The notes below the pieces were generated by a model that searched no databases, was not told where the DNA came from, and saw only the letters and a list, made by a program, of their open reading frames with translations. This document shows positions 1 through 64,000 of a stretch of DNA of 64,000 nucleotides, one piece after another. A program made the position numbers and the translations under genes. The DNA is from Erythrobacter sp. QSSC1-22B (GTDB lineage: Bacteria > Pseudomonadota > Alphaproteobacteria > Sphingomonadales > Sphingomonadaceae), in contig NZ_LZRP01000001.1 of NCBI RefSeq assembly GCF_001678665.1, positions 124,001-188,000 of the forward strand. The letters run 5' to 3'. Each line of letters opens with the position of its first letter. The first letter of the stretch is position 1.

Positions 1-1254
1 TTCACCGAGATCGGTGCTTGTTTCCTCGTTTACCTGACCATGCTGGTGCAGCCAGGCGATCCGCATTCCGTCACCGGCAGCAACCTCGATCCGATAGGTT
101 CGCGAATCCAGCGTCAGCAGTGCGTCGATCCGCCGGAGGAGGTTTTCGACCCCCTCCCCGGTCAGCGCCGAGATTGGAACGTTCTTGTCGTCATGCGAGG
201 CGATTTCGGTCAGTTCATCGCGCCGCTCATCGGATAATGCGTCGAACTTGTTCCATGCTTCAAGCACCGGGATTTCACTGACTCCGCTCTCCCTATCGAT
301 CACGTCGAGATCGGTCAGGATCTGCAGAACCTGTTGCTTCTGCGCGGCCGCGTCGGGATTGGCCATGTCGCGGACATGGACGATGACATCGGCGCCCGTG
401 ACCTCTTCGAGCGTGGCGCGGAAGGCCGCCACCAATTGGGTCGGCAAATCGGAGATGAAGCCCACCGTATCCGACAGGATTGCCTTCTCGACAACCGGCA
501 ATTCAATCGCCCGCATGGTCGGGTCGAGCGTGGCAAAGAGCAGGTCTTCCGCCATGACGTCGGAACCGGTCAAGCTGTTGAACAGCGTCGACTTTCCAGC
601 GTTGGTATAGCCGACAAGCGCGATCACCGGCCAGGGTGCCCTGCCCCGTCTGGCGCGATGCAGGGCCCGCGTCTTGCGGACCTGCTCCAGCTCCTTGCGC
701 AGTTGTGACATGCGCTGGCGGATCTGGCGACGGTCGGCCTCGATCTGCGTCTCGCCGGGACCGCCGAGGAATCCGTAGCCGCCGCGCTGGCGTTCGAGGT
801 GAGTCCAGCTGCGGACGAGGCGGCTCTGCTGGTAATCGAGATGGGCGAGTTCGACCTGCAACCGCCCTTCGGCGGTCGCGGCGCGCTCGCCGAAGATTTC
901 GAGGATCAGTCCGGTCCGGTCGATGACCTTGCGTGCCAGCTTGTCTTCGAGATTGCGCTGCTGGATCGGAGTGAGCGTCCCGTCGACCACCACCAGTTCG
1001 GCCTCTTCCTGTTCGCACTGGATGCGGATGTTGTCGACCTGCCCTGAGCCGAACAGCAGATTGGGCTTCACCTGGCGGACGGGCAAGATGAAGCCCTCGG
1101 CGATTACGATCCCGATCGCCAGCGCCAGCCCCTTTGCCTCCTCGAGCCGGGACTCGGCATCGAGTTCATAGGACTGGCCGCGAATATCGGGACAAATAAC
1201 CAAAGCTCGCGCACCGCGCGAGACTTCACCTAGCAGATCATCATCGAAGCTCAG
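1..1254 (-). CDS. hflX: GTPase HflX (C-terminus cut by window start)
   Basis: The minus-strand frame reads an HflX-type ribosome-associated GTPase without interruption to base 1. It has the glycine-rich N-terminal HflX domain, then a G domain with G1 [11 protein letters not shown]3 DTVGF and G4 NKFD. HflX splits or rescues stalled 70S ribosomes and usually has 430-450 residues, so about 418 codons means only a short tail is missing. It is the last visible gene of the dusB-ntr-hfq operon. No ATG, GTG or TTG opens the frame at the right place: between the upstream in-frame stop and the conserved domain the best start is a CTG at 1254-1252, which overlaps the hfq stop by two bases and has GAAGGTGAA just upstream. 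The next in-frame TTG lies well inside the conserved N-terminus. The family call is firm, the start less so. Confidence 0.9.
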
Positions 1255-1820
1255 TTTTCTTCACCTTCCCAATCGTCCGACAGATCGACCGCGGTGGCGG
1301 GCTGGATCGTCGAAACGGCGTGTTTGTAGGCCAGTTGTACATAGCCTTCGCGTTCGAGCAGCATGCAGAACAGGTCGTATGCCGCGATGCGACCCTGGAG
1401 CATGACCCCGTTCACGAGGAACATCGTCACCTGGGCTTCGGCCTCGCTCACCCGGCTGAGAAAGACATCCTGCAGCAGGCGTTGCTTCGCCCCCGATCCT
1501 TGCCTGGCGAACTGGTCGGCATCGAGTGCAGTGCCCGGCATGATGGTGGAAATGGCGTGCTTGTAGACCAGCTGCGCCTGGCCGTCGCGGCGCAGCAGGA
1601 TCGAGAAATTGTCGAACCAGGTGATTATGCCCTGAAGCTTCACACCTTTGACGAGGAACATTGTTACCGGCATCTTGTTCTTGCGGAGCAGATTTAGAAA
1701 TCCGTCCTGCAGGTTCTGAGGCTTGCCGGTCGGGACTTTCGGGGCGGGCTTTTCCGCGTCCGGGGCTTTTGGCGGGGCTTTCGGCGCACGCGGGCGCGGG
1801 GATAGGGTCTTCTCGGACAT
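1251..1820 (-). CDS. hfq: RNA chaperone Hfq, tandem two-domain form
   Basis: This 189-residue protein carries two complete Hfq Sm-fold units in one chain, at about residues 36-96 and 114-174. Each has the N-terminal Gln of the proximal RNA site (LQDGF, LQDVF), a TMFLV strand, a FDNFSILL or YDLFCMLL segment and the C-terminal YKHA(I/V)ST motif. The first 35 residues are a Pro/Lys/Ala-rich extension. Ordinary Hfq is 70-100 residues and forms a homohexamer, so a tandem chain could build the ring from three subunits. The ATG at 1820 is preferred over an upstream in-frame start at 1943 because it has an AGGAGG ribosome site 7 bases upstream and begins the family-like sequence. It lies between ntrX and hflX, the usual alphaproteobacterial place. 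From memory, tandem Hfq has been noted in Novosphingobium. Confidence 0.95.
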
Positions 1821-1988
1821 AATCTGCCTCCTGTTGTTGGCGGTCGCTGTGCGCGATCCGCAATCTGGGCGCGCATCCGGTCGAAACCGAATGTGCAACC
1901 CGTGAATTATGCGCAAATGTGGGTCTTGCCGCCCAAAAGACAAATGCTTTTGTCGCCTGCGCGTTCCGCGGCTATTCTACCGCGGCGA

Positions 1989-3374
1989 TCAGGATGAGCC
2001 CTCCCCACCCTTGCGATCGGTCATCCCCAGCATCTTGAGCTTGCGATGCAACGCCGACCGCTCCATCCCGATAAAGTTCGCGGTCTTGGAGATATTGCCG
2101 GAAAAGCGGCGGATCTGGACTGCAAGATATTCGCGTTCGAAGTTCTCGCGCGCCTCGCGCAAGGGCGCACCCATCATCGCCGCCATCGCCTGGCCGCCGC
2201 CGATCTTGCCTTCGGTGACTTCGCCCGAGAGCATTGCCGGCTCGACTCTTTCGAGCTCATCGCGCGGCGTAAGGATAATCGTCCGCTCGACGACATTACG
2301 CAGCTGGCGGACATTGCCCGGCCAGTCGTAGGCCTGCAGCGCCGCCATCGCCTCATCGGTCACCTGCGGCGGCGAGAGACCCTGTTCGGCAGCATAACGA
2401 GCAAAGAAATGCTCGGCCAGCACGGGGATGTCGTCGCGCCGTTCGGACAGCGAGGGCACCTCCACGGGAACCACATTGAGACGATAGAACAGGTCCTCGC
2501 GGAAACGCTTTTCTTCCATTTCGCGCTGCAGATCGCGCGCGGTCGACGAAACGACGCGGACATCGACCCCGATCTGGCGCGAGCCGCCGACCCTGACAAA
2601 GCTCTGCTCGGTCAGAACGCGCAGGATACGCGCCTGAGTCGAAAGTGGCATGTCTGCCACCTCGTCCAGATAGAGCGTGCCACCATCGGCCATTTCGAGC
2701 AGCCCGGCGCGGACCAGCTTGCCGTCCTGCTCCTCGCCGAACAATTCGTGCTCGAAGCGTTCGGGCGTGATCCGCGCCGAGTTGACCGAGACAAAGGCGT
2801 GATCCGCGCGCGGGCTCCAGCTGTGGAGTAGCCGCGCTGCGACCTCCTTGCCCGCACCGGCCGGGCCATAGATCAGCACCCGGCTACCAGTGCCCGCCAC
2901 CCTTTTCAGAGTTGCGCGTACCTGAGTGATGGCCACCGAATTGCCCGTGAACTCATCGTCGGTTCCCAGATAGCTCTTCAGCCGTGTGTTCTCGCGCCGC
3001 AACCGTTCTGTTTCGGTGGCACGTTCCACCAACAGGAGCAGGCGCTCCGCCTCGAAGGGCTTCTCGATGAAATCGAGCGCTCCGCGGCTGACCGCCGCGA
3101 CCGCGGTATCGATATTGCCGTGACCGGAGAAGATGATCACCGGCAGTTGCGGCTCGCGGATCTTGATCTCGTCGAGGACCTCGAGCCCATCCATCGGGCT
3201 GCCGTGGAGCCAGACGTCGAGCAGCACCACGCTGGGGCGCTTCTCGTCGATTGCGGCGAGCGCGGAGGTGCTGTCGCCGGCGGTGCGACATTCATAGCCT
3301 TCGTCGCTCAACACGCCAGCGACGAGATCGCGAATGTCGCGCTCGTCGTCCACGATCAGGATATCCAGAGCCAT
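1989..3374 (-). CDS. ntrX: Response regulator NtrX (AAA+ sigma-54 activator family)
   Basis: A 461-residue response regulator: receiver domain with acidic pocket DD at 9-10 and phospho-acceptor D53, a central AAA+ domain with Walker A-like GPAGAGKE and Walker B-like LYLDEVADMP, and a C-terminal Fis-type helix-turn-helix (FIGMERSALHRKLKMLG). It pairs with the NtrY kinase, whose gene ends 9 bases upstream. The GAFTGA loop that contacts sigma-54 RNA polymerase is absent: between HELFGEE and the Walker B strand there is only DGKLVRAGLLEMADGG. That is typical of alphaproteobacterial NtrX proteins, which act without classical sigma-54 activation on envelope, nitrogen and redox targets. Confidence 0.95.
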   Translation of the reverse strand: MALDILIVDDERDIRDLVAGVLSDEGYECRTAGDSTSALAAIDEKRPSVVLLDVWLHGSPMDGLEVLDEIKIREPQLPVIIFSGHGNIDTAVAAVSRGALDFIEKPFEAERLLLLVERATETERLRRENTRLKSYLGTDDEFTGNSVAITQVRATLKRVAGTGSRVLIYGPAGAGKEVAARLLHSWSPRADHAFVSVNSARITPERFEHELFGEEQDGKLVRAGLLEMADGGTLYLDEVADMPLSTQARILRVLTEQSFVRVGGSRQIGVDVRVVSSTARDLQREMEEKRFREDLFYRLNVVPVEVPSLSERRDDIPVLAEHFFARYAAEQGLSPPQVTDEAMAALQAYDWPGNVRQLRNVVERTIILTPRDELERVEPAMLSGEVTEGKIGGGQAMAAMMGAPLREARENFEREYLAVQIRRFSGNISKTANFIGMERSALHRKLKMLGMTDRKGGEGSS

Positions 3375-3383
3375 TAAGCTACC

Positions 3384-5627
3384 TCATTCATGCGGTTGGG
3401 TGGTGTTCGAACGCGGGCCGTTTCCCGTTGGTCTCGCGGTTGGATCGCGCGCGAAGCGCATCCTCACACAGGTGCCCCCACCTTCGCGGGCCGAGAAACC
3501 CATTTCTCCCCCATGCTCCTCGACGATCTTGTTGACGATGGCCAGCCCCAGCCCGGTGCCCTTGTCCCGCGTGGTGACATACGGCTCGAGAATACGTTCG
3601 CGATCCTTGGGCAGGCCGACGCCATTGTCCTCGACGGTGACGGTCAGCGCGGATTCGTCCGCTTCGACGACGACCTCGATCTTGCCACGATAATCGACGG
3701 GCGCCTGGGCGGCCTGGGCCTCGACCGCCTCGCCGGCGTTCTTGAGCACGTTGATCAGCGCCTGACCGAACTGATGCCGATCACATTGAATGGTGATCGG
3801 CCCGTCGGTTTCGCCCGTCAGACTGTAATCGACCTCGGGATGCCCGACTTCCTGCAAAAACAGCGATTGACGTAACAGGTCGAGCGCGTCCTCGGAGCGG
3901 AACACGGGCTTGGGCAGTCTCGCGAAGGACGAGAATTCGTCGACCATCTTGCGCAAATCGCCCACCTGGCGAATGATGGTGTTGGTCAGATCGTCGAACA
4001 GTTCGCCATCCTGGAGGATCTGCTTGCGATAGCGCCGCTTCAACCGTTCGGTGGCGAGCTGGATCGGGGTGAGCGGGTTCTTGATCTCATGCGCAATACG
4101 TCGCGCGACATCCGACCAGGCGGCCTGCCTCTGATCGAGAAGCTGGCGGGTGATGTCCTCGAAGGTGATCACATGGCCATCCCGCTCGGGACCGATCTTG
4201 ACTGCAAGAGTCAGCAGGTCCGAACCCTTGGAATAGCTGACGATCCCTTTTTCCAGCCCTGCCTCGACCATCACCGCAATCTGCGGCGCAAGATCGTAGA
4301 TGTTGCGGATGGCGCCTTCGCTGTCGCGATTTTCGTCGCCCAGCAGGGCCTGCGCCGGGCCATTCATCAGCATGATGTGCCCATCGCGGTCGATCGACAT
4401 GACACCTGCGCTGACCGATTCGAGCACCGCCTCGATGAAGCTGCGGCGTTCCTCGATCTGGCGATTGGCGGTGACGAGCGCATCGGTCTGGCGCTCGAGC
4501 TGCGCAGTCATCCGGTTAAATGCGCGGTTGAGCAGGCCGATTTCGTCGCCGCCGGTCCGCCCCTCGACACGTAGCGCGAAATTCCCCCCGCCCACTTCGC
4601 GCGCGGCGGCGACGAGATCGGTAAGCGGCTCGACCTGACGATCGGCCAACCGCAGGGCGAACCACACCGCCAACCCGACCAGACCGAGACTGACAAAGAA
4701 CAGCGCCAGATTGAAACGGAGCTGCAAGGCACGGGCGCGCTGGGTAAGCTCGTCATAGGCCTGAGTGATCGAACGCGCGCTTTCCCAGCTCCTGAAGCTG
4801 TCGCCTTCGGAATTGCGCGCGTTGTAGAGATATATGCCGGCGTCGCGATCGATCGGCGCCAGCGCCTCGATCCGTTCTTCCGATCCCTGCACAACCACTG
4901 GCTCGCCCGCCTGCAGCGGTTCGGAGCTGCGTTCGGCGAAAGCCACGGGATCGCTGCCTTCACTCAGGCCGTAAACGACGGCGGTGCGCATGCTTCCGTC
5001 GGGCATCGCCTGAAGGATGGCGCTCTCGTTGACGTCGCGCGGCTGCGCCTGATATTCGTATACCAGCGCAAAATTGGGATCGGTGACAGCGACGCTTCCC
5101 AGGATGCTGCGCATATCCATCGCCATCGAAACCGTCTCTTGGGACAGGTCGAGCTGGTTCTCCTCGTAATAGTTCTGCGCGAGGCTGTTGGTGTTCTCCA
5201 TGAGCCCGCGCGAACTGTCCGAGAACCAGAAATCCACACCCGACTGGAACAGGAAGGCTGCAAAGCCAGCCACCAGAAGCGTCGGGACTGCTGCTATCAG
5301 CGAGAAGAAAAACACCAGTCGGACATGCAGCCGCGCGGTGCTGCCCGCCGCGCGACGCAATGCCATGCGCCGCCCCAGCAATACGAGTAGCGCCATTGCG
5401 GGCACCAGCGTCCCGATCAGCAGGCCGGCAACCTGCTGGGAAGGCAGCAGTTGGCCATCGGGTGGTGCATTGGTGAAGGCGAGGTAACCGCTCACGACCA
5501 TTGCCACTACCGCCAGCGCCGAGGCGATCTCGAGCCACGCGAACAGGTTCGAGCGACGCGATGTCACCACGAAGCGGCGCAACCAACGCGGGGTCTGTCG
5601 AAGAGGAGAGTGCGCCTGGGTGGCCAT
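3384..5627 (-). CDS. ntrY: Nitrogen regulation sensor histidine kinase NtrY
   Basis: A 747-residue membrane kinase. Hydrophobic segments occur at about residues 30-52, 66-86 and 106-128, followed by a periplasmic sensor region to about 300, another membrane segment at about 305-327, a HAMP linker, a PAS domain at about 395-490, a HisKA domain with H513 in HEIKNPLTP, and a HATPase domain with DNGVGLP and GTGLGLAIV. It phosphorylates NtrX. The gene sits between ntrC, 61 bases upstream, and ntrX, 9 bases downstream. The C-terminal 15 or so residues are a Pro/Asn-rich tail. Confidence 0.95.
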   Translation of the reverse strand: MATQAHSPLRQTPRWLRRFVVTSRRSNLFAWLEIASALAVVAMVVSGYLAFTNAPPDGQLLPSQQVAGLLIGTLVPAMALLVLLGRRMALRRAAGSTARLHVRLVFFFSLIAAVPTLLVAGFAAFLFQSGVDFWFSDSSRGLMENTNSLAQNYYEENQLDLSQETVSMAMDMRSILGSVAVTDPNFALVYEYQAQPRDVNESAILQAMPDGSMRTAVVYGLSEGSDPVAFAERSSEPLQAGEPVVVQGSEERIEALAPIDRDAGIYLYNARNSEGDSFRSWESARSITQAYDELTQRARALQLRFNLALFFVSLGLVGLAVWFALRLADRQVEPLTDLVAAAREVGGGNFALRVEGRTGGDEIGLLNRAFNRMTAQLERQTDALVTANRQIEERRSFIEAVLESVSAGVMSIDRDGHIMLMNGPAQALLGDENRDSEGAIRNIYDLAPQIAVMVEAGLEKGIVSYSKGSDLLTLAVKIGPERDGHVITFEDITRQLLDQRQAAWSDVARRIAHEIKNPLTPIQLATERLKRRYRKQILQDGELFDDLTNTIIRQVGDLRKMVDEFSSFARLPKPVFRSEDALDLLRQSLFLQEVGHPEVDYSLTGETDGPITIQCDRHQFGQALINVLKNAGEAVEAQAAQAPVDYRGKIEVVVEADESALTVTVEDNGVGLPKDRERILEPYVTTRDKGTGLGLAIVNKIVEEHGGEMGFSAREGGGTCVRMRFARDPTARPTGNGPRSNTTQPHE

Positions 5628-5688
5628 CGTTGCCGGGTTACAACGACACTGTGGCCATTATGCAAGCTATTAATCGGCAGTCCGCGCG

Positions 5689-7098
5689 TCAGCGGCGACG
5701 GGTGTAGCGCTCCGGCTCGATTCCCAGCTCGCCGATTTTCTTTCGCAAGGTGTTGCGGTTGATCCCCAACAGCTGTGCCGCCCGAACCTGATTGCCTTCG
5801 GTTTCGCGCAGCGCGTGCTCGATCAGCGGCTTCTCGAACTCGGTGAGCGCCGCGTGATACAGCGTTCCCGAGGGTACCGACCGCCCCGCCAGCCATGAAG
5901 CCAGCGCGCTCGTGAAGCCACCATCCTGAGCGGCTTCGCTCTCGATGCGGACCCCCGGCAGGTTTTCGTCCACGATCGCGCGGTCGATCGACTCATTGCG
6001 CGCGATCAGCGCCAGCCGAAAAACGACATTGCGCAATTCGCGGACATTGCCCGGCCATTCGCGCTCGGCCAACGCCGCGACGGCTTCCTCGGCGATCGAC
6101 CGCCGCGGCAACCCCTCGCGTTCGGCCAGCGCCAGGAAGTGCCGCGCCAGCGCGGCAATGTCCTCACGCCGCTCGCGCAGTGGCGGCATGTGGATCGGAA
6201 CCACGTTCAGACGATAATAGAGATCCTCGCGAAAGGTGCCCTCGGCAATCATGGGGGCAAGATCACGATTGGTGGCGGCAATGATCCGCACATCGACCGC
6301 AATGTCGTGCCGACCGCCGACCCGGCGGATACGCCCCGACTGCAATGCGCGCAGCAGACGCGTCTGCGCTTGCGCGGGCATGTCGCCGATTTCGTCGAGG
6401 AACAGCGTCCCCCCGTTGGCCTGTTCGAACTTGCCGATTGCCTGGTTTATCGCACCGGTGAATGCGCCTTTTTCGTGACCGAACAGCTCGCTTTCGATCA
6501 GATCGTGCGGGATCGCCGCCGCATTGACGGCAACGAATGGTCCGGTCTTGCGCGCGCCGAGTTCGTGAACCGCTTCGGCGACCAGTTCCTTGCCAGTGCC
6601 CGACTCGCCGGTAACCAGCACGGTAAGATCGTTGCGCAACACCCGGCTGATCATCCGGTAGACCCCCTGCATGGCCTGGCTGCGACCGATGAAGGGCATG
6701 TCCTCGGCCGGATCGGACTGCGGACCCACCGACGGGCGCCGAGCGGCCGCCTGTTCGACCGCCTTGGTCAATTCGTCGAGGTCGAAGGGTTTGGGAAAAT
6801 ATTCGAACGCCCGGCTGTCGCTCGAGCGGACCGCAGTATCGAGCGTGTTCTGCGCGCTCAAAACGATGACGGGCATTTCCGGTGCGGCGGAATGGACCGC
6901 GGCGATGCTCGCGAGCCCATCGCCATCCTCCAGGATGACGTCGGTGAGCATGACGTCGAAGCGGCGCTCCGCCAGCAGCTCGTCGCGCCGGTCTATGCGG
7001 CTGCATAGGGTGACGTCATAACCCTCGTCGCCGAGCGCCTCCGCAATGACGGCGGCGATGGCGGGATCGTCCTCGACGATCAACACGCTCCGGGTCAC
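5689..7098 (-). CDS. ntrC: Nitrogen regulator NtrC
   Basis: A 469-residue sigma-54-dependent activator: receiver domain with phospho-acceptor D53, AAA+ domain with Walker A GESGTGKE, an intact GAFTGA loop in GHEKGAFTGA, Walker B LFLDEIGDMP, and a C-terminal Fis-type DNA-binding helix-turn-helix (LLGINRNTLRKKIGEL). It activates nitrogen assimilation genes once phosphorylated by NtrB. It starts with GTG overlapping the ntrB stop (GTGA), so the two are translationally coupled. Unlike the neighbouring NtrX it keeps everything needed for sigma-54 activation. Confidence 0.95.
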   Translation of the reverse strand: MTRSVLIVEDDPAIAAVIAEALGDEGYDVTLCSRIDRRDELLAERRFDVMLTDVILEDGDGLASIAAVHSAAPEMPVIVLSAQNTLDTAVRSSDSRAFEYFPKPFDLDELTKAVEQAAARRPSVGPQSDPAEDMPFIGRSQAMQGVYRMISRVLRNDLTVLVTGESGTGKELVAEAVHELGARKTGPFVAVNAAAIPHDLIESELFGHEKGAFTGAINQAIGKFEQANGGTLFLDEIGDMPAQAQTRLLRALQSGRIRRVGGRHDIAVDVRIIAATNRDLAPMIAEGTFREDLYYRLNVVPIHMPPLRERREDIAALARHFLALAEREGLPRRSIAEEAVAALAEREWPGNVRELRNVVFRLALIARNESIDRAIVDENLPGVRIESEAAQDGGFTSALASWLAGRSVPSGTLYHAALTEFEKPLIEHALRETEGNQVRAAQLLGINRNTLRKKIGELGIEPERYTRRR

Positions 7099-8180
7099 TT
7101 ACCCTCCCCCTTCTGCGCCAGCGACTGCGCCATCGGCAAATTGATGCGAAAATGGGTCAGACCGGCGCGTTCATCGCGTTCGTGCGCAATTCGCCCGCCC
7201 ATGTCGCGGACCAGCTTGCGAACCAGCGCAAGCCCCAGCCCCTGCCCCTGCGGCTTGCTCGAAACGAAGGGTTCGAACACATGGTCGCGCAACGCCGGAT
7301 CGATCCCGGGGCCGTTGTCGCTCACGCTGACCTCGATCGGCAGGCGGGTGGCCTTGCCCAGCCGGATCGCGTTGAAGACCAATCCGCCAGTGAAGCGGGT
7401 GCGCACCGTAACCTGGGCGTTGGCAACCGCTTCGCTTGCATCGCTCGCGTTGGCGATCAGATTGATCAGGATTTGTTCGAGCGCACCGCGATCGGCGAGG
7501 ACCAGCGGCAGCGACGGGTCGAACTCCTCCTTCGTTTCGACCCCGGGCCCGCGCGAGGTGCGAACGGTGGCGATCGCATTGCGGACCGCTTCGTGCAGAT
7601 TGCAGGGCACGGAGACGATCGTCGCCGCGCTGCCGAGCTGCTGCATCCGGTCGACCAGCTGCGCGATCCGGTCCACCTCGGTCGCAATCAATTGCGTCAG
7701 CGCCTTGTCCTTCTCCGTAGCCCGGCGGTCGAGCAATTGGCTCGCCCCGCGAATGGCCGCGAGCGGGTTCTTGATCTCGTGAGCCAGCACCGTCGGAGCA
7801 CGCAACTCGATCCGCTCGGCATCGCGATCTTCATCCTCCTGGCCCGCGTCCGAGAGCGTCACGATCCGCCAGCCGGGATCGCCGGCAATCGGTGAGCAGG
7901 TGAGATTGATTTTTCTCTCGCGCCGGCCGATCTCGATCGCAAGGCCGCGGGCGACCATCTGACCGTCCGTATCCCGCAAGGCATCGGCCACGCGGCGATC
8001 GCCAATGGCAACGATTTCGAAAAAGGAGCGGCCGAACAATCGCACTGCGCTGCTGCCGAGCATTTCCTCGGCCGCAGGATTGGCCTCACGGATGGTGCCC
8101 GCAGGATCGAGCAGGATGACGGCGAAGACGATCGAGGCGATTTGCATGCGCGCACCGGGCGCCTCGACAATGTCCTTCAC
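7095..8180 (-). CDS. ntrB: Nitrogen sensor histidine kinase NtrB
   Basis: A 361-residue soluble kinase with a PAS domain at about residues 15-110, HisKA with H134 in LAHEIKNPL, an N box around NLIANASDA, and G boxes DNGPGID and GQGLGLALV. NtrB phosphorylates or dephosphorylates NtrC under control of PII protein. No membrane segment is seen. It starts at GTG overlapping the dusB stop (GTGA) and its own stop overlaps the ntrC start, so dusB-ntrB-ntrC is one coupled transcript. Confidence 0.95.
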
Positions 8181-9196
8181 GCGGCGCGCCGCTGCAGGAA
8201 AGGCTCGTAGAAGCGCTCTATTTCTGCAAGCACTACAACCGGATCGTCGATAAAGTTGGCGCGATTGCGGAACTCTGCCGAGCCGTGCATCCCCTTGGTG
8301 TACCAGCCCAGATGCTTGCGCGCGAATTTCACGCCGACGTCCTCACCATAATGGTCCAGCATGGCGCGGTAGTGCTCCACCAAAACCGAATATTGCTCGT
8401 CGAAACCGGGGCTCGCCAGCTCTTCGCCGCTGCGCCACCAGTGCATCACCTGCGCCAGCAGCCACGGCCGTCCGTAGGCACCGCGCCCGATCATCACCCC
8501 GTCGGCCCCGGACTGTTCGAGCGCCATGGCGGTGTCGGCGATCGTGCAGATGTCGCCATTGACGATAACCGGTATCGAGACGGCTTCCTTGACCTTGCGG
8601 ATGAACGACCAGTCGGCGCTGCCCTTGTACATCTGGTTGCGGGTGCGGCCGTGGACGGTGATCATCTTGACCCCGATGTCCTCGGCAATCCGCGCCAGTT
8701 CGGGGGCGTTGAGGCTGTCGTGATCCCAGCCCATCCGCATCTTGACGGTGACGGGCACATCGACCGCCTTGACGGTCGCTTCCATCAGCCGGGTCGCCAA
8801 GGGGATTTCGCGCATCAGCGCCGATCCGGCGAGCCCGTTGACCACCTTGCGCACCGGGCAGCCGAAATTGATGTCGATGATGTCGGCGCCCCGGTCGGCG
8901 TTGAGACGCGCAGCCTCGCCCATCGAAACCGGGTCGCAGCCGACGAGTTGCATCGAGACCGGCTCCTCGATCGGGTCCCAGGCGGCCTTCTGGATGCTCT
9001 GACGCGTCTCGCGGATCGCGGCCTGGCTGGCGATCATTTCGGTGACGTTGAGCCCCGAGCCATAACGGCGCACGAGCTTGCGGAACGGCAAGTCGGTGAC
9101 GCCGGTCATCGGCGCCAGCACGACCGGCGTATCGATGGTCACGGAGCCGATCTGGATCGGCTTCGGCGGGACCGGAGGGAGGGGATGCGCGCTCAT
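8177..9196 (-). CDS. dusB: tRNA-dihydrouridine synthase DusB (NifR3)
   Basis: A 339-residue FMN-dependent TIM-barrel enzyme that reduces uridine to dihydrouridine in tRNA. Visible marks are the N-terminal [13 protein letters not shown], the catalytic cysteine C113 in INFGCPV, the RMGWD strand, ITVHGRT and the phosphate-binding [12 protein letters not shown]. As in most alphaproteobacteria (nifR3), it heads the ntrBCYX operon. It diverges from ispDF across a 78-bp gap that must hold both promoters; I could not pick a convincing -35/-10 pair there. Confidence 0.96.
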
Positions 9197-9274
9197 GATG
9201 GTGATATCTGCCTAATTCTTGGGCAGACATAGTGCATTGCAGCGAAATCGGCAAGCCGCTAGCCGTGGGCGACC

Positions 9275-10423
9275 ATGCCAGATCCCGCCCCCCTTCCCCC
9301 CTTTGCAGCCATTGTCGTGGCAGCCGGCAAGGGATTGCGCGCTGGACAGGCGGTACCCAAGCAATTCGCCCACTGGCGCGGGAAGCCGGTCGTGCGCCAT
9401 TCGGTCGAGGCGCTGCTCGAAGCGGGGGCGACGAGAGTGATCGTTGCCATTCCTCCGGACGGCGACGAGGCTGCCCGCGCCGCACTGGAGGGACTGACCG
9501 GTATCGAACTGGTCTCGGGCGGGGAAGAACGGCAGACCTCGGTTGCCAACGCACTCGAGAAACTGTCCGCAACCTCCTGCGAGAATGTGCTTATTCACGA
9601 TGCAGCGCGTCCGGTCCTGCCCCGGACAATCATTGCGCGACTGCTGGCGGCACTCGCCGGCTATCCGGGGGCAATTCCAGTACTGCCGGTGATCGACAGC
9701 CTCGCGCTCGACGCGGACGGCTTGATGGCCGGAGCAGCGGACCGCGAAAGCCTCCGACGCGTCCAGACACCGCAGGCGTTCCGCTTTGCCGATATCCTTG
9801 CCGCCCACCGCCAATGGAATGCGGACCATTTCGCCGGTGACGATGCGCAGGTCCTGCGGGCCGCTGGCGGCGAGGTCGTGCTCGTGGCGGGCGACGAAAA
9901 GCTGGCCAAGCTCACCTATGCTGAGGATTTCATGACCGACCTGCCAGCCATCCGCACCGGAATGGGCCTCGATGTCCACCAGCTCGCCGCGGGCGAGGAG
10001 CTCTGGCTCGGCGGGATCCGGATCGAACACGACAAGGGGCTTGCCGGACACAGCGACGCCGATGTCGGCCTGCACGCGCTCGTTGACGCCATTCTGGGCG
10101 CGATCGGGGCCGGCGATATCGGCAGCCATTTCCCGCCGTCCGACCCGCAATGGAAAGGCGCCAGCAGCGACCGTTTCCTCGTTCACGCCGTCGGCCTGGC
10201 CCACGAGGCCGGCTATGGCATCGGCAATGTCGATCTCACCCTGATCTGCGAAGCGCCGAAAATCGGCCCGCACCGGGCTGCCATGCAGGCGCGGATCGCC
10301 GAATTGCTCGGTGTTGACATCGGTCTTGTATCGGTGAAGGCCACCACCACCGAGAGACTGGGGTTTGCCGGACGCGGCGAAGGGATTGCCGCTCAGGCCA
10401 TCGCGACCCTGATCCGCGAATGA
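9275..10423 (+). CDS. ispDF: Bifunctional IspD/IspF isoprenoid enzyme
   Basis: A 382-residue fusion. Residues 1 to about 225 are IspD, the MEP cytidylyltransferase, with nucleotide loop VVAAGKGLRAG and conserved DAARP and TPQAFR. Residues from about 228 are IspF, the 2-C-methyl-D-erythritol 2,4-cyclodiphosphate synthase, starting GMGLDVHQL with metal ligands in DVH, then GHSDADV, DIGSHFP and a C-terminal TTTERLGF motif. The fusion joins two non-consecutive steps of the MEP pathway and is normal in alphaproteobacteria. pncC follows after 19 bases in the same direction. Confidence 0.97.
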   Translation: MPDPAPLPPFAAIVVAAGKGLRAGQAVPKQFAHWRGKPVVRHSVEALLEAGATRVIVAIPPDGDEAARAALEGLTGIELVSGGEERQTSVANALEKLSATSCENVLIHDAARPVLPRTIIARLLAALAGYPGAIPVLPVIDSLALDADGLMAGAADRESLRRVQTPQAFRFADILAAHRQWNADHFAGDDAQVLRAAGGEVVLVAGDEKLAKLTYAEDFMTDLPAIRTGMGLDVHQLAAGEELWLGGIRIEHDKGLAGHSDADVGLHALVDAILGAIGAGDIGSHFPPSDPQWKGASSDRFLVHAVGLAHEAGYGIGNVDLTLICEAPKIGPHRAAMQARIAELLGVDIGLVSVKATTTERLGFAGRGEGIAAQAIATLIRE

Positions 10424-10442
10424 CGAGGCTCGTCCAAATGCA

Positions 10443-10961
10443 ATGCACCCCGACAACCACGTGACCGAGGGCCTGCTCCCCGAACCCATCGTCCGGCTGG
10501 CACAGAGAGTGGTCGAGGAAAATGCCGCAGCGGGGCGCAAGGTGGTCGTGGCCGAAAGCTGTACTGGTGGGCTGGTCGCCGCGGCCCTTACCGAAATCGC
10601 CGGTTCATCTGCCGTGCTCGACCGCGGTTTCGTCACTTATTCCAACGAGGCCAAGATGGAAATGCTCGGGGTGCCGAGCGATATCATCGAGACTTTTGGA
10701 GCCGTCTCGGTGGCATGCGTCTGGGCGATGGCCAAGGGTGCGCTCGAGCGCAGCAGCGCCGATGTTGCGGTAGCCATCAGCGGCGTTGCAGGCCCTGGCG
10801 GCGGTTCGCCGCACAAGCCAGTCGGCACGGTCGTCTTTGCCCGGGTCACCCGCGATTCGCAGAAGGATCCCGAAGGCGAACTCAGACTGTTCGAAGGACC
10901 CGGCCGCGCGGCAATCCGCCAGGAAGCGACGGCCTGCGCGCTGGAACTTCTGCTGCCCTAG
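10443..10961 (+). CDS. pncC: Nicotinamide-nucleotide amidohydrolase PncC (CinA C-terminal family)
   Basis: A 172-residue stand-alone CinA C-terminal domain with the hallmark AESCTGGLVAAALT, a DRGFVTYSNEAK segment and GVAGPGGGS. The family hydrolyses NMN to nicotinate mononucleotide and ammonia in pyridine nucleotide salvage. The N-terminal CinA domain of larger homologues is absent, as in E. coli YgaD-type proteins. The stop overlaps the convergent ratA stop in a shared CTAG at 10958-10961. Confidence 0.9.
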   Translation: MHPDNHVTEGLLPEPIVRLAQRVVEENAAAGRKVVVAESCTGGLVAAALTEIAGSSAVLDRGFVTYSNEAKMEMLGVPSDIIETFGAVSVACVWAMAKGALERSSADVAVAISGVAGPGGGSPHKPVGTVVFARVTRDSQKDPEGELRLFEGPGRAAIRQEATACALELLLP

Positions 10962-11413
10962 CCATTGCCCGGTGCGGCTTCGCGACCGTAGAGGTCGTCC
11001 GCCCGTCGCTCGAAGGCCTCGACCATCTTCCGGAAGGCGCGGTCGAAATATTGCCCCGCAATCGCTTCGAACACTGCATTGCGAAAGGTGAATTCCACAG
11101 CGAAGTCGATTTCGCAGCCCCCATTCTCGGTAGGTCGAAAAACCCAGCTGTTGTCGAGATCGCGCAAGGGCCCATCGAGGTAATGGACCTCGAGCCGGTC
11201 GGGTCGCAATTTGTCCACGCGCGACGTGAACTTCTCGCGGATCGCCTTGAAGCCGACGAGCATGTCGGCGACCATCTCGGTCTCGCTGTCGGACCGCACC
11301 CGCGTCGCCACGACCCATGGCAGGAATTCGTCATAGCGCGCGACATCGGCGACCAGATCGAACATTTGCTCGCAGCTGTAGGGAAGCCGGCGGGTTTCGC
11401 GACTGCCCGGCAT
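10958..11413 (-). CDS. ratA: RatA/COQ10-type START-domain protein
   Basis: A 151-residue protein of the polyketide cyclase/START fold. The N-terminal signature SRETRRLPYSCEQMFDLVAD and the following YDEFLPWVVATRV fit the ubiquinone-binding COQ10/RatA family. Its bacterial members are annotated as a ribosome-associating toxin (RatA), but the COQ10-like respiratory role is at least as likely here, since no partner antitoxin gene is adjacent. The ATG at 11413 overlaps the lipA stop (TGATG) and is chosen over a longer upstream reading inside lipA. Confidence 0.88.
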   Translation of the reverse strand: MPGSRETRRLPYSCEQMFDLVADVARYDEFLPWVVATRVRSDSETEMVADMLVGFKAIREKFTSRVDKLRPDRLEVHYLDGPLRDLDNSWVFRPTENGGCEIDFAVEFTFRNAVFEAIAGQYFDRAFRKMVEAFERRADDLYGREAAPGNG

Positions 11414-12378
11414 CAGGCGCCGACCCTGGCGCGCTCCTTGGCCAGCCTGGCTTCGCGGGCCGCCCTCATTTCGGCGAAATCGTCGCCGGCGTGATAGCTG
11501 GAGCGGGTCAGCGGGCTCGAGGCGACCTGCAGGAAGCCCTTGGCGCGGGCGATCGAGCCATAGGCCGTGAAGGCCTTGGGAGTGACGAACTCCTCGACAT
11601 TCGCGTGCTTGGGCGTGGGCTGGAGATACTGCCCCATGGTCATGAAATCGACATCGGCGCACCGCATGTCGTCCATCACCTGGTGCACTTCGAGCCGCTG
11701 CTCGCCCAGCCCCAGCATGATGCCTGATTTCGTGAAAATCAGCGGGTCGTGGCTTTTCACCTCTTCCAGCAGCCGCAGCGAGGCGTAATAGCGCGCACCC
11801 GGGCGGATCGTCGGATAGAGCCGCGGTACGGTCTCGAGATTGTGGTTGTAGACGTCGGGGCCCGCCTCGCAGATCGCCTCGACCGCGGCGCGCATCTTGC
11901 CGCGAAAGTCCGGAGTCAGGATCTCGATCGTGGTGTTGGGCGTGTTGCGTCGCAGCGCCTGGATCACCTTGACGAACTGCCCCGCCCCGCCATCGGGCAG
12001 ATCGTCGCGATCGACGCTGGTGATGACGATATGCTGCAGCCCCATCGTCGCTGCGGCTGTGGCGACATGCTCGGGCTCGAGCGGATCGACGATCCGCGGC
12101 ATCCCGGTCTTGACGTTACAGAAGGCGCAGGCGCGGGTGCAGACATCGCCCAGGATCATCATCGTGGCGTGCTTCTTCTCCCAGCACTCGCCGATGTTGG
12201 GACAGGCGGCTTCCTCGCACACGGTGGTGAGATCGAGCCCGCGCATCAGCTGGCGGGTCTCGTGATAGCCCTTGCCGGTCGGGGCTTTCACCCTGATCCA
12301 GTCGGGCTTGCGTTGACGGGCCGGGCGCTCGCCCTCGGGCTTCGGTGCGGTGGAGAGATCGTTCATGCTGTGGTCCAT
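11413..12378 (-). CDS. lipA: Lipoyl synthase LipA
   Basis: A 321-residue radical-SAM enzyme that inserts two sulfurs into octanoyl chains on lipoyl domains. Both iron-sulfur sites are visible: the auxiliary cluster motif [12 protein letters not shown] and the radical-SAM motif CTRACAFC. The C-terminal RSSYHAGD serine motif that ligates the auxiliary cluster is present. It would serve the lipoylated pyruvate dehydrogenase encoded at 24706-27207. ratA follows with overlapping stop and start. Confidence 0.97.
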
Positions 12379-12428
12379 CTAGGGATGGCGCTTGCCATAG
12401 GCAATGCCGCGCGGCAGGAGCATTGCCC

Positions 12429-13067
12429 ATGAAGAGCTATGACGAATTGATCGCGGGCTACCAGCGCTTCCGCAGCGGCACCTGGGAAACCCAGCACGCC
12501 CGGTGGGAGCAACTGCGCGAAGGGCAGGAGCCCAAGGTGATGGTCATCGCCTGTTCCGACAGCCGGGTCGACCCGGCGCAGATCTTCGATGTCGATCCAG
12601 GCGAGATCTTCGTGGTCCGCAACGTCGCGGCGATGGTCCCGCCCTTCGAGACCAGCCCCGGCCAGCATGGCGTTTCCGCCGCGCTCGAATTCGCGGTCCA
12701 GTTCCTCGAGGTCCGGCATATCGTGGTGATGGGCCATGGGCTGTGCGGCGGATGCCAGGCGGCGTTGACGCAGAGCATGCATGGCAAGGCGCTCGGCAGG
12801 GGCGGTTTCGTGGCGCAATGGATTGCCATGCTCGACGATGTCCGCGAACCGATCGCACGCGAATTCGGCACCACCGGACGCAAGGCCGAACGCGCGATGG
12901 AATTGGCAGCCGTCAAGAAGAGCCTCGAGAATTTGCGTACTTTCCCTTGCGTGCAAGAGAAGGAGGCCGACGGCTCACTTGCGCTTCACGGGGCGTTCTT
13001 CGCCATCTCGGACGGCGTACTGCATCAGCTCGACGAAACGCGCGGCGAATTTTCCCCCGCCGACTGA
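12429..13067 (+). CDS. Beta-class carbonic anhydrase
   Basis: A 212-residue beta carbonic anhydrase interconverting CO2 and bicarbonate. Zinc ligands are visible in CSDSRVDP (Cys, with the Asp-Arg dyad) and in GHGLCGGC (His and Cys). The ATG at 12429 has an AGGAG site upstream and begins the family-like MKSYDELIAGYQ; an earlier in-frame start at 12345 lies over the divergent lipA start and is not used. A NYN-domain gene follows 36 bases downstream. Confidence 0.95.
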   Translation: MKSYDELIAGYQRFRSGTWETQHARWEQLREGQEPKVMVIACSDSRVDPAQIFDVDPGEIFVVRNVAAMVPPFETSPGQHGVSAALEFAVQFLEVRHIVVMGHGLCGGCQAALTQSMHGKALGRGGFVAQWIAMLDDVREPIAREFGTTGRKAERAMELAAVKKSLENLRTFPCVQEKEADGSLALHGAFFAISDGVLHQLDETRGEFSPAD

Positions 13068-13103
13068 CTTGCGCGACCAACGGCTGCGCGGCATTGGCAC
13101 GCC

Positions 13104-13814
13104 ATGTCTACCACTGACCAACTCAACATCGCCCTGCTGATCGATGCCGACAACGCGAGCCCATCGGGCATCGATCCGGTTCTCACCGTGCTCGCCGAAC
13201 TGGGGCAGGTGAACATCCGCCGCGCCTACGGGAATTGGCGCAAGACCAGCCTGAAGGGCTGGATCGACCGGATGCATCGCTACGGAATCGAACCGCAGCA
13301 GCAGTTCGACATCACCAAAGGCAAGAACGCCACCGACATGAAGATGACGATCGATGCGATGGATCTGCTCTATCGCGGTCGCGTCCACGGCTTCGGAATC
13401 ATGTCGAGCGACAGCGATTTCATGCCGCTGGCGATGCGGATCCGCCAGGACGGCCATCCGGTCTACGGCTTCGGCGGCGCCAAGACCCCCGAGGCGTTTC
13501 GCGAAGCCTGCACACGATTCATCGACGTCAACGCGCTGGTGAAGGCGGAGAAGCAGGAAGAGCGCAGACCCGCGGCGACAGATAAGATCGACGAGGAAAT
13601 GCTCCACCTGCTCGTGGATGCCTACAACGCCAGCCGCCGCGACGACAAGGGCTACGCCAAGCTGTCGGAAGTGGGGCAACTCGCGGGCAATCGCTCAAGC
13701 TTCGACACGCGCAATTACGGTTTCGCGCGCTTAATCGATCTGATCGAATCGATCCCGAATTTCTCTGTCGAGCGGCGCGATTCGGGGCAAGCGTACGTCA
13801 AGCGGCTACGCTGA
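13104..13814 (+). CDS. NYN-domain (LabA-like PIN) protein
   Basis: A 236-residue protein. The N-terminal 150 residues are a NYN/DUF88 domain of PIN-nuclease fold with acidic catalytic-site candidates in LLIDADNAS, the KNATDMKMTIDAMDL motif and IMSSDSDFMPL. Residues from about 160 form a small winged-helix segment resembling an OST-HTH/LOTUS domain (DAYNASRRDDKGYAKLSEVG), which suggests RNA binding. LabA-type proteins are predicted ribonucleases; the target here is unknown. Confidence 0.9.
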   Translation: MSTTDQLNIALLIDADNASPSGIDPVLTVLAELGQVNIRRAYGNWRKTSLKGWIDRMHRYGIEPQQQFDITKGKNATDMKMTIDAMDLLYRGRVHGFGIMSSDSDFMPLAMRIRQDGHPVYGFGGAKTPEAFREACTRFIDVNALVKAEKQEERRPAATDKIDEEMLHLLVDAYNASRRDDKGYAKLSEVGQLAGNRSSFDTRNYGFARLIDLIESIPNFSVERRDSGQAYVKRLR

Positions 13815-13859
13815 TACCGGCGCTGATACCGGCACGGATCGACGCCTAAGGTGCGCGAG

Positions 13860-13891
13860 AAAAAAGGGCGCGAGACCAAGTCTCGCGCCCT
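13860..13891 (-). terminator. Rho-independent terminator of the TPR protein gene
   Basis: A perfect 11-bp stem (13866-13876 with 13880-13890) closes a CAA loop and, read on the minus strand, is followed by a run of T (A tract 13860-13865 on the plus strand). It lies 28 bases past the stop of the minus-strand gene at 13919-15238. Confidence 0.9.
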
Positions 13892-13918
13892 AGCTCAATC
13901 CACTTCCTGACCGAGTGA

Positions 13919-15238
13919 TCAGCCTCCGGCATTCTGCTGGGTGGTATAGACCGCCCAAAGATTGGCGATCGGTGCGCGCGCACCTTCGACCTTTTTGAAT
14001 GTCGCTTCGGCCTCGGCGTGCTTGCCTTGGTCGAGCTGGGCAATGCCCATCCGCGTAAGCACGAGCGGAGTGTTCACACCCGACATAGTCAGCGCCTTGG
14101 TGTAAAACTCCTCGGCTTCCGCGGCCCGATCGTAGCTAAGGAAGGTATCGCCCGCAGCCATGACGGTCAGCAGATTGGCGTTCCCGGCACGGGCGTCGGC
14201 CAAAAGTTCAGGCAGATCGCTCTTGTCGGCCTGGATCCGACGTTCGGCCTCGGCGCGCGATTCCGTCACATAGGGATCGGTGCGATCGAGCATACCCGAG
14301 GCAAACCCTTCATCGATTACCGCCAGGACTTCACCCGGGAACTTGCGCGGGTCGGCGGCCTCGATGTATTCGGTGTACATGCTCGCATCGCGGAAGGTAT
14401 CGGTCCGGCGCGATAGGCGCAGGATGTCGAGAATTTCCGGATATTCATATCTGGTGCTGTTGAGCGCAACCGCGATCGCATCGCCCCAGGTGGTCTTGGT
14501 CGGATATTCTTCGACATAAAGCAGCGAGTATTCGCGCGCCCGCTCGGGCATCTCATTGTTATATGCCGTCACGAAAGCGTGCTTCACCCAAGCTTCCGGA
14601 ACCGGCTGGCCGGCCGCTTGGCGAGCGGACATTTGCTCATCCAGATAGGCGAAGCCGGTCGGGTAATCTTCCGCCTCGAAATAGAGGTCGGCGATCATGC
14701 GGTGCATATCATCGGAACCAAGCGTTCGCGTCGAGCCATCGGTCAACTGCGCGTCGAGCGTGTAGTTCACCGCGATGGCGCCTTCCAGCCCCTGGCGCGC
14801 CGCAGCCGTATTACCTAGGCGCTGGTTGAGCTGATAGGATGTCCAGTGGAACTGGCCAACCTGCTCGGGAGCGACCTTGCCGCTCGCGAGCATCAACTCG
14901 AGCCCCTGCACCATCAACTGGTTATTGTCCGATTTCGTGCCGACGCTGTAGATGATGCTGCCCGCCGCATGGCGGTCGTCGGCGGTTTCGACCGCGGCGA
15001 CCAGACCGGGGGCGGCCGCTGCAGCAGAGGCATAATCTGGCGCTTCGCCGGAAACGTTCTCGTTAACCGGCGTGTAGGCGGCGATGAAGCCCTTGGAGTA
15101 ATCGGCCTTGGCCGGCGCTTCCTTCTTCTGCGCGTGAGCCGGAGTTTCAAATACCGCACCGGTAAATGCGGTACCGGCGACAAGCGCGAAGGCCAACGCC
15201 ATGGTCGAGCTTCGTTTCGTTGAGGAACGTAATTTCAT
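13919..15238 (-). CDS. Exported tetratricopeptide-like repeat protein
   Basis: A 439-residue protein with a clear Sec signal peptide (positive start, hydrophobic core, AHA-Q cleavage near residue 37). The rest is rich in Ala/Glu helical pairs with TPR-like spacing, most clearly at the C-terminus (LTRMGIAQLDQGKHAEAEAT). No enzyme motif is seen, so it is probably a periplasmic scaffold or outer-membrane-associated protein. The start at 15238 is chosen because GGGAG lies 8 bases upstream; a TTG five codons earlier sits on that site. It has its own terminator and diverges from gyrA. Confidence 0.8.
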   Translation of the reverse strand: MKLRSSTKRSSTMALAFALVAGTAFTGAVFETPAHAQKKEAPAKADYSKGFIAAYTPVNENVSGEAPDYASAAAAAPGLVAAVETADDRHAAGSIIYSVGTKSDNNQLMVQGLELMLASGKVAPEQVGQFHWTSYQLNQRLGNTAAARQGLEGAIAVNYTLDAQLTDGSTRTLGSDDMHRMIADLYFEAEDYPTGFAYLDEQMSARQAAGQPVPEAWVKHAFVTAYNNEMPERAREYSLLYVEEYPTKTTWGDAIAVALNSTRYEYPEILDILRLSRRTDTFRDASMYTEYIEAADPRKFPGEVLAVIDEGFASGMLDRTDPYVTESRAEAERRIQADKSDLPELLADARAGNANLLTVMAAGDTFLSYDRAAEAEEFYTKALTMSGVNTPLVLTRMGIAQLDQGKHAEAEATFKKVEGARAPIANLWAVYTTQQNAGG

Positions 15239-15542
15239 AAGGTTAACTCCCAAGAATAAGAAAGGATGCTAACTACACCCTCGTCCGGATCACGATCGAC
15301 GGGCACATGCCCCGACCGCTATCCGATTGCAAATCGTGTTACGGTAGCTGGGCTGAATAGCGATTGAATACCCTCTGCTTTCGCCGTTCAGAAGCGCGGC
15401 AAACCCGCGTTTCCAGCCACATGTGGAAAAAGCGCTCGAGATCGGCACCCGGTTCCCGCAATTGGTGGCTTTTGCAGGGCAACTCGCCTAGGCTTTACGG
15501 CAGCTATACGCCCTTTCAACTACCGAAAAGCAGTACCCCCTT
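15239..15542. other. Intergenic promoter region between TPR gene and gyrA
   Basis: About 300 bases separating two divergent genes. I see no open frame with coding character, no hairpin terminator and no repeat. It must hold both promoters, but no -35/-10 pair stands out clearly enough to annotate. Confidence 0.5.
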
Positions 15543-18389
15543 TTGAGCGACGATACCGACATTCTCGAACCCGCTCCCGCAAGCGGCGGATACACCCGCA
15601 TCGACATCGTCGACGAGATGAAGGCGAGCTATCTCGATTACGCGATGAGCGTGATCGTTGCGCGCGCGCTTCCCGATGTCCGCGACGGGTTGAAGCCGGT
15701 TCACCGCCGGATTCTGTTTGCCAGCCAGGAAGGCGGCTTCGTCGCCGGACGCCCCTATCGCAAGAGCGCCAAGATCGTCGGCGACGTGATGGGCAATTAT
15801 CACCCGCACGGCGATTCCGCGATCTACGAAGCGCTGGCGCGGATGACGCAGGACTGGTCGCTGCGCGTCCCCCTGATCGACGGTCAGGGCAATTTCGGCT
15901 CGATGGATCCCGATCCGCCCGCCTCGATGCGCTACACCGAAGCGCGGCTGGCACGCGTCGCCAACATGCTGCTCGACGATCTCGACAAGGACACGGTCGA
16001 TTTCGCTGACAATTACGACGGCTCGCGCCGCGAACCCACGGTACTGCCGGCGCGCTTCCCCAATCTGCTGGTCAATGGTGCCGGCGGTATCGCGGTCGGC
16101 ATGGCGACAAACATCCCGCCGCACAATCTGGGCGAGGTCATCGACGGCTGTTTCGCCTACATCGAGAACCCCGCGATCACATCCGAAGAACTCTTCGAGA
16201 TCATTCCCGGGCCCGATTTCCCCACCGCGCCGCTGATCCTTGGTCATGCGGGCGCCAAGGCAGCCTACACCACCGGACGCGGTTCGATCCTGATGCGCGC
16301 CCGCCACGAGATCGAGGCGACCCGCGGCGCCAAGAGCGAAGGCCGCCAGTCGATCGTCCTGACTTCGATCCCCTTCCAGGTCGGCAAGTCCGGCCTGGTC
16401 GAGAAGATCGCCGATGCCGCCAAGGAAAAGCGGATCGAGGGCATTTCCGACATCCGCGACGAAAGCTCGCGCGAGGGCATGCGCGTGGTCGTCGATCTCA
16501 AGCGCGATGCCTCGCCCGAGGTCGTGCTCAACCAGATCTGGCGTTATACCCCGGCACAGTCGAGTTTCCCCGCCAACATGCTCGCGATCCGTGGCGGCCG
16601 CCCCGAAACGCTGGCGCTGCGCGACATCATCCAGGCCTTCATCACCTTTCGCGAGGAGGTCATCACACGCCGGACCAAGTTCGAGCTCAACAAGGCGCGC
16701 GATCGTGCGCATATGTTGCTTGGGCTGGTGGTCGCGGTGTCAAACCTCGACGAAGTAGTCTCAATCATCCGCGGCGCTTCCACGCCCGCCGAAGCGCGCG
16801 CCAAGCTGCTGACGCGCGAATGGCCGATCGGCAATATCGCGCAATATATCCGCCTGATCGAGGCGATCGAACCCGATGCCGAGCAGGCAGGTGGCACCTA
16901 TCGGCTGTCCGAACGCCAGGTGAAGGCGATCCTCGACCTGCGGCTCCACCGCCTGACCGCGCTCGGGCGCGATGAGATCGGCGGCGAATTGAAAGTGCTG
17001 GCCGATGCGATCGAGGAATTTCTCTCGATCCTTGCCGACCGGGTCAAGCTCTACGGCGTGCTGCGCGACGAGTTGCAGGAGGTCCGCGATCTCTACGCCA
17101 CTCCGCGTGTCACCGAGATCGCCCCCGCCTGGGACGGTCTCGAAGACGAGGACCTGATCGAGCGCGACGAGATGGTCGTGACCGTGACCCACGACGGCTA
17201 TATCAAGCGCACCCCGCTTTCGACCTTCCGCGCGCAGGCCCGCGGCGGCAAGGGCCGTGCCGGCATGGCAACCAAGGACGAGGATGCGGTTGTCGAACTG
17301 TTCGTAACTTCGACCCACAACCCCGTGCTTTTCTTTACCAATACCGGCCGGGTCTATCGCCTGAAGGTGTGGAAGCTGCCCGAGGGCGGGCCGCAGACCA
17401 AGGGTCGCCCGATGGTCAATCTCCTGCCGCTGGGAGACGAGGAACGCGTCACCAACGTGCTCCCGCTCCCCGAGGACGAGAGCGAATGGAGCGCGCTCAA
17501 CATCGTGTTCGCCACCGAGCAGGGCATGGTGCGGCGCAATTCGATGGATGCGTTCACGAATATCCCCTCCAACGGCAAATACGCCATGGGCTTCGTCGAT
17601 GGCAGCGGCGACCGGTTGATCGGTGTCAAATTGCTGTCCGAAGGCCAGGAAGTCTTCCTCGCCTCGAACTCCGGCAAGGCGATCCGGTTCGCCGCCTCCG
17701 ATGCGCGCGAGACCAAGAGCCGTACCGGAATCGGGGTCCGCGGCATGACGTTGCGTAAAGGTGCCAAGGTCGTCTCGATGGCGGTGCTCGAAGGCAATCG
17801 CTACGATTCCGAAACCCGCGAGGCCTATCTGCGCGCCGCCTCATGGAAAAACAACGAGACCGAAGCCACCCTGCCGGCGGGCGATGCCGCTGCGATGGCA
17901 GAAAGCGAGGAGTTCATCCTCACGCTCACCGCAAATGGCTATGGCAAGATCTCCTCCGCGTATGAATACCGCACCATCGGCCGGGGCGGTCAGGGGCTCA
18001 CCAATATCGGCGAACCTTCGAGCAACCCCGATCGCAACGGCCCGGTGGTCGCCAGCTTCCCGGTGAGCCATGGCTCGCAATTGATGCTGGTCACCGATCA
18101 GGCCAAGCTAATCCGCCTGCCGATCGATTTCCGCCATCTGGTCGAAGGCGGCTTCGACGATCACAAGGGCATCGCGGTCTATGGCCGGACATCCTCGGGG
18201 ATCCGCATTTTCGATGTCGCCAAGGGCGAGCATATCGTCGGCGCGGCGCAGATCGACGAGACCGAAGAGCCAGAGAACCCGGCCGAGGAAGCGATCGCGG
18301 AAGAAATCGCCGATCGCGAGGCGCAGGTCACCGAACCGCACACGACCGCGCATTCCGACAAGAATATCGAGGGCGAACCGGGCGGCTGA
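15543..18389 (+). CDS. gyrA: DNA gyrase subunit A
   Basis: A 948-residue type II topoisomerase subunit that breaks and rejoins DNA during negative supercoiling. The N-terminal domain shows [16 protein letters not shown], the quinolone region [12 protein letters not shown] (serine at the usual resistance position, not mutated) and the catalytic tyrosine in RYTEARLA. The C-terminal half contains the GyrA beta-pinwheel repeats, including the GyrA-box-like QARGGKG, and an acidic tail. The start is TTG with no clear Shine-Dalgarno; no better start exists before the conserved IDIVDEMK. Confidence 0.97.
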
Positions 18390-18439
18390 TCCTGGCGATA
18401 TCGGTGGGCGACAATTGCGCTCGGTCGAGGGCCGATGAA

Positions 18440-18463
18440 ATCCGGAGCGATAGCGCTCCGGAT
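18440..18463. terminator. Hairpin between convergent gyrA and yhhN-like genes
   Basis: A perfect 10-bp stem (18440-18449 with 18454-18463) with loop ATAG lies between two converging stops. There is no T tract on either side, so it may be a weak bidirectional terminator or a transcript-end protecting hairpin. Confidence 0.55.
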
Positions 18464-18472
18464 CGGCATCGC

Positions 18473-19135
18473 TCAGTGTGACGGCCTCTCCAGCCGCAGC
18501 GTCTGCACGACCCCCGTCACGATGAGCAATTGCGCTGCATAGTAAAGCGGCCAGACCAGCCAGCCGGCGAGCGCAGGATCGAGCCCGCCGCCCTCGCGCC
18601 CCAGGATCACCAGATCCGAAACGATGAACAGCACCGCCCCCAGCCCTACCCGATAGCGCGGGAAGCGGCTGAGCCAGGCGGTCGCGGCCATCAGGCCGAG
18701 GATCGCGGCATAGCATGTGGCGATGGGCCAGTCGGGATCGGAACGGGTGATCAGCCAGGCCAGCAGCGGTGCGAACACCGCCAGTGCCAACGCGGCTGCG
18801 TTCTGGCTCCCCGCCCGTTTGCCGCGCAAATTGCGCAGATAGAGCGCGATCGCCGCCAGATGCGCCAGTGCGAACGCCGCCCCGCCAGCAAGCAAGTCCA
18901 GCTCGATCACGACATCGCCGAGCGCGCCCAGTCCCATCGCCAGGGCGATCAGCGCTCCGTCCAATCCCTTGCCCCGCTTTGCCGCATAGACCGCGAGGAA
19001 GGCGACCGCAGCACCCTTCCAAACCATCAACCAGAGGCCCCCGATGGCACTGTCCGCCACAAAGAAATAGCTGATCCCGGCAAGCAGGCTGAGCAGCAGA
19101 TACGGTCGGTGTTCGCTCAAGGCGCGTCTGGGCAT
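18473..19135 (-). CDS. YhhN/TMEM86-family membrane protein (lysoplasmalogenase-like)
   Basis: A 220-residue polytopic membrane protein with seven to eight hydrophobic segments and the family marks LGDVVIEL, FALAHLAAIALY and VFIVSDLVIL. Members hydrolyse the vinyl-ether bond of lysoplasmalogens in animals; the bacterial substrate is uncertain. The ATG at 19135 has GGAGG nine bases upstream and is preferred over the longer reading from 19201. It diverges from trmFO. Confidence 0.85.
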   Translation of the reverse strand: MPRRALSEHRPYLLLSLLAGISYFFVADSAIGGLWLMVWKGAAVAFLAVYAAKRGKGLDGALIALAMGLGALGDVVIELDLLAGGAAFALAHLAAIALYLRNLRGKRAGSQNAAALALAVFAPLLAWLITRSDPDWPIATCYAAILGLMAATAWLSRFPRYRVGLGAVLFIVSDLVILGREGGGLDPALAGWLVWPLYYAAQLLIVTGVVQTLRLERPSH

Positions 19136-19200
19136 TCTGCATTTCCTCCCGCGGACAGGCCTTGAACGATACCGCCCCCCGGTTCTAGGGCAATCCAGCA

Positions 19201-20568
19201 ATGACCCACGACATCCAAATCATCGGCGGCGGCCTCGCCGGGAGCGAAGCAGCCTGGCAATTGGCACAACGCGGCTATCGTGTGCGCCTGTCGGAAATGC
19301 GCGGCAGCGGCGACACCACGCCAGCGCATCACACCGACGGGCTCGCCGAGTTGGTCTGCTCCAACTCCTTCCGTTCGGACGACGACGAGAAGAACGCGGT
19401 CGGGCTCCTCCACCACGAGATGCGCCGTCTCGACAGCCTGATCATGCAGGCGGGCGAAAAGGCGCGGGTGCCGGCGGGCTCGGCGATGGCGGTCGATCGC
19501 GACGCCTTCTCTGCCGAGGTCGAGCGCACGCTTGCAGCGCACCCCAACGTCACCATCGTCCGCGAACGGGTCGACCAGCTGCCATCCGAAGGCCCGACCA
19601 TCGTCGCGACCGGCCCGCTGACCGCGCAATCGCTGGCGCAGAGTATCGTGGCGGCGACCGGGCAGGACCGGCTGGCGTTTTTCGATGCCATTGCCCCCAT
19701 CGTCCATCGCGAGAGCATCGACATGGATATCTGCTGGATCCAGTCGCGCTGGAACAAGCGCAATTCCGCCTCGAACGAGGAAGGCGATTACATCAACTGC
19801 CCGATGACCAAGGACGAGTACCTCGCCTTTCATCAGGGCCTCATCGACGGCGAGAAGACCGAGTTCCGCGAGTGGGAAAAGGACACTCCCTATTTCGAGG
19901 GCTGCATGCCGATCGAGGTGATGGCGTCACGCGGGGTAGAGACGCTGCGCTACGGCCCGATGAAACCGGTCGGGCTCGACGATCCGCGCACCGCCTGCCC
20001 CGAATTTCCCCAAGGTCGCTGGCCCTATGCGGTGGTTCAGCTGCGCCAGGACAACAAGCTGGGCACGCTGTGGAATATCGTCGGCTTTCAGACCAAGCTG
20101 AAATATGGTGCGCAGGTCGAGCTGTTTCGCACCATTCCCGGGCTGCAGAACGCCGAGTTCGCGCGGCTGGGGGGCTTGCATCGCAACACCTTCCTCAACT
20201 CGCCGCTGGTGCTCGACCGACAATTGCGGCTGCGCAATGCAGCCCACATCCGGTTTGCCGGACAGGTCACGGGGTGCGAGGGCTATGTCGAAAGCGCAGC
20301 GGTCGGCTTGATGGCGGGGCTGATGGCGGCAAGCGAACTGGCCGGGCGGGAATGGCACGGTCCGCCGCGGACCTCGGCCTTCGGCGCGCTGCTGTCGCAT
20401 ATCACCGGTGACGCCGAGGCCGAGACCTATCAGCCGATGAACGTCAATTTCGGCCTCTTCCCGCCGCTGCACGAGGTGAAGAAGAAGCAGCGCAAGGAGG
20501 CTTACACTTCCCGCGCCAAAGCCGATTTCGGTACCTGGATCGATGAAGGGGCGCTCATTCCGGCCTAG
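19201..20568 (+). CDS. trmFO: tRNA m5U54 methyltransferase TrmFO (folate/FAD-dependent)
   Basis: A 455-residue flavoprotein that methylates U54 of tRNA using methylenetetrahydrofolate. It has an N-terminal FAD dinucleotide-binding motif ([14 protein letters not shown]), CSNSFRSDD with a conserved cysteine, [15 protein letters not shown], and the C-terminal [14 protein letters not shown] motif. Alphaproteobacteria use TrmFO in place of the SAM-dependent TrmA. Its stop shares a CTAG with the convergent EF-hand gene. Confidence 0.96.
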
Positions 20569-21029
20569 CAGCGGCAGGCGGGCGTCTTGCGGGGCTTGGG
20601 CCTTGTGGTCGCGAATTCGGTGGGGGTCAGCCAGTCGTTGCCATCGGTATCCGCGCCTTCGAAACGATCGACCGTGGCCACTGCCCATTCCTCGAAGGTC
20701 AGCAGATTGTTGCCATCGACATCGAGCTTGCGAAATGCATCGGTTCGGCTCGACAGCATTTCATCGCGGGATATCCTCAGGTCGCGGTTGCGATCATAGC
20801 GGAAAAACCGGCGTTCCTCGCGGGTGAGTTCGGTTGCTTCGGGCGGTGCCGGCCCGATGAGGTCGGCCACGTCCGCCTGCGGGAGTTCGAATTCCTTGCC
20901 GATTTCCAGACTGTCGAGCGGAAGCGGCGGCGGCGCACCGCGCTCGACCTCGGCCCGTCCCTGCCACCAGAACAGGCCCACTCCGGTCAGAACGAGTGCC
21001 AGGATCGCTCCCAATGCGATGCGGTTCAT
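20565..21029 (-). CDS. Membrane-anchored protein with three EF-hands
   Basis: A 154-residue protein with an N-terminal hydrophobic anchor or uncleaved signal (residues 4-22) followed by three canonical 12-residue calcium loops: [24 protein letters not shown] and [12 protein letters not shown], each with acidic residues at positions 1, 3, 5 and 12 as expected (Asn at some). It probably faces the periplasm and binds calcium; its partner is unknown. The ATG at 21029 has GGAGGT 9 bases upstream. Confidence 0.85.
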
Positions 21030-21057
21030 CGGCGCCACCTCCGATGCGTAGAGTAAT

Positions 21058-21744
21058 CTATCGGCCCAGGATGCCAAGCCGCATTGCGAGCAGCGCGCTG
21101 CCGCGATCGCCGAACAGCGGCCCTTGGCCGCGCCGCAGAACACGGTCGCCGAGACCTCCGAGGATCGCCAACGGGCGCAAAGCGCTAGGCAGACGGCTCC
21201 GATAGGGCTGGAATCGGGATGCGACGGCGCGCAGTCTTTCGCGCTCGACCAGGTCCGTCAATCGGGGGAGGCAGTCCCCGAATGCGTAGAGACTGCCCGC
21301 GTTGTGTGCCGCCGCCGGATATCCTGCCTGCCCTGTGAGGCGACCGGCTGCGGCGAAGGCAGCGCCCTTCCCCTCGGCAAACCGCTGAAAGGCGGTTTCG
21401 CTCAGCGGCGCATCGCCGAGCAGTTCCTCCCAGCCATCGACCAGCGCTACCAGCGCCGTCTCCTCGCCATGCCAGTGGAGACCGATCGCATCGAGCACCG
21501 GATCGCCTTCGGGCCGCAGCCCGCGCGCTTCGCCCAGCCGGTCGCGCCACCACGCCAGCCGCATCTGCGCGAGCATCGGCTCGCGCACCGTGGCAAGGAT
21601 CCGGGCAAGCCGGTCGTCGAGCAGAAGCAGCGGCAGCAGCACATCCCGCACGTTACCCCTCGACCAAGCCAGGGCGATGCGACCGACAAGCGGCAGCTCG
21701 CCGCTCGTCGCTTCCGCGCCTGCGGGCAAGCTTTCCTTAACCAT
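21058..21744 (-). CDS. Squalene/phytoene synthase-fold protein, probably non-catalytic
   Basis: A 228-residue all-helical protein. The segment EPMLAQMRLAWWRDRLGEA is the hallmark of the squalene/phytoene synthase superfamily branch that includes the complex I assembly factor NDUFAF6. The two aspartate-rich DxxxD motifs that bind diphosphate in true synthases are not present in their usual positions; the only DxxxD (DPVLD) aligns with a non-catalytic loop. An assembly or structural role is therefore more likely than terpenoid synthesis. The ATG at 21744 follows AAGGAAAGG and is preferred over the in-frame start at 21825, which would overlap the divergent gene. Confidence 0.7.
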   Translation of the reverse strand: MVKESLPAGAEATSGELPLVGRIALAWSRGNVRDVLLPLLLLDDRLARILATVREPMLAQMRLAWWRDRLGEARGLRPEGDPVLDAIGLHWHGEETALVALVDGWEELLGDAPLSETAFQRFAEGKGAAFAAAGRLTGQAGYPAAAHNAGSLYAFGDCLPRLTDLVERERLRAVASRFQPYRSRLPSALRPLAILGGLGDRVLRRGQGPLFGDRGSALLAMRLGILGR

Positions 21745-21804
21745 ACCTATCGACCTTTCCTTGAGGCTGATCACCCTATGCACGGGACAAACTAGGGGAC
21801 AATC

Positions 21805-23427
21805 GTGATGCGCGGATTCCGACATACCTCACAGGGACCAGCCAAACTTGCGTCGCGCCGAGGCTTTCTGGCCGGGTTGCGCGAAGATGTGTCGGGCAAT
21901 GTCTTCATGCTCTCCGCTGCAGCCTTGCTTCCGCTTCTGGCGATGATCGGCAGCGCGCTCGACATGAGCATCGTATACATGGCGCGGGGTCGGCTCCAGA
22001 ACGCATGCGACTCGGGCGTTCTGGCCGGCCGCCAACTGATGGCCGGTACCGCGTTCGGCACCGCTGTCGAAGCCGAGGCGGATCGCTTTTTCAACTTCAA
22101 CTTTCCCGACGGTGCGAACGGCGCCTCCAACATCGAATTCGCTGTCGTCCAGAACAACGACGACGAAGCCGAATTGCTCGGCGAAGCCAGCGCCACGATT
22201 CCCACTATCCTCATGAAGATTTTCGGGTATCGTACGACCGACATTTCGGTGACCTGCGATGCTAAGAAGGATTTCGGGCACAACGACATCGTGCTGGTCC
22301 TGGACGTAACCGGGTCGATGGCACAGAAAGCCTCGGGTGGCGGCGGTCCGAAAATCGATCGCCTGAGAATGGGCGCGCGAGGCATATACGTAGCACTGGC
22401 CGATGTCCCCAACACCACCACACGCTATGGCATCGTGCCCTATTCGCATACCGTCAATGTCGCGCGCTCGTTGTCCAACAACGATTTCCTGCGCGATCAA
22501 AGCTATGCCGGTAATTGGGCCTACACGTATTGCGATAGCAACGGCTACCAGATCTGGAACTGTCAGAATTTGACGGCTGACAACCGCCCCAACAGCGGTC
22601 TTTCGAACAGCAATACAAAATACACGTATAACGTGGCCGAGCAGCGCAGCGGTTCGCGGACCGTCAATGTTCGAAATTCCACTTGGGCGACGAGCAATAA
22701 CGTCGAGTCCAGCCTCACCGCGTTTCGCACTAGCGGAAATGGTTGCATCGAGGAGCGCGCTTCGATCGGCAGTTCGACCAGCCCTATCCGCATCCAAAAC
22801 ACGGTCACTCGCGACGACGTCGATCTCCGGTCGACCAGCAGCACCGATACCGCCCGCCAGTTCGGCCGTTACGATCCCGGCGTGCAGCGGGGACAGTCAC
22901 AGGTCGGGTGTCCTTCAGAAGCACAAGCGCTTCGGACTTATGCCAGCGAGTCCGCTTTCCAGACTGCTATCAACACATCGACTGCAAACGTCACCGGCGG
23001 CACCTATCACGATGTCGGCATGTTATGGGGCACGCGGTTCATCTCCTCAACCGGCTTCTTCACCGCGAACAACCCCAGTGAGATCGACAACGTGCCTGTC
23101 AACAAACACATCGTTTTTATGACCGACGGCCTGCTGGACACTGGCAACAGGCTCTATTCAGCGCATGGTATCGAAGACTACCAGGATAGAACGCGCGGCG
23201 CCGGATCTCAGGACGATCAGCACATTGCGCGGTTCGCGGCCACCTGCGACGTGGCCAGGTCGATGGGTATCACCATTTGGGTAATCGCCCTCGACGTCGG
23301 CGCCACCGACGACATAGAACCATGCGCATCCAGCCCGAACCATTTCTTCATCTCCGATGGCAGTGATCTCGAGGAAGTCTTTGCGCGAATCGGTCAGGGT
23401 ATCGGCCGGCTGAGGCTGACCCAATGA
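21805..23427 (+). CDS. TadG-like pilus-associated protein with von Willebrand A domain
   Basis: A 540-residue protein. After a short basic start, residues about 29-53 form the TadE/TadG-type membrane helix preceded by GNVFMLSAAALLPLLAMIG. The outer part has a vWA domain beginning IVLVLDVTGSM, a MIDAS-like motif, and later IVFMTDGLLD, with a Ser/Asn/Thr-rich insert in between. TadG-like proteins act with Tad/Flp pili, in the envelope. The start is GTG directly followed by ATG, with AGGGGA upstream. It leads a three-gene run with overlapping or touching ends; no tadA, rcpA or flp gene is in view. Confidence 0.85.
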   Translation: MMRGFRHTSQGPAKLASRRGFLAGLREDVSGNVFMLSAAALLPLLAMIGSALDMSIVYMARGRLQNACDSGVLAGRQLMAGTAFGTAVEAEADRFFNFNFPDGANGASNIEFAVVQNNDDEAELLGEASATIPTILMKIFGYRTTDISVTCDAKKDFGHNDIVLVLDVTGSMAQKASGGGGPKIDRLRMGARGIYVALADVPNTTTRYGIVPYSHTVNVARSLSNNDFLRDQSYAGNWAYTYCDSNGYQIWNCQNLTADNRPNSGLSNSNTKYTYNVAEQRSGSRTVNVRNSTWATSNNVESSLTAFRTSGNGCIEERASIGSSTSPIRIQNTVTRDDVDLRSTSSTDTARQFGRYDPGVQRGQSQVGCPSEAQALRTYASESAFQTAINTSTANVTGGTYHDVGMLWGTRFISSTGFFTANNPSEIDNVPVNKHIVFMTDGLLDTGNRLYSAHGIEDYQDRTRGAGSQDDQHIARFAATCDVARSMGITIWVIALDVGATDDIEPCASSPNHFFISDGSDLEEVFARIGQGIGRLRLTQ

Positions 23428-24041
23428 TGGGCGCGCGCAACTTTCTTCGGCGGGTCGGCCGGGACGAGGAAGGCGTGACGATCGTCGAATTCGCGATCCT
23501 TCTGCTGCCCTTCTTGATCATCGTGATGGGCGGGCTGGAGCTAGGCTACAAAAGCTATGTCCGCGCCATTGCGCAGGGGGCGATGAGCGACGCGGCACGT
23601 CGTGCCAGCGTGCAGAGCCCTACCTTCAACGCCAGCGGCGATGCGTTGGAGGAGCGGATCGAAAATTCCATCGCCGCGCAGCTTGATACGGTGGCGATTG
23701 ACGGCGACTACGACATTTCGCAGCGACGCTATTTCGACTTTTCGGACGTCGGCAACCCCGAACGGATCATGCGAGACAACAATGGGAACGGTCAGTATGA
23801 TGCGAGCGACAACGACTGTTTCGAGGACTTCAACCAGAACGGAGATTTCGATCTCGACGCCGGGAGTGCGGGCATCGCGGGAGCCAGCGACGTTGTGTTC
23901 TACGAGGTGATGGTCGAACTGCCGCGGTTGTTCCCCTTCGCATTTCTAGGCCAGGACATTCACCGGCTCACGCTGCAGACGGCGATCCGCAACCAGCCTT
24001 ACGCGAACCAGCCCACCCCTCCCACCCTGTGCGGGGTGTGA
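23424..24041 (+). CDS. TadE-family pseudopilin
   Basis: A 205-residue protein with the TadE signature EEGVTIVEFAILLLPFLII: a short positive leader, a conserved glutamate at the fifth position after the predicted processing glycine, and one hydrophobic helix. The outer domain has Asp/Asn-rich stretches (NGNGQYDASDND and FNQNGDFDLD) that look like calcium loops. Its ATG overlaps the stop of the TadG-like gene (ATGA). Confidence 0.88.
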   Translation: MMGARNFLRRVGRDEEGVTIVEFAILLLPFLIIVMGGLELGYKSYVRAIAQGAMSDAARRASVQSPTFNASGDALEERIENSIAAQLDTVAIDGDYDISQRRYFDFSDVGNPERIMRDNNGNGQYDASDNDCFEDFNQNGDFDLDAGSAGIAGASDVVFYEVMVELPRLFPFAFLGQDIHRLTLQTAIRNQPYANQPTPPTLCGV

Positions 24042-24042
24042 C

Positions 24043-24678
24043 GTGATCGCGCCTCGCCCCCTCCCCCGGATCGCGCGCAATACGAGCGGTGTCGCGATGA
24101 TCGAATTCGCCTTTGCGGCACCGCTCCTATTGACGCTGATCCTTGGCGGGGTCGAAGTCGCGAATTATGCCCTCGCTCATCTGCGCGTCAGCGAGATCGC
24201 CGTGACCGTCGCCGACAACGCCGGTCGGGTCCCTACCGGGATAGACGAATCGAACATCTACGAGGTCTTCGACGGGGCCGCGACAGTGGGCGAATCGATC
24301 GATTTCGAGGCGAATGGCCGGGTCATCCTGTCCTCGCTCGAGCACAACGGTCTGACCGGCAGCAACGAAGGCCAGGTGATCAACTGGCAGCGCTGCTGGG
24401 GGTCGCTTGACCAGCAGTCGCTCTATGGCATCGAGAACTTCGGGGAGACCAACGCCGCTTTGGAAGACGGGATGGGGGCCGCCGGCAATCAAATAACCTC
24501 CATAGAGGGAACCGCGGTGATGTTCGCCGAGGTCGTCTACGACTATCAGCCGCTGCTTCAGTTCGGTATCTTCGAACCCGATCAGATACGCTACGAAAGT
24601 GCCTTCAACGTCCGCGGGCGGGTCGCCAACAATCTCACCAACGCCAATTCACTCGCTCGGATGGTATGCGGGAGCTGA
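24043..24678 (+). CDS. TadE-family pseudopilin, second copy
   Basis: A 211-residue TadE-like protein with NTSGVAMIEFAFAAPLLLTLI at the N-terminus, again a pseudopilin leader with the invariant glutamate and a single membrane helix. It starts at GTG one base after the preceding stop. Together the three genes resemble the minor-pilin end of a Tad locus, or a reduced orphan set. It converges on pdhB with a 27-base gap that shows no hairpin. Confidence 0.86.
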   Translation: MIAPRPLPRIARNTSGVAMIEFAFAAPLLLTLILGGVEVANYALAHLRVSEIAVTVADNAGRVPTGIDESNIYEVFDGAATVGESIDFEANGRVILSSLEHNGLTGSNEGQVINWQRCWGSLDQQSLYGIENFGETNAALEDGMGAAGNQITSIEGTAVMFAEVVYDYQPLLQFGIFEPDQIRYESAFNVRGRVANNLTNANSLARMVCGS

Positions 24679-24705
24679 GCGCAGCTCGCCCCCGCCGACC
24701 GGTGC

Positions 24706-26091
24706 TCACTCCACGTAGCAGACCTTCTTGACCGCCGCGACGATGCGCGGTGCGTCGATCAGCGCCAGCTTCTCGAGATTGGCCGCATAGGGCAGCGGCA
24801 CATCCTCGTTGCAGACCCGCAGCACGGGCGCGTCGAGGTGGTCGAAGCCTTCTTCCATGCACAGCGCGATCACCTCGGACGAGATCGAGCAGGTTGGCCA
24901 GCCCTCCTCGGCGATGACCAGCCGGTTGGTCTTGGCGAGGCTTTCGAGGATGGTGTCGCGATCGAGCGGGCGCAGCGTGCGTAGGTCGATCACCTCGGCC
25001 TCGATGCCCTCCTCGGCGAGCTTCTCAGCCGCCTCGAGCGAATAGCCGACGCCGATCGAATAGCTGACGATGGTCACATCCGAACCCTCTCGGACGATCC
25101 GCGCCTTGCCGATCGGCAGGACATGGTCGTCGAGCTCGGGGAGTTCGAAGGTCTTGCCGTAGACCAGCTCGTTCTCGAGGAAAACCACCGGGTCCTCGCA
25201 GCGGATCGCCGCCTTGAGCAGTCCCTTGGCGTCCGCGCTGTCGTAGGGTGCGATCACTATCAGGCCAGGGACACTGGCGTACCAAGGGCCGTAGTTCTGG
25301 CTGTGCTGTGCGCCGACCCGGCTGGCGGCGCCATTGGGTCCGCGGAAAACCACCGGGCAGCGCATCTGGCCGCCAGACATGTAATTGGTCTTGGCCGCCG
25401 AATTCACGATGTGGTCGATCGCCTGCATCGCGAAGTTGAAGGTCATGAACTCGACGATCGGGCGCAGGCCGCCCATGGCCGCACCTGTGCCGATGCCGGC
25501 AAAGCCGTATTCGGTGATCGGCGTGTCGATCACGCGCTTGGGACCGAATTCGTCGAGCAGGCCCTGGGTGACCTTGTAGGCACCCTGATACTGCGCAACC
25601 TCCTCGCCCATCACGAACACGCGCTCGTCCCGGCGCATTTCCTCGGCCATCGCATCGCGAAGCGCTTCGCGAACTGACACAGTGGCCATGTTGGTGCCAT
25701 GCGGAATGTCGGGATCGGATTTGGGCTTCGACTTCGGCTTCTCGGGAGTGATCGAGGCGTCTTCATCCTTGCGGCCGACATCCTTGCCCTCGCCCGCGAC
25801 ATCGTCCGCGGGAGACTCTGCAGGTGCCTCGATATCGGAGGCGTCCTCGCCCTCGCCCGCCAGCATGGCGATGACCGTTCCGACCGGGACATTTTCGGTG
25901 CCCTCGGCAATGAGGATCTTCCCAAGCGTGCCCTCGTCGATGGCCTCGAATTCCATCGTTGCCTTGTCGGTTTCGATCTCGGCGATGATATCGCCGGGCT
26001 GGATCGCATCACCTTCCTGCTTGAGCCATTTGGCAAGCGTGCCCTCCTCCATCGTCGGCGACAGCGCGGGCATCTTGAGTTCGATAGCCAT
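24706..26091 (-). CDS. pdhB: Pyruvate dehydrogenase E1 beta subunit with N-terminal lipoyl domain
   Basis: A 461-residue protein. Residues 1-78 are a lipoyl domain with the lipoyl-lysine K43 in ETDKATMEF, then an Ala/Glu/Lys-rich linker, then the transketolase-like E1-beta domain from about 130 ([26 protein letters not shown] is its start region) with GRTH-like substrate loops. With PdhA it decarboxylates pyruvate. A lipoylated E1-beta is a known alphaproteobacterial arrangement. It starts 3 bases after the pdhA stop. Confidence 0.96.
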
Positions 26092-26094
26092 CGC

Positions 26095-27207
26095 TCAGTA
26101 CTCCCCCACCAGAACATCGGTGTAGAGTTCCGCCGGCTCGGGCTCGGGCGAATTCTCGGCAAAGTCCGCAGCTTCGGAAACGGTGTTGCGGATGGCCTTG
26201 TCGATCGCTTTCAAATCTTCCTCGGTCTTGCCGTTGTCGAGCAGGACCTTCTTCATCGCCTCGATCGGGTCCTTGGTGTCGCGGAAATCCTGCACCTCCT
26301 CGCGGGTCCGGTATTTTGCCGGATCGGACATGGAGTGGCCGCGATAGCGATACGTGTTGCATTCGATCAGCACTGGGCCCTTCCCATCGCGGACATGCTT
26401 GAAAGCAACTTCCGCGGCAGCGCGCACTTCGAGCACGTCCATGCCGTTGACGAACATGCCCGGGATACGGAACGCGGTGCCGCGGCGATAGAAATCGGTC
26501 TCGGCGCTGGAACGGCCGACCGCGGTGCCCATGGCATATTGGTTATTCTCGACCACGAAAACGATCGGCAGTTTCCACAGCGAGGCCATGTTCATGGTTT
26601 CGTAAACCTGACCCTGATTGGCCGCACCATCGCCGAAATAGGCGAGGCACAGCCCGCCATCGTCATTGTATTGATGCGCAAGCGCCAAGCCGCCCCCCAG
26701 CGCCACCTGCGCGCCGACGATGCCGTGCCCGCCGTAGAATTTGTGCTCGGTGCTGAACATGTGCATCGAGCCGCCCTTGCCCTTGGAAATACCCGCCTGG
26801 CGCCCGGTGAGCTCGGCCATGATGACCTTGGGATCGATCCCGTAGGCAAGCATGTGGCCATGATCGCGATAGCCGGTGATCACGCTGTCGCGATCGTTGT
26901 CGAGCGCGGACTGCAGCCCGATGGCGACGGCTTCCTGGCCGATATAGAGGTGGCAGAAACCACCGATAAGCCCGAGCCCGTAAAGCTGGCCGGCGCGCTC
27001 CTCGAAGCGGCGGATCAGCAGCATCTGCTCGTAGAAGGCGAGCATTTGCTCCGGGCTGGCATCGTAGCGCTTCTGCTTCTCGTGCTCGTCCTGCAGGCTG
27101 TGCAGCGCGAATTCGTCGGGCGACTCGCTCCGCTTCTTCGGGTCGCTTTTCGCGGATTTCGTCGCGCTGGCGGGGGTCTTGGCCAAGTCCGGTGTCCCTT
27201 CGATCAT
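26095..27207 (-). CDS. pdhA: Pyruvate dehydrogenase E1 alpha subunit
   Basis: A 370-residue thiamine-diphosphate enzyme subunit with the TPP motif GDGAANQGQVYE running to VENNQYAMGT, the substrate-site GHMLAYG and the phosphorylation-loop-like YRYRGHSMSDPA. The first 35 residues are a Lys/Ser/Ala-rich extension. It forms the E1 heterotetramer with PdhB and is first of the two coupled genes. The E2 gene is not in view. Confidence 0.97.
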   Translation of the reverse strand: MIEGTPDLAKTPASATKSAKSDPKKRSESPDEFALHSLQDEHEKQKRYDASPEQMLAFYEQMLLIRRFEERAGQLYGLGLIGGFCHLYIGQEAVAIGLQSALDNDRDSVITGYRDHGHMLAYGIDPKVIMAELTGRQAGISKGKGGSMHMFSTEHKFYGGHGIVGAQVALGGGLALAHQYNDDGGLCLAYFGDGAANQGQVYETMNMASLWKLPIVFVVENNQYAMGTAVGRSSAETDFYRRGTAFRIPGMFVNGMDVLEVRAAAEVAFKHVRDGKGPVLIECNTYRYRGHSMSDPAKYRTREEVQDFRDTKDPIEAMKKVLLDNGKTEEDLKAIDKAIRNTVSEAADFAENSPEPEPAELYTDVLVGEY

Positions 27208-27336
27208 TCTGGTCCCGTCGATCGCCCCGGAGCTGTGCTCGATCCCGGGGCCGGGTCGCGTGGCCTATAGGCGCAAGCTCGTAGCGCGCGCAACGGGGCG
27301 CGGCGGCTATGGGTGCGAAACCGTAACGTCAGTGGG

Positions 27337-27663
27337 TTAGCGCACGCCCTCATCGTCGAGGCGGATTACCACCTCGTCGGGATGAACGACGTTGAGCTGG
27401 CTGCGGAGCAATTCGCCGACCATGTCGGGATCGGCGCTGTCCGGATCTAGCAGAGCGACGCGATTGCGCAGCGCATCGCGCTCCGTGGTCAGCGCCGCGA
27501 GGTGTTCCTGGCGCTGGTCGAGCAGCCGCAGGTTCTCACTCCAGGAAAGCAGTCCGGATGGACCGGCGATCGCCAGGCCGCCCATCACCAGCAGAACGCC
27601 CAGAGCCAGCGACTGAACGCCGCGTTCTTTGCGAATGCCGTATTTGTCACCTGCGCGCTTCAT
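27337..27663 (-). CDS. ftsB: Septum formation initiator FtsB/DivIC family
   Basis: A 108-residue bitopic protein: short basic cytoplasmic start, a membrane helix at about residues 18-37, then a heptad-patterned coiled coil (NLRLLDQRQEHLAALTTERD) and a short C-terminal tail. This is the FtsB architecture of the FtsQBL divisome complex. It lies upstream of pdhA in the same direction, as in many alphaproteobacteria, with a 129-base gap that holds no gene. Confidence 0.85.
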   Translation of the reverse strand: MKRAGDKYGIRKERGVQSLALGVLLVMGGLAIAGPSGLLSWSENLRLLDQRQEHLAALTTERDALRNRVALLDPDSADPDMVGELLRSQLNVVHPDEVVIRLDDEGVR

Positions 27664-27781
27664 AGATGACCAGAATCACACTTGGCCTGAGGGCGCAAGC
27701 GCAAAAGGGAATTCATGTGCAGGCAGGAGCGTCGCCGGGATGGGCAAATGGAGCCCTGGCGCTCTCTTGGTGGCAGCGACC

Positions 27782-27822
27782 TTGACATCGCAAACGATGT
27801 CATGTAGTTACCAATGAAACTA
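27782..27822 (+). promoter_or_regulatory. Predicted hppD promoter with two operator-like inverted repeats
   Basis: TTGACA (27782-27787) and TAGTTA (27805-27810) are spaced by 17 bases, a good housekeeping-type match. The inverted repeat GACATCG-CAAA-CGATGTC (27784-27801) covers the -35 and spacer. A second, TAGTT-N8-AACTA (27805-27822), covers the -10. Such placement suggests repression of tyrosine catabolism by one or two regulators; the regulator gene is not in the window. Confidence 0.5.
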
Positions 27823-27846
27823 ATATCACAATCAGGAGGACAGCCC

Positions 27847-28959
27847 ATGCCCGATCTCTTCGAAAACCCCATCGGCCTCGACGGCTTCGAATTCGTCGAG
27901 TTCTGTGCGCCGGAGAAGGGCCAGCTCGAGCCTGTTTTCGAAGCCATGGGTTTTGCCTGGGTCGCCTCGCACCGCTCCAAGGACGTCGATCTGTGGCGCC
28001 AGGGCTCGATCAATCTGATCGCCAATTACGAACCGCGTTCGGCGGCGTGGTATTTCGCGCGTGAACATGGCGCTGCGGCCTGCGGAATGGGTTTCCGGGT
28101 GAAGAACGCTGCCAAGGCCTATGCCGAACTGCTCGAGCGCGGTGCCGAACCGGTTACTGTCGAGACAGGCCCGATGGAACTGCGCATCCCCGCGATCCGC
28201 GGCATCGGCGGAGCGATCATCTATCTCATCGATCGCTACGCGGACGAGACCGGCCACGGCTTGTCGATCTACGACATCGATTTCGAATATGTCGAAGGCG
28301 TCGATCGCAATCCCGAGGGCGCCGGCTTCAACGTCATCGATCACCTCACCCACAACGTCTACAACGGGCGGATGGCGTATTGGGCCAATTATTACGAGAC
28401 GCTGTTCAACTTCCGCGAGATCCGCTTCTTCGACATCAAGGGCGAATACACTGGCCTCACCTCGCAGGCGCTGACCGCGCCCGATGGCAAGATCCGCATC
28501 CCGCTCAACGAGGAAGGCGAAGGCGGCAAGGGCCAGATCGAGGAGTTCCTCAAGCAGTTCAACGGCGAAGGGATCCAGCACATCGCGCTCATCTGCGACG
28601 ATCTCGTCGCCGCATGGGACCGGCTGAAAGACTTCGGCGTCCCCTTCATGACCGCCCCGCCCGAGACCTATTACGAGATGCTCGCCGAGCGGCTGCCCGA
28701 CCATGGCGAGGATGTCCAAGCGCTCAAGATGCGCGGCATCCTGCTCGACGGCACCACCGAAGGCGGCACTCCGCGGTTGCTGCTGCAGATCTTTGCCGAG
28801 GCGCAGGTCGGGCCGGTGTTCTTCGAGTTCATCCAGCGCAAGGGCGACGATGGCTTCGGCGAGGGCAATTTCAAGGCGCTGTTCGAGAGTATGGAACGCG
28901 ACCAGATCAAGCGCGGTGCGCTTAAGCTCGAGGACCGCGAAACAGAACCAGCGGAGTAA
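27847..28959 (+). CDS. hppD: 4-hydroxyphenylpyruvate dioxygenase
   Basis: A 370-residue Fe(II) dioxygenase converting 4-hydroxyphenylpyruvate to homogentisate in tyrosine breakdown. It has two VOC-type halves, with iron ligands visible as His in VIDHLTHNV, His in IQHIALI and Glu in FFEFIQRKG near the C-terminus. The ATG at 27847 has AGGAGG nine bases upstream and is preferred over an in-frame ATG at 27814, which lies inside the operator region. A VOC protein gene follows after 48 bases. Confidence 0.96.
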
Positions 28960-29007
28960 GCTGCCACCAGCATCGCTTCCCGCCCCCCATTACGAACGGA
29001 ACCGGCC

Positions 29008-29580
29008 ATGACCGAACACAGCTCCCACCCCATCCGCCTCGGCGGCGTCCACCACGCGGCCTATCGCTGCAAGGACGCCAAGGAGACCGTCGAATGGTAC
29101 GAAAAGGTGCTCGGCATGGACTACACCAGCGCCTTTTCCGAGGACCACGTCCCCTCGACCGGCGAATATGACCCCTACATGCATGTCTTCCTGGACGCGG
29201 GTAACGACAACATTCTCGCCTTCTTCGAACTGCCCAAGCAGAAGGATATGGGGCGCGACGAGAATACCCCAGCGTGGGTCCAGCATCTGGCCTTCCGGGT
29301 GCACAGCGAGGACGAACTGCTCGCGGCCAAGGCGCATGTCGAGAGCCTCGGCATCGACGTGCTCGGCCCCACGCATCACGGCATCTTCAAATCGATCTAT
29401 TTCTTCGATCCCAACGGCCACCGCGTCGAGCTGGCGACCGATATCGGCACCGACGAACAATATGCCGAACTGAAGCGCGTTGCCATGCCGATGCTCGAGG
29501 AATGGAGCGAGACCAAGACCGCGCCGCAGCATGCCGCCTGGCTTCACGAGATCGCCCGCTCGGAGCACACCAAGGGCTGA
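29008..29580 (+). CDS. VOC-family (glyoxalase/dioxygenase fold) protein
   Basis: A 190-residue single VOC-module protein with metal-ligand candidates His in GGVHHAAYRC, His in VQHLAFRV and Glu in FFDPNGHRVELA. Its position straight after hppD in the same direction suggests a role in aromatic amino acid breakdown, but the reaction cannot be read from sequence; extradiol dioxygenase, isomerase and glyoxalase activities all share this fold. Confidence 0.85.
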   Translation: MTEHSSHPIRLGGVHHAAYRCKDAKETVEWYEKVLGMDYTSAFSEDHVPSTGEYDPYMHVFLDAGNDNILAFFELPKQKDMGRDENTPAWVQHLAFRVHSEDELLAAKAHVESLGIDVLGPTHHGIFKSIYFFDPNGHRVELATDIGTDEQYAELKRVAMPMLEEWSETKTAPQHAAWLHEIARSEHTKG

Positions 29581-29662
29581 GCCACATGCGCATCGGCTGA
29601 GACCGAGCGGTTCGGAACATCCCCCGGCGCTCCTCGTTGGCCCCGAAAGGGAGGCTCTCGTC

Positions 29663-30532
29663 TTGAATTATATCGCTACGCTGCGCGATCAGGTGCAGGC
29701 CATGGCGACCGGCTTCGTTGCCGCGCTGCCCAGCATCGCGATCGCGTTGATCGTTCTGGTCATCACCTGGATCGTCGCGCGTTTTGCGGTGAAGATCGCC
29801 GACATGCTGGTGGGTCGGACCGAAATCCGCCCCAACCTCAAGGCCCTGACCGATACAGTGGTCAAGCTGGCAATATGGCTGATCGGGATCATGATCGCCG
29901 CCATCGTCGTGATGCCCGGTCTGACCCCCGCCGCGCTGTTCACCGGGCTCGGTATCGGTGCGGTCGCGATCGGTTTTGCGTTTCAGGACATCTTCGAGAA
30001 TTTCCTAGCGGGCGTGCTGATCATGCTGCGCGAGAAGATGCGGATCGGCGACATCATTGAATGTGAGGGCATCACCGGCAAGGTCGAGAAGATCACGCTG
30101 CGCGAAACCCATGTTCGCCGCCTCTCGGGCGAGCTGACCATCGTCCCCAATTCGATGATCTTCAAGAACCCGGTCGAGATCCTGACCGACGAGATCAAAC
30201 GCCGCCACGAGGTCGTGGTCGGCGTTTCATACGACACCAATCTCGACCATGCCGCCGATGTTATTCGCCGCTCGGTGGAGTCGGTCGATGGGCTCGAACC
30301 GGACCGCGGGGTCGATATCTTCGCGCAGGAATTCAACTCCAGTTCGGTCGACTTCCTCGTCCGCTGGTGGGCCGGTTCCACGCCCCGCGCCGGCTGGGAG
30401 AGCAAGGACAAGGTCGTTCGCGCAATCAAGGCGGGCCTCGACGCGGCGGAGATCGAAATCCCCTTCCCCTATGTGACGCATACCTTCAAGGAGCGGGTCC
30501 CGCTGAGCCAGAGTACCGACAGCGCGGACTGA
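29663..30532 (+). CDS. Small-conductance mechanosensitive channel (MscS family)
   Basis: A 289-residue membrane protein with three hydrophobic segments (about residues 17-40, 60-80 and 90-110). The pore-lining third helix and beta domain read GIGAVAIGFAFQDIFENFLAG and then MLREKMRIGDIIE, the MscS signature. It opens under membrane tension to release solutes. The TTG start at 29663 has GGGAGG nine bases upstream and begins right before the first helix; a longer frame from 29480 overlaps the previous gene. Confidence 0.9.
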   Translation: MNYIATLRDQVQAMATGFVAALPSIAIALIVLVITWIVARFAVKIADMLVGRTEIRPNLKALTDTVVKLAIWLIGIMIAAIVVMPGLTPAALFTGLGIGAVAIGFAFQDIFENFLAGVLIMLREKMRIGDIIECEGITGKVEKITLRETHVRRLSGELTIVPNSMIFKNPVEILTDEIKRRHEVVVGVSYDTNLDHAADVIRRSVESVDGLEPDRGVDIFAQEFNSSSVDFLVRWWAGSTPRAGWESKDKVVRAIKAGLDAAEIEIPFPYVTHTFKERVPLSQSTDSAD

Positions 30533-30602
30533 CGGGCCCAGGCTCGTGGTCCATGGAAGGAAAATCGATGGCCGTGTTCTGTGACCTAGCGGGCCGGATT
30601 GC

Positions 30603-31793
30603 TTGAGCAACCCCGGGTATCTAACGCGTCGACAGGAACTGCTGCTCGCGCTCGCGGCGGCGGTCGTGACCGCCAATGCCTATTACATCCATCCGATCAT
30701 CGGCGAAGTCGCCGACGGGTTCGGGGTCAGCACGGCGACCATTGGACTGGTCCCGGCTCTGAACCAGCTGGCGCTGGCGGTAGGCATCTTCCTCCTGCTT
30801 CCGCTTGGCGACCGCTTTTCCAACCGCAGGCTGACGGTGCTGTTTACCGTCGGGCAATGCATCGGTCTGGGGATGATGACGCTGGCGCAGGACTTTGTAC
30901 TGTTCACTGCCGGATCGACGCTGCTCGGCTTCTTCACCATCGCGCCCTATCTGCTACCGGCCTACGCCTCCAAGCGGGTTGCTCCGGAGCGGCTGGGCCA
31001 TGTCACCGCCACGCTCACCGCTGGCGTTATATTCGGGATCTTGATCGCGCGGGTCGGGGCAGGCGTGATCGCGGAATATTTCAGCTGGCGCGCGGTCTAC
31101 TGGATCGCCAGCGGTGCGATGATCGCCATCGCGATCGCCCTGCCCCGCATCATGCCGCAGCTTGAGGCGACTCGCGATAAAATACCGGGCAATTACTTCG
31201 GGCTGGTGATGTCGGTCTTCCCGCTGCTGCGCTCGCACCGCGAGATTTTGCTCTCGGGCGCGATCCAGGGGATCGGCTTTGCGCAGTTCATAGCGCTGTG
31301 GCTGGGCCTCGCGCTGCACCTTACCTCGCCCGAGATGGGTTATGGAACCGACGTGGTCGGCTATCTCGCCGGCTTTGCCGCGATCAGCATCCTTTCAACG
31401 CCACGGCTCGGCAAACTTGCCGACAAATTCGGCCCCCGGCGGGCGCGCTTCTACTTCTCGCTGGTCCAGACCGCGGGGATCGCGCTGCTGATCCCCTTCG
31501 GCAACAACCTCTGGCTGCTGATGATTCCCATCTTCTTCGGCAATCTGGTCGGCCCGGCGATCGACGTCACCAGCAGGATGACCTTCCTCTCACTCGCCCC
31601 CGGGCTGCGCACGCGGCTGACCACGATCTACATCGTGATGATGTTCATCGGCGGCGCGATCGGCAGCATCGCAGGCACCGCAATCTACGATTTCTACGGG
31701 TGGAACGGTACGGCGCTGTACGTCTTCGCCTCATGCCTCGCGATCATCGCGATCTCGCTGGTTTCGTGGCGAATGTACGGCCGTCAAGAATAG
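30603..31793 (+). CDS. MFS transporter
   Basis: A 396-residue major facilitator with about twelve hydrophobic segments and the loop 2-3 motif GDRFSNRRL, a form of the GDRxGRR/K signature. It resembles drug:H+ antiporter-1 family exporters, but the substrate cannot be told. The start is TTG with no strong ribosome site. It is the last core gene before the integrated element. Confidence 0.85.
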   Translation: MSNPGYLTRRQELLLALAAAVVTANAYYIHPIIGEVADGFGVSTATIGLVPALNQLALAVGIFLLLPLGDRFSNRRLTVLFTVGQCIGLGMMTLAQDFVLFTAGSTLLGFFTIAPYLLPAYASKRVAPERLGHVTATLTAGVIFGILIARVGAGVIAEYFSWRAVYWIASGAMIAIAIALPRIMPQLEATRDKIPGNYFGLVMSVFPLLRSHREILLSGAIQGIGFAQFIALWLGLALHLTSPEMGYGTDVVGYLAGFAAISILSTPRLGKLADKFGPRRARFYFSLVQTAGIALLIPFGNNLWLLMIPIFFGNLVGPAIDVTSRMTFLSLAPGLRTRLTTIYIVMMFIGGAIGSIAGTAIYDFYGWNGTALYVFASCLAIIAISLVSWRMYGRQE

Positions 31794-31817
31794 CTTGATC
31801 TGGCCGGGGGTAAGGGG

Positions 31818-31866
31818 AATGGTGCGCCCGACAGGATTCGAACCTGTGGCCCCCAGATTAGGAATC
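31818..31866. repeat. attL: orphan 3' half of tRNA-Arg(CCT)
   Basis: These 49 bases are identical to 40954-41002. They carry the CCA end, acceptor 3' strand, T arm, variable region and part of the anticodon arm of the tRNA on the minus strand; beyond 31866 the match stops and no 5' half follows, so this copy is not a functional tRNA. Confidence 0.93.
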
Positions 31867-31929
31867 CTGTGAGACGCTTACCATAGGGCCTCACTAGCCT
31901 TTAGATGACGGATTTCTGCGGTTCATGCT

Positions 31930-31995
31930 TTTCATGCATTGCATGAAACCTCACGCGATGTTACCTATCGCGTTACCTGCTGCCGATAAGGTAAC
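31930..31995. promoter_or_regulatory. Left-end recombination arm sites
   Basis: Two direct GTTACCT heptamers (31960-31966, 31972-31978) are followed by an inverted AGGTAAC (31989-31995). The same pattern occurs at the right end (40901-40936), inside the element and next to the other att core. This is what integrase arm-type or excisionase sites look like. Just left, TTTCATGC-ATT-GCATGAAA (31930-31948) is a perfect 8-bp-arm inverted repeat of unknown role. Confidence 0.6.
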
Positions 31996-32064
31996 AGGTG
32001 AGCCGAGCGGGATGGTCTAGATCCCAGCCCGGCTCTGACCACAACGATCCAGGGAGAGATCATC

Positions 32065-32352
32065 ATGGCTACCGATACCTTACAATCGACCACAGCCCCC
32101 GCAAAGCCCGCTCGAGAGGCTTACGAGCTTGCCACTGACTTACAGACGTGTTGCTCGCGCGTTCGCAGCCTAGCTGAGTGCATAGGCGCAACCGCTGACG
32201 ATGCCTTCAGCGAGACGCAGGAACGCGCCCGAGGGCGCAAGATCCAGAACATCATAAACCTTTCGGATCTGATTGAGCGTGAAATTGCCGAAGTGACTAA
32301 GATGGGCGAGCGGATCGAGGTCATCTCGCAAGCAGAAAGAGATGATCGATGA
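32065..32352 (+). CDS. Hypothetical small protein, element left end
   Basis: A 95-residue helical, charged protein with a Thr/Ala/Pro-rich first 18 residues and no recognised domain. GGGAGAG lies 9 bases before the ATG. Its stop overlaps the next start (ATGA), so the two are coupled. It is the first gene inside attL and could be an accessory recombination protein, but nothing in the sequence proves that. Confidence 0.7.
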   Translation: MATDTLQSTTAPAKPAREAYELATDLQTCCSRVRSLAECIGATADDAFSETQERARGRKIQNIINLSDLIEREIAEVTKMGERIEVISQAERDDR

Positions 32353-32576
32353 TCGCCCTTTGTACCGGTCGCCCTGTCATTAAACAGGACGGAGATCGCA
32401 TCATCGCCACAATCCCAAGCGGGAACGGCGAGGTCGAGATTGCGCTCAACTTTGGGCAAGCTACGTGCCTCGGGGAAGGAATGGTACGGCTTGCTAGGGA
32501 AGCGGTCAGCAATCAGAACATCGCCGCCTCTGCTAAAATTCTGCCCTTGAAGCGCAAAACAAAGCGCGGGGCCTGA
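32349..32576 (+). CDS. Hypothetical small protein upstream of integrase
   Basis: A 75-residue protein, probably of mixed alpha/beta structure (RIIATIPSGNGEVEIALNF), with a basic tail KRKTKRGA. I do not recognise it. It overlaps the previous gene by four bases and ends two bases before the integrase start. Confidence 0.65.
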   Translation: MIALCTGRPVIKQDGDRIIATIPSGNGEVEIALNFGQATCLGEGMVRLAREAVSNQNIAASAKILPLKRKTKRGA

Positions 32577-32578
32577 CC

Positions 32579-33742
32579 ATGCTAACCGACGCGAAGCTGC
32601 GAGCAATCAAGCCACCCGAAACCGGGCAGCAAGAGCATCCCGACCATAAGGTGACTGGGCTCCGCCTTCGCGTCGGCCATGGCGGCACAATGACTTGGAT
32701 TGTGCGCCGCAGGGTTGGCGCAAAGGTGCTGAACAAGAAACTAGACACCTATCCGCCCATGGGCTTAGCGGACGCCAGAAAGGCCGCTGAGAGGCTTTTG
32801 GAGGCTTTGGCTAGGGATGGCAGCACAGAGGCGCTCGACCGCACGTTCTACACCGTAGCAGAGCACTGGATCGAAAAGGTCGCCAAGCCGAAAAACGACA
32901 GTTGGAAGGACGTTCACCGCAAGCTGGAATTGCATGTCTATCCGACATGGCGGGATCGAAAGATTGTCGAGATTAAGCGGGCTGACGTTCGCGAATTGCT
33001 CGAGGGCATCGAAGGCGTGGTGCTGCCCAACCGGGTGTTGTCGGCAATCAAAACCATTTTCCGCTTTGCCATGTCGCGCGATTGGCTGGAGGCTTCCCCC
33101 GTCGAGGGCATCGCAAAGCCGAACGCTGAGCCCGTCCGTGATCGGGTGTTGGATATGTATGAAATCAAGCGGATATGGGAGGCCTGCGCCCTCGCCGGTT
33201 TCCCCTTCGGGTCGTTTGTTCGGACACTTGTGCTGACTGGCCAGCGGCGCACTGAGGTTGCCGGTATGCGGTGGGCAGACTTGGACCTTAAAGCCGGGAC
33301 ATGGATCATTCCCGCAAGCGACACAAAAGCCGAGCGGACGCACCTAGTGCCGCTCAGCAAGCCCGCTGTCGAAATGTTGGAAGGCCTGCCCGAACTGGGC
33401 GAATTCGTTTTCAGCAATGATGGCGAGACGCATATTAGCGGCTATTCGAAGGGCAAGCTGCGCCTAGACAAGTTCATGGCTGGCAACGGCCCTGCCCCCG
33501 CCCCTTGGCGGCTGCACGACCTGCGCCGCTCGACCGCCACGCATCTAGTCCGTCTTGGCATCACCGAGACAGTGGTGGGCCGCGTCCTAAATCATGCCGC
33601 GATAGGCGTCACCGCAAGGGTTTATGCTTTGCATTCCTACGCACCGGAAAAACGCCACGCGCTCGACCTGTGGGCAGCCGAGGTCGATCGGGCGGTGAAT
33701 GGCGAGCGCGGCGGCAATGTCGTCCGGATGGGGAAAGCCTGA
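32579..33742 (+). CDS. int: Tyrosine recombinase integrase of the element
   Basis: A 387-residue P4/DUF4102-type phage integrase. The N-terminal arm-binding domain starts MLTDAKLRAIKPP, with GLRLRVGHGG. The catalytic domain has the first arginine in TGQRRTEVAGMRW, the HxxR box in LHDLRRSTATHL, a histidine in LNHAAIG and the tyrosine nucleophile in TARVYALH. It would recombine the att core inside tRNA-Arg. It reads inward from attL, so it lies at the end far from the intact tRNA. Confidence 0.95.
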   Translation: MLTDAKLRAIKPPETGQQEHPDHKVTGLRLRVGHGGTMTWIVRRRVGAKVLNKKLDTYPPMGLADARKAAERLLEALARDGSTEALDRTFYTVAEHWIEKVAKPKNDSWKDVHRKLELHVYPTWRDRKIVEIKRADVRELLEGIEGVVLPNRVLSAIKTIFRFAMSRDWLEASPVEGIAKPNAEPVRDRVLDMYEIKRIWEACALAGFPFGSFVRTLVLTGQRRTEVAGMRWADLDLKAGTWIIPASDTKAERTHLVPLSKPAVEMLEGLPELGEFVFSNDGETHISGYSKGKLRLDKFMAGNGPAPAPWRLHDLRRSTATHLVRLGITETVVGRVLNHAAIGVTARVYALHSYAPEKRHALDLWAAEVDRAVNGERGGNVVRMGKA

Positions 33743-34299
33743 TGCCCGGTGGCGCAATGCACCAGCCCTCGGACTGGGCAATCGCGGAGCTTCGGCGGGT
33801 AGCCCCAGACTTTCCCGTCGCTGCATTTTGCTCTGCGGTGGGCATGTATCCAATCGACCAAAGGCATAAAGCGCAAACCCCTAAGGGCGTCCGCGACGAT
33901 CTAGGCGAAATCTCTGATGCGGCGCGGGCGCTTTATAAGCTGCTCGCGAATGGCAGCGATGAACTGCTCGCATACCTTGGCGGGGAATGTGTCGCCTTTG
34001 GCGATCCGATGCTGCCAGAGCGGATGAAACCAAGGCTCCTTAGGCTGTCCGGACTAGCGCGCCATGCCGAGGCCGAGGCGGCTAAGGGCGTAGGGGCTGG
34101 CGCACCGCGTAAGGCAATATCGCGCCTGATTGGGCGATTGGAATTCGCCCTAGCGGAAGCCGGGATTGAGCCCGACGCCCGCAACAACGGCCCGCTGGTC
34201 GCCGCCTTTGATGTCGCCTGCCAAGAGCTTAGAATTTCTGTCGCAGACGCCGCCGACACGGTTCAAAAGGCACTTGCCCGCATGCCGGGGAAACAATAG
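33742..34299 (+). CDS. Hypothetical element protein after integrase
   Basis: A 185-residue helical protein starting at an ATG that overlaps the integrase stop (TGATG). The middle has a small basic linker (GAGAPRKAISRLIG). I recognise no domain. A second possible start is the ATG at 33757. Co-translation with integrase suggests an element maintenance role. Confidence 0.7.
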   Translation: MPGGAMHQPSDWAIAELRRVAPDFPVAAFCSAVGMYPIDQRHKAQTPKGVRDDLGEISDAARALYKLLANGSDELLAYLGGECVAFGDPMLPERMKPRLLRLSGLARHAEAEAAKGVGAGAPRKAISRLIGRLEFALAEAGIEPDARNNGPLVAAFDVACQELRISVADAADTVQKALARMPGKQ

Positions 34300-34364
34300 G
34301 CGAAATTCCTGCCTAATCAGTCCGGTCAAGCTTGCAGTAACCCGCGAGAATGCCGTTATTAAAC

Positions 34365-34404
34365 ATGTCACCCGTTCGAATGGTTCGAACCAGTGAGGTG
34401 ACAT
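34365..34404 (+). promoter_or_regulatory. Operator-like region in front of alpA
   Basis: The inverted pair ATGTCACC (34365-34372) and GGTGACAT (34397-34404) flanks a perfect 12-bp palindrome TGGTTCGAACCA (34381-34392); GTTCGAA also occurs twice at 9-base period (34374-34380, 34383-34389). The right arm touches the alpA ATG, so a bound protein would block translation-site access or transcription. The ATGTCAC unit recurs in the predicted origin at 36765-36789. A weak promoter, TTGCAG with TATTAA, lies just upstream at 34333-34362. Confidence 0.5.
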
Positions 34405-34584
34405 ATGGCACAATTCCTAACTCCCAAGGCGGTTTGCGATAAGATCGCGCTGAGCCGCGCCACGCTCGATCGGCTGGTCGCTGCAGACAAGTTTCCCGCT
34501 CCGCTGAAGCTGACCGAACGCCGCCTCGCATTCAATGCGGCGGACGTTGAAAACTGGATGGCTGAAAGGATGGAGGCTGCATAA
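34405..34584 (+). CDS. alpA: AlpA-family transcriptional regulator
   Basis: A 59-residue helix-turn-helix protein (MAQFLTPKAVCDKIALSRAT at the start, ending VENWMAERMEAA) of the AlpA/excisionase family: a winged HTH with SRATLDRLV as recognition region followed by a short strand and a final helix. AlpA activates integrase or satellite genes in P4 and PICI elements. It starts right after the operator-like repeats and its stop overlaps the next ATG (TAATG). Confidence 0.85.
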   Translation: MAQFLTPKAVCDKIALSRATLDRLVAADKFPAPLKLTERRLAFNAADVENWMAERMEAA

Positions 34585-34778
34585 TGCAGAAACGCCGCCC
34601 CCTTGGGGACGGCGCTGTTCTGCTTGGCGGCGAACGCTCCGTTCCTACCGAAAAAACCCCGTCCCTGCAACCTTCGAACGTGTGCGAACTCCGCGCGTTG
34701 CACCTGATCGCTAACCGCCATGTGCGCCCCGAAATGGCGCTAACGCTGGCGGCGCTGGCGTTTGGGGGTGCGCAGTGA
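34584..34778 (+). CDS. Hypothetical small protein after alpA
   Basis: A 64-residue protein overlapping the alpA stop and the next gene's GTG, so it fits the tight coupling of this operon. The C-terminal half is a predicted helix with LIANRHVRPEMALTLAALAF. No family is recognised. Confidence 0.6.
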   Translation: MQKRRPLGDGAVLLGGERSVPTEKTPSLQPSNVCELRALHLIANRHVRPEMALTLAALAFGGAQ

Positions 34779-35023
34779 GCGACCTCCCGACCAGCTCGAC
34801 AATCATCCCTTGGACACGCGTCCCGCTCCGCGCCTTCGTCGTCATCCCCGGCGATGAAATCGGTCGCGACTTCGTTCTGGTCAGACAGGGCGGCTATCCG
34901 ATCGACGGTGGCCTTGAGCCCATGCAGGGACCCCTCGCAACCGTTCTGAGGCACTTGCGAGATGATCCGCGCGGCCTCCCCGTCACGATCCATCCCGAAT
35001 GCAGACGGAGGGCGGCGGCATGA
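34775..35023 (+). CDS. Hypothetical small protein
   Basis: An 82-residue protein starting at GTG (GTGA overlap with the previous stop). It has a beta-rich middle (LRAFVVIPGDEIGRDFVLVR) and a basic, Arg-rich end. No family is recognised. Confidence 0.6.
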   Translation: MSDLPTSSTIIPWTRVPLRAFVVIPGDEIGRDFVLVRQGGYPIDGGLEPMQGPLATVLRHLRDDPRGLPVTIHPECRRRAAA

Positions 35024-35322
35024 ATGCTCAAACCGCGATCAAACCGGACGAAATCACGACCTTTCTTGGCAGCATCCCCGCCGAGGAATTTGAAAAGCGT
35101 TCCAAGCTGCGCAGCCTGCGCAATGCGGCGGCTGCAATGATCGCCAGCACTGAAAGCGACACGGCCCGCGCGTTGGCGTGGTTCGCGACCGAATACGCCA
35201 CCCAGGCGCTCTACAGCCCCGGTGCGACCCAGGCGCTGGACGATCTCAACAAGCTCTGCACCCGCTTTATGCTCACGGCGATCCAAGCCGAACAGATCGA
35301 TCTCGAAAGGTTCGGAGAATGA
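35020..35322 (+). CDS. Hypothetical helical protein upstream of the helicase
   Basis: A 100-residue, largely helical protein starting at the ATG that overlaps the previous stop (ATGA) and ending on the helicase start (ATGA). No domain is recognised. Coupling to the replication gene suggests it acts with it. Confidence 0.65.
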   Translation: MNAQTAIKPDEITTFLGSIPAEEFEKRSKLRSLRNAAAAMIASTESDTARALAWFATEYATQALYSPGATQALDDLNKLCTRFMLTAIQAEQIDLERFGE

Positions 35323-36764
35323 ACGATAGCGCCATGAAGGTCGATGATAGCGAACTAGCCGCGCTCGCTTCGATGGCCGATGATTATAGTCATCCGCAGT
35401 CTGTTAAAGCGGGCGAGCCTGTTTACGTTCGCCCCGGCTCCTTCGCAATCGATGGCAAGACCTCGACCGAGGAATCGCTGGCGAGGGAATGGGCGACGAA
35501 CCACCATGCCGACTGGCGTTTCGACGCTGGCATTCAACGGTGGTTCGAGTGGGATGGATCTCGCTGGAAACAGGATCGGACCCGGCGAGCTCTCCAGCTA
35601 ATCCGTGAACATATTCAGGCTGCAGCCGAGGGCCGGGGCGGCAACACCAAGCCGCAACCGGCGCTCGCGAAGGCATCGGTCGCGCGAGGGGTGGAAACCT
35701 TCTGCCAGATCGATCGCCGCACAGTGGTTGAGCATGATGTTTGGGACCCGGACGCTTTCCAGCTGGGGACGCCGAAGGGAATGGTCGATCTCCGAACCGG
35801 CAAGCGGCTGCAGGCCAGCCGCACGGCAATGATAACCCGCTCGACCTCGATCGCGCCAGCGGGCGGCGAGCCGAAGCGGTTTCTGCAATTCATTCGGGAG
35901 GCCACAAACGGCGACGATACGGTCGCCCATTTTCTACAGCTTGTGCTGGGTTACTGCCTGACCGGCTCGACCCGCGAACATGCCCTGTTCTTTGGCTATG
36001 GCGGGGGCAAAAATGGTAAGTCCGTTCTGCTGAATACGGCGGCACGGATAATGGGCGAATACGCCACGACCGCCGCAATGGACACCTTCACGGCCAGCCG
36101 AGGCGATAAGCATCCAACTGACCTTGCAAGGCTCGACGGGGCGCGGCTGGTGGCTGCATCGGAAACCGAGGAAGGTCGAGCATGGGCGGAATCGCGCATC
36201 AAGCAATTGACCGGCGGCGACCGCATCGCGGCTCGCTTCATGCGGCAAGATTTCTTCGAATTCACGCCGCGCTTTAAGCTGTTCATCGTGGGCAACTTCC
36301 GGCCCCGCTTGCACAATGTGGACGAAGCCACCCGCCGCCGCTTTAACATCATCCCGTTCCTGCACATTCCGCCGAACCCCGATAAGGACCTCGAGGAAAA
36401 GCTCGCGGCTGAGCACCCGCAAATCCTCGCCTGGATGATCGAGGGCGCGCGTCAATGGCATGAGACCGGCCTCACCCGCCCCGAGGCCATCGCGCACGCT
36501 ACCGACCGCTATTTCGAGGATCAGGACCTTCTAGGCCAGTGGATTGCCGAGCGGTGCGAAACCCGCGTGGGCGCGATGGGCAAGGCAACCCCTCTCTTCG
36601 AAAGCTGGCGCGATTTCGTGCGCGAGAATGGCGAGGAGGAAGGAACCCAACGGGCCTTTGCCGAGGTGCTTGAAAAGCGCGGCTTCGAACGCAGCCGCAA
36701 CAACGCACTTGGCCGGTTCTATCGCGGGATCGATCTCTACTCCCGCCGCATCGTGGAGGACTGA
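35319..36764 (+). CDS. D5/P4-type replication helicase (phage/plasmid primase family)
   Basis: A 481-residue protein of the D5_N-helicase family that drives satellite and plasmid replication. After a D5_N region comes a superfamily 3 helicase core with Walker A GGGKNGKS at residues 228-235, an acidic Walker B-like segment in LDGARLVAASETEEG, and the later VGNFRPRLHNVDEATRRR sensor and arginine-finger region. The N-terminal primase domain of full-length P4 alpha-type proteins (about 770 residues) is missing, so priming must come from elsewhere or the protein only loads and unwinds. The predicted origin starts one base after its stop. Confidence 0.9.
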   Translation: MNDSAMKVDDSELAALASMADDYSHPQSVKAGEPVYVRPGSFAIDGKTSTEESLAREWATNHHADWRFDAGIQRWFEWDGSRWKQDRTRRALQLIREHIQAAAEGRGGNTKPQPALAKASVARGVETFCQIDRRTVVEHDVWDPDAFQLGTPKGMVDLRTGKRLQASRTAMITRSTSIAPAGGEPKRFLQFIREATNGDDTVAHFLQLVLGYCLTGSTREHALFFGYGGGKNGKSVLLNTAARIMGEYATTAAMDTFTASRGDKHPTDLARLDGARLVAASETEEGRAWAESRIKQLTGGDRIAARFMRQDFFEFTPRFKLFIVGNFRPRLHNVDEATRRRFNIIPFLHIPPNPDKDLEEKLAAEHPQILAWMIEGARQWHETGLTRPEAIAHATDRYFEDQDLLGQWIAERCETRVGAMGKATPLFESWRDFVRENGEEEGTQRAFAEVLEKRGFERSRNNALGRFYRGIDLYSRRIVED

Positions 36765-36871
36765 CCATGTCGCATGTCACATCATGTCACTGTTTTCCCC
36801 ATTGGTCTCATGCGCGCGCGTATGTGAAGCTGAATAGGCAATCTGCTGACATGAAGCGACATGCGACATGG
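36765..36871. other. Predicted replication origin: iteron-bearing inverted repeat
   Basis: Two 25-base arms (36765-36789 and 36847-36871) match as an inverted repeat at 23 of 25 positions. Each arm contains three CATGTC hexamers (or GACATG on the other arm), as CATGTCG, CATGTCA or similar. They flank a 57-base centre. Directly downstream of a rep/helicase gene, iterons on both sides of a centre are the layout of known SaPI origins. The arms begin at the helicase stop. Function is inferred. Confidence 0.6.
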
Positions 36872-36960
36872 CAGGCCCTACCTCATCTCTGTGTTGCGAG
36901 CCTAAGACACCACCGCCACTCTAGCGAAGAAAACGCAACCCCGAACTCGTCTAGCGTCGC

Positions 36961-36992
36961 CTCGCACGCGCGGGCGCGCAAGCGCGCGCGAG
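36961..36992. repeat. CGCG-rich inverted repeat
   Basis: CTCGCACGCGC (36961-36971) and GCGCGCGCGAG (36982-36992) pair with one mismatch around a 10-base loop. The 36872-37086 stretch around it has no convincing gene. Confidence 0.5.
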
Positions 36993-37086
36993 GGAGCCGG
37001 GGGCCTGTTGCCTCTGAACAGCGCAAGCCGGGGACCGCTGTTGGTCAAAATTTCACGCAAAACCAGATTAAGATTTGGGGGGTGAG

Positions 37087-37323
37087 ATGACCCGGCTTGG
37101 CTACGTTCGCGGCGATGGCGACTGTGCATTCTGCGGCGAACCCTTCACGTTCGAAGCCACCATCGACGCTCTAAGGACTTCACCCAAGCTCTACTGTGCC
37201 GAGCGATGCAAGCGCCAAGCTGCATATCGCCGCCGCGTGGAACGCGCTGCGCAAACGCCGATCACGATTGAGAGCCCTCGACCTTGCGACAGCGATGGCT
37301 GGCCGATCGAGAGCCTATCATGA
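37087..37323 (+). CDS. Small zinc-ribbon-like protein
   Basis: A 78-residue protein with four cysteines spaced as a zinc site: C13-x2-C16 (CAFC) and C37-x3-C41 (CAERC), followed by a basic helix (KRQAAYRRRVERAA). The ATG at 37087 follows GGGGGGTGAG and is better than the TTG at 37075. It resembles short zinc-finger proteins of phages. It is a likely nucleic-acid binder. Confidence 0.7.
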   Translation: MTRLGYVRGDGDCAFCGEPFTFEATIDALRTSPKLYCAERCKRQAAYRRRVERAAQTPITIESPRPCDSDGWPIESLS

Positions 37324-37541
37324 CCCCGCCCCCTATCCATCCCTGCAGCGCCGCGTCCGGGGACCGCTTGGATACCTCGCCAATCATAAACCGTAACATT
37401 GGGAGCAATCGGAATGACATCACCGAGCATGGCCTGGGGGCGTTTCCAACCCTGTCGAGCGGGATCGGGGGACCGCTGGGTAACCGTGACACTATCGCTA
37501 ACTCAAGTTTTCTCGCGCGCGCGCGAGGGGAAAGGATTTAA
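37320..37541 (+). CDS. Hypothetical small protein
   Basis: A 73-residue frame whose ATG overlaps the previous stop (ATGA) and which ends just before the next ATG. The sequence is Pro/Asn/Gly-rich with no recognised domain. The coupling favours a real gene, but the composition is weak evidence. Confidence 0.4.
   Translation: MTPPPIHPCSAASGDRLDTSPIINRNIGSNRNDITEHGLGAFPTLSSGIGGPLGNRDTIANSSFLARARGERI
37512..37527. repeat. Perfect 16-bp CGCG palindrome
   Basis: CTCGCGCGCGCGCGAG is its own reverse complement. It echoes the imperfect palindrome at 36961-36992, and a shorter GCGCGCGCG tract lies inside the predicted origin centre. Confidence 0.6.
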
Positions 37542-37542
37542 C

Positions 37543-37785
37543 ATGGCCGATGAAAGCATGCTGACACCCGCAGCGGCGAAGCTGCTCGCCGAGTTTCGCC
37601 GCATCACGATCCTGGCAGAACAGGATGGCGCAGACATGGGCGACAGGTTCCACGCCGTTGCCAGAATATTCGGCGATCACCTCTCGCTAATCGCTGAACC
37701 AAAGGATGCCGCAGCGTGGATGAAACGCGAGGCGCGACGGATCGAGGCTCTTGCCAGAGCGCAGCATTCGGAGACCGAACAGTGA
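37543..37785 (+). CDS. Hypothetical helical protein
   Basis: An 80-residue, all-helical acidic protein (LTPAAAKLLAEFRRITILAE), starting at an ATG with AAAGGA upstream and overlapping the next gene's GTG. No family recognised. Confidence 0.6.
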   Translation: MADESMLTPAAAKLLAEFRRITILAEQDGADMGDRFHAVARIFGDHLSLIAEPKDAAAWMKREARRIEALARAQHSETEQ

Positions 37786-38003
37786 GCCAAGAACGCGAGC
37801 TAGTGGATACCAACCGCCACGCGCACGAGCATTTCGATCACCTGCTGATCTCAGGGACAACCGAGCACATGGCCGTGGTCGCGTTCACCGTCGCGGCAAT
37901 CGAGCGCGCGGTGCGGGCCGGGGGCAAGGAAAAGACCTCCCATTGGCTCAGAACCTTGGCTGATCGGGTAGATGCGGGGCAGTTAACCGACCCTCCACCT
38001 TGA
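37782..38003 (+). CDS. Hypothetical helical protein
   Basis: A 73-residue protein starting at GTG (GTGA overlap). The helical core HMAVVAFTVAAIERAVRAGG is not recognised. It ends the helper-gene run before the capsid genes. Confidence 0.55.
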   Translation: MSQERELVDTNRHAHEHFDHLLISGTTEHMAVVAFTVAAIERAVRAGGKEKTSHWLRTLADRVDAGQLTDPPP

Positions 38004-38028
38004 CTTTCCAATCGAAATGTGGTCTAGC
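38000..38028 (+). promoter_or_regulatory. Weak candidate promoter for the capsid genes
   Basis: TTGACT (38000-38005) and TCTAGC (38023-38028) are spaced by 17 bases in the 135-base gap upstream of the prohead protease. The -35 is good and the -10 poor. A late gene promoter may instead depend on a helper phage or AlpA. Confidence 0.3.
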
Positions 38029-38138
38029 GGGTTTGTCTAGCGCGCCGTTGCTGCGCAGGCACGGATCCAGTCCCGCCCCGTAGGGCGCACTGACCGGCCA
38101 CAATCCAACATTCACGGATTACAGGCGGAGTGCGTCTA

Positions 38139-38765
38139 ATGGAAATTGCGGGATTCCCGCTCGAGATAAAGAATCTGTCCGAAGGTGGCGAAATCGTCGG
38201 CTTCGCTGCAGCATTCGGCAACCTCGATCACGGCGGCGATATCATTGAAAAGGGGGCCTTCGCGGAGACCCTCGCACAGCACAAGGCAGCGGGAACCGCC
38301 CCTGCGATGCTGCTGCACCACGACATGTCCAGGCCGATTGGCCGCTGGACCGAACTATCCGAAACCGAAGATGGCCTGCTGGCCAAGGGCAAGATCACCC
38401 GCGACTGCACCGATGGTGCGGAAGCCTATGCGCTTGCCCGCGATGGGGCGCTGGGCGGGCTTTCGGTCGGCTATGGCGTGAAGGTAGCTGGGCGGCGCGG
38501 CGATGCTCGCTTGCTGCAGCAATTGGAACTGCACGAGGCAAGCCTTGTGGCGGTCCCGATGAATGCGAAGGCGCGGATCGTCACTGTTAAGTCGATCGGC
38601 AACATTCGCGAATTGGAGGATCTGCTGCGCAGCGGATTGTCCGGACGCAAGGCGCGGGTGGCTGCAAACGCTGCATGGGCCGCAATCAACTCAACCGAAC
38701 CGAACAACGACGACGAGCTGGCAGCGATCCTGTCCGCCTCGATCAACCGACTCAGCACGATTTAA
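38139..38765 (+). CDS. HK97-family prohead protease
   Basis: A 208-residue U35-type maturation protease. The catalytic histidine is in MLLHHDMSRPIGRW and the catalytic serine in GGLSVGY, with the start IKNLSEGGEIVGFAAAF typical of the family. It cleaves the delta domain of the capsid protein during head maturation. A GTG three codons upstream is possible, but GGAG nine bases before the ATG favours 38139. The capsid gene follows after 11 bases. Confidence 0.9.
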   Translation: MEIAGFPLEIKNLSEGGEIVGFAAAFGNLDHGGDIIEKGAFAETLAQHKAAGTAPAMLLHHDMSRPIGRWTELSETEDGLLAKGKITRDCTDGAEAYALARDGALGGLSVGYGVKVAGRRGDARLLQQLELHEASLVAVPMNAKARIVTVKSIGNIRELEDLLRSGLSGRKARVAANAAWAAINSTEPNNDDELAAILSASINRLSTI

Positions 38766-38776
38766 CGGAGATTATC

Positions 38777-39865
38777 ATGACCGATATTGCAGAACTTTTG
38801 AAAGAACACACCGCCGGGGTGGAAACCAAGCTGACGGACCTGTCCAAGACCACGGAAGGCTACAGCGATTGGATGTCCGAGATCGAGCGCAAGCTTAATC
38901 GCAGCGGCACCGGCAACCCTTTTGGCCAGTCGCTCAGCGTGGGCGAACAGGTCGCGCGGGCCGATGAGATCAAGGAAGTCCTAAACTCCAGTTCGAACGG
39001 CGCGGCCCGCCGGATCGAGGTCAAAGCTATTACCAACGCGGTGGATAGCGGCGGCGGCTTGCACAGTCCGAACCGCGACATGGAAGTTATGCTTCCCCGT
39101 CGCAGGCTGACTATCCGCGACTTGCTGCGCACCGTCCCGGTGACCTCGCAGGATATCGAATATCCGGAACAGACCACGCGCGCCGATCAGGCGGCTCCGG
39201 TGGCGGAATCTGCCCTGAAGCCTGAAAGTGCGATGGCCTTCACAATGAAAACTGTGAAGACCGTCACGCTGGCGCACTGGGTAACGGCCTCGCGGCAGGT
39301 TCTTGCTGATGCCCCCCAACTTCGCGCCCTGATCGACAATGAGCTTCGCTATGGTCTGCAGATGGAGGAAGAGGGGCAAATCCTCTACGGCGATGGCACC
39401 GGGCAGAACCTTCCCGGCATTATCCCGCAGGCGACCGCTTTTGCGGACCCTCTGACCCTTGCTGCTCCGAACCAAATCGACACGATTGGCTCTGCCCTGC
39501 TGCAGGCCGACCTTACCGATGTGCCGGCGGATGGCGTTATCATTCACCCGACCGATTGGCAGCGCATGCGCATGCTGAAGGACGCGGATGGCAATTACAT
39601 TCTTGGCGCGCCGGGTGCGGATGTCCCCCCAGTCCTGTTTGGGCGGCGCGTGGTGGCCACTCAGGCCATGACCGCAGGTTCGTTCCTTGTTGGTCCCTTC
39701 GATGGCGGAGCGACGCTCTACGACCGCATGGCGGCAACTATCATGGTGAGCACAGAGCATGCGGATTATTTCACCCGCAATCTTTGTGCGATCTTGGGGG
39801 AAACCAGGGTCGGCTTGGGCGTGAAACGTCCCGCTTCGTTCATCACCGGCACCCTGCCAGTTTAA
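38777..39865 (+). CDS. HK97-fold major capsid protein
   Basis: A 362-residue phage major capsid protein. The first 95 or so residues are a charged coiled-coil scaffold (delta domain) ending before NAVDSGGGLHS. Then come the HK97 fold marks: RRRLTIRDLLRTVPVTSQ, the E-loop, LAHWVTASRQVLADAP, a GDGTGQNLPGI segment and the C-terminal FTRNLCAILGETRVGL. Preceded by its own protease, it could form a head; no portal or terminase lies next to it. Confidence 0.92.
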   Translation: MTDIAELLKEHTAGVETKLTDLSKTTEGYSDWMSEIERKLNRSGTGNPFGQSLSVGEQVARADEIKEVLNSSSNGAARRIEVKAITNAVDSGGGLHSPNRDMEVMLPRRRLTIRDLLRTVPVTSQDIEYPEQTTRADQAAPVAESALKPESAMAFTMKTVKTVTLAHWVTASRQVLADAPQLRALIDNELRYGLQMEEEGQILYGDGTGQNLPGIIPQATAFADPLTLAAPNQIDTIGSALLQADLTDVPADGVIIHPTDWQRMRMLKDADGNYILGAPGADVPPVLFGRRVVATQAMTAGSFLVGPFDGGATLYDRMAATIMVSTEHADYFTRNLCAILGETRVGLGVKRPASFITGTLPV

Positions 39866-39872
39866 TTCGGAT

Positions 39873-39899
39873 GGGAGCGGCTGCAACATGGCCGCTCCC
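39873..39899 (+). terminator. Hairpin after the capsid gene
   Basis: GGGAGCGGC (39873-39881) pairs perfectly with GCCGCTCCC (39891-39899) eight bases past the capsid stop. No T tract follows, so it is a weak terminator or transcript stabiliser. Confidence 0.5.
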
Positions 39900-40013
39900 G
39901 CCATTCCTCGCATGGGGTGAACTATCGTGCGATCTGGCATGATGCTGTCACAATTGCTGACTAGGTCTCGCCAAGTGAAACCTGCGACCCGGTTCTCACT
40001 CCACGCACCTTGA

Positions 40014-40040
40014 CCCTCGCTTCAGCGGGGGTTTCTTTTC
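40014..40040 (+). terminator. Rho-independent terminator of the capsid operon
   Basis: CCCTCGC (40014-40020) pairs with GCGGGGG (40025-40031, one T-G pair) around loop TTCA, followed by TTTCTTTTC. It lies 150 bases past the capsid stop. Confidence 0.75.
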
Positions 40041-40165
40041 GGCGGGCAATGTCGATCTGGGAACTGGCGGCATCGGGCGGGCATTGTCTTCGAGTAAGGG
40101 CGCGGGCATTGACCCCCTAACCCCGATATGTTTGCGTCCTTGCACCTACCCAACCGGCTTTCGCC

Positions 40166-40194
40166 TTGCACGAATCGTTCGCTCTCTGTTCTAA
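40166..40194 (+). promoter_or_regulatory. Candidate promoter overlapped by an SOS (LexA) box
   Basis: TTGCAC (40166-40171) and TTCTAA (40189-40194) are 17 bases apart. GTTC-N7-GTTC at 40177-40191 is the alphaproteobacterial LexA box and covers the spacer and -10. By chance about two such boxes are expected per 64 kb over both strands, so position is the main argument. Confidence 0.5.
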
Positions 40195-40202
40195 GCACAC
40201 CC

Positions 40203-40367
40203 ATGCACTACCTGATCGAACAGGCGGACGGTTCGCCGCTCAAAAATGAACAGGATGAAATCCACGTGTTCGCTTCGCTGGCGGACGCAAAGACGTGGCT
40301 ATTGCCGGGGGAGCGGGTGCGTCCGCTGAAAAAGGAAACTGCCCTAAAGCCCGATCAGGCCCTTTAG
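40203..40367 (+). CDS. 54-residue protein under a predicted SOS promoter
   Basis: A small mixed-charge protein that begins MHYLIEQADGSPLKNEQDEI. I recognise no family. It lies about 10 bases past the SOS-box promoter candidate, so its transcript would be nearly leaderless, and it has no strong ribosome site. Its end overlaps the end of a minus-strand gene by 24 bases. An SOS-induced satellite gene could be an inducer or antirepressor; that is a guess. Confidence 0.5.
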   Translation: MHYLIEQADGSPLKNEQDEIHVFASLADAKTWLLPGERVRPLKKETALKPDQAL

Positions 40368-40670
40368 ACGTTCAGCGGCTAAGGTAATCCCGCCCAAAAT
40401 TAAGACGCCAGTCCCCAACGCAGTTACAATAAAGCCTTTGCTTGGCAGGTGGGCAACTCGCTCAACTAGAGTGCTCAAATCCACCCGGACATCGCCAAGG
40501 GTGTCATTCGTCTTGTCGAGCCTTGTTTCCAAGCGATTAACACGAGCTTCCATGCCGTCAAAAGTGCCACCATCGCCGCCTTTTTTCAAGCCTTTGTTCT
40601 CGGCATTCAGCTGTTCGCTTTCCTCTTTCAGCCTTCGAACTATCGCAATTTCATTGTCTTTCTCGCTCAT
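40344..40670 (-). CDS. Coiled-coil membrane protein (XhlA-like layout)
   Basis: A 108-residue protein: charged N-terminal helix, a heptad coiled coil at about residues 40-75 (MEARVNRLETRLDKTNDTLG), LPSK at 75-78, one membrane helix at about 79-99 and a short tail. This layout matches phage XhlA-type small membrane proteins, which associate with holins, though the match is by architecture only. Its ATG overlaps the stop of the upstream gene (ATGA). Confidence 0.65.
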   Translation of the reverse strand: MSEKDNEIAIVRRLKEESEQLNAENKGLKKGGDGGTFDGMEARVNRLETRLDKTNDTLGDVRVDLSTLVERVAHLPSKGFIVTALGTGVLILGGITLAAERLKGLIGL

Positions 40671-40882
40671 TCTCCGCCGCCTAGATCGTTAATCAGCGCA
40701 CTTAATTCCGCATCTGCGTCAATTGCTTCACCAAGCTTTTGAGTGGCAGCTGCAGGATCCTGGCTTAGCAGCGCGCTCATGGTTTTATATAAGCGGACGT
40801 TCACTCTCCGTTGGAGTATCACCAATTGGATAAGGTCGCCTCGAGTGGCGCTTTCTGACCACTTTGGCCAAACATCTGTCAT
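40667..40882 (-). CDS. Small helical protein paired with the coiled-coil membrane protein
   Basis: A 71-residue helical acidic protein (LIQLVILQRRVNVRLYKTMS). The start at ATG 40882 is uncertain: a GTG at 40891 in the same frame is also possible, as GAGGGG lies two bases before GTG and eleven before ATG. The pair reads toward the capsid operon from next to attR, a usual cargo position. Confidence 0.6.
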   Translation of the reverse strand: MTDVWPKWSESATRGDLIQLVILQRRVNVRLYKTMSALLSQDPAAATQKLGEAIDADAELSALINDLGGGE

Positions 40883-40900
40883 CGGCCACACCGCCCCTCA

Positions 40901-40936
40901 GTTACCTATACGTTACCTCGACAATGGTCTGGTAAC
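40901..40936. promoter_or_regulatory. Right-end recombination arm sites
   Basis: Direct GTTACCT at 40901-40907 and 40912-40918, then inverted GGTAAC at 40931-40936. The order and spacing mirror the left end (31960-31995), which argues for binding of the same recombination proteins at both ends. Confidence 0.6.
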
Positions 40937-40953
40937 ATCTAACCCATTGATTT

Positions 40954-41002
40954 AATGGTGCGCCCGACAGGATTCGAACCTGTGGCCCCCAGATTAGGAA
41001 TC
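40954..41002. repeat. attR: core shared with attL
   Basis: The 49 bases identical to 31818-31866. Here they continue into the 5' half of the tRNA, so the element's insertion keeps the tRNA complete. Confidence 0.93.
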
Positions 41003-41032
41003 TGATGCTCTATCCTACTGAGCTACGGGCGC
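40956..41032 (-). tRNA. tRNA-Arg, anticodon CCT
   Basis: The minus strand folds as a 77-nt cloverleaf: acceptor GCGCCCG with CGGGCGC, D arm with GTAGCTCAGTAGGATAGAGC, anticodon arm with loop TTCCTAA (anticodon CCT), T arm with GGTTCGAATCC and an encoded CCA end. It is the attachment site of the element. Confidence 0.95.
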
Positions 41033-41095
41033 GCCGGCTTCGCCAATAAGCGAGCGCTGCGCGCCTGACAACGGCGCCGGTCGCTTCGCAGTAGA

Positions 41096-41563
41096 TCAGT
41101 TGAGCTTGTCGGGCTCCGCGATCGGAAAGGGCAGCGGGGCGACCGCGATGCCTTCCTCGATCAGTTCCTTGGCTTCGCGCACCGTCGCCTTGCCGTGGAT
41201 CGCCTCCACGTCCTTCTCGCCATAATGCATCGCGCGCGATTCTTCGGCGAAGCCGTCGCCGACATAGGTGCTCTTGCGCAGTGCCTTGACCTGCGCTTCG
41301 GCGAGCGCGCGCATGGCCTGCTGCACTTCGGGCGGGATCTCGCGATTGGTGACCGGCTTGCCATCCTTCGGGATGACAGCGCTGGTCCGCTGGTTGCCCT
41401 TGAGCGGGACCGCGGGCGCCATCGGCGCCTTGCCGACGTCTTGCGAGCCGCATTCGGGGCATTCGACCAGATTCCGGTTCTGCTGGTCGGCGAAATCATC
41501 CGAGGAGCCGAACCAGCCCTCGAAGCGGTGCCCTTGGGCACAATGGAGGTCATAGACGATCAT
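41096..41563 (-). CDS. DUF1178 family protein
   Basis: A 155-residue protein with the DUF1178 start MIVYDLHCAQGHRFEGWFGS and a zinc-ribbon-like pair CPECG plus the N-terminal cysteine. The function is unknown. It is last in a grxC, nitrilase-family, DUF1178 run, a common alphaproteobacterial arrangement. Confidence 0.9.
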   Translation of the reverse strand: MIVYDLHCAQGHRFEGWFGSSDDFADQQNRNLVECPECGSQDVGKAPMAPAVPLKGNQRTSAVIPKDGKPVTNREIPPEVQQAMRALAEAQVKALRKSTYVGDGFAEESRAMHYGEKDVEAIHGKATVREAKELIEEGIAVAPLPFPIAEPDKLN

Positions 41564-41572
41564 ACAGGCAGG

Positions 41573-42388
41573 CTAGTTGGCGATTTCCCGCCGGTTGGCA
41601 AGGCTGGGGATCTGGCGACGAACCTCGTCGATGCGGGTGCTGTCGATATCGGCGAAACCGAGCGTCGCGCCGCCATCGCCCAGATCGAGCCGCACCTCGC
41701 CCCAGGGATCGACCACGAGGCTGTGACCATAGGTTGATCGCCCGTCCTCGTGAGTGCCCACCTGTGCTGCGGCAACGACAAAGGCGCTGGCCTCGATTGC
41801 ACGGGCACGCTGGAGGACGTGCCAGTGCGCTTCGCCGGTTGGGACGGTGAAAGCGGCAGGAATGGCGATGACATCGCAATGTGCACGGCCAAGCGCTTCG
41901 AAAAAAGCGGGGAAGCGCAGATCGTAGCACACCGTCAGCCCGAGCCGACCAACCGGTGTCTCGACCGTCACCACCCGCTCGCCAGCGCGATAGGTGCGCG
42001 ATTCGCGCCAGCTCTCCCCGCTGTCGAGGTCGACATCGAACATATGGATCTTGTCGTACCGCGCCACGATCTCGCCCTGCCCATTTACCACCAGCGAGCG
42101 GTTGGCCCAGCTTCCATCGCCATTGTCGAGCGCCAGCGAGCCGAGCGCGACCCACAGCCCCTCGCGCGCGGCGGCCTCGCGCACGCGGTTCAGGACCGGA
42201 TCGTCGGCCTCCGCAGAGATGGATCGTGCGGCGCGGGCGCGATCGCGATCCAGCATCCCGCTCATCTCGGGAGTGAACAGCATCACTGCGCCGCCGGCCT
42301 TTGCTTGCGTGATCGCACTCTCGATAGCCGCGGCGTTGGCCTCGGGATCAATCCCGGCAGTCATCTGCAGGACGGCGATGCGGGTCAT
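41573..42388 (-). CDS. Carbon-nitrogen hydrolase (nitrilase/Nit family)
   Basis: A 271-residue amidase of the nitrilase superfamily. The catalytic triad shows as Glu in FTPEMSG, Lys in YDKIHMFD and Cys in LTVCYDLRFP. Nit-type members deaminate or repair glutathione (deaminated glutathione amidase). The ATG at 42388 begins the family-like MTRIAVLQMTAG; the longer frame from 42469 overlaps grxC. The neighbour glutaredoxin fits a glutathione link. Confidence 0.9.
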   Translation of the reverse strand: MTRIAVLQMTAGIDPEANAAAIESAITQAKAGGAVMLFTPEMSGMLDRDRARAARSISAEADDPVLNRVREAAAREGLWVALGSLALDNGDGSWANRSLVVNGQGEIVARYDKIHMFDVDLDSGESWRESRTYRAGERVVTVETPVGRLGLTVCYDLRFPAFFEALGRAHCDVIAIPAAFTVPTGEAHWHVLQRARAIEASAFVVAAAQVGTHEDGRSTYGHSLVVDPWGEVRLDLGDGGATLGFADIDSTRIDEVRRQIPSLANRREIAN

Positions 42389-42398
42389 GCCGGCCGGC

Positions 42399-42662
42399 TC
42401 AGCGTGCAAGCAATGGGTCGAGCTTGCCCTGGCGCTCCAGCGAGGCAAGTTCGTCCGAACCGCCGACATGGGTGTCGCCGACGAAGATCTGCGGCACGGT
42501 CCGCGCGCCGGGTGCCCGCGCCTGCATCTCGTCCCGCTTCGGGCCGCCCATGGTGATGTCGTACTCGGTGTAATCGACGCCTTTCTGATCCAGCAATTGC
42601 TTGGCCCGTGCGCAGAAACCGCAGGTGAATTTCGTGTAGATGGTGACTTCGGGCTGAGACAT
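42399..42662 (-). CDS. grxC: Glutaredoxin 3
   Basis: An 87-residue class I glutaredoxin with active site C15-G-F-C18, the cis-proline TVPQIFVG and GGSDELASL for glutathione binding. The active site CGFC differs from the common CPYC; the dipeptide affects redox potential but the two cysteines remain, so dithiol chemistry is possible. Confidence 0.92.
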   Translation of the reverse strand: MSQPEVTIYTKFTCGFCARAKQLLDQKGVDYTEYDITMGGPKRDEMQARAPGARTVPQIFVGDTHVGGSDELASLERQGKLDPLLAR

Positions 42663-42703
42663 ATCGGACCTTAAAAAATTGAAATCGCGGATGCCATACC
42701 CGT

Positions 42704-42732
42704 CTTGACATGGGTCTGCACGAAACTATCTC
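42704..42732 (+). promoter_or_regulatory. RpoH-type (heat shock sigma) promoter of hsp20
   Basis: CTTGACA (42704-42710) and CTATCTC (42726-42732), with 16 bases between CTTGAC and CTATCT, match the alphaproteobacterial sigma-32 pattern CTTGAA plus CYTATNT. It would start a leader of about 100 bases that ends in the ROSE-like hairpin. Confidence 0.6.
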
Positions 42733-42737
42733 GAATG

Positions 42738-42838
42738 CGTCCACTTCGGCCCGAACGGGCGTGGTGGACGATCGAGGGGGCGCTGCCGAGCGCAGGCTCC
42801 TTCACTGTATCAAATTGCTCACAAGAGGATTTGTTTCG
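42738..42838 (+). ncRNA. ROSE-like RNA thermometer in the hsp20 leader
   Basis: The last hairpin pairs CAAATTGCTC (42811-42820) with GAGGATTTG (42825-42833) around loop ACAA, with one bulged G. It buries the ribosome site GAGGA five bases before the ATG at 42839. The anti-SD stretch TTGCTC with a bulged G is the ROSE hallmark U(U/C)GCU. A GCGCT/AGCGC hairpin (42778-42793) lies upstream. Melting at high temperature would free the ribosome site. Confidence 0.7.
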
Positions 42839-43312
42839 ATGAACCGTATTGATTTGACCCCCTATCGTCGCTCGACCGTCGGCTTCGACCGGCTTTTCGA
42901 CCTGCTCGAAAGTCAGGCGCGCAACAGTTCGAGCGAGAACTACCCACCCTTCAACATCGAGCGCCGCGACGAGGACTCCTACCGCATTACGCTGGCGGTG
43001 GCAGGCTTCCGCAACGCTGACCTGGATATCATTGCCCAGCAGAACCTGCTCACCGTGCAGGGCCGCAAGCGCGACGAACAGCCCGATGGCGAGATGCTTC
43101 ATGTCGGCATTGCCAATCGCGGGTTCGAGCGACGCTTCGAACTGGCCGATTTCGTCCGGGTCGCCAATGCCGATCTCGCCGACGGGATGCTGACCATCGA
43201 TCTGGTGCGCGAAGTGCCCGAAGCGATGAAGCCAAAGAAGATCGCCATCGGCGGCAAGGCCACGCTCGAAGTGGTGAAGGATGACGAGGAGGCCAGCGCC
43301 GAAGCGGCGTGA
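42839..43312 (+). CDS. Small heat shock protein Hsp20
   Basis: A 157-residue alpha-crystallin-domain chaperone holding unfolded proteins in the cytoplasm. It has the IbpA-type start (VGFDRLFDLLESQ), a crystallin core with YRITLAVAGF, LTVQGRK, the FERRFELADFV strand and the LADGMLTIDLVREVPEAMKP segment with a basic tail. The ATG at 42839 follows AGAGGA; an in-frame ATG at 42710 is upstream of the leader and not used. Confidence 0.93.
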   Translation: MNRIDLTPYRRSTVGFDRLFDLLESQARNSSSENYPPFNIERRDEDSYRITLAVAGFRNADLDIIAQQNLLTVQGRKRDEQPDGEMLHVGIANRGFERRFELADFVRVANADLADGMLTIDLVREVPEAMKPKKIAIGGKATLEVVKDDEEASAEAA

Positions 43313-43341
43313 CCCCCCTGCCCCAATGACACCCACAGGCG

Positions 43342-43405
43342 GCGGAGCTTGACGCTCCGCAGGCCCTGTAAACGAATAGGGGGCGGAGCTTAACGCTCCG
43401 CCCCC
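43342..43405 (+). terminator. Tandem terminator hairpins after hsp20
   Basis: Two stem-loops share a core sequence. The first (43342-43360) has a 7-bp stem GCGGAGC with GCTCCGC around TTGAC. The second (43379-43405) has an 11-bp stem with loop TTAAC. Neither has a T tract. Confidence 0.6.
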
Positions 43406-43695
43406 GCGACGCTTGACGCCGCCAAGCCCCGATGTCGATCGTCCGGGTCGCAGAAGACAACCAACGTCGAAGCAAGCCCCTGTCGGCGCAACAATCTGTC
43501 GCGCGACCCGCAATCTTCCCTCGATGCCGAAAGGCACTGCGGACAGCTTGTTTGCAACAAGTGTGTCAAAAGATAAAGGGGCGATGCACGGTTCGGTTCG
43601 AGCGCCGCGAGACGGGGCATAGGTTTCCCGCCCGCATTGCGCTCGTTTTCAGAATGTTAGAACCGAATTGGACCGACCGGCGGCCAGTAAAAAAT
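43406..43695. other. Gap between hsp20 terminators and pyrG end
   Basis: About 290 bases with no supported gene, no RNA gene and no repeat beyond the hairpins to its left. Confidence 0.5.
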
Positions 43696-45330
43696 TCAGA
43701 CCAACCGCGCCTGTTCGAGCGCCGCACCGACGAATCCGGCGAAAAGCGGGTGTGGATCGAAGGGCCTCGACTTCAATTCGGGGTGGAATTGCACTCCTAC
43801 GAACCATGGATGGTCCGGGCGTTCGACGATCTCCGGCAGCAAGCCGTCGGGCGACATCCCGGAGAACACCAGTCCCTGCTTCTCCAGCGGCTCGATATAG
43901 GCGCTGTTGACCTCGTAGCGGTGGCGATGGCGCTCCGAGATCGTGGTCGCCCCGTGATAGAGCCGCGAGACATGGCTGTTGCCGGCCAGCTTCGCGTCAT
44001 AGGCACCCAGCCGCATCGTGCCACCAAGATCGCCATCCTCGGCGCGCTGCTGCAACCCGGCTTCGCTCATCCATTCGTTGATGATGCCCACCACCGGTTC
44101 GTTGGTCGTGCCGAACTCCGTCGACGAGGCGGCATCGAAGCCGGCCTCGCGCGCGCCCTCGATACAGGCCATCTGCATCCCCAGGCAGATCCCAAAGAAC
44201 GGGACCTTGCGCTGGCGGGCGAAGCGCACTGCCGCGATCTTTCCTTCCGAACCGCGCTCGCCGAACCCGCCGGGCACGAGAATGGCGTGCATGGGCTCGA
44301 GCTGGGCGGCGATATCGCCATCGTCCTGCTCGAACACTTCGGCGTCGATCCAGCGGATGTTGACCTTCACCCGGTGCGCCATTCCGCCATGGACCAGCGC
44401 CTCGTTGAGCGATTTGTAGGCATCGGGCAGGCCGACATATTTGCCCACGACGCCGATCGTGACCTCACCCTCGGGGTTGGAATAGCGATCCACGACGTCG
44501 TACCAGCGCGAAAGGTCGGGCTCGGGCGCATCGGTGATGCCAAAGCCGCGCAGTACCTCGCGATCGAGCCCTTCGCCGTGATATTGCAGCGGCACCGAAT
44601 AGATCGAGCTCGCATCGAGCGCGGGTATCACCGCTTCGGCGCGGACGTTGCAGAATTGGGCAATCTTGCGCCGGTCGCTTTCCGGAATGGGCCGTTCGGC
44701 GCGGCACAGCAGCATGTCGGGCTTGATGCCCAGGCTCGCCAGTTCGCGGACCGAGTGCTGCGTCGGCTTGGTCTTCAGTTCGCCCGCCGCGGCGATGTAA
44801 GGCACCAGCGTAACGTGGATCGACAGCGTCTGCAGCGGCTCCAGCTCGTTCCGCATCTGGCGGATCGCCTCCATGAACGGCAGGCTCTCGATATCGCCGA
44901 CCGTCCCGCCGATCTCGCACAGGATGAAATCGTGGTCGCCCTGGTCGGCCAGCGCGAATTCCTTGATCGCGTCGGTGACATGCGGGATCACCTGGACGGT
45001 GGCGCCCAGATAGTCGCCGCGGCGCTCGCGCGCGATGATCTGCTGATAGATCCGGCCCGAGGTCACATTGTCCGATTGTCGCGCGGAAACGCCGGTGAAG
45101 CGTTCGTAATGGCCGAGGTCGAGATCGGTCTCGGCCCCGTCGTCGGTCACATAGACCTCGCCATGCTGATAGGGGCTCATCGTCCCCGGATCGACATTCA
45201 GATAGGGATCGAATTTGCGAATGCGGACCTTGTAGCCGCGCGCCTGCAGCAGCGCTGCAAGCGATGCCGCCATGAGACCTTTGCCGAGCGAGGAGACCAC
45301 GCCGCCGGTGATGAAAATGTACCGCGCCAT
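43696..45330 (-). CDS. pyrG: CTP synthase
   Basis: A 544-residue amidoligase that makes CTP from UTP with glutamine. The N-terminal synthase domain begins [17 protein letters not shown]; the C-terminal glutaminase has the nucleophile cysteine in FGICLGMQ and the HPE triad in [11 protein letters not shown]. It follows secG on the minus strand. Confidence 0.97.
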
Positions 45331-45434
45331 GGGAGGTGGCTGTTAGTCGTGCATCGGGAGTCGGCGCAAGCGCATTCGGCAGATGGAACGCCCGCCGAGG
45401 CGTTCAATCCACAGATGTTTCCGCAGCGACAACT

Positions 45435-45806
45435 TTATTGAGCGAGCGGGTCGGTTGCCGGCTCGGCCGGAGCGGTCGCAGGTGCAGGAGTGCTCCCACC
45501 GAGCGGATTGCTACCGAGCGGATCGCTGTTTTCGACCGGCGTCACGGAGCGATCGAGCGTCGTTTCCAGAGTGTCCGCGCCGCCGGTGCTGGCAGCGACC
45601 GCGGCCAGCGCGATCGACAGCGCCACGAACAGCACAGCCAGCCAGCGAGTCGAGCGAGTCAAGAAATCCGCCGCTCCGCGGGCGCTTAGCATGCCGGTGG
45701 GGCTGCCGCCGATACCGAGGCCGCCACCTTCCGAACGTTGCATCAGGATGACGCCGACGAGGGCTGCAGCGACGATCGCCTGAATAATGGTAAGGAAGAG
45801 AAACAT
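45435..45806 (-). CDS. secG: Preprotein translocase subunit SecG
   Basis: A 123-residue SecG with two membrane helices (about 3-22 and 54-76) separated by LMQRSEGGGLGIGGSP, the family signature. The tail is an Ala/Pro/Thr-rich extension. It assists SecYEG translocation. It sits between tpiA and pyrG. Confidence 0.95.
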   Translation of the reverse strand: MFLFLTIIQAIVAAALVGVILMQRSEGGGLGIGGSPTGMLSARGAADFLTRSTRWLAVLFVALSIALAAVAASTGGADTLETTLDRSVTPVENSDPLGSNPLGGSTPAPATAPAEPATDPLAQ

Positions 45807-45889
45807 GGAAATTCCGTATCAGGATGTGCTCGCCGCATCTAGGCGCAGCCGTGCGCCGCGACAAGACCGCGACAGGAGAGCAGGCGTTT

Positions 45890-46651
45890 TTACGCCTCTT
45901 CGGCTTCGGATGCGGCGACCGCGATACCCAGGAAGCTCTCTGCAGAAAGGCTTGCCCCCCCCACCAGCGCTCCGTCGACATTGGAAAGCGAGAGAATTTC
46001 GCGAGCGTTCTCCGGCTTTACCGAACCGCCATAGAGAATACGCACCGCCGGGCCCGCTTCCTCGCCATAGGTCTCGACCAGCAACGCGCGAATCGCGCCG
46101 TGCATCGCCTCGATATCTTCGAGGCTCGCGGTCTTGCCAGTGCCGATCGCCCAGATCGGCTCATAGGCGACGGTAACTTTTTCGGCGGCATTGTCCGTTT
46201 CGGGAAGGCTGGTCCGCAGCTGGTTCAGGACAAAGCTTTCGGCCTCGCCCTTGTCGCGCGTCGCTTCGCTTTCGCCGCAACACAGGATGATTCGCAGGCC
46301 CGCATCGAGCGCCGAGCGGACCTTGGCCGCGACCATCGCATCCGTTTCGTTATGGGCGCTACGACGTTCGCTGTGACCGAGGATAACGAATTTCGCCCCC
46401 GAATCGGCCACCATGGTGGCGGAGATATCGCCGGTGTGCGCGCCGTCGGGGTCGCAGCTGCAGTCCTGCGCTCCCACCCCGATCTGTTCCGCTTCGCGAT
46501 GGACCGCATGAATCAGCGTGAAAGGCGGCGCGATCGCCACCTCCACTTTCATGTTGCGCTGCGCGGCCCGATCGATCGCCCGTGCTTCGGGAAGCATGGC
46601 GCGGGTGCCGTTCATCTTCCAGTTTCCAACGATGTAGGGCCGTTCGGCCAT
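45890..46651 (-). CDS. tpiA: Triosephosphate isomerase
   Basis: A 253-residue TIM-barrel enzyme of glycolysis with start YIVGNWKMNG (lysine), the electrophile histidine in ILGHSERR, the catalytic glutamate in VAYEPIWAIGTG and the phosphate loop YGGSVKPEN. It is first in the tpiA-secG-pyrG run and diverges from ppiD across about 200 bases. Confidence 0.97.
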   Translation of the reverse strand: MAERPYIVGNWKMNGTRAMLPEARAIDRAAQRNMKVEVAIAPPFTLIHAVHREAEQIGVGAQDCSCDPDGAHTGDISATMVADSGAKFVILGHSERRSAHNETDAMVAAKVRSALDAGLRIILCCGESEATRDKGEAESFVLNQLRTSLPETDNAAEKVTVAYEPIWAIGTGKTASLEDIEAMHGAIRALLVETYGEEAGPAVRILYGGSVKPENAREILSLSNVDGALVGGASLSAESFLGIAVAASEAEEA

Positions 46652-46851
46652 GCGTTCATCCTGCTGTATGTTTGAGTGACCGCCGATATGGGCATGGCGG
46701 GCCGGCTCCGCTAGCCGACCCGGCGTTCCGCGTCAAAACCTTCGCCACCTGTTGCGGCAAGGTCGCAGCGCGGATAAAGCGTCGGGCAATGGCCCCGCCC
46801 GGGGCCGGCGGTTTCGCCTGCAACCACGAATTTTCGGATAGCTTCCCTGCC

Positions 46852-48789
46852 ATGCTTCTTTTTTTCCGCAGTTTCTTCAAGTCGAAGTTCGGCCTGGCCA
46901 TCACCTTTGCCTTCCTTGGCCTGATTGCGTTCGCCTTTGCCAGCAGCGATGTCGCCAATACCGGCACGTTCGGCGGTGTCGCCGGCGGGGAACGCGTTGC
47001 GGTGGTGGGCGATGACCGGATCGACAGCGCCGAACTCGTCCAGTCGGCCAATTCGTCGCTCGATCGGTTGCGGCAGGAAAATCCGGCGCTGTCGATGCCG
47101 GCCTTTATTGCCCAGGGTGGTCTTGAGGAAGTGCTCGATCAGCTGATCGCCCGCTATTCGATCTCGACCTATGCAGAAAAATTCGGCCTGCGTGCGGGCG
47201 ACAATCTGATCAACAGCGAAATCCGGCAGATCGGCGTTTTTCGCGGCGCCGACGGCAATTTCAGCGCCGATGCCTACAATCAGGCGCTGGCCGCGCAGGG
47301 GTTGAGCGATGCTATTGTCCGGCAGGATATCGGCTCGGGCCTCCTTGCGCAGCAGATGCTGGTTCCGGCCAGCTTCGGCGCCACCATCCCACGCTCGCTC
47401 GCTGCCCGCTATGCCCGGCTGTTCAAGGAGCGCCGCCAGGGCGCAATCGGCTTTCTGCCATCGGGCGCCTTTTTCCCTGACGACGATCCCACCGCAGCCC
47501 AATTGCAGGCCTATTATCAGGAAAATCGCGGCAATTTCATCCGTCCCGAACGCCGCGTGATCCGCTACGCCCTGTTCGGTGAAGATGCGATTGAGGCTGC
47601 AATCGTCCCGACCGACGCCGAGATCGCTGCGCGTTATCAGGAAAACCGCGCCCAATATGCTGCCAGCGAAACCCGTAGCTTCACCCAGTTGATCGTCCCG
47701 ACGCAAGCGGCCGCGCAGTCCATTCGCCAGCGCGTCGCCGGCGGTGCCTCGTTCGAGGCGGTAGCGCAGGAAGCCGGCTTCCGGGCATCCACTCTGGAGC
47801 AGCAGTCGCGCGCCGAGATCGCCGACGAAGCCTCTCCGGCTGTGGCTCAGGCCTATTTCGATGCGGCCAGCGGTGCAATCACCGAGCCGACGCGCAGCGC
47901 GCTGGGCTGGCATGTTGCGCGGGTCGATGCGGTGGATACCGCGCAGGGGCGCAGCCTCGCGCAGGTCCGCGACGAGCTCGCCACGACGATCCGCGAGGAA
48001 AAGCGTGTCCGCGCGCTGGTCGATCTTGCGGCGCAGATCGAGGAACGGATCGACGAGGGCGAAACGCTCACCGCAATCGCGCAGGATCTTGGGCTCGACG
48101 TCCGGAACACCCGCCCCGTCACCGCAGATGGCGGCATCTACGGGACGCAGGGGGAAACTATCGCCGAGGAGATCGAACCGGTGCTCGCGACCGCCTTCCA
48201 GATGGAAGAAAGCCAGCCGCAGGTCGGTGAAGTGGCGCGCGGCGAGAGTTTTGCGGTCTTCGAGGCCGCTGCGATCACCGCCTCGGCTGCCGCGCCGCTG
48301 GCCGAAATCCGCGAGGATGTCGTCACGAACTGGAAGCTGGCGCAGGGTTCGCAGGCAGCGCGCGCTGCGGCGGACCGGGTCCTGGCGCGGCTGCGCGGCG
48401 GTGCTACCATGGCGAGAGCGCTGGCGGCAGAAGATGTAACCGTTCCGGCCGCCGAACAGATCGATCTCACCCGCGAGGATCTCGCGCGCCAGGCGGAGCA
48501 GCGGATCCCGCCGCCGCTCGCGCTGCTGTTCAGCATGGCGCAGGGGACGAGCAAGCGGCTCGAGGCGACCAATGATCTCGGCTGGTTTGTGGTCGATCTC
48601 GACGCCATCGAACTCGGCGAGATGGCCGACGACGATCCGCTGATCGCGCAGGCTCAATCTCAGCTGGGCGACACAGTGGGCCAGGAATACACCGATCAAC
48701 TGGTGATCGCGATGCGCGAAACGATGGGGGTCGAACGCAACCAGACCGCCATCGACGCGGTCCGTCGCCAATTGACCGGCGAGCGCTAG
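46852..48789 (+). CDS. ppiD: Periplasmic PpiD/SurA-type peptidyl-prolyl isomerase
   Basis: A 645-residue membrane-anchored folding helper with a membrane helix at residues 14-32, an N-terminal SurA_N-like helical domain and a parvulin domain at about 250-380 (ETRSFTQLIVPTQAAAQSIR to GWHVARVDAV). It would act on proteins leaving the Sec channel. The start at 46852 was chosen because it directly precedes the anchor; the open frame extends further upstream but without a family match. trpE starts nine bases after the stop. Confidence 0.9.
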   Translation: MLLFFRSFFKSKFGLAITFAFLGLIAFAFASSDVANTGTFGGVAGGERVAVVGDDRIDSAELVQSANSSLDRLRQENPALSMPAFIAQGGLEEVLDQLIARYSISTYAEKFGLRAGDNLINSEIRQIGVFRGADGNFSADAYNQALAAQGLSDAIVRQDIGSGLLAQQMLVPASFGATIPRSLAARYARLFKERRQGAIGFLPSGAFFPDDDPTAAQLQAYYQENRGNFIRPERRVIRYALFGEDAIEAAIVPTDAEIAARYQENRAQYAASETRSFTQLIVPTQAAAQSIRQRVAGGASFEAVAQEAGFRASTLEQQSRAEIADEASPAVAQAYFDAASGAITEPTRSALGWHVARVDAVDTAQGRSLAQVRDELATTIREEKRVRALVDLAAQIEERIDEGETLTAIAQDLGLDVRNTRPVTADGGIYGTQGETIAEEIEPVLATAFQMEESQPQVGEVARGESFAVFEAAAITASAAAPLAEIREDVVTNWKLAQGSQAARAAADRVLARLRGGATMARALAAEDVTVPAAEQIDLTREDLARQAEQRIPPPLALLFSMAQGTSKRLEATNDLGWFVVDLDAIELGEMADDDPLIAQAQSQLGDTVGQEYTDQLVIAMRETMGVERNQTAIDAVRRQLTGER

Positions 48790-48798
48790 GAGGCTGCG

Positions 48799-50328
48799 CT
48801 GACCCGGTCGCAGGGCGCCCAGCATGCCGCCGCCGAACTGAGTGCCGGTCGCCCGGCGCTGGTCTGGCGGCGGGTTCTCGCCGACACCGAGACGCCCGTC
48901 GGCGCCGCGCTGAAGCTGTTCGAGCCCGAGCGCGGTGATTTCCTGCTCGAGTCCGTCGAGGGCGGCGAGGTCCGCGGCCGTTACAGCCTGCTCGGGCTGG
49001 CGCCGGACCTGGTGTTCAGATCCGATGGCAGGAAGGCGACGATCAACCGCCGCTGGGACCAGGATCGCGAGAGCTTTTTGCCCTGCGATTCCGAGACGCT
49101 GCCCGCCTTGCGCGAACTCGTGGCCGAATGCCGGATCGATGTTCCCGACGAGCTGCCGCCGGTGCTGTCCTGTCTGGTCGGATATTTCGGCTACGAGACC
49201 ATCGCACTGGTCGAGGACCTGCCTTGCGCCACTGGCGGCGGGCTCGACCTGCCAGACATGATGTTCGTGCGTCCCACGTTGATTCTCGTGTTCGACACCT
49301 TGAGCGACATGCTGTTCTGTGTTGCGCCGATTTGGCCAGGCGACGAGGCGTCGGGCGATGAGTCGACTGGCGACGAGCGAATCGCAGCAGCCGAACGGCT
49401 CATCGACGAAGCACTCGACCGCCTTGCCCAGCCCGTCCCCCACTCCGGCCCGGTCGCGGCTGTGCCCAATCAAGCGGTTCTGTCACCGCAGGTCGAGGCA
49501 CCGGCCTACCGGGCGATGGTGGCGAAAGCGCAGGACTATATCGTCGCAGGCGATATCTTCCAGGTCGTGCTCGCCCAGCGTTTTACCTGCCCTTTCCCGC
49601 TGCCACCCATCGAACTTTACCGCGCGCTGCGCCGGGTGAACCCCTCGCCCTTCCTCTATTTCCTCGACCTGCCCGGTTTCGCAATCGTCGGCTCGAGCCC
49701 GGAAATCCTCGTCAGGGTCCGCGACGGTGAGGTCACCGTGAGGCCGATCGCCGGGACGCGCCCGCGCGGTGCGACGCCGCTGGCCGATCGCGCTGCCGAG
49801 GAGTCGCTGCTGGCCGACGCGAAAGAATGCGCAGAACACTTGATGCTGCTCGATCTTGGGCGCAACGACGTCGGCCGCGTCGCGGCAGCGGGAAGCGTTG
49901 CCGTAACCGACAGCTTCACCATCGAGCGCTACAGCCATGTCATGCATATCGTGAGTAATGTCGTCGGTCGCCTCGATCCGGCCAGGGATGCGCTGGACGC
50001 GCTATTTGCGGGCTTTCCAGCGGGAACGGTCAGCGGCGCTCCCAAGCTGCGCGCCTGCGAGATCATCGCCGAGCTCGAACCCGAAGCGCGCGGCCCCTAT
50101 GCCGGCGGGGTCGGCTATTTCGCACCCGATGGTTCGCTCGACAGCTGCATCGTGCTGCGCACGGCGGTGCTCAAGGACGGCACGATGCACGTCCAGGCCG
50201 GCGCCGGGATTACCGCCGACAGCGACCCGGACTATGAATTGCGCGAATGCATGGCCAAGGCAGGGGCGCTGCGCGCCGCCGCCGACGAAGCCTTTCGCAT
50301 CGCGAACGAGTATGGAGATAGCCAGTGA
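48799..50328 (+). CDS. trpE: Anthranilate synthase component I
   Basis: A 509-residue chorismate-using enzyme making anthranilate with TrpG. It has the TrpE N-terminal region (RGRYSLLGLAPD) and the chorismate-binding domain marked by GDIFQVVLAQRF, SPFLYFLDLPG, SSPEILVR, PIAGTRPRG, DLGRNDVGRVA and AGAGI near the end. No ATG, GTG or TTG stands at the right place: the frame opens after TAG at 48787-48789 and the only near start is CTG at 48799 with GGAGG six bases before it. The first GTG (49012) would cut off about 70 conserved residues. Confidence 0.93.
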   Translation: MTRSQGAQHAAAELSAGRPALVWRRVLADTETPVGAALKLFEPERGDFLLESVEGGEVRGRYSLLGLAPDLVFRSDGRKATINRRWDQDRESFLPCDSETLPALRELVAECRIDVPDELPPVLSCLVGYFGYETIALVEDLPCATGGGLDLPDMMFVRPTLILVFDTLSDMLFCVAPIWPGDEASGDESTGDERIAAAERLIDEALDRLAQPVPHSGPVAAVPNQAVLSPQVEAPAYRAMVAKAQDYIVAGDIFQVVLAQRFTCPFPLPPIELYRALRRVNPSPFLYFLDLPGFAIVGSSPEILVRVRDGEVTVRPIAGTRPRGATPLADRAAEESLLADAKECAEHLMLLDLGRNDVGRVAAAGSVAVTDSFTIERYSHVMHIVSNVVGRLDPARDALDALFAGFPAGTVSGAPKLRACEIIAELEPEARGPYAGGVGYFAPDGSLDSCIVLRTAVLKDGTMHVQAGAGITADSDPDYELRECMAKAGALRAAADEAFRIANEYGDSQ

Positions 50329-51185
50329 AGCAGCGCCTCTTCACTTTGGTGCTTGCCGCCTTGTCGCTTGCTGGCTGCGAACAACAGCCGGAAGGTGAGC
50401 CGGTGGCCCGGGCCGAGATCGGCCGCGGCAATTCGACTGGCACCCCAGCGGATGACACCACTGCCGAAGACGCCCAGGCGGCTATTGCAAGTCAGGTGGA
50501 ATCCGCTTGTCGTTCGGTCATCTTCGAGAACACATCGCTTACCCATTGTCTTGCGGTTCCATCGCGCCACCGCATCGCCACCGATCTTGCCGGAACCGAT
50601 GGTGAGAATTACCGCAACCTCTCCGCCTTTGCCGGTGACCGCGACGCCGAGACCGTCGCCTTTGCCATGAACGCGGGCATGTTCGACGACGATGGCGATC
50701 CGATCGGTTATTATGTCGAGGGTTCCGAAAGGCTCAAGACACTCAACACGCAGGATGGCGAGGGCAATTTTCACCTCGATCCCAACGGCGTGTTCTTCGG
50801 CAGCGGAGAAAGCTGGGAGATTCGCACCACCGCCGATTTCCTCGCCAATGTCAGCGAGCGCCCCGAGTTCGGGACCCAGTCGGGACCGATGCTGGTCATC
50901 GATGGCAAGCTGCACCCGGAGATTTCGTCCGATGGGGAATCGCGCCTTATTCGCAACAGCGTCGGCATCGATGCTCGAGGCCGGGCGCATTTTGTGATTT
51001 CCAACGCGCCGGTTTCCTTTGGCAAGCTGGCGCGGTTCTATCGTGATGAACTATCCGTCAGCAACGCCTTGTATCTCGACGGAAATGTATCGGCGTTGTG
51101 GAATCCGTCGACCGAAAGGCTGGATACCGGTGCGGCGCTCGGCCCCTTGATCGTGGTCGAAAAAAGGGACAGCGCCGCGGAATGA
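50325..51185 (+). CDS. Phosphodiester-glycosidase-like (DUF2233) lipoprotein
   Basis: A 286-residue protein with a lipoprotein signal (LSLAGC lipobox, cysteine 18) and a NAGPA/DUF2233 domain with MNAGMFDDDG, DPNGVFFG, FGTQSGPMLV and the NAPVSFGKLARF region. The family hydrolyses sugar-phosphodiester links in its known member. It starts with GTG overlapping the trpE stop and ends overlapping trpG, so it is co-translated within the tryptophan operon without an obvious link to it. Confidence 0.82.
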   Translation: MKQRLFTLVLAALSLAGCEQQPEGEPVARAEIGRGNSTGTPADDTTAEDAQAAIASQVESACRSVIFENTSLTHCLAVPSRHRIATDLAGTDGENYRNLSAFAGDRDAETVAFAMNAGMFDDDGDPIGYYVEGSERLKTLNTQDGEGNFHLDPNGVFFGSGESWEIRTTADFLANVSERPEFGTQSGPMLVIDGKLHPEISSDGESRLIRNSVGIDARGRAHFVISNAPVSFGKLARFYRDELSVSNALYLDGNVSALWNPSTERLDTGAALGPLIVVEKRDSAAE

Positions 51186-51781
51186 TCTTCGTCCTCGACA
51201 ATTACGACAGCTTCACGTTCAACCTGGTCCATTATCTGATGGAACTGGGCGCCGAGGTGCGCGTCGAGCGCAACGATGCCTTGAGCGCGCGTGACGTGAT
51301 CGTCAGCGGCGCACAGGGTGTGCTCATTTCGCCGGGACCCTGTACACCCAACGAAGCGGGCATCAGCCTGGATCTTGTCGGTGCCTGCGCCGACGCGGGC
51401 CTGCCGCTGCTTGGGGTCTGCCTGGGGCATCAGGCAATCGGCCAGCATTTCGGCGCGCGCGTAGTTCAGGGCGGCTTGATGCACGGCAAAACCAGCGCGG
51501 TAGCGCACGACGGCAGCGGGGTGTTTGAAGCCCTGCCCTCGCCTTTCATCGCAACGCGCTATCACTCGCTCGTGGTCGAGGACATTCCCGATTTGCTCGA
51601 GGTGAACGCGACCAGCGAAACTCCCGGACTGGACGGCACCTGTGCAATGGGTTTTCGTCACCGCGACCTGCCGATCCACGGTGTCCAGTTTCATCCCGAA
51701 AGCATCGCCACCGAGCATGGCCACGCGCTGCTCGCCAATTTCCTGAACCTCTGCGGTTTGGATGCAAAGGTGCCGTCATGA
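51182..51781 (+). CDS. trpG: Anthranilate synthase glutamine amidotransferase component
   Basis: A 199-residue class I glutaminase with DNYDSFTFNLVH at the start, nucleophile cysteine in LLGVCLGHQ and HPES with the catalytic histidine-glutamate pair in VQFHPESIAT. It supplies ammonia to TrpE. It starts on an ATGA overlap and ends on an ATGA overlap with trpD. Confidence 0.96.
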   Translation: MIFVLDNYDSFTFNLVHYLMELGAEVRVERNDALSARDVIVSGAQGVLISPGPCTPNEAGISLDLVGACADAGLPLLGVCLGHQAIGQHFGARVVQGGLMHGKTSAVAHDGSGVFEALPSPFIATRYHSLVVEDIPDLLEVNATSETPGLDGTCAMGFRHRDLPIHGVQFHPESIATEHGHALLANFLNLCGLDAKVPS

Positions 51782-52776
51782 ATCAGCTTCCGTCCGCCGA
51801 AACAAGGCTGAACGAGAGCGAGGCGGAAGAAGTCTTCGGCTGGGTACTCGACGGCAAGGTCGACGACGACGACTTGGCGCGTTTTTTGGTCTCGATGACC
51901 GAACGCAGCGAAACCAGTGACGAGATCGCGGGCGCTGCCCGGGCGCTGCGCAGCCGGCTCGTGCCGATCGCGGCACCCGAGGGCGCGGTCGATTGCTGCG
52001 GCACCGGCGGCGATGGGCACCACACGCTCAACGTTTCCACTGCGGTGAGCCTGGTGGTCGCTGCAGCCGGCGTGCCGGTGGCCAAGCACGGCAATCGCGC
52101 GGCGAGCAGCAAATCGGGCGCTGCGGATACTCTCGAAGCGCTCGGTCTCGATATGGAAGCCGCCGGGCGCAGTGCCGAAAAAACGCTCGCCGAGCTCGGC
52201 ATCTGCTTCCTCTTCGCAAAGAACCATCACCCGGCAATGGCTCGCATCCAACCGATCCGCCAGCGGATCGGCAAGCGGACGATCTTCAACCTGATGGGTC
52301 CGCTGTGCAATCCGGCGGGCGTCCAGCGCCAGCTGATCGGGATCGCCCGTCCCGCCTATGTGCCCATTTACGCCGCGGCCAAGGCGCGGCTGGGTACCGA
52401 ACGCACCTTTATCGTTTCGGGCGACGAGGGGATCGACGAATTGAGCCTGGCGGGCGGCAATGAACTCGCCGATGTCCGCGGAGATGCATTCGAGATGCGC
52501 CGGGTCGATGCTGCAATGGCGCAATTGCCTCATGCCTCCGTCGAGGCGATCCGCGGCGGCGATGCCGTCCATAATGCCAAGGCGCTCCAGGCACTGCTGG
52601 CGGGCGCCCCCGGGCCCTACCGCGATGCGGTGGTGTTCAACGCGGCGGCTACGCTGATCGTCGCAGGCAAGGCCGCCGACTGGATCGATGGCGTCGAGAT
52701 CGCTCACGAGGCGCTCGTCAGCGGTGCCGCCGAGGAATTGCTGGCGCGGTGGATCGCGATGGCGGCGACATCGTGA
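51778..52776 (+). CDS. trpD: Anthranilate phosphoribosyltransferase
   Basis: A 332-residue class III phosphoribosyltransferase for the second tryptophan step, with the [15 protein letters not shown] phosphate-binding loop, [21 protein letters not shown] and [19 protein letters not shown]. Its stop overlaps the trpC GTG. Confidence 0.97.
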
Positions 52777-53570
52777 ACAAGCTGCAGGAAATATGCGCGG
52801 TCAAGCGCGAGCAAGTCGCCGAGCGACGTCTGCACCGCTCACTCGCGGACCTCGAACGCCTGGCCCGAGAACAAAGCGCCCCGCGGGGGTTTTCCCGGGC
52901 ATTGGGGCAAGCCTCGCAGAGCGGTTTCGGGCTGATCGCCGAGATCAAGCGCGCCAGCCCGTCCAAGGGTCTGATCCGCGAGGATTTCGACCCCGCAGCG
53001 CACGCCGCCGCCTATCAGGCGGGGGGCGCCGCATGCCTGTCGGTGCTCACCGATGAGCCCTATTTCCAAGGGCATGACGATTTCCTGATCGCGGCGCGCG
53101 CCGCCTGCGCGCTGCCCTGTCTGCGCAAGGATTTCATGGTCGATGTGTGGCAAGTCGCGGAGAGCCGTGCGCTGGGTGCGGACGCTGTGCTGATCATTGT
53201 TGCCGCGCTAGACGACATGCAGATGGCCGATATCGAAAGCGCCGCAATCGAGCTTGGCATGGACGTGCTGATCGAGGTCCACGACGAGGCCGAGCTCGAA
53301 CGCGCCCTCAAGCTTAGATCTCGTCTTGTCGGCATCAACAACCGCGACCTGCGGACGTTCGAAATCGACCTCGCAACCACCGAAAGACTCGCAGGCTTCG
53401 TCCCGGAAGGCTATCTGCTGGTCTGTGAAAGCGGCATTTTCACGTATCGAGACTGCCAGCGCATGGCCCAACGCGGCGTACGCAGCTTTCTGGTCGGCGA
53501 AGCGCTGATGCGGCAGAGCGATATCGAGCATGCCACGCGCGAGCTGCTGACGGGATCGAGCGCGCATTGA
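52773..53570 (+). CDS. trpC: Indole-3-glycerol phosphate synthase
   Basis: A 265-residue TIM-barrel enzyme with [21 protein letters not shown] (catalytic lysine) and [15 protein letters not shown] at 52773 overlaps the trpD stop; the longer open frame from 52749 lies inside trpD. The next genes moaC and moeA are translationally coupled. Confidence 0.97.
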
Positions 53571-54058
53571 GCGACCTCAGCCATCTCGACGCCAGCGGCG
53601 CAGCGCAGATGGTCGATGTTTCGGACAAAATCGTCAGCGCGCGCGAGGCAGTCGCCGAAGGGTTCATTGCGATAACGCCGCAGGTCATGGCCGCCATCCG
53701 TGCGGGCGACATCAAGAAGGGCGATGTGCTGGGTACTGCGCGGATTGCCGGGATCATGGCGGCCAAGCGGACAAGCGATCTCATCCCGCTGTGCCATCCG
53801 CTCCCGATCACCGGCGTCAGCGTCGATTTTGCCTATCGTGAGAGCGGCATTCGCGTCGAAACCCGGGTCCGTACCAGCGGCAGGACCGGGGTCGAGATGG
53901 AGGCGCTGACTGCCGCAAGCATGGCGCTGCTCACGATCTACGACATGGCCAAGGCGCTGGACAAGGGAATGGCCATTGGCCCGGTGCGGCTGCTCGCCAA
54001 ATCCGGCGGGAAGTCAGGCGACTGGGTGGGGCCACCCACGGATACCGACACACCATGA
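53567..54058 (+). CDS. moaC: Cyclic pyranopterin monophosphate synthase MoaC
   Basis: A 163-residue molybdenum-cofactor enzyme acting with Moa[11 protein letters not shown] and [10 protein letters not shown] are family signatures, and the active-site lysine lies in [10 protein letters not shown]. It begins at TTG overlapping trpC (TTGA), an unusual start codon. Confidence 0.96.
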
Positions 54059-55251
54059 GCGGCGGCGCGCTGCTGCCGCTGGCCGAAGCGCAGCAGCGGC
54101 TGCTCGCCCTCGCCCGGCCAGGCCCGATAATCGACTTGCCGCTCGCGGATTGCCTTGGCCATTATCTCGCCCGTCCGCTGACTGCCAGGCGCCGCCAGCC
54201 CGGCGCCGACCTGTCGGCCATGGACGGCTATGCGATCGCGTGGGGCGATCTGCCGGGGCCGTGGCGGATCGCGGGCGAGAGCGCAGCGGGGCGGCCATAC
54301 GCTGCGACACTGAGCTCTGGCGAGGCTGCGCGCATCTCAACCGGTGCCATCCTGCCCCATGGCGCCGATACGATCATGGTCCAGGAAGATGCCGAGCGGA
54401 GCGGTGACACGCTGCGGCTCGCGGGCAAAGGCCCACCCGAGCGAGGCGCGCATATCCGTCGCGCCGGACATGATTTCGAGCCCGAGACCCTGCTCGCGCC
54501 CGCAGGTACGCCGGTCGATGCGCGGCTGATCGCGCTCGCCGCGATGGCCGGGCACGGTACCCTGCCGGTTCATCGCCGGCTGAGCGTCGCGATCCTCGAC
54601 ACTGGCGACGAGCTGGTGCCTCCCGGCGCACCATTGCCCACGCCGGCGCATATCCCGGCGAGCAACGGTGTGATGCTGGCGGCGATCCTCGCGCACTGCC
54701 CGGTCGATGCGACGCTTCCGCCGAACGTCCCCGACCGCATCGACGCTTTCGCCCATGCGCTCGCCGCTCAGGCCGATGCCGATATCATCATCACCACCGG
54801 CGGCGCATCGGTGGGCGATCACGACCTGCTCCAGCCAGCGCTGGCGCGGCTGGGTGGCAGCGTGCAATTCTGGCGTCTCGCGATGCGCCCCGGAAAGCCG
54901 GTTATGGTTGCGCAACTTGGCCAAACGATCGTTCTGGGACTCCCCGGCAATCCCGTTTCCGCCTTCGTCACCGCACAGGTTCTGCTTCTCCCGCTGGTGC
55001 GCACTCTGCTCGGCGCAACCCAAGCACTGCCCCAAACACGGGAGTATCGCGCAGGCACGCCACTCCCTGCCGTCGGTAGCCGCCAGGATTTCGTTCGTGT
55101 GCAGGTCATCGAAGGGACCATCCATCCCTTGGGCAATCAGGACAGCGGTGCGCTTCACGCGCTATGGCAGGCTGATGCGCTCGCCATTCGTCCGGCAAAC
55201 GCACCGGCCGCCGGTATCGGCGATCCGATCGACTGCCTGATGCTCGGTTGA
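54055..55251 (+). CDS. moeA: Molybdopterin molybdenumtransferase MoeA
   Basis: A 398-residue enzyme that inserts molybdenum into adenylylated molybdopterin. Motifs: [30 protein letters not shown] and [11 protein letters not shown]. It overlaps the moaC stop. Confidence 0.96.
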
Positions 55252-55274
55252 GCAGACTTGACGACGCCGCGTTT

Positions 55275-55300
55275 GTTTCGTACTTGTTCCGTGTTCGTTC
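55275..55300 (+). promoter_or_regulatory. Double LexA box in front of lexA
   Basis: GTTC-N7-GTTC is exact at 55286-55300, and GTTT-N7-GTTC at 55275-55289 uses the same middle half-site. Three half-sites at an 11-base period match the alphaproteobacterial SOS box in tandem, as expected for LexA autoregulation. Confidence 0.82.
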
Positions 55301-55337
55301 GCCCGTTACGCCGGGCTTCTGGCACAAGGACCATGCG

Positions 55338-56027
55338 ATGCTGACCCGCAAACAACACGAACTGATCTCCTTCATCCAGCTGCGGCTGGAGGAAAACGGC
55401 ATCTCTCCTTCGTTCGAAGAAATGAAGGAAGCGCTGGATCTCAAGTCGAAATCAGGTGTCCATCGGTTGATCAGTGCATTGGAAGAACGCGGCTTCATCC
55501 GCCGCCTGCCCAATCGCGCACGTGCGCTTGAGGTCATCCGGACGCCCGAAGACGCGGTGCCTGCCAGTCGCGGGCCCAAGCCTGCGAATGATACGATCGT
55601 TGCGCCACTCGCCGCCAAAACCGTGCCGCGCGAACCGGCCAATGACGTGATCGAACTCCCTCTGCACGGCCGGATCGCAGCCGGCGCCCCGATCGAGGCG
55701 ATCGAGGGGCAGTCGAGCCTTCCCGTACCCGCCGCGCTGCTTGGCCCCGGCGATCACTACGCGCTCGAGGTCTCCGGCGATTCCATGATCGAGGCAGGCA
55801 TATTCGATGGCGATTTCGCGCTCATCCGCCGGACCGATACCGCGCGAGACGGCGAGATCGTTGTCGCGCTCGTCGACAACGAGGAAGCGACGCTCAAATA
55901 TTTGCGGCGTGCGGACGGGCGGATTACGCTCGATCCGGCCAATTCCTCGTATGAGGCTCAGGTCTATCGTCCCGATCAGGTCCAGGTTCAGGGCAAGCTC
56001 GCAGGACTTCTGCGCCGCTACCACTGA
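55338..56027 (+). CDS. lexA: SOS repressor LexA
   Basis: A 229-residue autocleaving repressor. The N-terminal winged helix reads [20 protein letters not shown], then [20 protein letters not shown]. The cleavage site AAG is in IAAGAPIEA, serine 154 or so in [10 protein letters not shown] and the catalytic lysine in [10 protein letters not shown]. The ATG at 55338 has AAGGA seven bases upstream, so the long open frame from 55248 is not used. It is the last gene of the moeA run. Confidence 0.96.
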
Positions 56028-56046
56028 GCGGGTTTGCTAAGCTGAG

Positions 56047-58227
56047 TCATTCGCGCGTCCCGCGCCACCAGCCATGCGTTCCCTGCGCTTGCGCAACGGT
56101 GCGCACCTGACCCTCATCGAGATAGACCAGTGCCCCGCCCTCGCGTTCGAGGAACCGGCGGTCTGCCTTTAGCCACAAGGGCCGGCAGCTGCGGGGTAGA
56201 AACCGCTCGGCAACGACGATGTCGGCGCGGTCGCAGGCTGCGGCGAGCGCGCGCTCTTCGACCATCCCGCGACTGCGTGCCATCAGGACGTGCCAGTCGC
56301 GGCCCTCTCGGCGTAAGGTGATTGTGCAGAATTCCGGCGTGCACCGCGCCTGCGGCCAGCGGTCGAGCGGGATCACCTCGCCGGTCGATCCTGCCATTTC
56401 GAGAAGATTGTCACGCGCATAGGAACTGCGGCTGTCGCGCAGCACCAGCAGCCGTTCGTCCTGGCCGACGATCCCGACATGGCGCCCGTCGCGGCTGATC
56501 AACAGGTCGGCTTTGGGCGTCGCGAGGAACATCGACGTTCCCAGGATCACCGGCACAAGTCCCCATGCGCGCGCGCCGCCCCGCCACAATGCCAGCCAGG
56601 CAAGACCGGCCAGGATCGTCAGCAGCGTGCCGAGACGCATCTGCGGCAAGAGCTTCACCGCACCGGGTTGCTCGGCAACGGCACGCGCCAGAACAAGTAG
56701 CAGTTCGAGCGAATATCCCACGACCCACCAGATCGGCCTGCCCATGCCGACGAGATCGAGCAGGAGCGCCAGGGCAAGCGCCGGCATGGTGACGAAGGTC
56801 ACCAGCGGTATCCCGACAATATTGGCAAAGGCGCCGTAGAAGCCTGCACGGTGGAAGTGGAACAGCACCACGGGCATCAACGCGAACTCGATCAGCAGCC
56901 CGGTAAGGAACAGGATCAACACGCGCCGCCCCGTTCTGGCGAACCAGCTTTCCTCGCGCGCGGCGAGAAACCGCTTCACCCAGCCCGCCCCGCTCAGCGC
57001 GACGATCGCGATCACTGCGGAGAAGCTCATCTGGAAGCTGGGCCCCACCAGCGCTTCGGGCCACATCAGCAGCACCACGAACCCGGCCACCGCCACCATT
57101 CGCATCGACAGCGGTTCGCGCCCCAGGCTGATTGCGAGCAGAACCAGCAGCGCCGCGACACAGCTTCGGACCGTGGGGACCTCGGCGCCGGTCAACAGCG
57201 TGTAGCCGATCCCTGCCGCTGCTCCGATTGCGGCGGCGGCCAGCGGCAGACGCACCCTCAGCACCAGCCACGGCCACAGCGCGAGGAGTTTCATCGCAAG
57301 AAAGTAGGCCGCGGCGATCACCGCGCTGACATGGACGCCGCTGATCGAAAGCAGATGGTAAAGCCCGGAATCGCGCATGGCGATATCGTCGCCTTCTGCG
57401 ATCGAACCGCGATCCCCGCTGGCAAAGGCCGCGGCGATCGTCCCCGGCGATCCATCAAGTCGCTTCCGGACATGCGCGCTCAGCCGTCGTTGTGCGCCCG
57501 CCAGCGCATCGACCTCGACCGCTGGTTCCACGAGTTCGATATCGCCGACGAGCGAACCCGTAGCCGCGAGCCCCTCGAACCAGGCCGCTCTGGCGAAATC
57601 ATAGGTCCCAGGCAGGATCGGCGATGCTGGGGGCATCAGCCTGGCGCGCAGTCGAATTCGCGCCCCTTCCGTGAAGGCCAGATCGTCGCTCGCCAGCGGC
57701 ACGTTGATCCGCACCTTCATGGCCTGTGCCGATGCGGCGTCGCGCACCGCTAGGACCAAACGGGTGCGATCTTCGGCGGGCCGCTCGTCGCGCTCGAGAA
57801 TCCGGGCGTCGAGCCGCATCATTTGCGGATAATCGATCGCCTTTGCGCCGACCATCTCCGAGCGGGCCCAGATCGTTGTCACACCTGCAACCAGCATGAT
57901 GCATACCGATACTGCAGTCACGAGTAGCCGGACCCGGTCTCCGCGTCCGCGCCACATGGCGGCCGCAGCCAGTGCAGCGAACACGCAGCAAGCGATGAAG
58001 CCGACCCATTGCCACACGGAATCGAGCAGAAACCAGGTCCCGATACCGATCGCAAAGGCCACCGTCAGCCAAGGTCCGCGGTCGGATCCGGCATTGTTGA
58101 AGAAGTTTTCAGCGGCATCGCCCAAGCTGGACAAGCGGAGCCGCTTGCGCCATGGGCGCTGCACTGCAGCATCGCTCGGCCCCCCGGCCCCCGGATGCGG
58201 CACCTCAGACGCTGTCGGCGTCGCCAT
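56047..58227 (-). CDS. comEC: ComEC/Rec2-family DNA uptake channel
   Basis: A 726-residue membrane protein with about ten or more helices. An N-terminal DUF4131-like region ([15 protein letters not shown]) is followed by the competence domain, which contains [16 protein letters not shown] and [17 protein letters not shown]. The C-terminal 150 residues have no HxHxDH metal motif, so the metallo-beta-lactamase domain is absent or degenerate. It ends 20 bases after lexA, convergently. The ATG at 58227 is preferred over the long upstream open frame, which overlaps gltX. Confidence 0.88.
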
Positions 58228-58255
58228 GCATTCACTTGAAGGGAAACGCGAGACG

Positions 58256-59707
58256 ATGGCAAGCGATAGCATTGCGACAGCACAACAGGTCGTGACGCGC
58301 TTCGCCCCCTCGCCCACCGGCTTCCTGCATATCGGCGGTGCGCGTACGGCGCTATTCAACTGGCTGTTTGCCCGCCATCACGGCGGCAAGGCGCTGCTGC
58401 GGATCGAAGACACCGACGCCAAGCGCTCGACCCAGGACGCGATCGACAAGATTCTCGACGGGCTCGACTGGCTCGGGCTGGATTACGACGAACCGGCGGT
58501 TTTCCAGTCGCAGCGCGCCGATCGCCACCGCGACGTCGCGCTCGCGCTTCTCGAAGCGGGTCACGCCTACAAATGCTTCGCCACCTCCGAGGAGCTGGAA
58601 GCGATGCGCGCCGAACAGCGCGCCGCCAAGCAGCCGATGCGCTACGATGGCCGCTGGCGCGACCGCGATCCGGGCGAGGCACCCGAAGGCGTGCCGTTCA
58701 CCGTCCGGCTCAAGACCCCTACTGCGGGCGAGACCGCGATCGACGATGCCGTCCAAGGCCGCGTGACGGTCCAGAATGTCGAGATCGACGATTACGTCCT
58801 GCTCCGCGCCGATGGCACCCCGACCTACATGCTCGCAGTTGTGGTCGACGATCACGACATGGGGGTCACCCATGTCATCCGCGGCGACGACCATCTCAAC
58901 AACGCCTTTCGCCAGTTGCCGATCTACCATGCGATGGATGCGATCGAGGGCGGCTGGCCCGATCCTATTTATGCGCATGTGCCGCTGATCCACGGCGCCG
59001 ATGGCGCCAAGCTCTCCAAGCGGCATGGTGCGGTCGGCGTCGAAGCCTATCGCGACGAGGAGGGCGTGCTCCCCGAAGCGCTGTTCAACTACCTGCTGCG
59101 GCTTGGCTGGGGTCATGGCGACCGCGAGGAAATCACGCGCGACGAGGCCGTGGAATTGTTCGACCTCGCTGGCGTCGGCAAGAGCGCGTCGCGCTTCGAC
59201 ATCAAGAAGCTGCAGAACCTCAACGGCCACTATATCCGCGAAGCCGACGATGCGCGGCTGGCCACGTTGGTGGCCGAAAGGATCGGGTCCGGAGTGGACC
59301 GGGACCTGCTCACCCGTGCCATGCCGGTGCTGAAACCGCGCGCGAAGCATCTCGGCGAACTGGCCGATGGCGCCGGCTTCCTGTTTGCCACTCGTCCGCT
59401 CGCCATGACCGACAAAGCAGCGGCGTTGCTGGACGATGATGGCCGCGCCCGATTGGCCCATGTTTCCGCGGCTTTGCACGCGGAAAATGACTGGACAATC
59501 GACACCCTCGAGGCCACTACCAAGGCACTTGCCGAACGGCTCGAGCTCGGTCTCGGGAAGCTCGCTCAGCCCATGCGCGCTGCGCTCACCGGGACAACCA
59601 CATCCCCGGGCATTTTCGACGTACTGGTCCTGTTGGGGAAGGACGAGGCGCTGGCGCGTATTGACGCGCAGGCTGCCAATCCCGCAGGCACAAACAACAA
59701 CAGCTAA
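58256..59707 (+). CDS. gltX: Glutamyl-tRNA synthetase
   Basis: A 483-residue class I synthetase with [13 protein letters not shown] (HIGH motif) and AKLSKRHGA (KMSKS motif). The C-terminal anticodon-binding region is helical and Ala-rich. It starts at ATG 58256; longer in-frame ATG codons lie over comEC. gltA follows after 17 bases. Confidence 0.96.
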
Positions 59708-59724
59708 CAGCCAAGGAGGCAGGC

Positions 59725-61011
59725 ATGACCGACAAGCAGGCAAAACTCGAAATCGGCACCGACAGCCTGGATTTGCCCGTTCTTCAGGGCAGCTGCGGAC
59801 CCGACGTGGTCGATATCCGCAAGCTTTATGGATCGACCGGCAAGTTCACTTTCGATCCCGGCTACAAGTCCACTGCCAGCTGCGAAAGCGCGCTGACCTT
59901 CATCGATGGCGAGGAAGGCGTCCTGCTCCATCGCGGCTACCCGATCGGGCAGCTGGCCGAGAACTCGAGCTTTATGGAAACCGCCTACCTGCTGCTCAAC
60001 AACGACCTGCCGAGCCAGGGAGAGCTCGACGATTTCACCTACACGATCTCGCGCCACACCATGCTGCACGAGCAGCTGATGCAGTTCTATCGCGGCTTCC
60101 GTCGCGATGCGCACCCGATGGCGATCATGTGCGGCGTGGTCGGTGCGCTGTCGGCCTTCTACCATGATTCGACCGACATCTCGGACCCGGATCACCGCAA
60201 GATCTCGAGCCATCGCCTGATCGCCAAGATGCCGACCATCGCGGCCGCAGCCTACAAATATTCGATCGGTCAGCCTTTCGTCTATCCCGACAATTCCCTG
60301 TCCTACACCGGCAATTTCCTGCGCATGACCTTCGGCGTCCCGGCCGAGCCTTACGAGGTGAACCCGGTGGTGGAAAAGGCGCTCGATCGCATCTTCATCC
60401 TCCACGCCGATCACGAGCAGAACGCCTCGACCTCGACGGTGCGGCTGGCAGGCTCCTCGGGTGCCAATCCCTTCGCCTGCATCGCGGCGGGCATCGCCTG
60501 CCTGTGGGGCCCCGCACACGGGGGCGCCAACGAAGCGGCGCTCAACATGCTCAAGGAGATCGGGACTCCCGATCGCATCCCGCATTACATCGAGCGCGCC
60601 AAGGACAGGAACGACCCCTTCCGGCTGATGGGCTTCGGCCACCGCGTCTACAAAAATTACGACCCCCGCGCCGCAGTGATGCAGAAGACCGTTCGCGAGG
60701 TGTTCGACTCGCTCGGCGTCAAGGACCCGGTGTTCGAGACGGCGCTGCAGCTCGAAGAGATCGCGCTCAACGACGACTATTTCCGCGAGAAGAAGCTGTT
60801 CCCGAACGTCGACTTCTATTCGGGCATCATTCTCTCGGCGATCGGCTTCCCGACCACGATGTTCACCGCGCTGTTCGCTCTGGCGCGCACCGTGGGCTGG
60901 GTCGCACAGTGGAACGAGATGATCTCCGATCCCGGCCAGGTTATCGGTCGTCCGCGCCAGCTCTACACCGGCCCGACCGAGCGCGATTATCTGTCGATGG
61001 ACAAGCGCTGA
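59725..61011 (+). CDS. gltA: Citrate synthase (type II)
   Basis: A 428-residue enzyme condensing oxaloacetate and acetyl-CoA. Motifs are [30 protein letters not shown] and FPNVDFYSG with the catalytic histidines and aspartate. AGGAGG lies nine bases before the ATG. A terminator follows. Confidence 0.97.
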
Positions 61012-61035
61012 GGCTCGATCGCGATACTCTAAGGG

Positions 61036-61061
61036 AAAGGGGCGCTGCGGCGCCCCTTTTT
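61036..61061 (+). terminator. Rho-independent terminator after gltA
   Basis: AAAGGGGCGC (61036-61045) pairs with GCGCCCCTTT (61050-61059) around loop TGCG; T61057-61061 follows. The A stretch on the other side makes it usable for the convergent kinase gene too. Confidence 0.85.
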
Positions 61062-61065
61062 CGTT

Positions 61066-62514
61066 TCACCCTCCGTCAGGCAGTTCGCCCGGGTTCGTGC
61101 CCGGCCCTTCGCGAGGCCGGCTGCGCAATTCCTCCGCTGCGGGTACCGACAACGTGAAGCGAGCCCCCTGCCCCGGCCCGCTTTCGACGGTCAGATCGCC
61201 ATCCATCGCGCGCGCGATCCGGCGCGAGATATAAAGCCCCAAACCCGAGCCGCCGTCGCCGCTACGGCCAAGCCGCTCGAACTTCTCGAAGACCTTTTCC
61301 TGCTGGTTCTCGGGGATGCCATGCCCCTGATCCGCGACGGTGATCAGCGCACGCTGACCGATCCGGTCGAGCCGGACCCATATCTGGCTGCCTTCGGGCG
61401 AGTAGCGAATCGCATTGTTGATCAGGTTGATGAGGATCTGGAGCACCCGGCGGAATTCGGCGATCGCCAGCTGACTCTCGCCCTTGACCGGCGGCACCAA
61501 AGTGGTGCCTTTTTCGCGCGCACGAACTCCGAGGATACCGCAGGCCTGCCGCGCTACGTCGCCCAGATCGATGCGGTCCGGGGCGGTGACGAAATCCTGC
61601 GATTCGACCACCTCCAGATCTGAAAGATCGTCGATCAACGACAGCAGGTGCTGGCCCGCGGTTGCGATATCGGCGGCGTAATCGCTGTATTCCTCGGCGA
61701 GGGGTCCGGCGAGCTTGGTGCGGATGGTTTCGGCATTGGCGATGATGCGGTTGATCGGCTGGCGCAGCACCGGCGAGATATCGCGCCCCAGCGATGGCGT
61801 ACCCGGCGTTGTCGCCTCTCCCAGTTCCAGCTCCTGAATGCCCAGCGGCTTGTTGGCGGAGAGATACAGCACGAAGCCTGCGCTACCGGGCTCGGGCTGG
61901 CCGAGCGGTTCGAGATGTGCGGTCCAGCTGCGCTTGGAACCCTCGACCGTACATTCCGCGCCATCGAGCAGCCGCCAGTGCAGCGGTTGGCGGTGGGTAT
62001 TGCCCGGAAAGTCGACGAAATCTGTCCAGGGCCGTCCGAGGCCCGCTTGCATCGCCAGTTCAAGCCGCGTGAGGTCGGGTGTCTCGACCTCGACCGAGAG
62101 CACCTTCTGTTCGGGATCGAGCCGCGCTGTCAGATCGGAAAGGTTGCGCGCGATCTCGCTGCGCCGCGCTGCCGCTTCGACTTCGTCTTCGGGCGGAAGG
62201 TCCTCGGTCTGCCACGAAACGATCGCCAGCTCGCAGCCGGCCACCGTGCCGTCACTTGCTGTGGCAGGCTCGATTTCGACCCACGCGGTGATCCGCTCCT
62301 CGCCATCGGTCGCGCGAAACTGGCGCGCCAATCGCAGCCCGAAGCGCTGCGCCTTGTTAACCAGTGCCAGCAATTCCGGAATGGCGACCGTCGCTCCGAT
62401 CTCCCCGCCGCAGGCGTACTGAAGCCCCGCGAGCGGCTCGTCTGCCGCGGTTAGCCGCCCCTCGGCATCGACCGAGCCTTGCGCCAGATAGCGTGTTCCC
62501 ACCGTGGCCATCAC
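61066..62514 (-). CDS. Histidine-kinase-like protein with H-to-P at the phosphoacceptor
   Basis: A 482-residue protein with two N-terminal PAS-like segments, a HisKA-like dimerisation region and a HATPase domain with N box LINLINNAIRYS, G1 DQGHGIP and G2 GSGLGLYIS. The H box is SPVLRQPINRI at residues 247-257; aligned with SHELRTPLNAI, the phospho-accepting histidine is proline 248. ATP binding looks intact. It starts at GTG (62514) directly after the stop of the upstream gene, or at the next ATG (62511). A pseudokinase or phosphatase-like partner is possible. Confidence 0.8.
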   Translation of the reverse strand: MMATVGTRYLAQGSVDAEGRLTAADEPLAGLQYACGGEIGATVAIPELLALVNKAQRFGLRLARQFRATDGEERITAWVEIEPATASDGTVAGCELAIVSWQTEDLPPEDEVEAAARRSEIARNLSDLTARLDPEQKVLSVEVETPDLTRLELAMQAGLGRPWTDFVDFPGNTHRQPLHWRLLDGAECTVEGSKRSWTAHLEPLGQPEPGSAGFVLYLSANKPLGIQELELGEATTPGTPSLGRDISPVLRQPINRIIANAETIRTKLAGPLAEEYSDYAADIATAGQHLLSLIDDLSDLEVVESQDFVTAPDRIDLGDVARQACGILGVRAREKGTTLVPPVKGESQLAIAEFRRVLQILINLINNAIRYSPEGSQIWVRLDRIGQRALITVADQGHGIPENQQEKVFEKFERLGRSGDGGSGLGLYISRRIARAMDGDLTVESGPGQGARFTLSVPAAEELRSRPREGPGTNPGELPDGG

Positions 62515-63489
62515 TCAGCGCCCGCCCCGGCCCGGCGCAGGCGCCGCGCCCTGCGCGAGCAGTTGGGCGGCCTCGCGCGTGCCAATCTGTTCAAGACCTT
62601 GCGGCGGCAATTCATGCGGATGGATTCGCAGCAGCTGCGCTTCGACATCCTGCGGCTTGAGACCCGCCGCGCGCAAGCTCAGAGCCAGTCGCGCAGCCTG
62701 CTGTTCATTGGTCGACAGCGCGACGATATCGCGGCTTTGTCCCGAGCGCAGCGCCAGAGCGGACAGAAACAGCGCCACTCCGCCATGGTCGATCGTCAGC
62801 GCCGCACTGGCACCCGATCCCAGCGACGTGACCATCCGATCGAGCAGCGACAACCGCCCCGCCCCTTCATCGAAATCAGAGCGCAACTTGCTTTCGGCGC
62901 GGGCCAGGGCATCCGAGCGTTCGTCGTTGTTGAATGCCCGCCATGCCAACAGCGCTTCGTGGAGCAGGTCGCCCGGCAGTTCCCCCATCGGGAGCTCCAT
63001 TCGTCGCTGCGACTGCGCAAAGCGGGCCTGCGCGGCCAGCGCCGCCATCGCGGCGCTGGCGATCTGCGTATCCTCGCGGCCGATCAGCGACTGCATCAAC
63101 GGCGACAGGACCGGGTCGAGCGCGCCACCTTCTTCCAGACCCGAAGCCAACCGCCACTCGAGCGCAAGCGCGTGGCAATGCGCGACCAGCAGAGGGCTGG
63201 AAAAATATTGCTCGGCGAGCGCCTCGCCCTGTTCGTCGGCGAATTGCTCACGCCCCTTGTGTCCGGTAGCCTCAGCCTGGACGCGCAGGACCTGCCGAGC
63301 CAGATGGATCAGCATGCCACGCACACGGGCCACGATCGCATCGCTGAACAGCGACTGGTCGCGCGCCGACAACAGGTGCCCGAGTATTGGACCGATCCGG
63401 CCCAGCGCCCGATCGCCACGCGCCAGCGCAAGGCGCAGCGCATCGCCTTCAGGCCATTCAGGTTCAGCTATCGGTCGGGGCTCGATCAT
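62515..63489 (-). CDS. Unrecognised helical protein
   Basis: A 324-residue protein without membrane segments or signal peptide, mostly Ala/Leu/Arg-rich helices with HEAT-like periodicity. It ends immediately before the kinase-like gene, so the two are likely coupled and may act together. I recognise no family with confidence; a DUF2336-type all-helical protein is one possibility. Confidence 0.6.
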   Translation of the reverse strand: MIEPRPIAEPEWPEGDALRLALARGDRALGRIGPILGHLLSARDQSLFSDAIVARVRGMLIHLARQVLRVQAEATGHKGREQFADEQGEALAEQYFSSPLLVAHCHALALEWRLASGLEEGGALDPVLSPLMQSLIGREDTQIASAAMAALAAQARFAQSQRRMELPMGELPGDLLHEALLAWRAFNNDERSDALARAESKLRSDFDEGAGRLSLLDRMVTSLGSGASAALTIDHGGVALFLSALALRSGQSRDIVALSTNEQQAARLALSLRAAGLKPQDVEAQLLRIHPHELPPQGLEQIGTREAAQLLAQGAAPAPGRGGR

Positions 63490-63512
63490 GGGTTTCGCGT
63501 AACATGGCGTAG

Positions 63513-64000
63513 TTAATCCGCCGTTAGCCCGCTCTCCTCAGCTTTGCGGAGGAAGAGCGAGCCCAGCACTAGCGCTGCAAGTACCGCGCAGGCGAGCTGC
63601 GCAGTACCGAAAAAAGCGGCGGGCAGCAGCAGGATGAGAAGAACGATTCGGTCGGCGTAGAGCGCCCGCCAGCCTGCAGACCCTCCTGGCGGTCCATAAT
63701 CGAGCTGCTCGCCGAGCCACAGCATGGCGAACAGCATCGAGGGCACGAACAGCCGTAGCCAGGCGGGACCCTCGACCGGAATGTTCAATGCAATCAACCC
63801 GACAAGCAGCAGGTCGGCACCGGCGCGCAGCGTGGTATCGACCCCCAACCGCTTCGTGCGATTGCGCGGCATACGGCCCAGTCGCTGGATGACGCCGGCA
63901 ATTGGAATCAGCACGGCCATCACCGTTCCCAGCGACAGCGCCACCAGTGGCTTGCCGAGCGCAGCCGTTAGAGCGGCCAGCACACCCGCCCCGACGGCGG
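63513..64000 (-). CDS. Polytopic membrane protein (5' end beyond the window)
   Basis: The frame stays open to the right edge, so the N-terminus is missing. The visible 162 residues have about four hydrophobic segments with one short charged loop (RMPRNRTKRLG). No catalytic motif is seen. It is not named. Confidence 0.6.
   Translation of the reverse strand, partial: AVGAGVLAALTAALGKPLVALSLGTVMAVLIPIAGVIQRLGRMPRNRTKRLGVDTTLRAGADLLLVGLIALNIPVEGPAWLRLFVPSMLFAMLWLGEQLDYGPPGGSAGWRALYADRIVLLILLLPAAFFGTAQLACAVLAALVLGSLFLRKAEESGLTAD

Follow-up and report, generated by a model that had tools for sequence, protein, structure and literature searches.

What is an integrated element that carries genes for a phage head shell and none recognised for a portal, a terminase or a tail: the remnant of something larger, or a satellite in its own right? 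The question is posed by 9,136 bp of Erythrobacter sp. QSSC1-22B, between direct repeats at positions 31818 to 41002 of the 64,000-nucleotide stretch of DNA analysed here (the window, in whose coordinates all features are given). A first-pass annotation had proposed an alphaproteobacterial satellite in which the head-shell module alone is kept, had held a decayed larger satellite equally possible, and had named a fragment of a prophage continuing elsewhere as a further alternative. The 49-bp tRNA-derived direct repeat that it described at tRNA-Arg(CCT) is exact: the two 49-nt copies, 9,136 bp apart, are 100% identical by repeat comparison (attL, 31818 to 31866; attR, 40954 to 41002), and the intact tRNA-Arg(CCT) gene that served as integration target lies at one end (40956 to 41032, minus strand). 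For a check of the empty site, 20 loci were fetched, 19 congeneric and the window's own. tRNA-Arg(CCT) lies within the same 3.5-kb locus in all 19 congeneric loci, and at 12 of them the MFS gene of the window's left flank has a homologue as well; in the fetched flank of the other seven none was found. Given this recurrence of the tRNA and the MFS gene, the element is an insertion between genes that are adjacent in those congeners. The right-flank DUF1178 gene occurs in 39 of 41 genomes of the genus. Att boundaries on both sides and empty sites in congeners oppose the prophage fragment. The DNA of the element (31867 to 39900) had no near match among 72,556 plasmids, and among Rfam families only tRNA reached the gathering score.

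Between the att copies, Pfam and PHROGs matches give the order int, alpA, helicase, so that the element resembles the Gram-negative PICIs, which are likewise att-bounded. On the plus strand, g1 (95 aa; 32065 to 32352; no family match) and g2 (75 aa; 32349 to 32576; a relative in satellite L041) precede a tyrosine integrase of 387 aa (32579 to 33742; PF00589, E 2e-19), which is overlapped by g4 (about 186 aa; 33739 to 34299; 51% identity with a satellite L034 gene). An AlpA-type regulator of 59 aa (34405 to 34584; PF05930, E 1e-8) is followed by g6 (64 aa; 34584 to 34778), g7 (82 aa; 34775 to 35023; a relative in L041) and g8 (99 aa; 35023 to 35322); g6 has a relative in a second element of the same genome, L071 (51% over 37 aa), and g8 is 65% identical to an L071 gene. 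The D5-type helicase of 481 aa (35319 to 36764; D5_N, E 4e-16; DUF5906, E 5e-11) aligns with the C-terminal portion of phage primase-helicase families, and a primase domain was not found in it. Directly after its gene, a 25-nt inverted repeat (92%; 36765 to 36871) is a candidate replication origin. Then come g11 (78 aa; 37087 to 37323; weak PHROG matches only), g13 (80 aa; 37543 to 37785; a relative in L034), g14 (73 aa; 37782 to 38003), a prohead (head maturation) protease (Peptidase_S78; 38130 to 38765; E 1e-21) and an HK97-type major capsid protein (MCP) of 362 aa (38777 to 39865; Phage_capsid PF05065, E 1e-50). To the right of these lie a small ORF of 54 aa (40203 to 40367, plus strand) and two cargo genes on the minus strand, r2 (108 aa; 40344 to 40670; phrog_6136) and r1 (up to 74 aa; 40667 to 40891). 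Integrase, AlpA-type regulator, D5-type helicase, protease and capsid gene were all as first annotated, and so were the tiny genes, most of them coupled. The absence that the same annotation had noted also held, in that Pfam and PHROGs recognised no portal, large terminase (TerL), connector, TerS or tail gene in the element, all but TerS being parts by which an HK97-like prophage would differ from it.

The same layout recurs in relatives. We collected 22 elements of this layout without portal or TerL, the window's included; 20 are alphaproteobacterial, and 18 are bounded by paired repeats, at tRNA genes that span nine specificities. These bounded elements measure 9.1 to 11.3 kb (mean 10.29, SD 0.63 kb). 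The collection derives from 168 sorted loci, comprising 118 full loci (counted with copies of one prophage kept in), 32 shell-only loci, 11 partial loci and 7 without an MCP match; among 35 other places, the second place of G162 was left out of the fetch. Five shell-only loci were dropped as duplicates of other places (L075, L076, L078, L080, L097), and eight because they end close upstream of the MCP and have connector or tail genes (L094, L151, L158, L162, L167, L171, L178, L183). L116, with connectors, and L115, from Curtobacterium, with a weak MCP match and a clear repeat absent, were also set aside. The 17 kept loci and the window's element make 18, to which a search with g14 added four.

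Phage-derived HMMs found neither portal nor TerL in any of the 22 elements. Neither was found by Pfam among 113 proteins of 10 elements, among the best 25 of 49 families matched by 139 proteins of 11 further elements, or among the 25 families matched by 30 unassigned proteins of at least 200 aa from the same 11 elements and L039. P4 genes such as sid, psu and delta gave no Pfam match in a general scan, among the window proteins scanned or the 113 proteins. Around the constant MCP, other genes vary: a maturation protease was recognised in 11 of the 22 elements, including the window's, and none in the other 11; a tape measure gene lies downstream of the MCP in six, the window's element not among them; and a TerS gene is clear in L040, L244, L245 and L247 and weaker in L036. 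Since 11 elements have no recognised protease, not every element needs to build an entire shell by itself. Defence-type matches occur among the proteins of sister elements.

The hallmark of the family is g14, a protein of about 80 residues. It is present in 21 of the 22 elements and in none of the 118 full HK97-like loci with TerL and portal, and it occupies the place where TerL and portal stand in HK97-like phages. Searching with g14 alone retrieved the four elements that the capsid search had missed. The window protein is predicted to form a three-helix bundle (mean pLDDT 92.6), and fold searches of this model against viral and PDB libraries returned nothing at E ≤0.001. Its profile matched PDB sequences with E values down to 0.0002, BurrH (a helical repeat protein) and designed helical proteins coming first, which we took to reflect helix composition. 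tblastn of the window g14 found no match in 50,697 phage records, and a class-wide search of 385 genomes gave matches in the window genome and two others. Those two (L242 and L243), whose surroundings match no phage profile except g14, were judged false. The protein evolves fast (dN 0.66 and dS 1.29 for the pair L034/L035). The g14 alignment has no conserved stretch.

These observations bear on whether the element is a decayed prophage or capsid-forming satellite that has lost portal, terminase and tail together with its mobility. TerL and portal adjoin the protease and MCP genes directly upstream in HK97-like phages, so that one deletion could yield the layout, and L037 keeps a protease-related piece of just 62 aa. 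However, 22 elements are alike, and in 18 of them paired repeats lie at tRNA genes, nine specificities in all; a conserved g14 occupies the TerL/portal place; and the MCP stays constant amid varying protease, tape measure and TerS genes. The MCP of L034/L035, the only pair tested, is under purifying selection (dN 0.15, dS 0.97), and the MCPs form a separate, diversified clade. We regard decay as very improbable; the first-pass suggestion of a decayed larger satellite is unsupported, and the recurrent layout speaks for the satellite that keeps only a head-shell module.

The capsid tree places the family apart. In the careful tree, built without L033 and L099 (long branches), 15 of 17 satellite MCPs formed one clade (100/99), apart from 52 phage and prophage MCPs; with those two included, the satellite label needs three changes on the tree. 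The quick tree held 53 of 111 full MCPs, and L244 to L247 were in neither tree. The internal scaffold domain of the window MCP is short, about 84 residues. Its median length is 95 residues in the 22 elements versus 133 in 107 distinct phage and prophage MCPs (p 7e-9 in a test that treats related MCPs as independent); since the satellites are one clade, the contrast is in effect one evolutionary change. In 11 of the 22 satellites (L039, L044, L045, L072, L074, L077, L124 and L244 to L247), the domain, at 101 to 122 residues, falls inside the phage range of 95 to 188. Scaled by volume from HK97, a T=3 shell would hold 11.1 kb and a T=4 shell 17.2 kb.

A short scaffold recalls SaPIbov5-type cos PICIs, which are described with an HK97-fold capsid protein (Ccm) with shortened scaffold domain, cos packaging and no head and motor set of their own (PMC8569155, PMC5052747). 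The window MCP resembles Ccm in its shortened scaffold (84 residues versus the phage median of 133) and in the absence of portal and TerL from its element. Ccm is reported to be 44 residues shorter than the helper's capsid protein and to redirect shell size (PMC5052747); SaPIbov5 is described without an identified protease, and Ccm as unable to stand in for the helper capsid protein (PMC8569155, PMC5052747). The satellite MCP might similarly join helper capsid protein, for example as pentamers, so as to shrink and steal helper shells. Such behaviour is what Ccm is described to show (PMC8569155, PMC5052747), and 11 of our 22 elements resemble SaPIbov5 in having no recognised protease. Identities point the same way: the window MCP is 38 to 45% identical to phage MCPs among the matches listed, and that of satellite L246 is 43% identical to the MCP of a full prophage (L270) in its genome, compared with 24% reported between Ccm and its helper's protein (PMC8569155). 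On the other side, 11 elements, the window's among them, encode a maturation protease; the capsid profile aligns to the window MCP almost from end to end; and the MCPs belong to a single old lineage spread over several orders, which suggests independence from any single helper's capsid protein. We consider a mosaic shell unlikely. By comparison with the published description of Ccm, the family differs from SaPIbov5 in the protease of 11 of 22 elements and in having g14 beside the MCP in 21 of 22.

Three sister elements carry clear phage-type cos sites. A cos profile built from 32 phage and prophage sequences matched satellites L036, L072 and L077 (E 2e-15, 8e-14 and 3e-8) and, more weakly, six further places with E up to 0.05. 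Each of the nine lies inside an element and in its orientation, and the best E on ten shuffles was 0.56. The best candidate satellite-helper pair here is L246 and L270: judged by sequence, L246 shares a cos region with this prophage, a common 110-bp region (71%) that in L270 sits between an HNH-like gene and TerS. Portals occur in eight of 14 genomes carrying sister satellites; when 11 portal loci were then fetched, a TerL profile matched two (L269 and L270), and most of the others look like gene transfer agents. The capsid protein might instead form a compartment, or serve in defence by titrating out an invading phage's portal or capsid, with no virion shell made. Satellites do interfere with helpers, and Ccm alone is reported to block its phage (PMC5052747), but the sisters' cos-type sites, TerS genes, integrases and tight sizes point to packaging and transfer, and we find this reading extremely improbable.

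In the window element itself the phage cos profile had no match, and TerS was not found. An HK97-like helper prophage was not found in its genome (a draft of 49 contigs), whose sole PF04860 portal belongs to L071, the second satellite-like element, which lies at about 559 to 571 kb of genome contig C1 and also encodes TerL, MCP and protease. A noncoding stretch of the window element (39920 to 40039) aligns with L071 over 121 columns at 93% identity, lying 3′ of the MCP gene in the former and 3′ of the portal gene in the latter. From its position, it is a candidate packaging (cos/pac) signal: it lies 54 nt past the MCP stop, the same place as the phage-type cos of L072 and L077 (64 and 68 nt). 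Elsewhere in 397 family genomes, the stretch has short matches only, adjoining chromosomal-looking genes without match to the tested phage or window proteins; against phages, it has two weak matches (E 0.04), both confined to its 3′ part. In G003, 20 identical bases of the stretch occur in L254. The common stretch, the sole portal and the related alpA, g6 and g8 genes of both elements would fit a satellite of a satellite, with the window element packaged by the terminase and portal of L071. Yet the stretch ends in a terminator-like sequence and might be a 3′ control region; the likeness is explained without common packaging by exchange between co-resident elements; and a stretch upstream of TerL, conserved between L071 and the similar element L269, may be the packaging region instead. 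We judge packaging by L071 quite improbable.

The reading that we favor, and hold to be likely, is an integrated PICI-like satellite that builds a small shell of its own and takes TerL, portal, connectors and tail from a helper. Its own integrase would excise the element, AlpA would switch it on, and its own helicase would replicate it. While a tailed HK97-like helper grows in the same cell, the satellite would make its MCP and maturation protease, and the short scaffold domain would reduce the shell to T=3 to 4, with room for about 10 kb. The helper would supply the portal, large terminase, head-tail connectors and tail, a cos-type signal of the satellite's own would select the DNA, and g14 would be a likely adapter that turns helper packaging or shell assembly to the satellite.

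Precedents for such a satellite are SaPIbov5 Ccm, the cf-PICIs and mycobacterial candidates; a shell without portal or motor is a variant on them. Like the window element, cf-PICIs are satellite islands that encode an MCP and a protease themselves, and putative tmp genes are reported in some (PMC12987554). However, they are described as encoding the whole head and packaging machinery (MCP, protease, portal, connectors, TerS, TerL and HNH; PMC10690885), unlike our family, in which portal and TerL were found in 0 of 22 elements. Lacking recognised portal, connectors, TerS and TerL, the window element is not classed as a cf-PICI. The mycobacterial candidate PICIs, including phiRv1 and phiRv2, are regions defined by integrase and MCP, three of the four drawn lying at tRNA genes (PMC10654092). 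Compared by description, they are actinobacterial, some have terminase and scaffold genes, and the parts of the source consulted describe neither a family-wide absence of portal and TerL nor a g14-like gene (PMC10654092). EcCICFT073 and PmCI172 are Gram-negative PICIs with a capsid-protein homologue; compared by description, they are gammaproteobacterial, and a protease-MCP-g14 module does not appear in the consulted parts of their description (PMC6092414). Vibrio PLEs are reported to swap the helper's tape measure protein for their own (PMC12987554), and a tape measure gene is present in six of our 22 elements; PLE virions are, however, built from helper capsid protein, and the window element lacks a tape measure gene.

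A bolder version, which we think distinctly unlikely, would make the family a distinct, ancient class of satellites that bring only size-setting parts (the shell, and in six of 22 a tape measure) and a g14 adapter plugged into the helper's portal, motor and tail. The second satellite's terminase and portal would then move the window element by way of the common packaging signal, the two satellites together forming one head-and-packaging module.

For further members, g14 offers a one-gene search key. Bringing a shell and neither portal nor motor, the family stands between the whole-head cf-PICIs and the satellites that reshape helper shells. It thereby provides a natural system for studying how portal and terminase cope with a shell of other origin, and for asking whether capsid size is set by the length of the scaffold.

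Two identical 49-bp repeats derived from the tRNA-Arg(CCT) gene, spaced 9,136 bp apart, bound the window element, and the tRNA gene is intact at the right end. Its flanking MFS and DUF1178 genes share one 3.5-kb tRNA-centred locus in 12 of the 19 congeneric loci examined. The element encodes, in order, g1, g2, the integrase, g4, AlpA, g6, g7, g8 and a D5-type helicase, followed by g11, g13, g14, a prohead protease and the major capsid protein (MCP), beyond which come a stretch of noncoding DNA, one small ORF and, on the minus strand, two cargo genes. None of the element's proteins was recognised as a portal, terminase or tail component. The repeat and the gene content confirm the layout reported in the first-pass annotation, namely a tRNA-derived 49-bp repeat, an integrase–AlpA–helicase series, and a protease and MCP with no portal, terminase or tail. 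Directly 3′ of the helicase gene (window 36765–36871) is an inverted repeat with 25-nt arms, 92% complementary and separated by 57 nt, which is possibly a replication origin.

Relatives of the MCP, sought at E ≤ 1e-20 in 397 genomes of the same family (its own included), were present in 34. We fetched 34 of the 35 MCP places other than the window and annotated them first by tblastn and afterwards with phage-seeded iterated HMMs. The eight closest loci and two more distant ones had no portal or large terminase (TerL) within 8 kb; the remainder had both, or a portal alone (three cases). Scans of GTDB contigs and IMG/VR brought these shell-only elements to at least 18, the window counted, with named hosts in Sphingomonas, Allopontixanthobacter, Tsuneonella, Qipengyuania, Polymorphobacter, Paracoccus, Palleronia, Tianweitania, Paraburkholderia and an alphaproteobacterial metagenome bin; one element of the set is a viral contig. 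A search of the 397 family genomes with g14 by itself gave 15 matches, 11 known and four new, and all four new elements encode an MCP and gave no portal or TerL match, for a total of at least 22. The MCP is found in 22 of 22, having been the selection criterion for 18 and detected afterwards in the four found through g14. Portal and TerL were also absent from a Pfam scan of 113 proteins of 10 elements, among 25 of the 49 Pfam families listed for 139 proteins of 11 elements, and among all 25 Pfam families for 30 unassigned proteins of at least 200 aa (those 11 elements plus L039, a further element of the set). These results support the earlier proposal of an alphaproteobacterial satellite with a head-shell module only, and oppose decay, the origin offered as its alternative. 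A Curtobacterium locus left out of the element counts, L115, has a weak capsid match and an integrase-profile match and is unmatched by the portal profile; it is possibly an actinobacterial counterpart.

Paired direct repeats of 16 to 55 bp, one copy within a tRNA gene, bound 18 of the 22 elements, the targets being tRNA-Arg, Asn, Lys, Glu, Val, Ser, Thr, Gln and Met. The weakest repeats are those of L034 (16 bp), L245 (17 bp) and L041 (19 bp). The bounded elements are 9,136 to 11,309 bp long (mean 10,294, SD 625; figures exclude L039, L074, L124 and L247, whose boundaries were not resolved). Satellite L246 (5549–15454), from a genus other than the window's, lies in a tRNA-Arg(CCT) gene, the same kind of target as the window element's, and a full prophage, L270, is resident in its genome.

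The hallmark protein g14 is present in 21 of the 22 elements and was not found in L099. In leave-one-out searches, 15 of 17 seeds were recovered at E ≤ 7e-4, the weak ones being L072 (0.017) and L073 (0.048). Run on 168 loci, the g14 profile gave 21 matches, all shell-only (five being repeats of the same place), and matched none of the 118 full loci, which carry TerL and portal. The protein is predicted to fold as a three-helix bundle (mean pLDDT 92.6) and has no recognised relatives in fold searches, phage records or PDB sequences. The small terminase (TerS) is clear in L040, L244, L245 and L247 and weaker in L036, where it matched our own TerS profile only and no Pfam or named PHROG entry; in all five, g14 follows or overlaps TerS, the position of TerL in phages. 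For the L034/L035 pair, dN and dS are 0.66 and 1.29 in g14 and 0.15 and 0.97 in the MCP.

Other genes vary. Half of the 22 elements (11) have a recognised protease, and six (L035, L036, L038, L077, L099 and L124) a true tape measure protein, whose gene adjoins that of the MCP or stands up to two genes further downstream. Between the two, L077 has tail-chaperone-type and gp10-like genes; L036 has a gene of 476 aa that gave a weak tail match. Defence-type matches among the pooled proteins of ten elements (alignment A3) are to type IV restriction, a Drt-type reverse transcriptase and SIR2. In L039 (5397–5861), a 9,242-bp Sphingomonas sp. Y57 contig, a DUF6950 gene has stretches of as many as 28 bases identical to L070, a prophage in the same genome.

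The satellite capsids form a lineage. Of the 69 MCPs in a careful tree, 17 came from satellites and 52 from phages or prophages; 15 of the satellite sequences, the window's included, fell in one clade (100/99), and one weakly supported branch (70/77) sets all 17 on the same side. The satellite label changes once on this tree, versus 15.3 times with shuffled labels, and three times on a quick tree that includes two long rows. The scaffold domain is shortened on average: a median of 95 residues (81–122) precedes the HK97 cleavage column in the 22 satellite MCPs, against 133 (95–188) in 111 phage and prophage MCPs and likewise in the 107 distinct ones among them (Mann–Whitney p 7e-9, kinship ignored). 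Eleven of the 22 satellite lengths fall within the phage range, and an independent-pairs test offered one pair only. SaPIbov5 Ccm, which gives small shells, is shorter than the helper's protein by 44 residues (PMC5052747).

Sister elements carry cos-type sites. A comparison of the elements' noncoding DNA with all loci showed that L036 has 69 bp in common with phages, at a site between HNH and TerS; in Mesorhizobium phage vB_MseS-P1 (L056), HNH occupies 2082–2417, the match 2458–2530, and TerS begins at 2531. The cos site usually sits between these two genes. A cos profile was built exclusively from 32 phage or prophage copies and searched against the satellite loci with their flanks (442,852 bases); it matched best in L036 (2e-15), L072 (8e-14) and L077 (3e-8) and more weakly in L073 (three places, about 0.002), L246 and L040 (0.011) and L124 (0.05). 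All nine matches lie within elements and in element orientation, further ones (E 0.34 and above) not all doing so, and the best of ten shuffles reached 0.56. Satellite L246 and prophage L270, both of genome G036, have 110 bp in common (71%, E 8e-9), the L270 copy lying between TerS and an HNH-like gene whose match (E 7e-4) falls short of Pfam's cut-off. The prophage encodes TerL, portal, a ClpP-type protease, an MCP 43% identical to that of L246, connectors and tail genes. The two, which have a cos region in common, are the best candidate satellite–helper pair found.

The window genome holds a second element, L071 (contig C1, about 559–571 kb), of ~11 kb at tRNA-Asn with a 14-bp repeat. Its genes are int, AlpA and DUF5906, followed in turn by TerL, MCP, protease and portal; no tail gene was recognised in this satellite-like element, which is cf-PICI-like. 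L071 has the sole PF04860 portal of the genome, its PF05065 capsid and the window element's are the only ones there, and alpA, g6 and g8 of the window element have relatives in it. Locus L269 of genome G036 has TerL, protease, portal and an integrase match, its region upstream of TerL is conserved with that of L071, and it is possibly of the same cf-PICI-like group. The stretch at window 39920–40039, 54 nt past the MCP stop, and one directly 3′ of the L071 portal gene are 93% identical. Beyond these two elements the window stretch had four short matches in the 397 family genomes, one more in a separate search, and none in viral contigs; the cos profile left the window element unmatched. The stretch agrees in position with the cos matches of L072 and L077 (64 and 68 nt past the MCP stop), and we therefore propose it, with moderate confidence, as a candidate packaging signal; alternatively, it may be a 3′ control region common to both elements.

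A literature search found no description of an alphaproteobacterial family with this layout among the matches listed; its coverage was incomplete and absence is not proven. In published descriptions, cf-PICIs supply a complete head together with the motor (PMC10690885), Ccm, a solitary capsid homologue, takes pentamer positions (PMC8569155, PMC5052747), capsid homologues are encoded by EcCICFT073 and PmCI172 (PMC6092414), mycobacterial candidate PICIs are defined by integrase and MCP (PMC10654092), and tape measure genes occur in PLEs and, putatively, in some cf-PICIs (PMC12987554). Our analysis suggests that the window element is likely to be induced, to build a small shell of its own and to use a helper's portal and TerL, with a probable role for g14.
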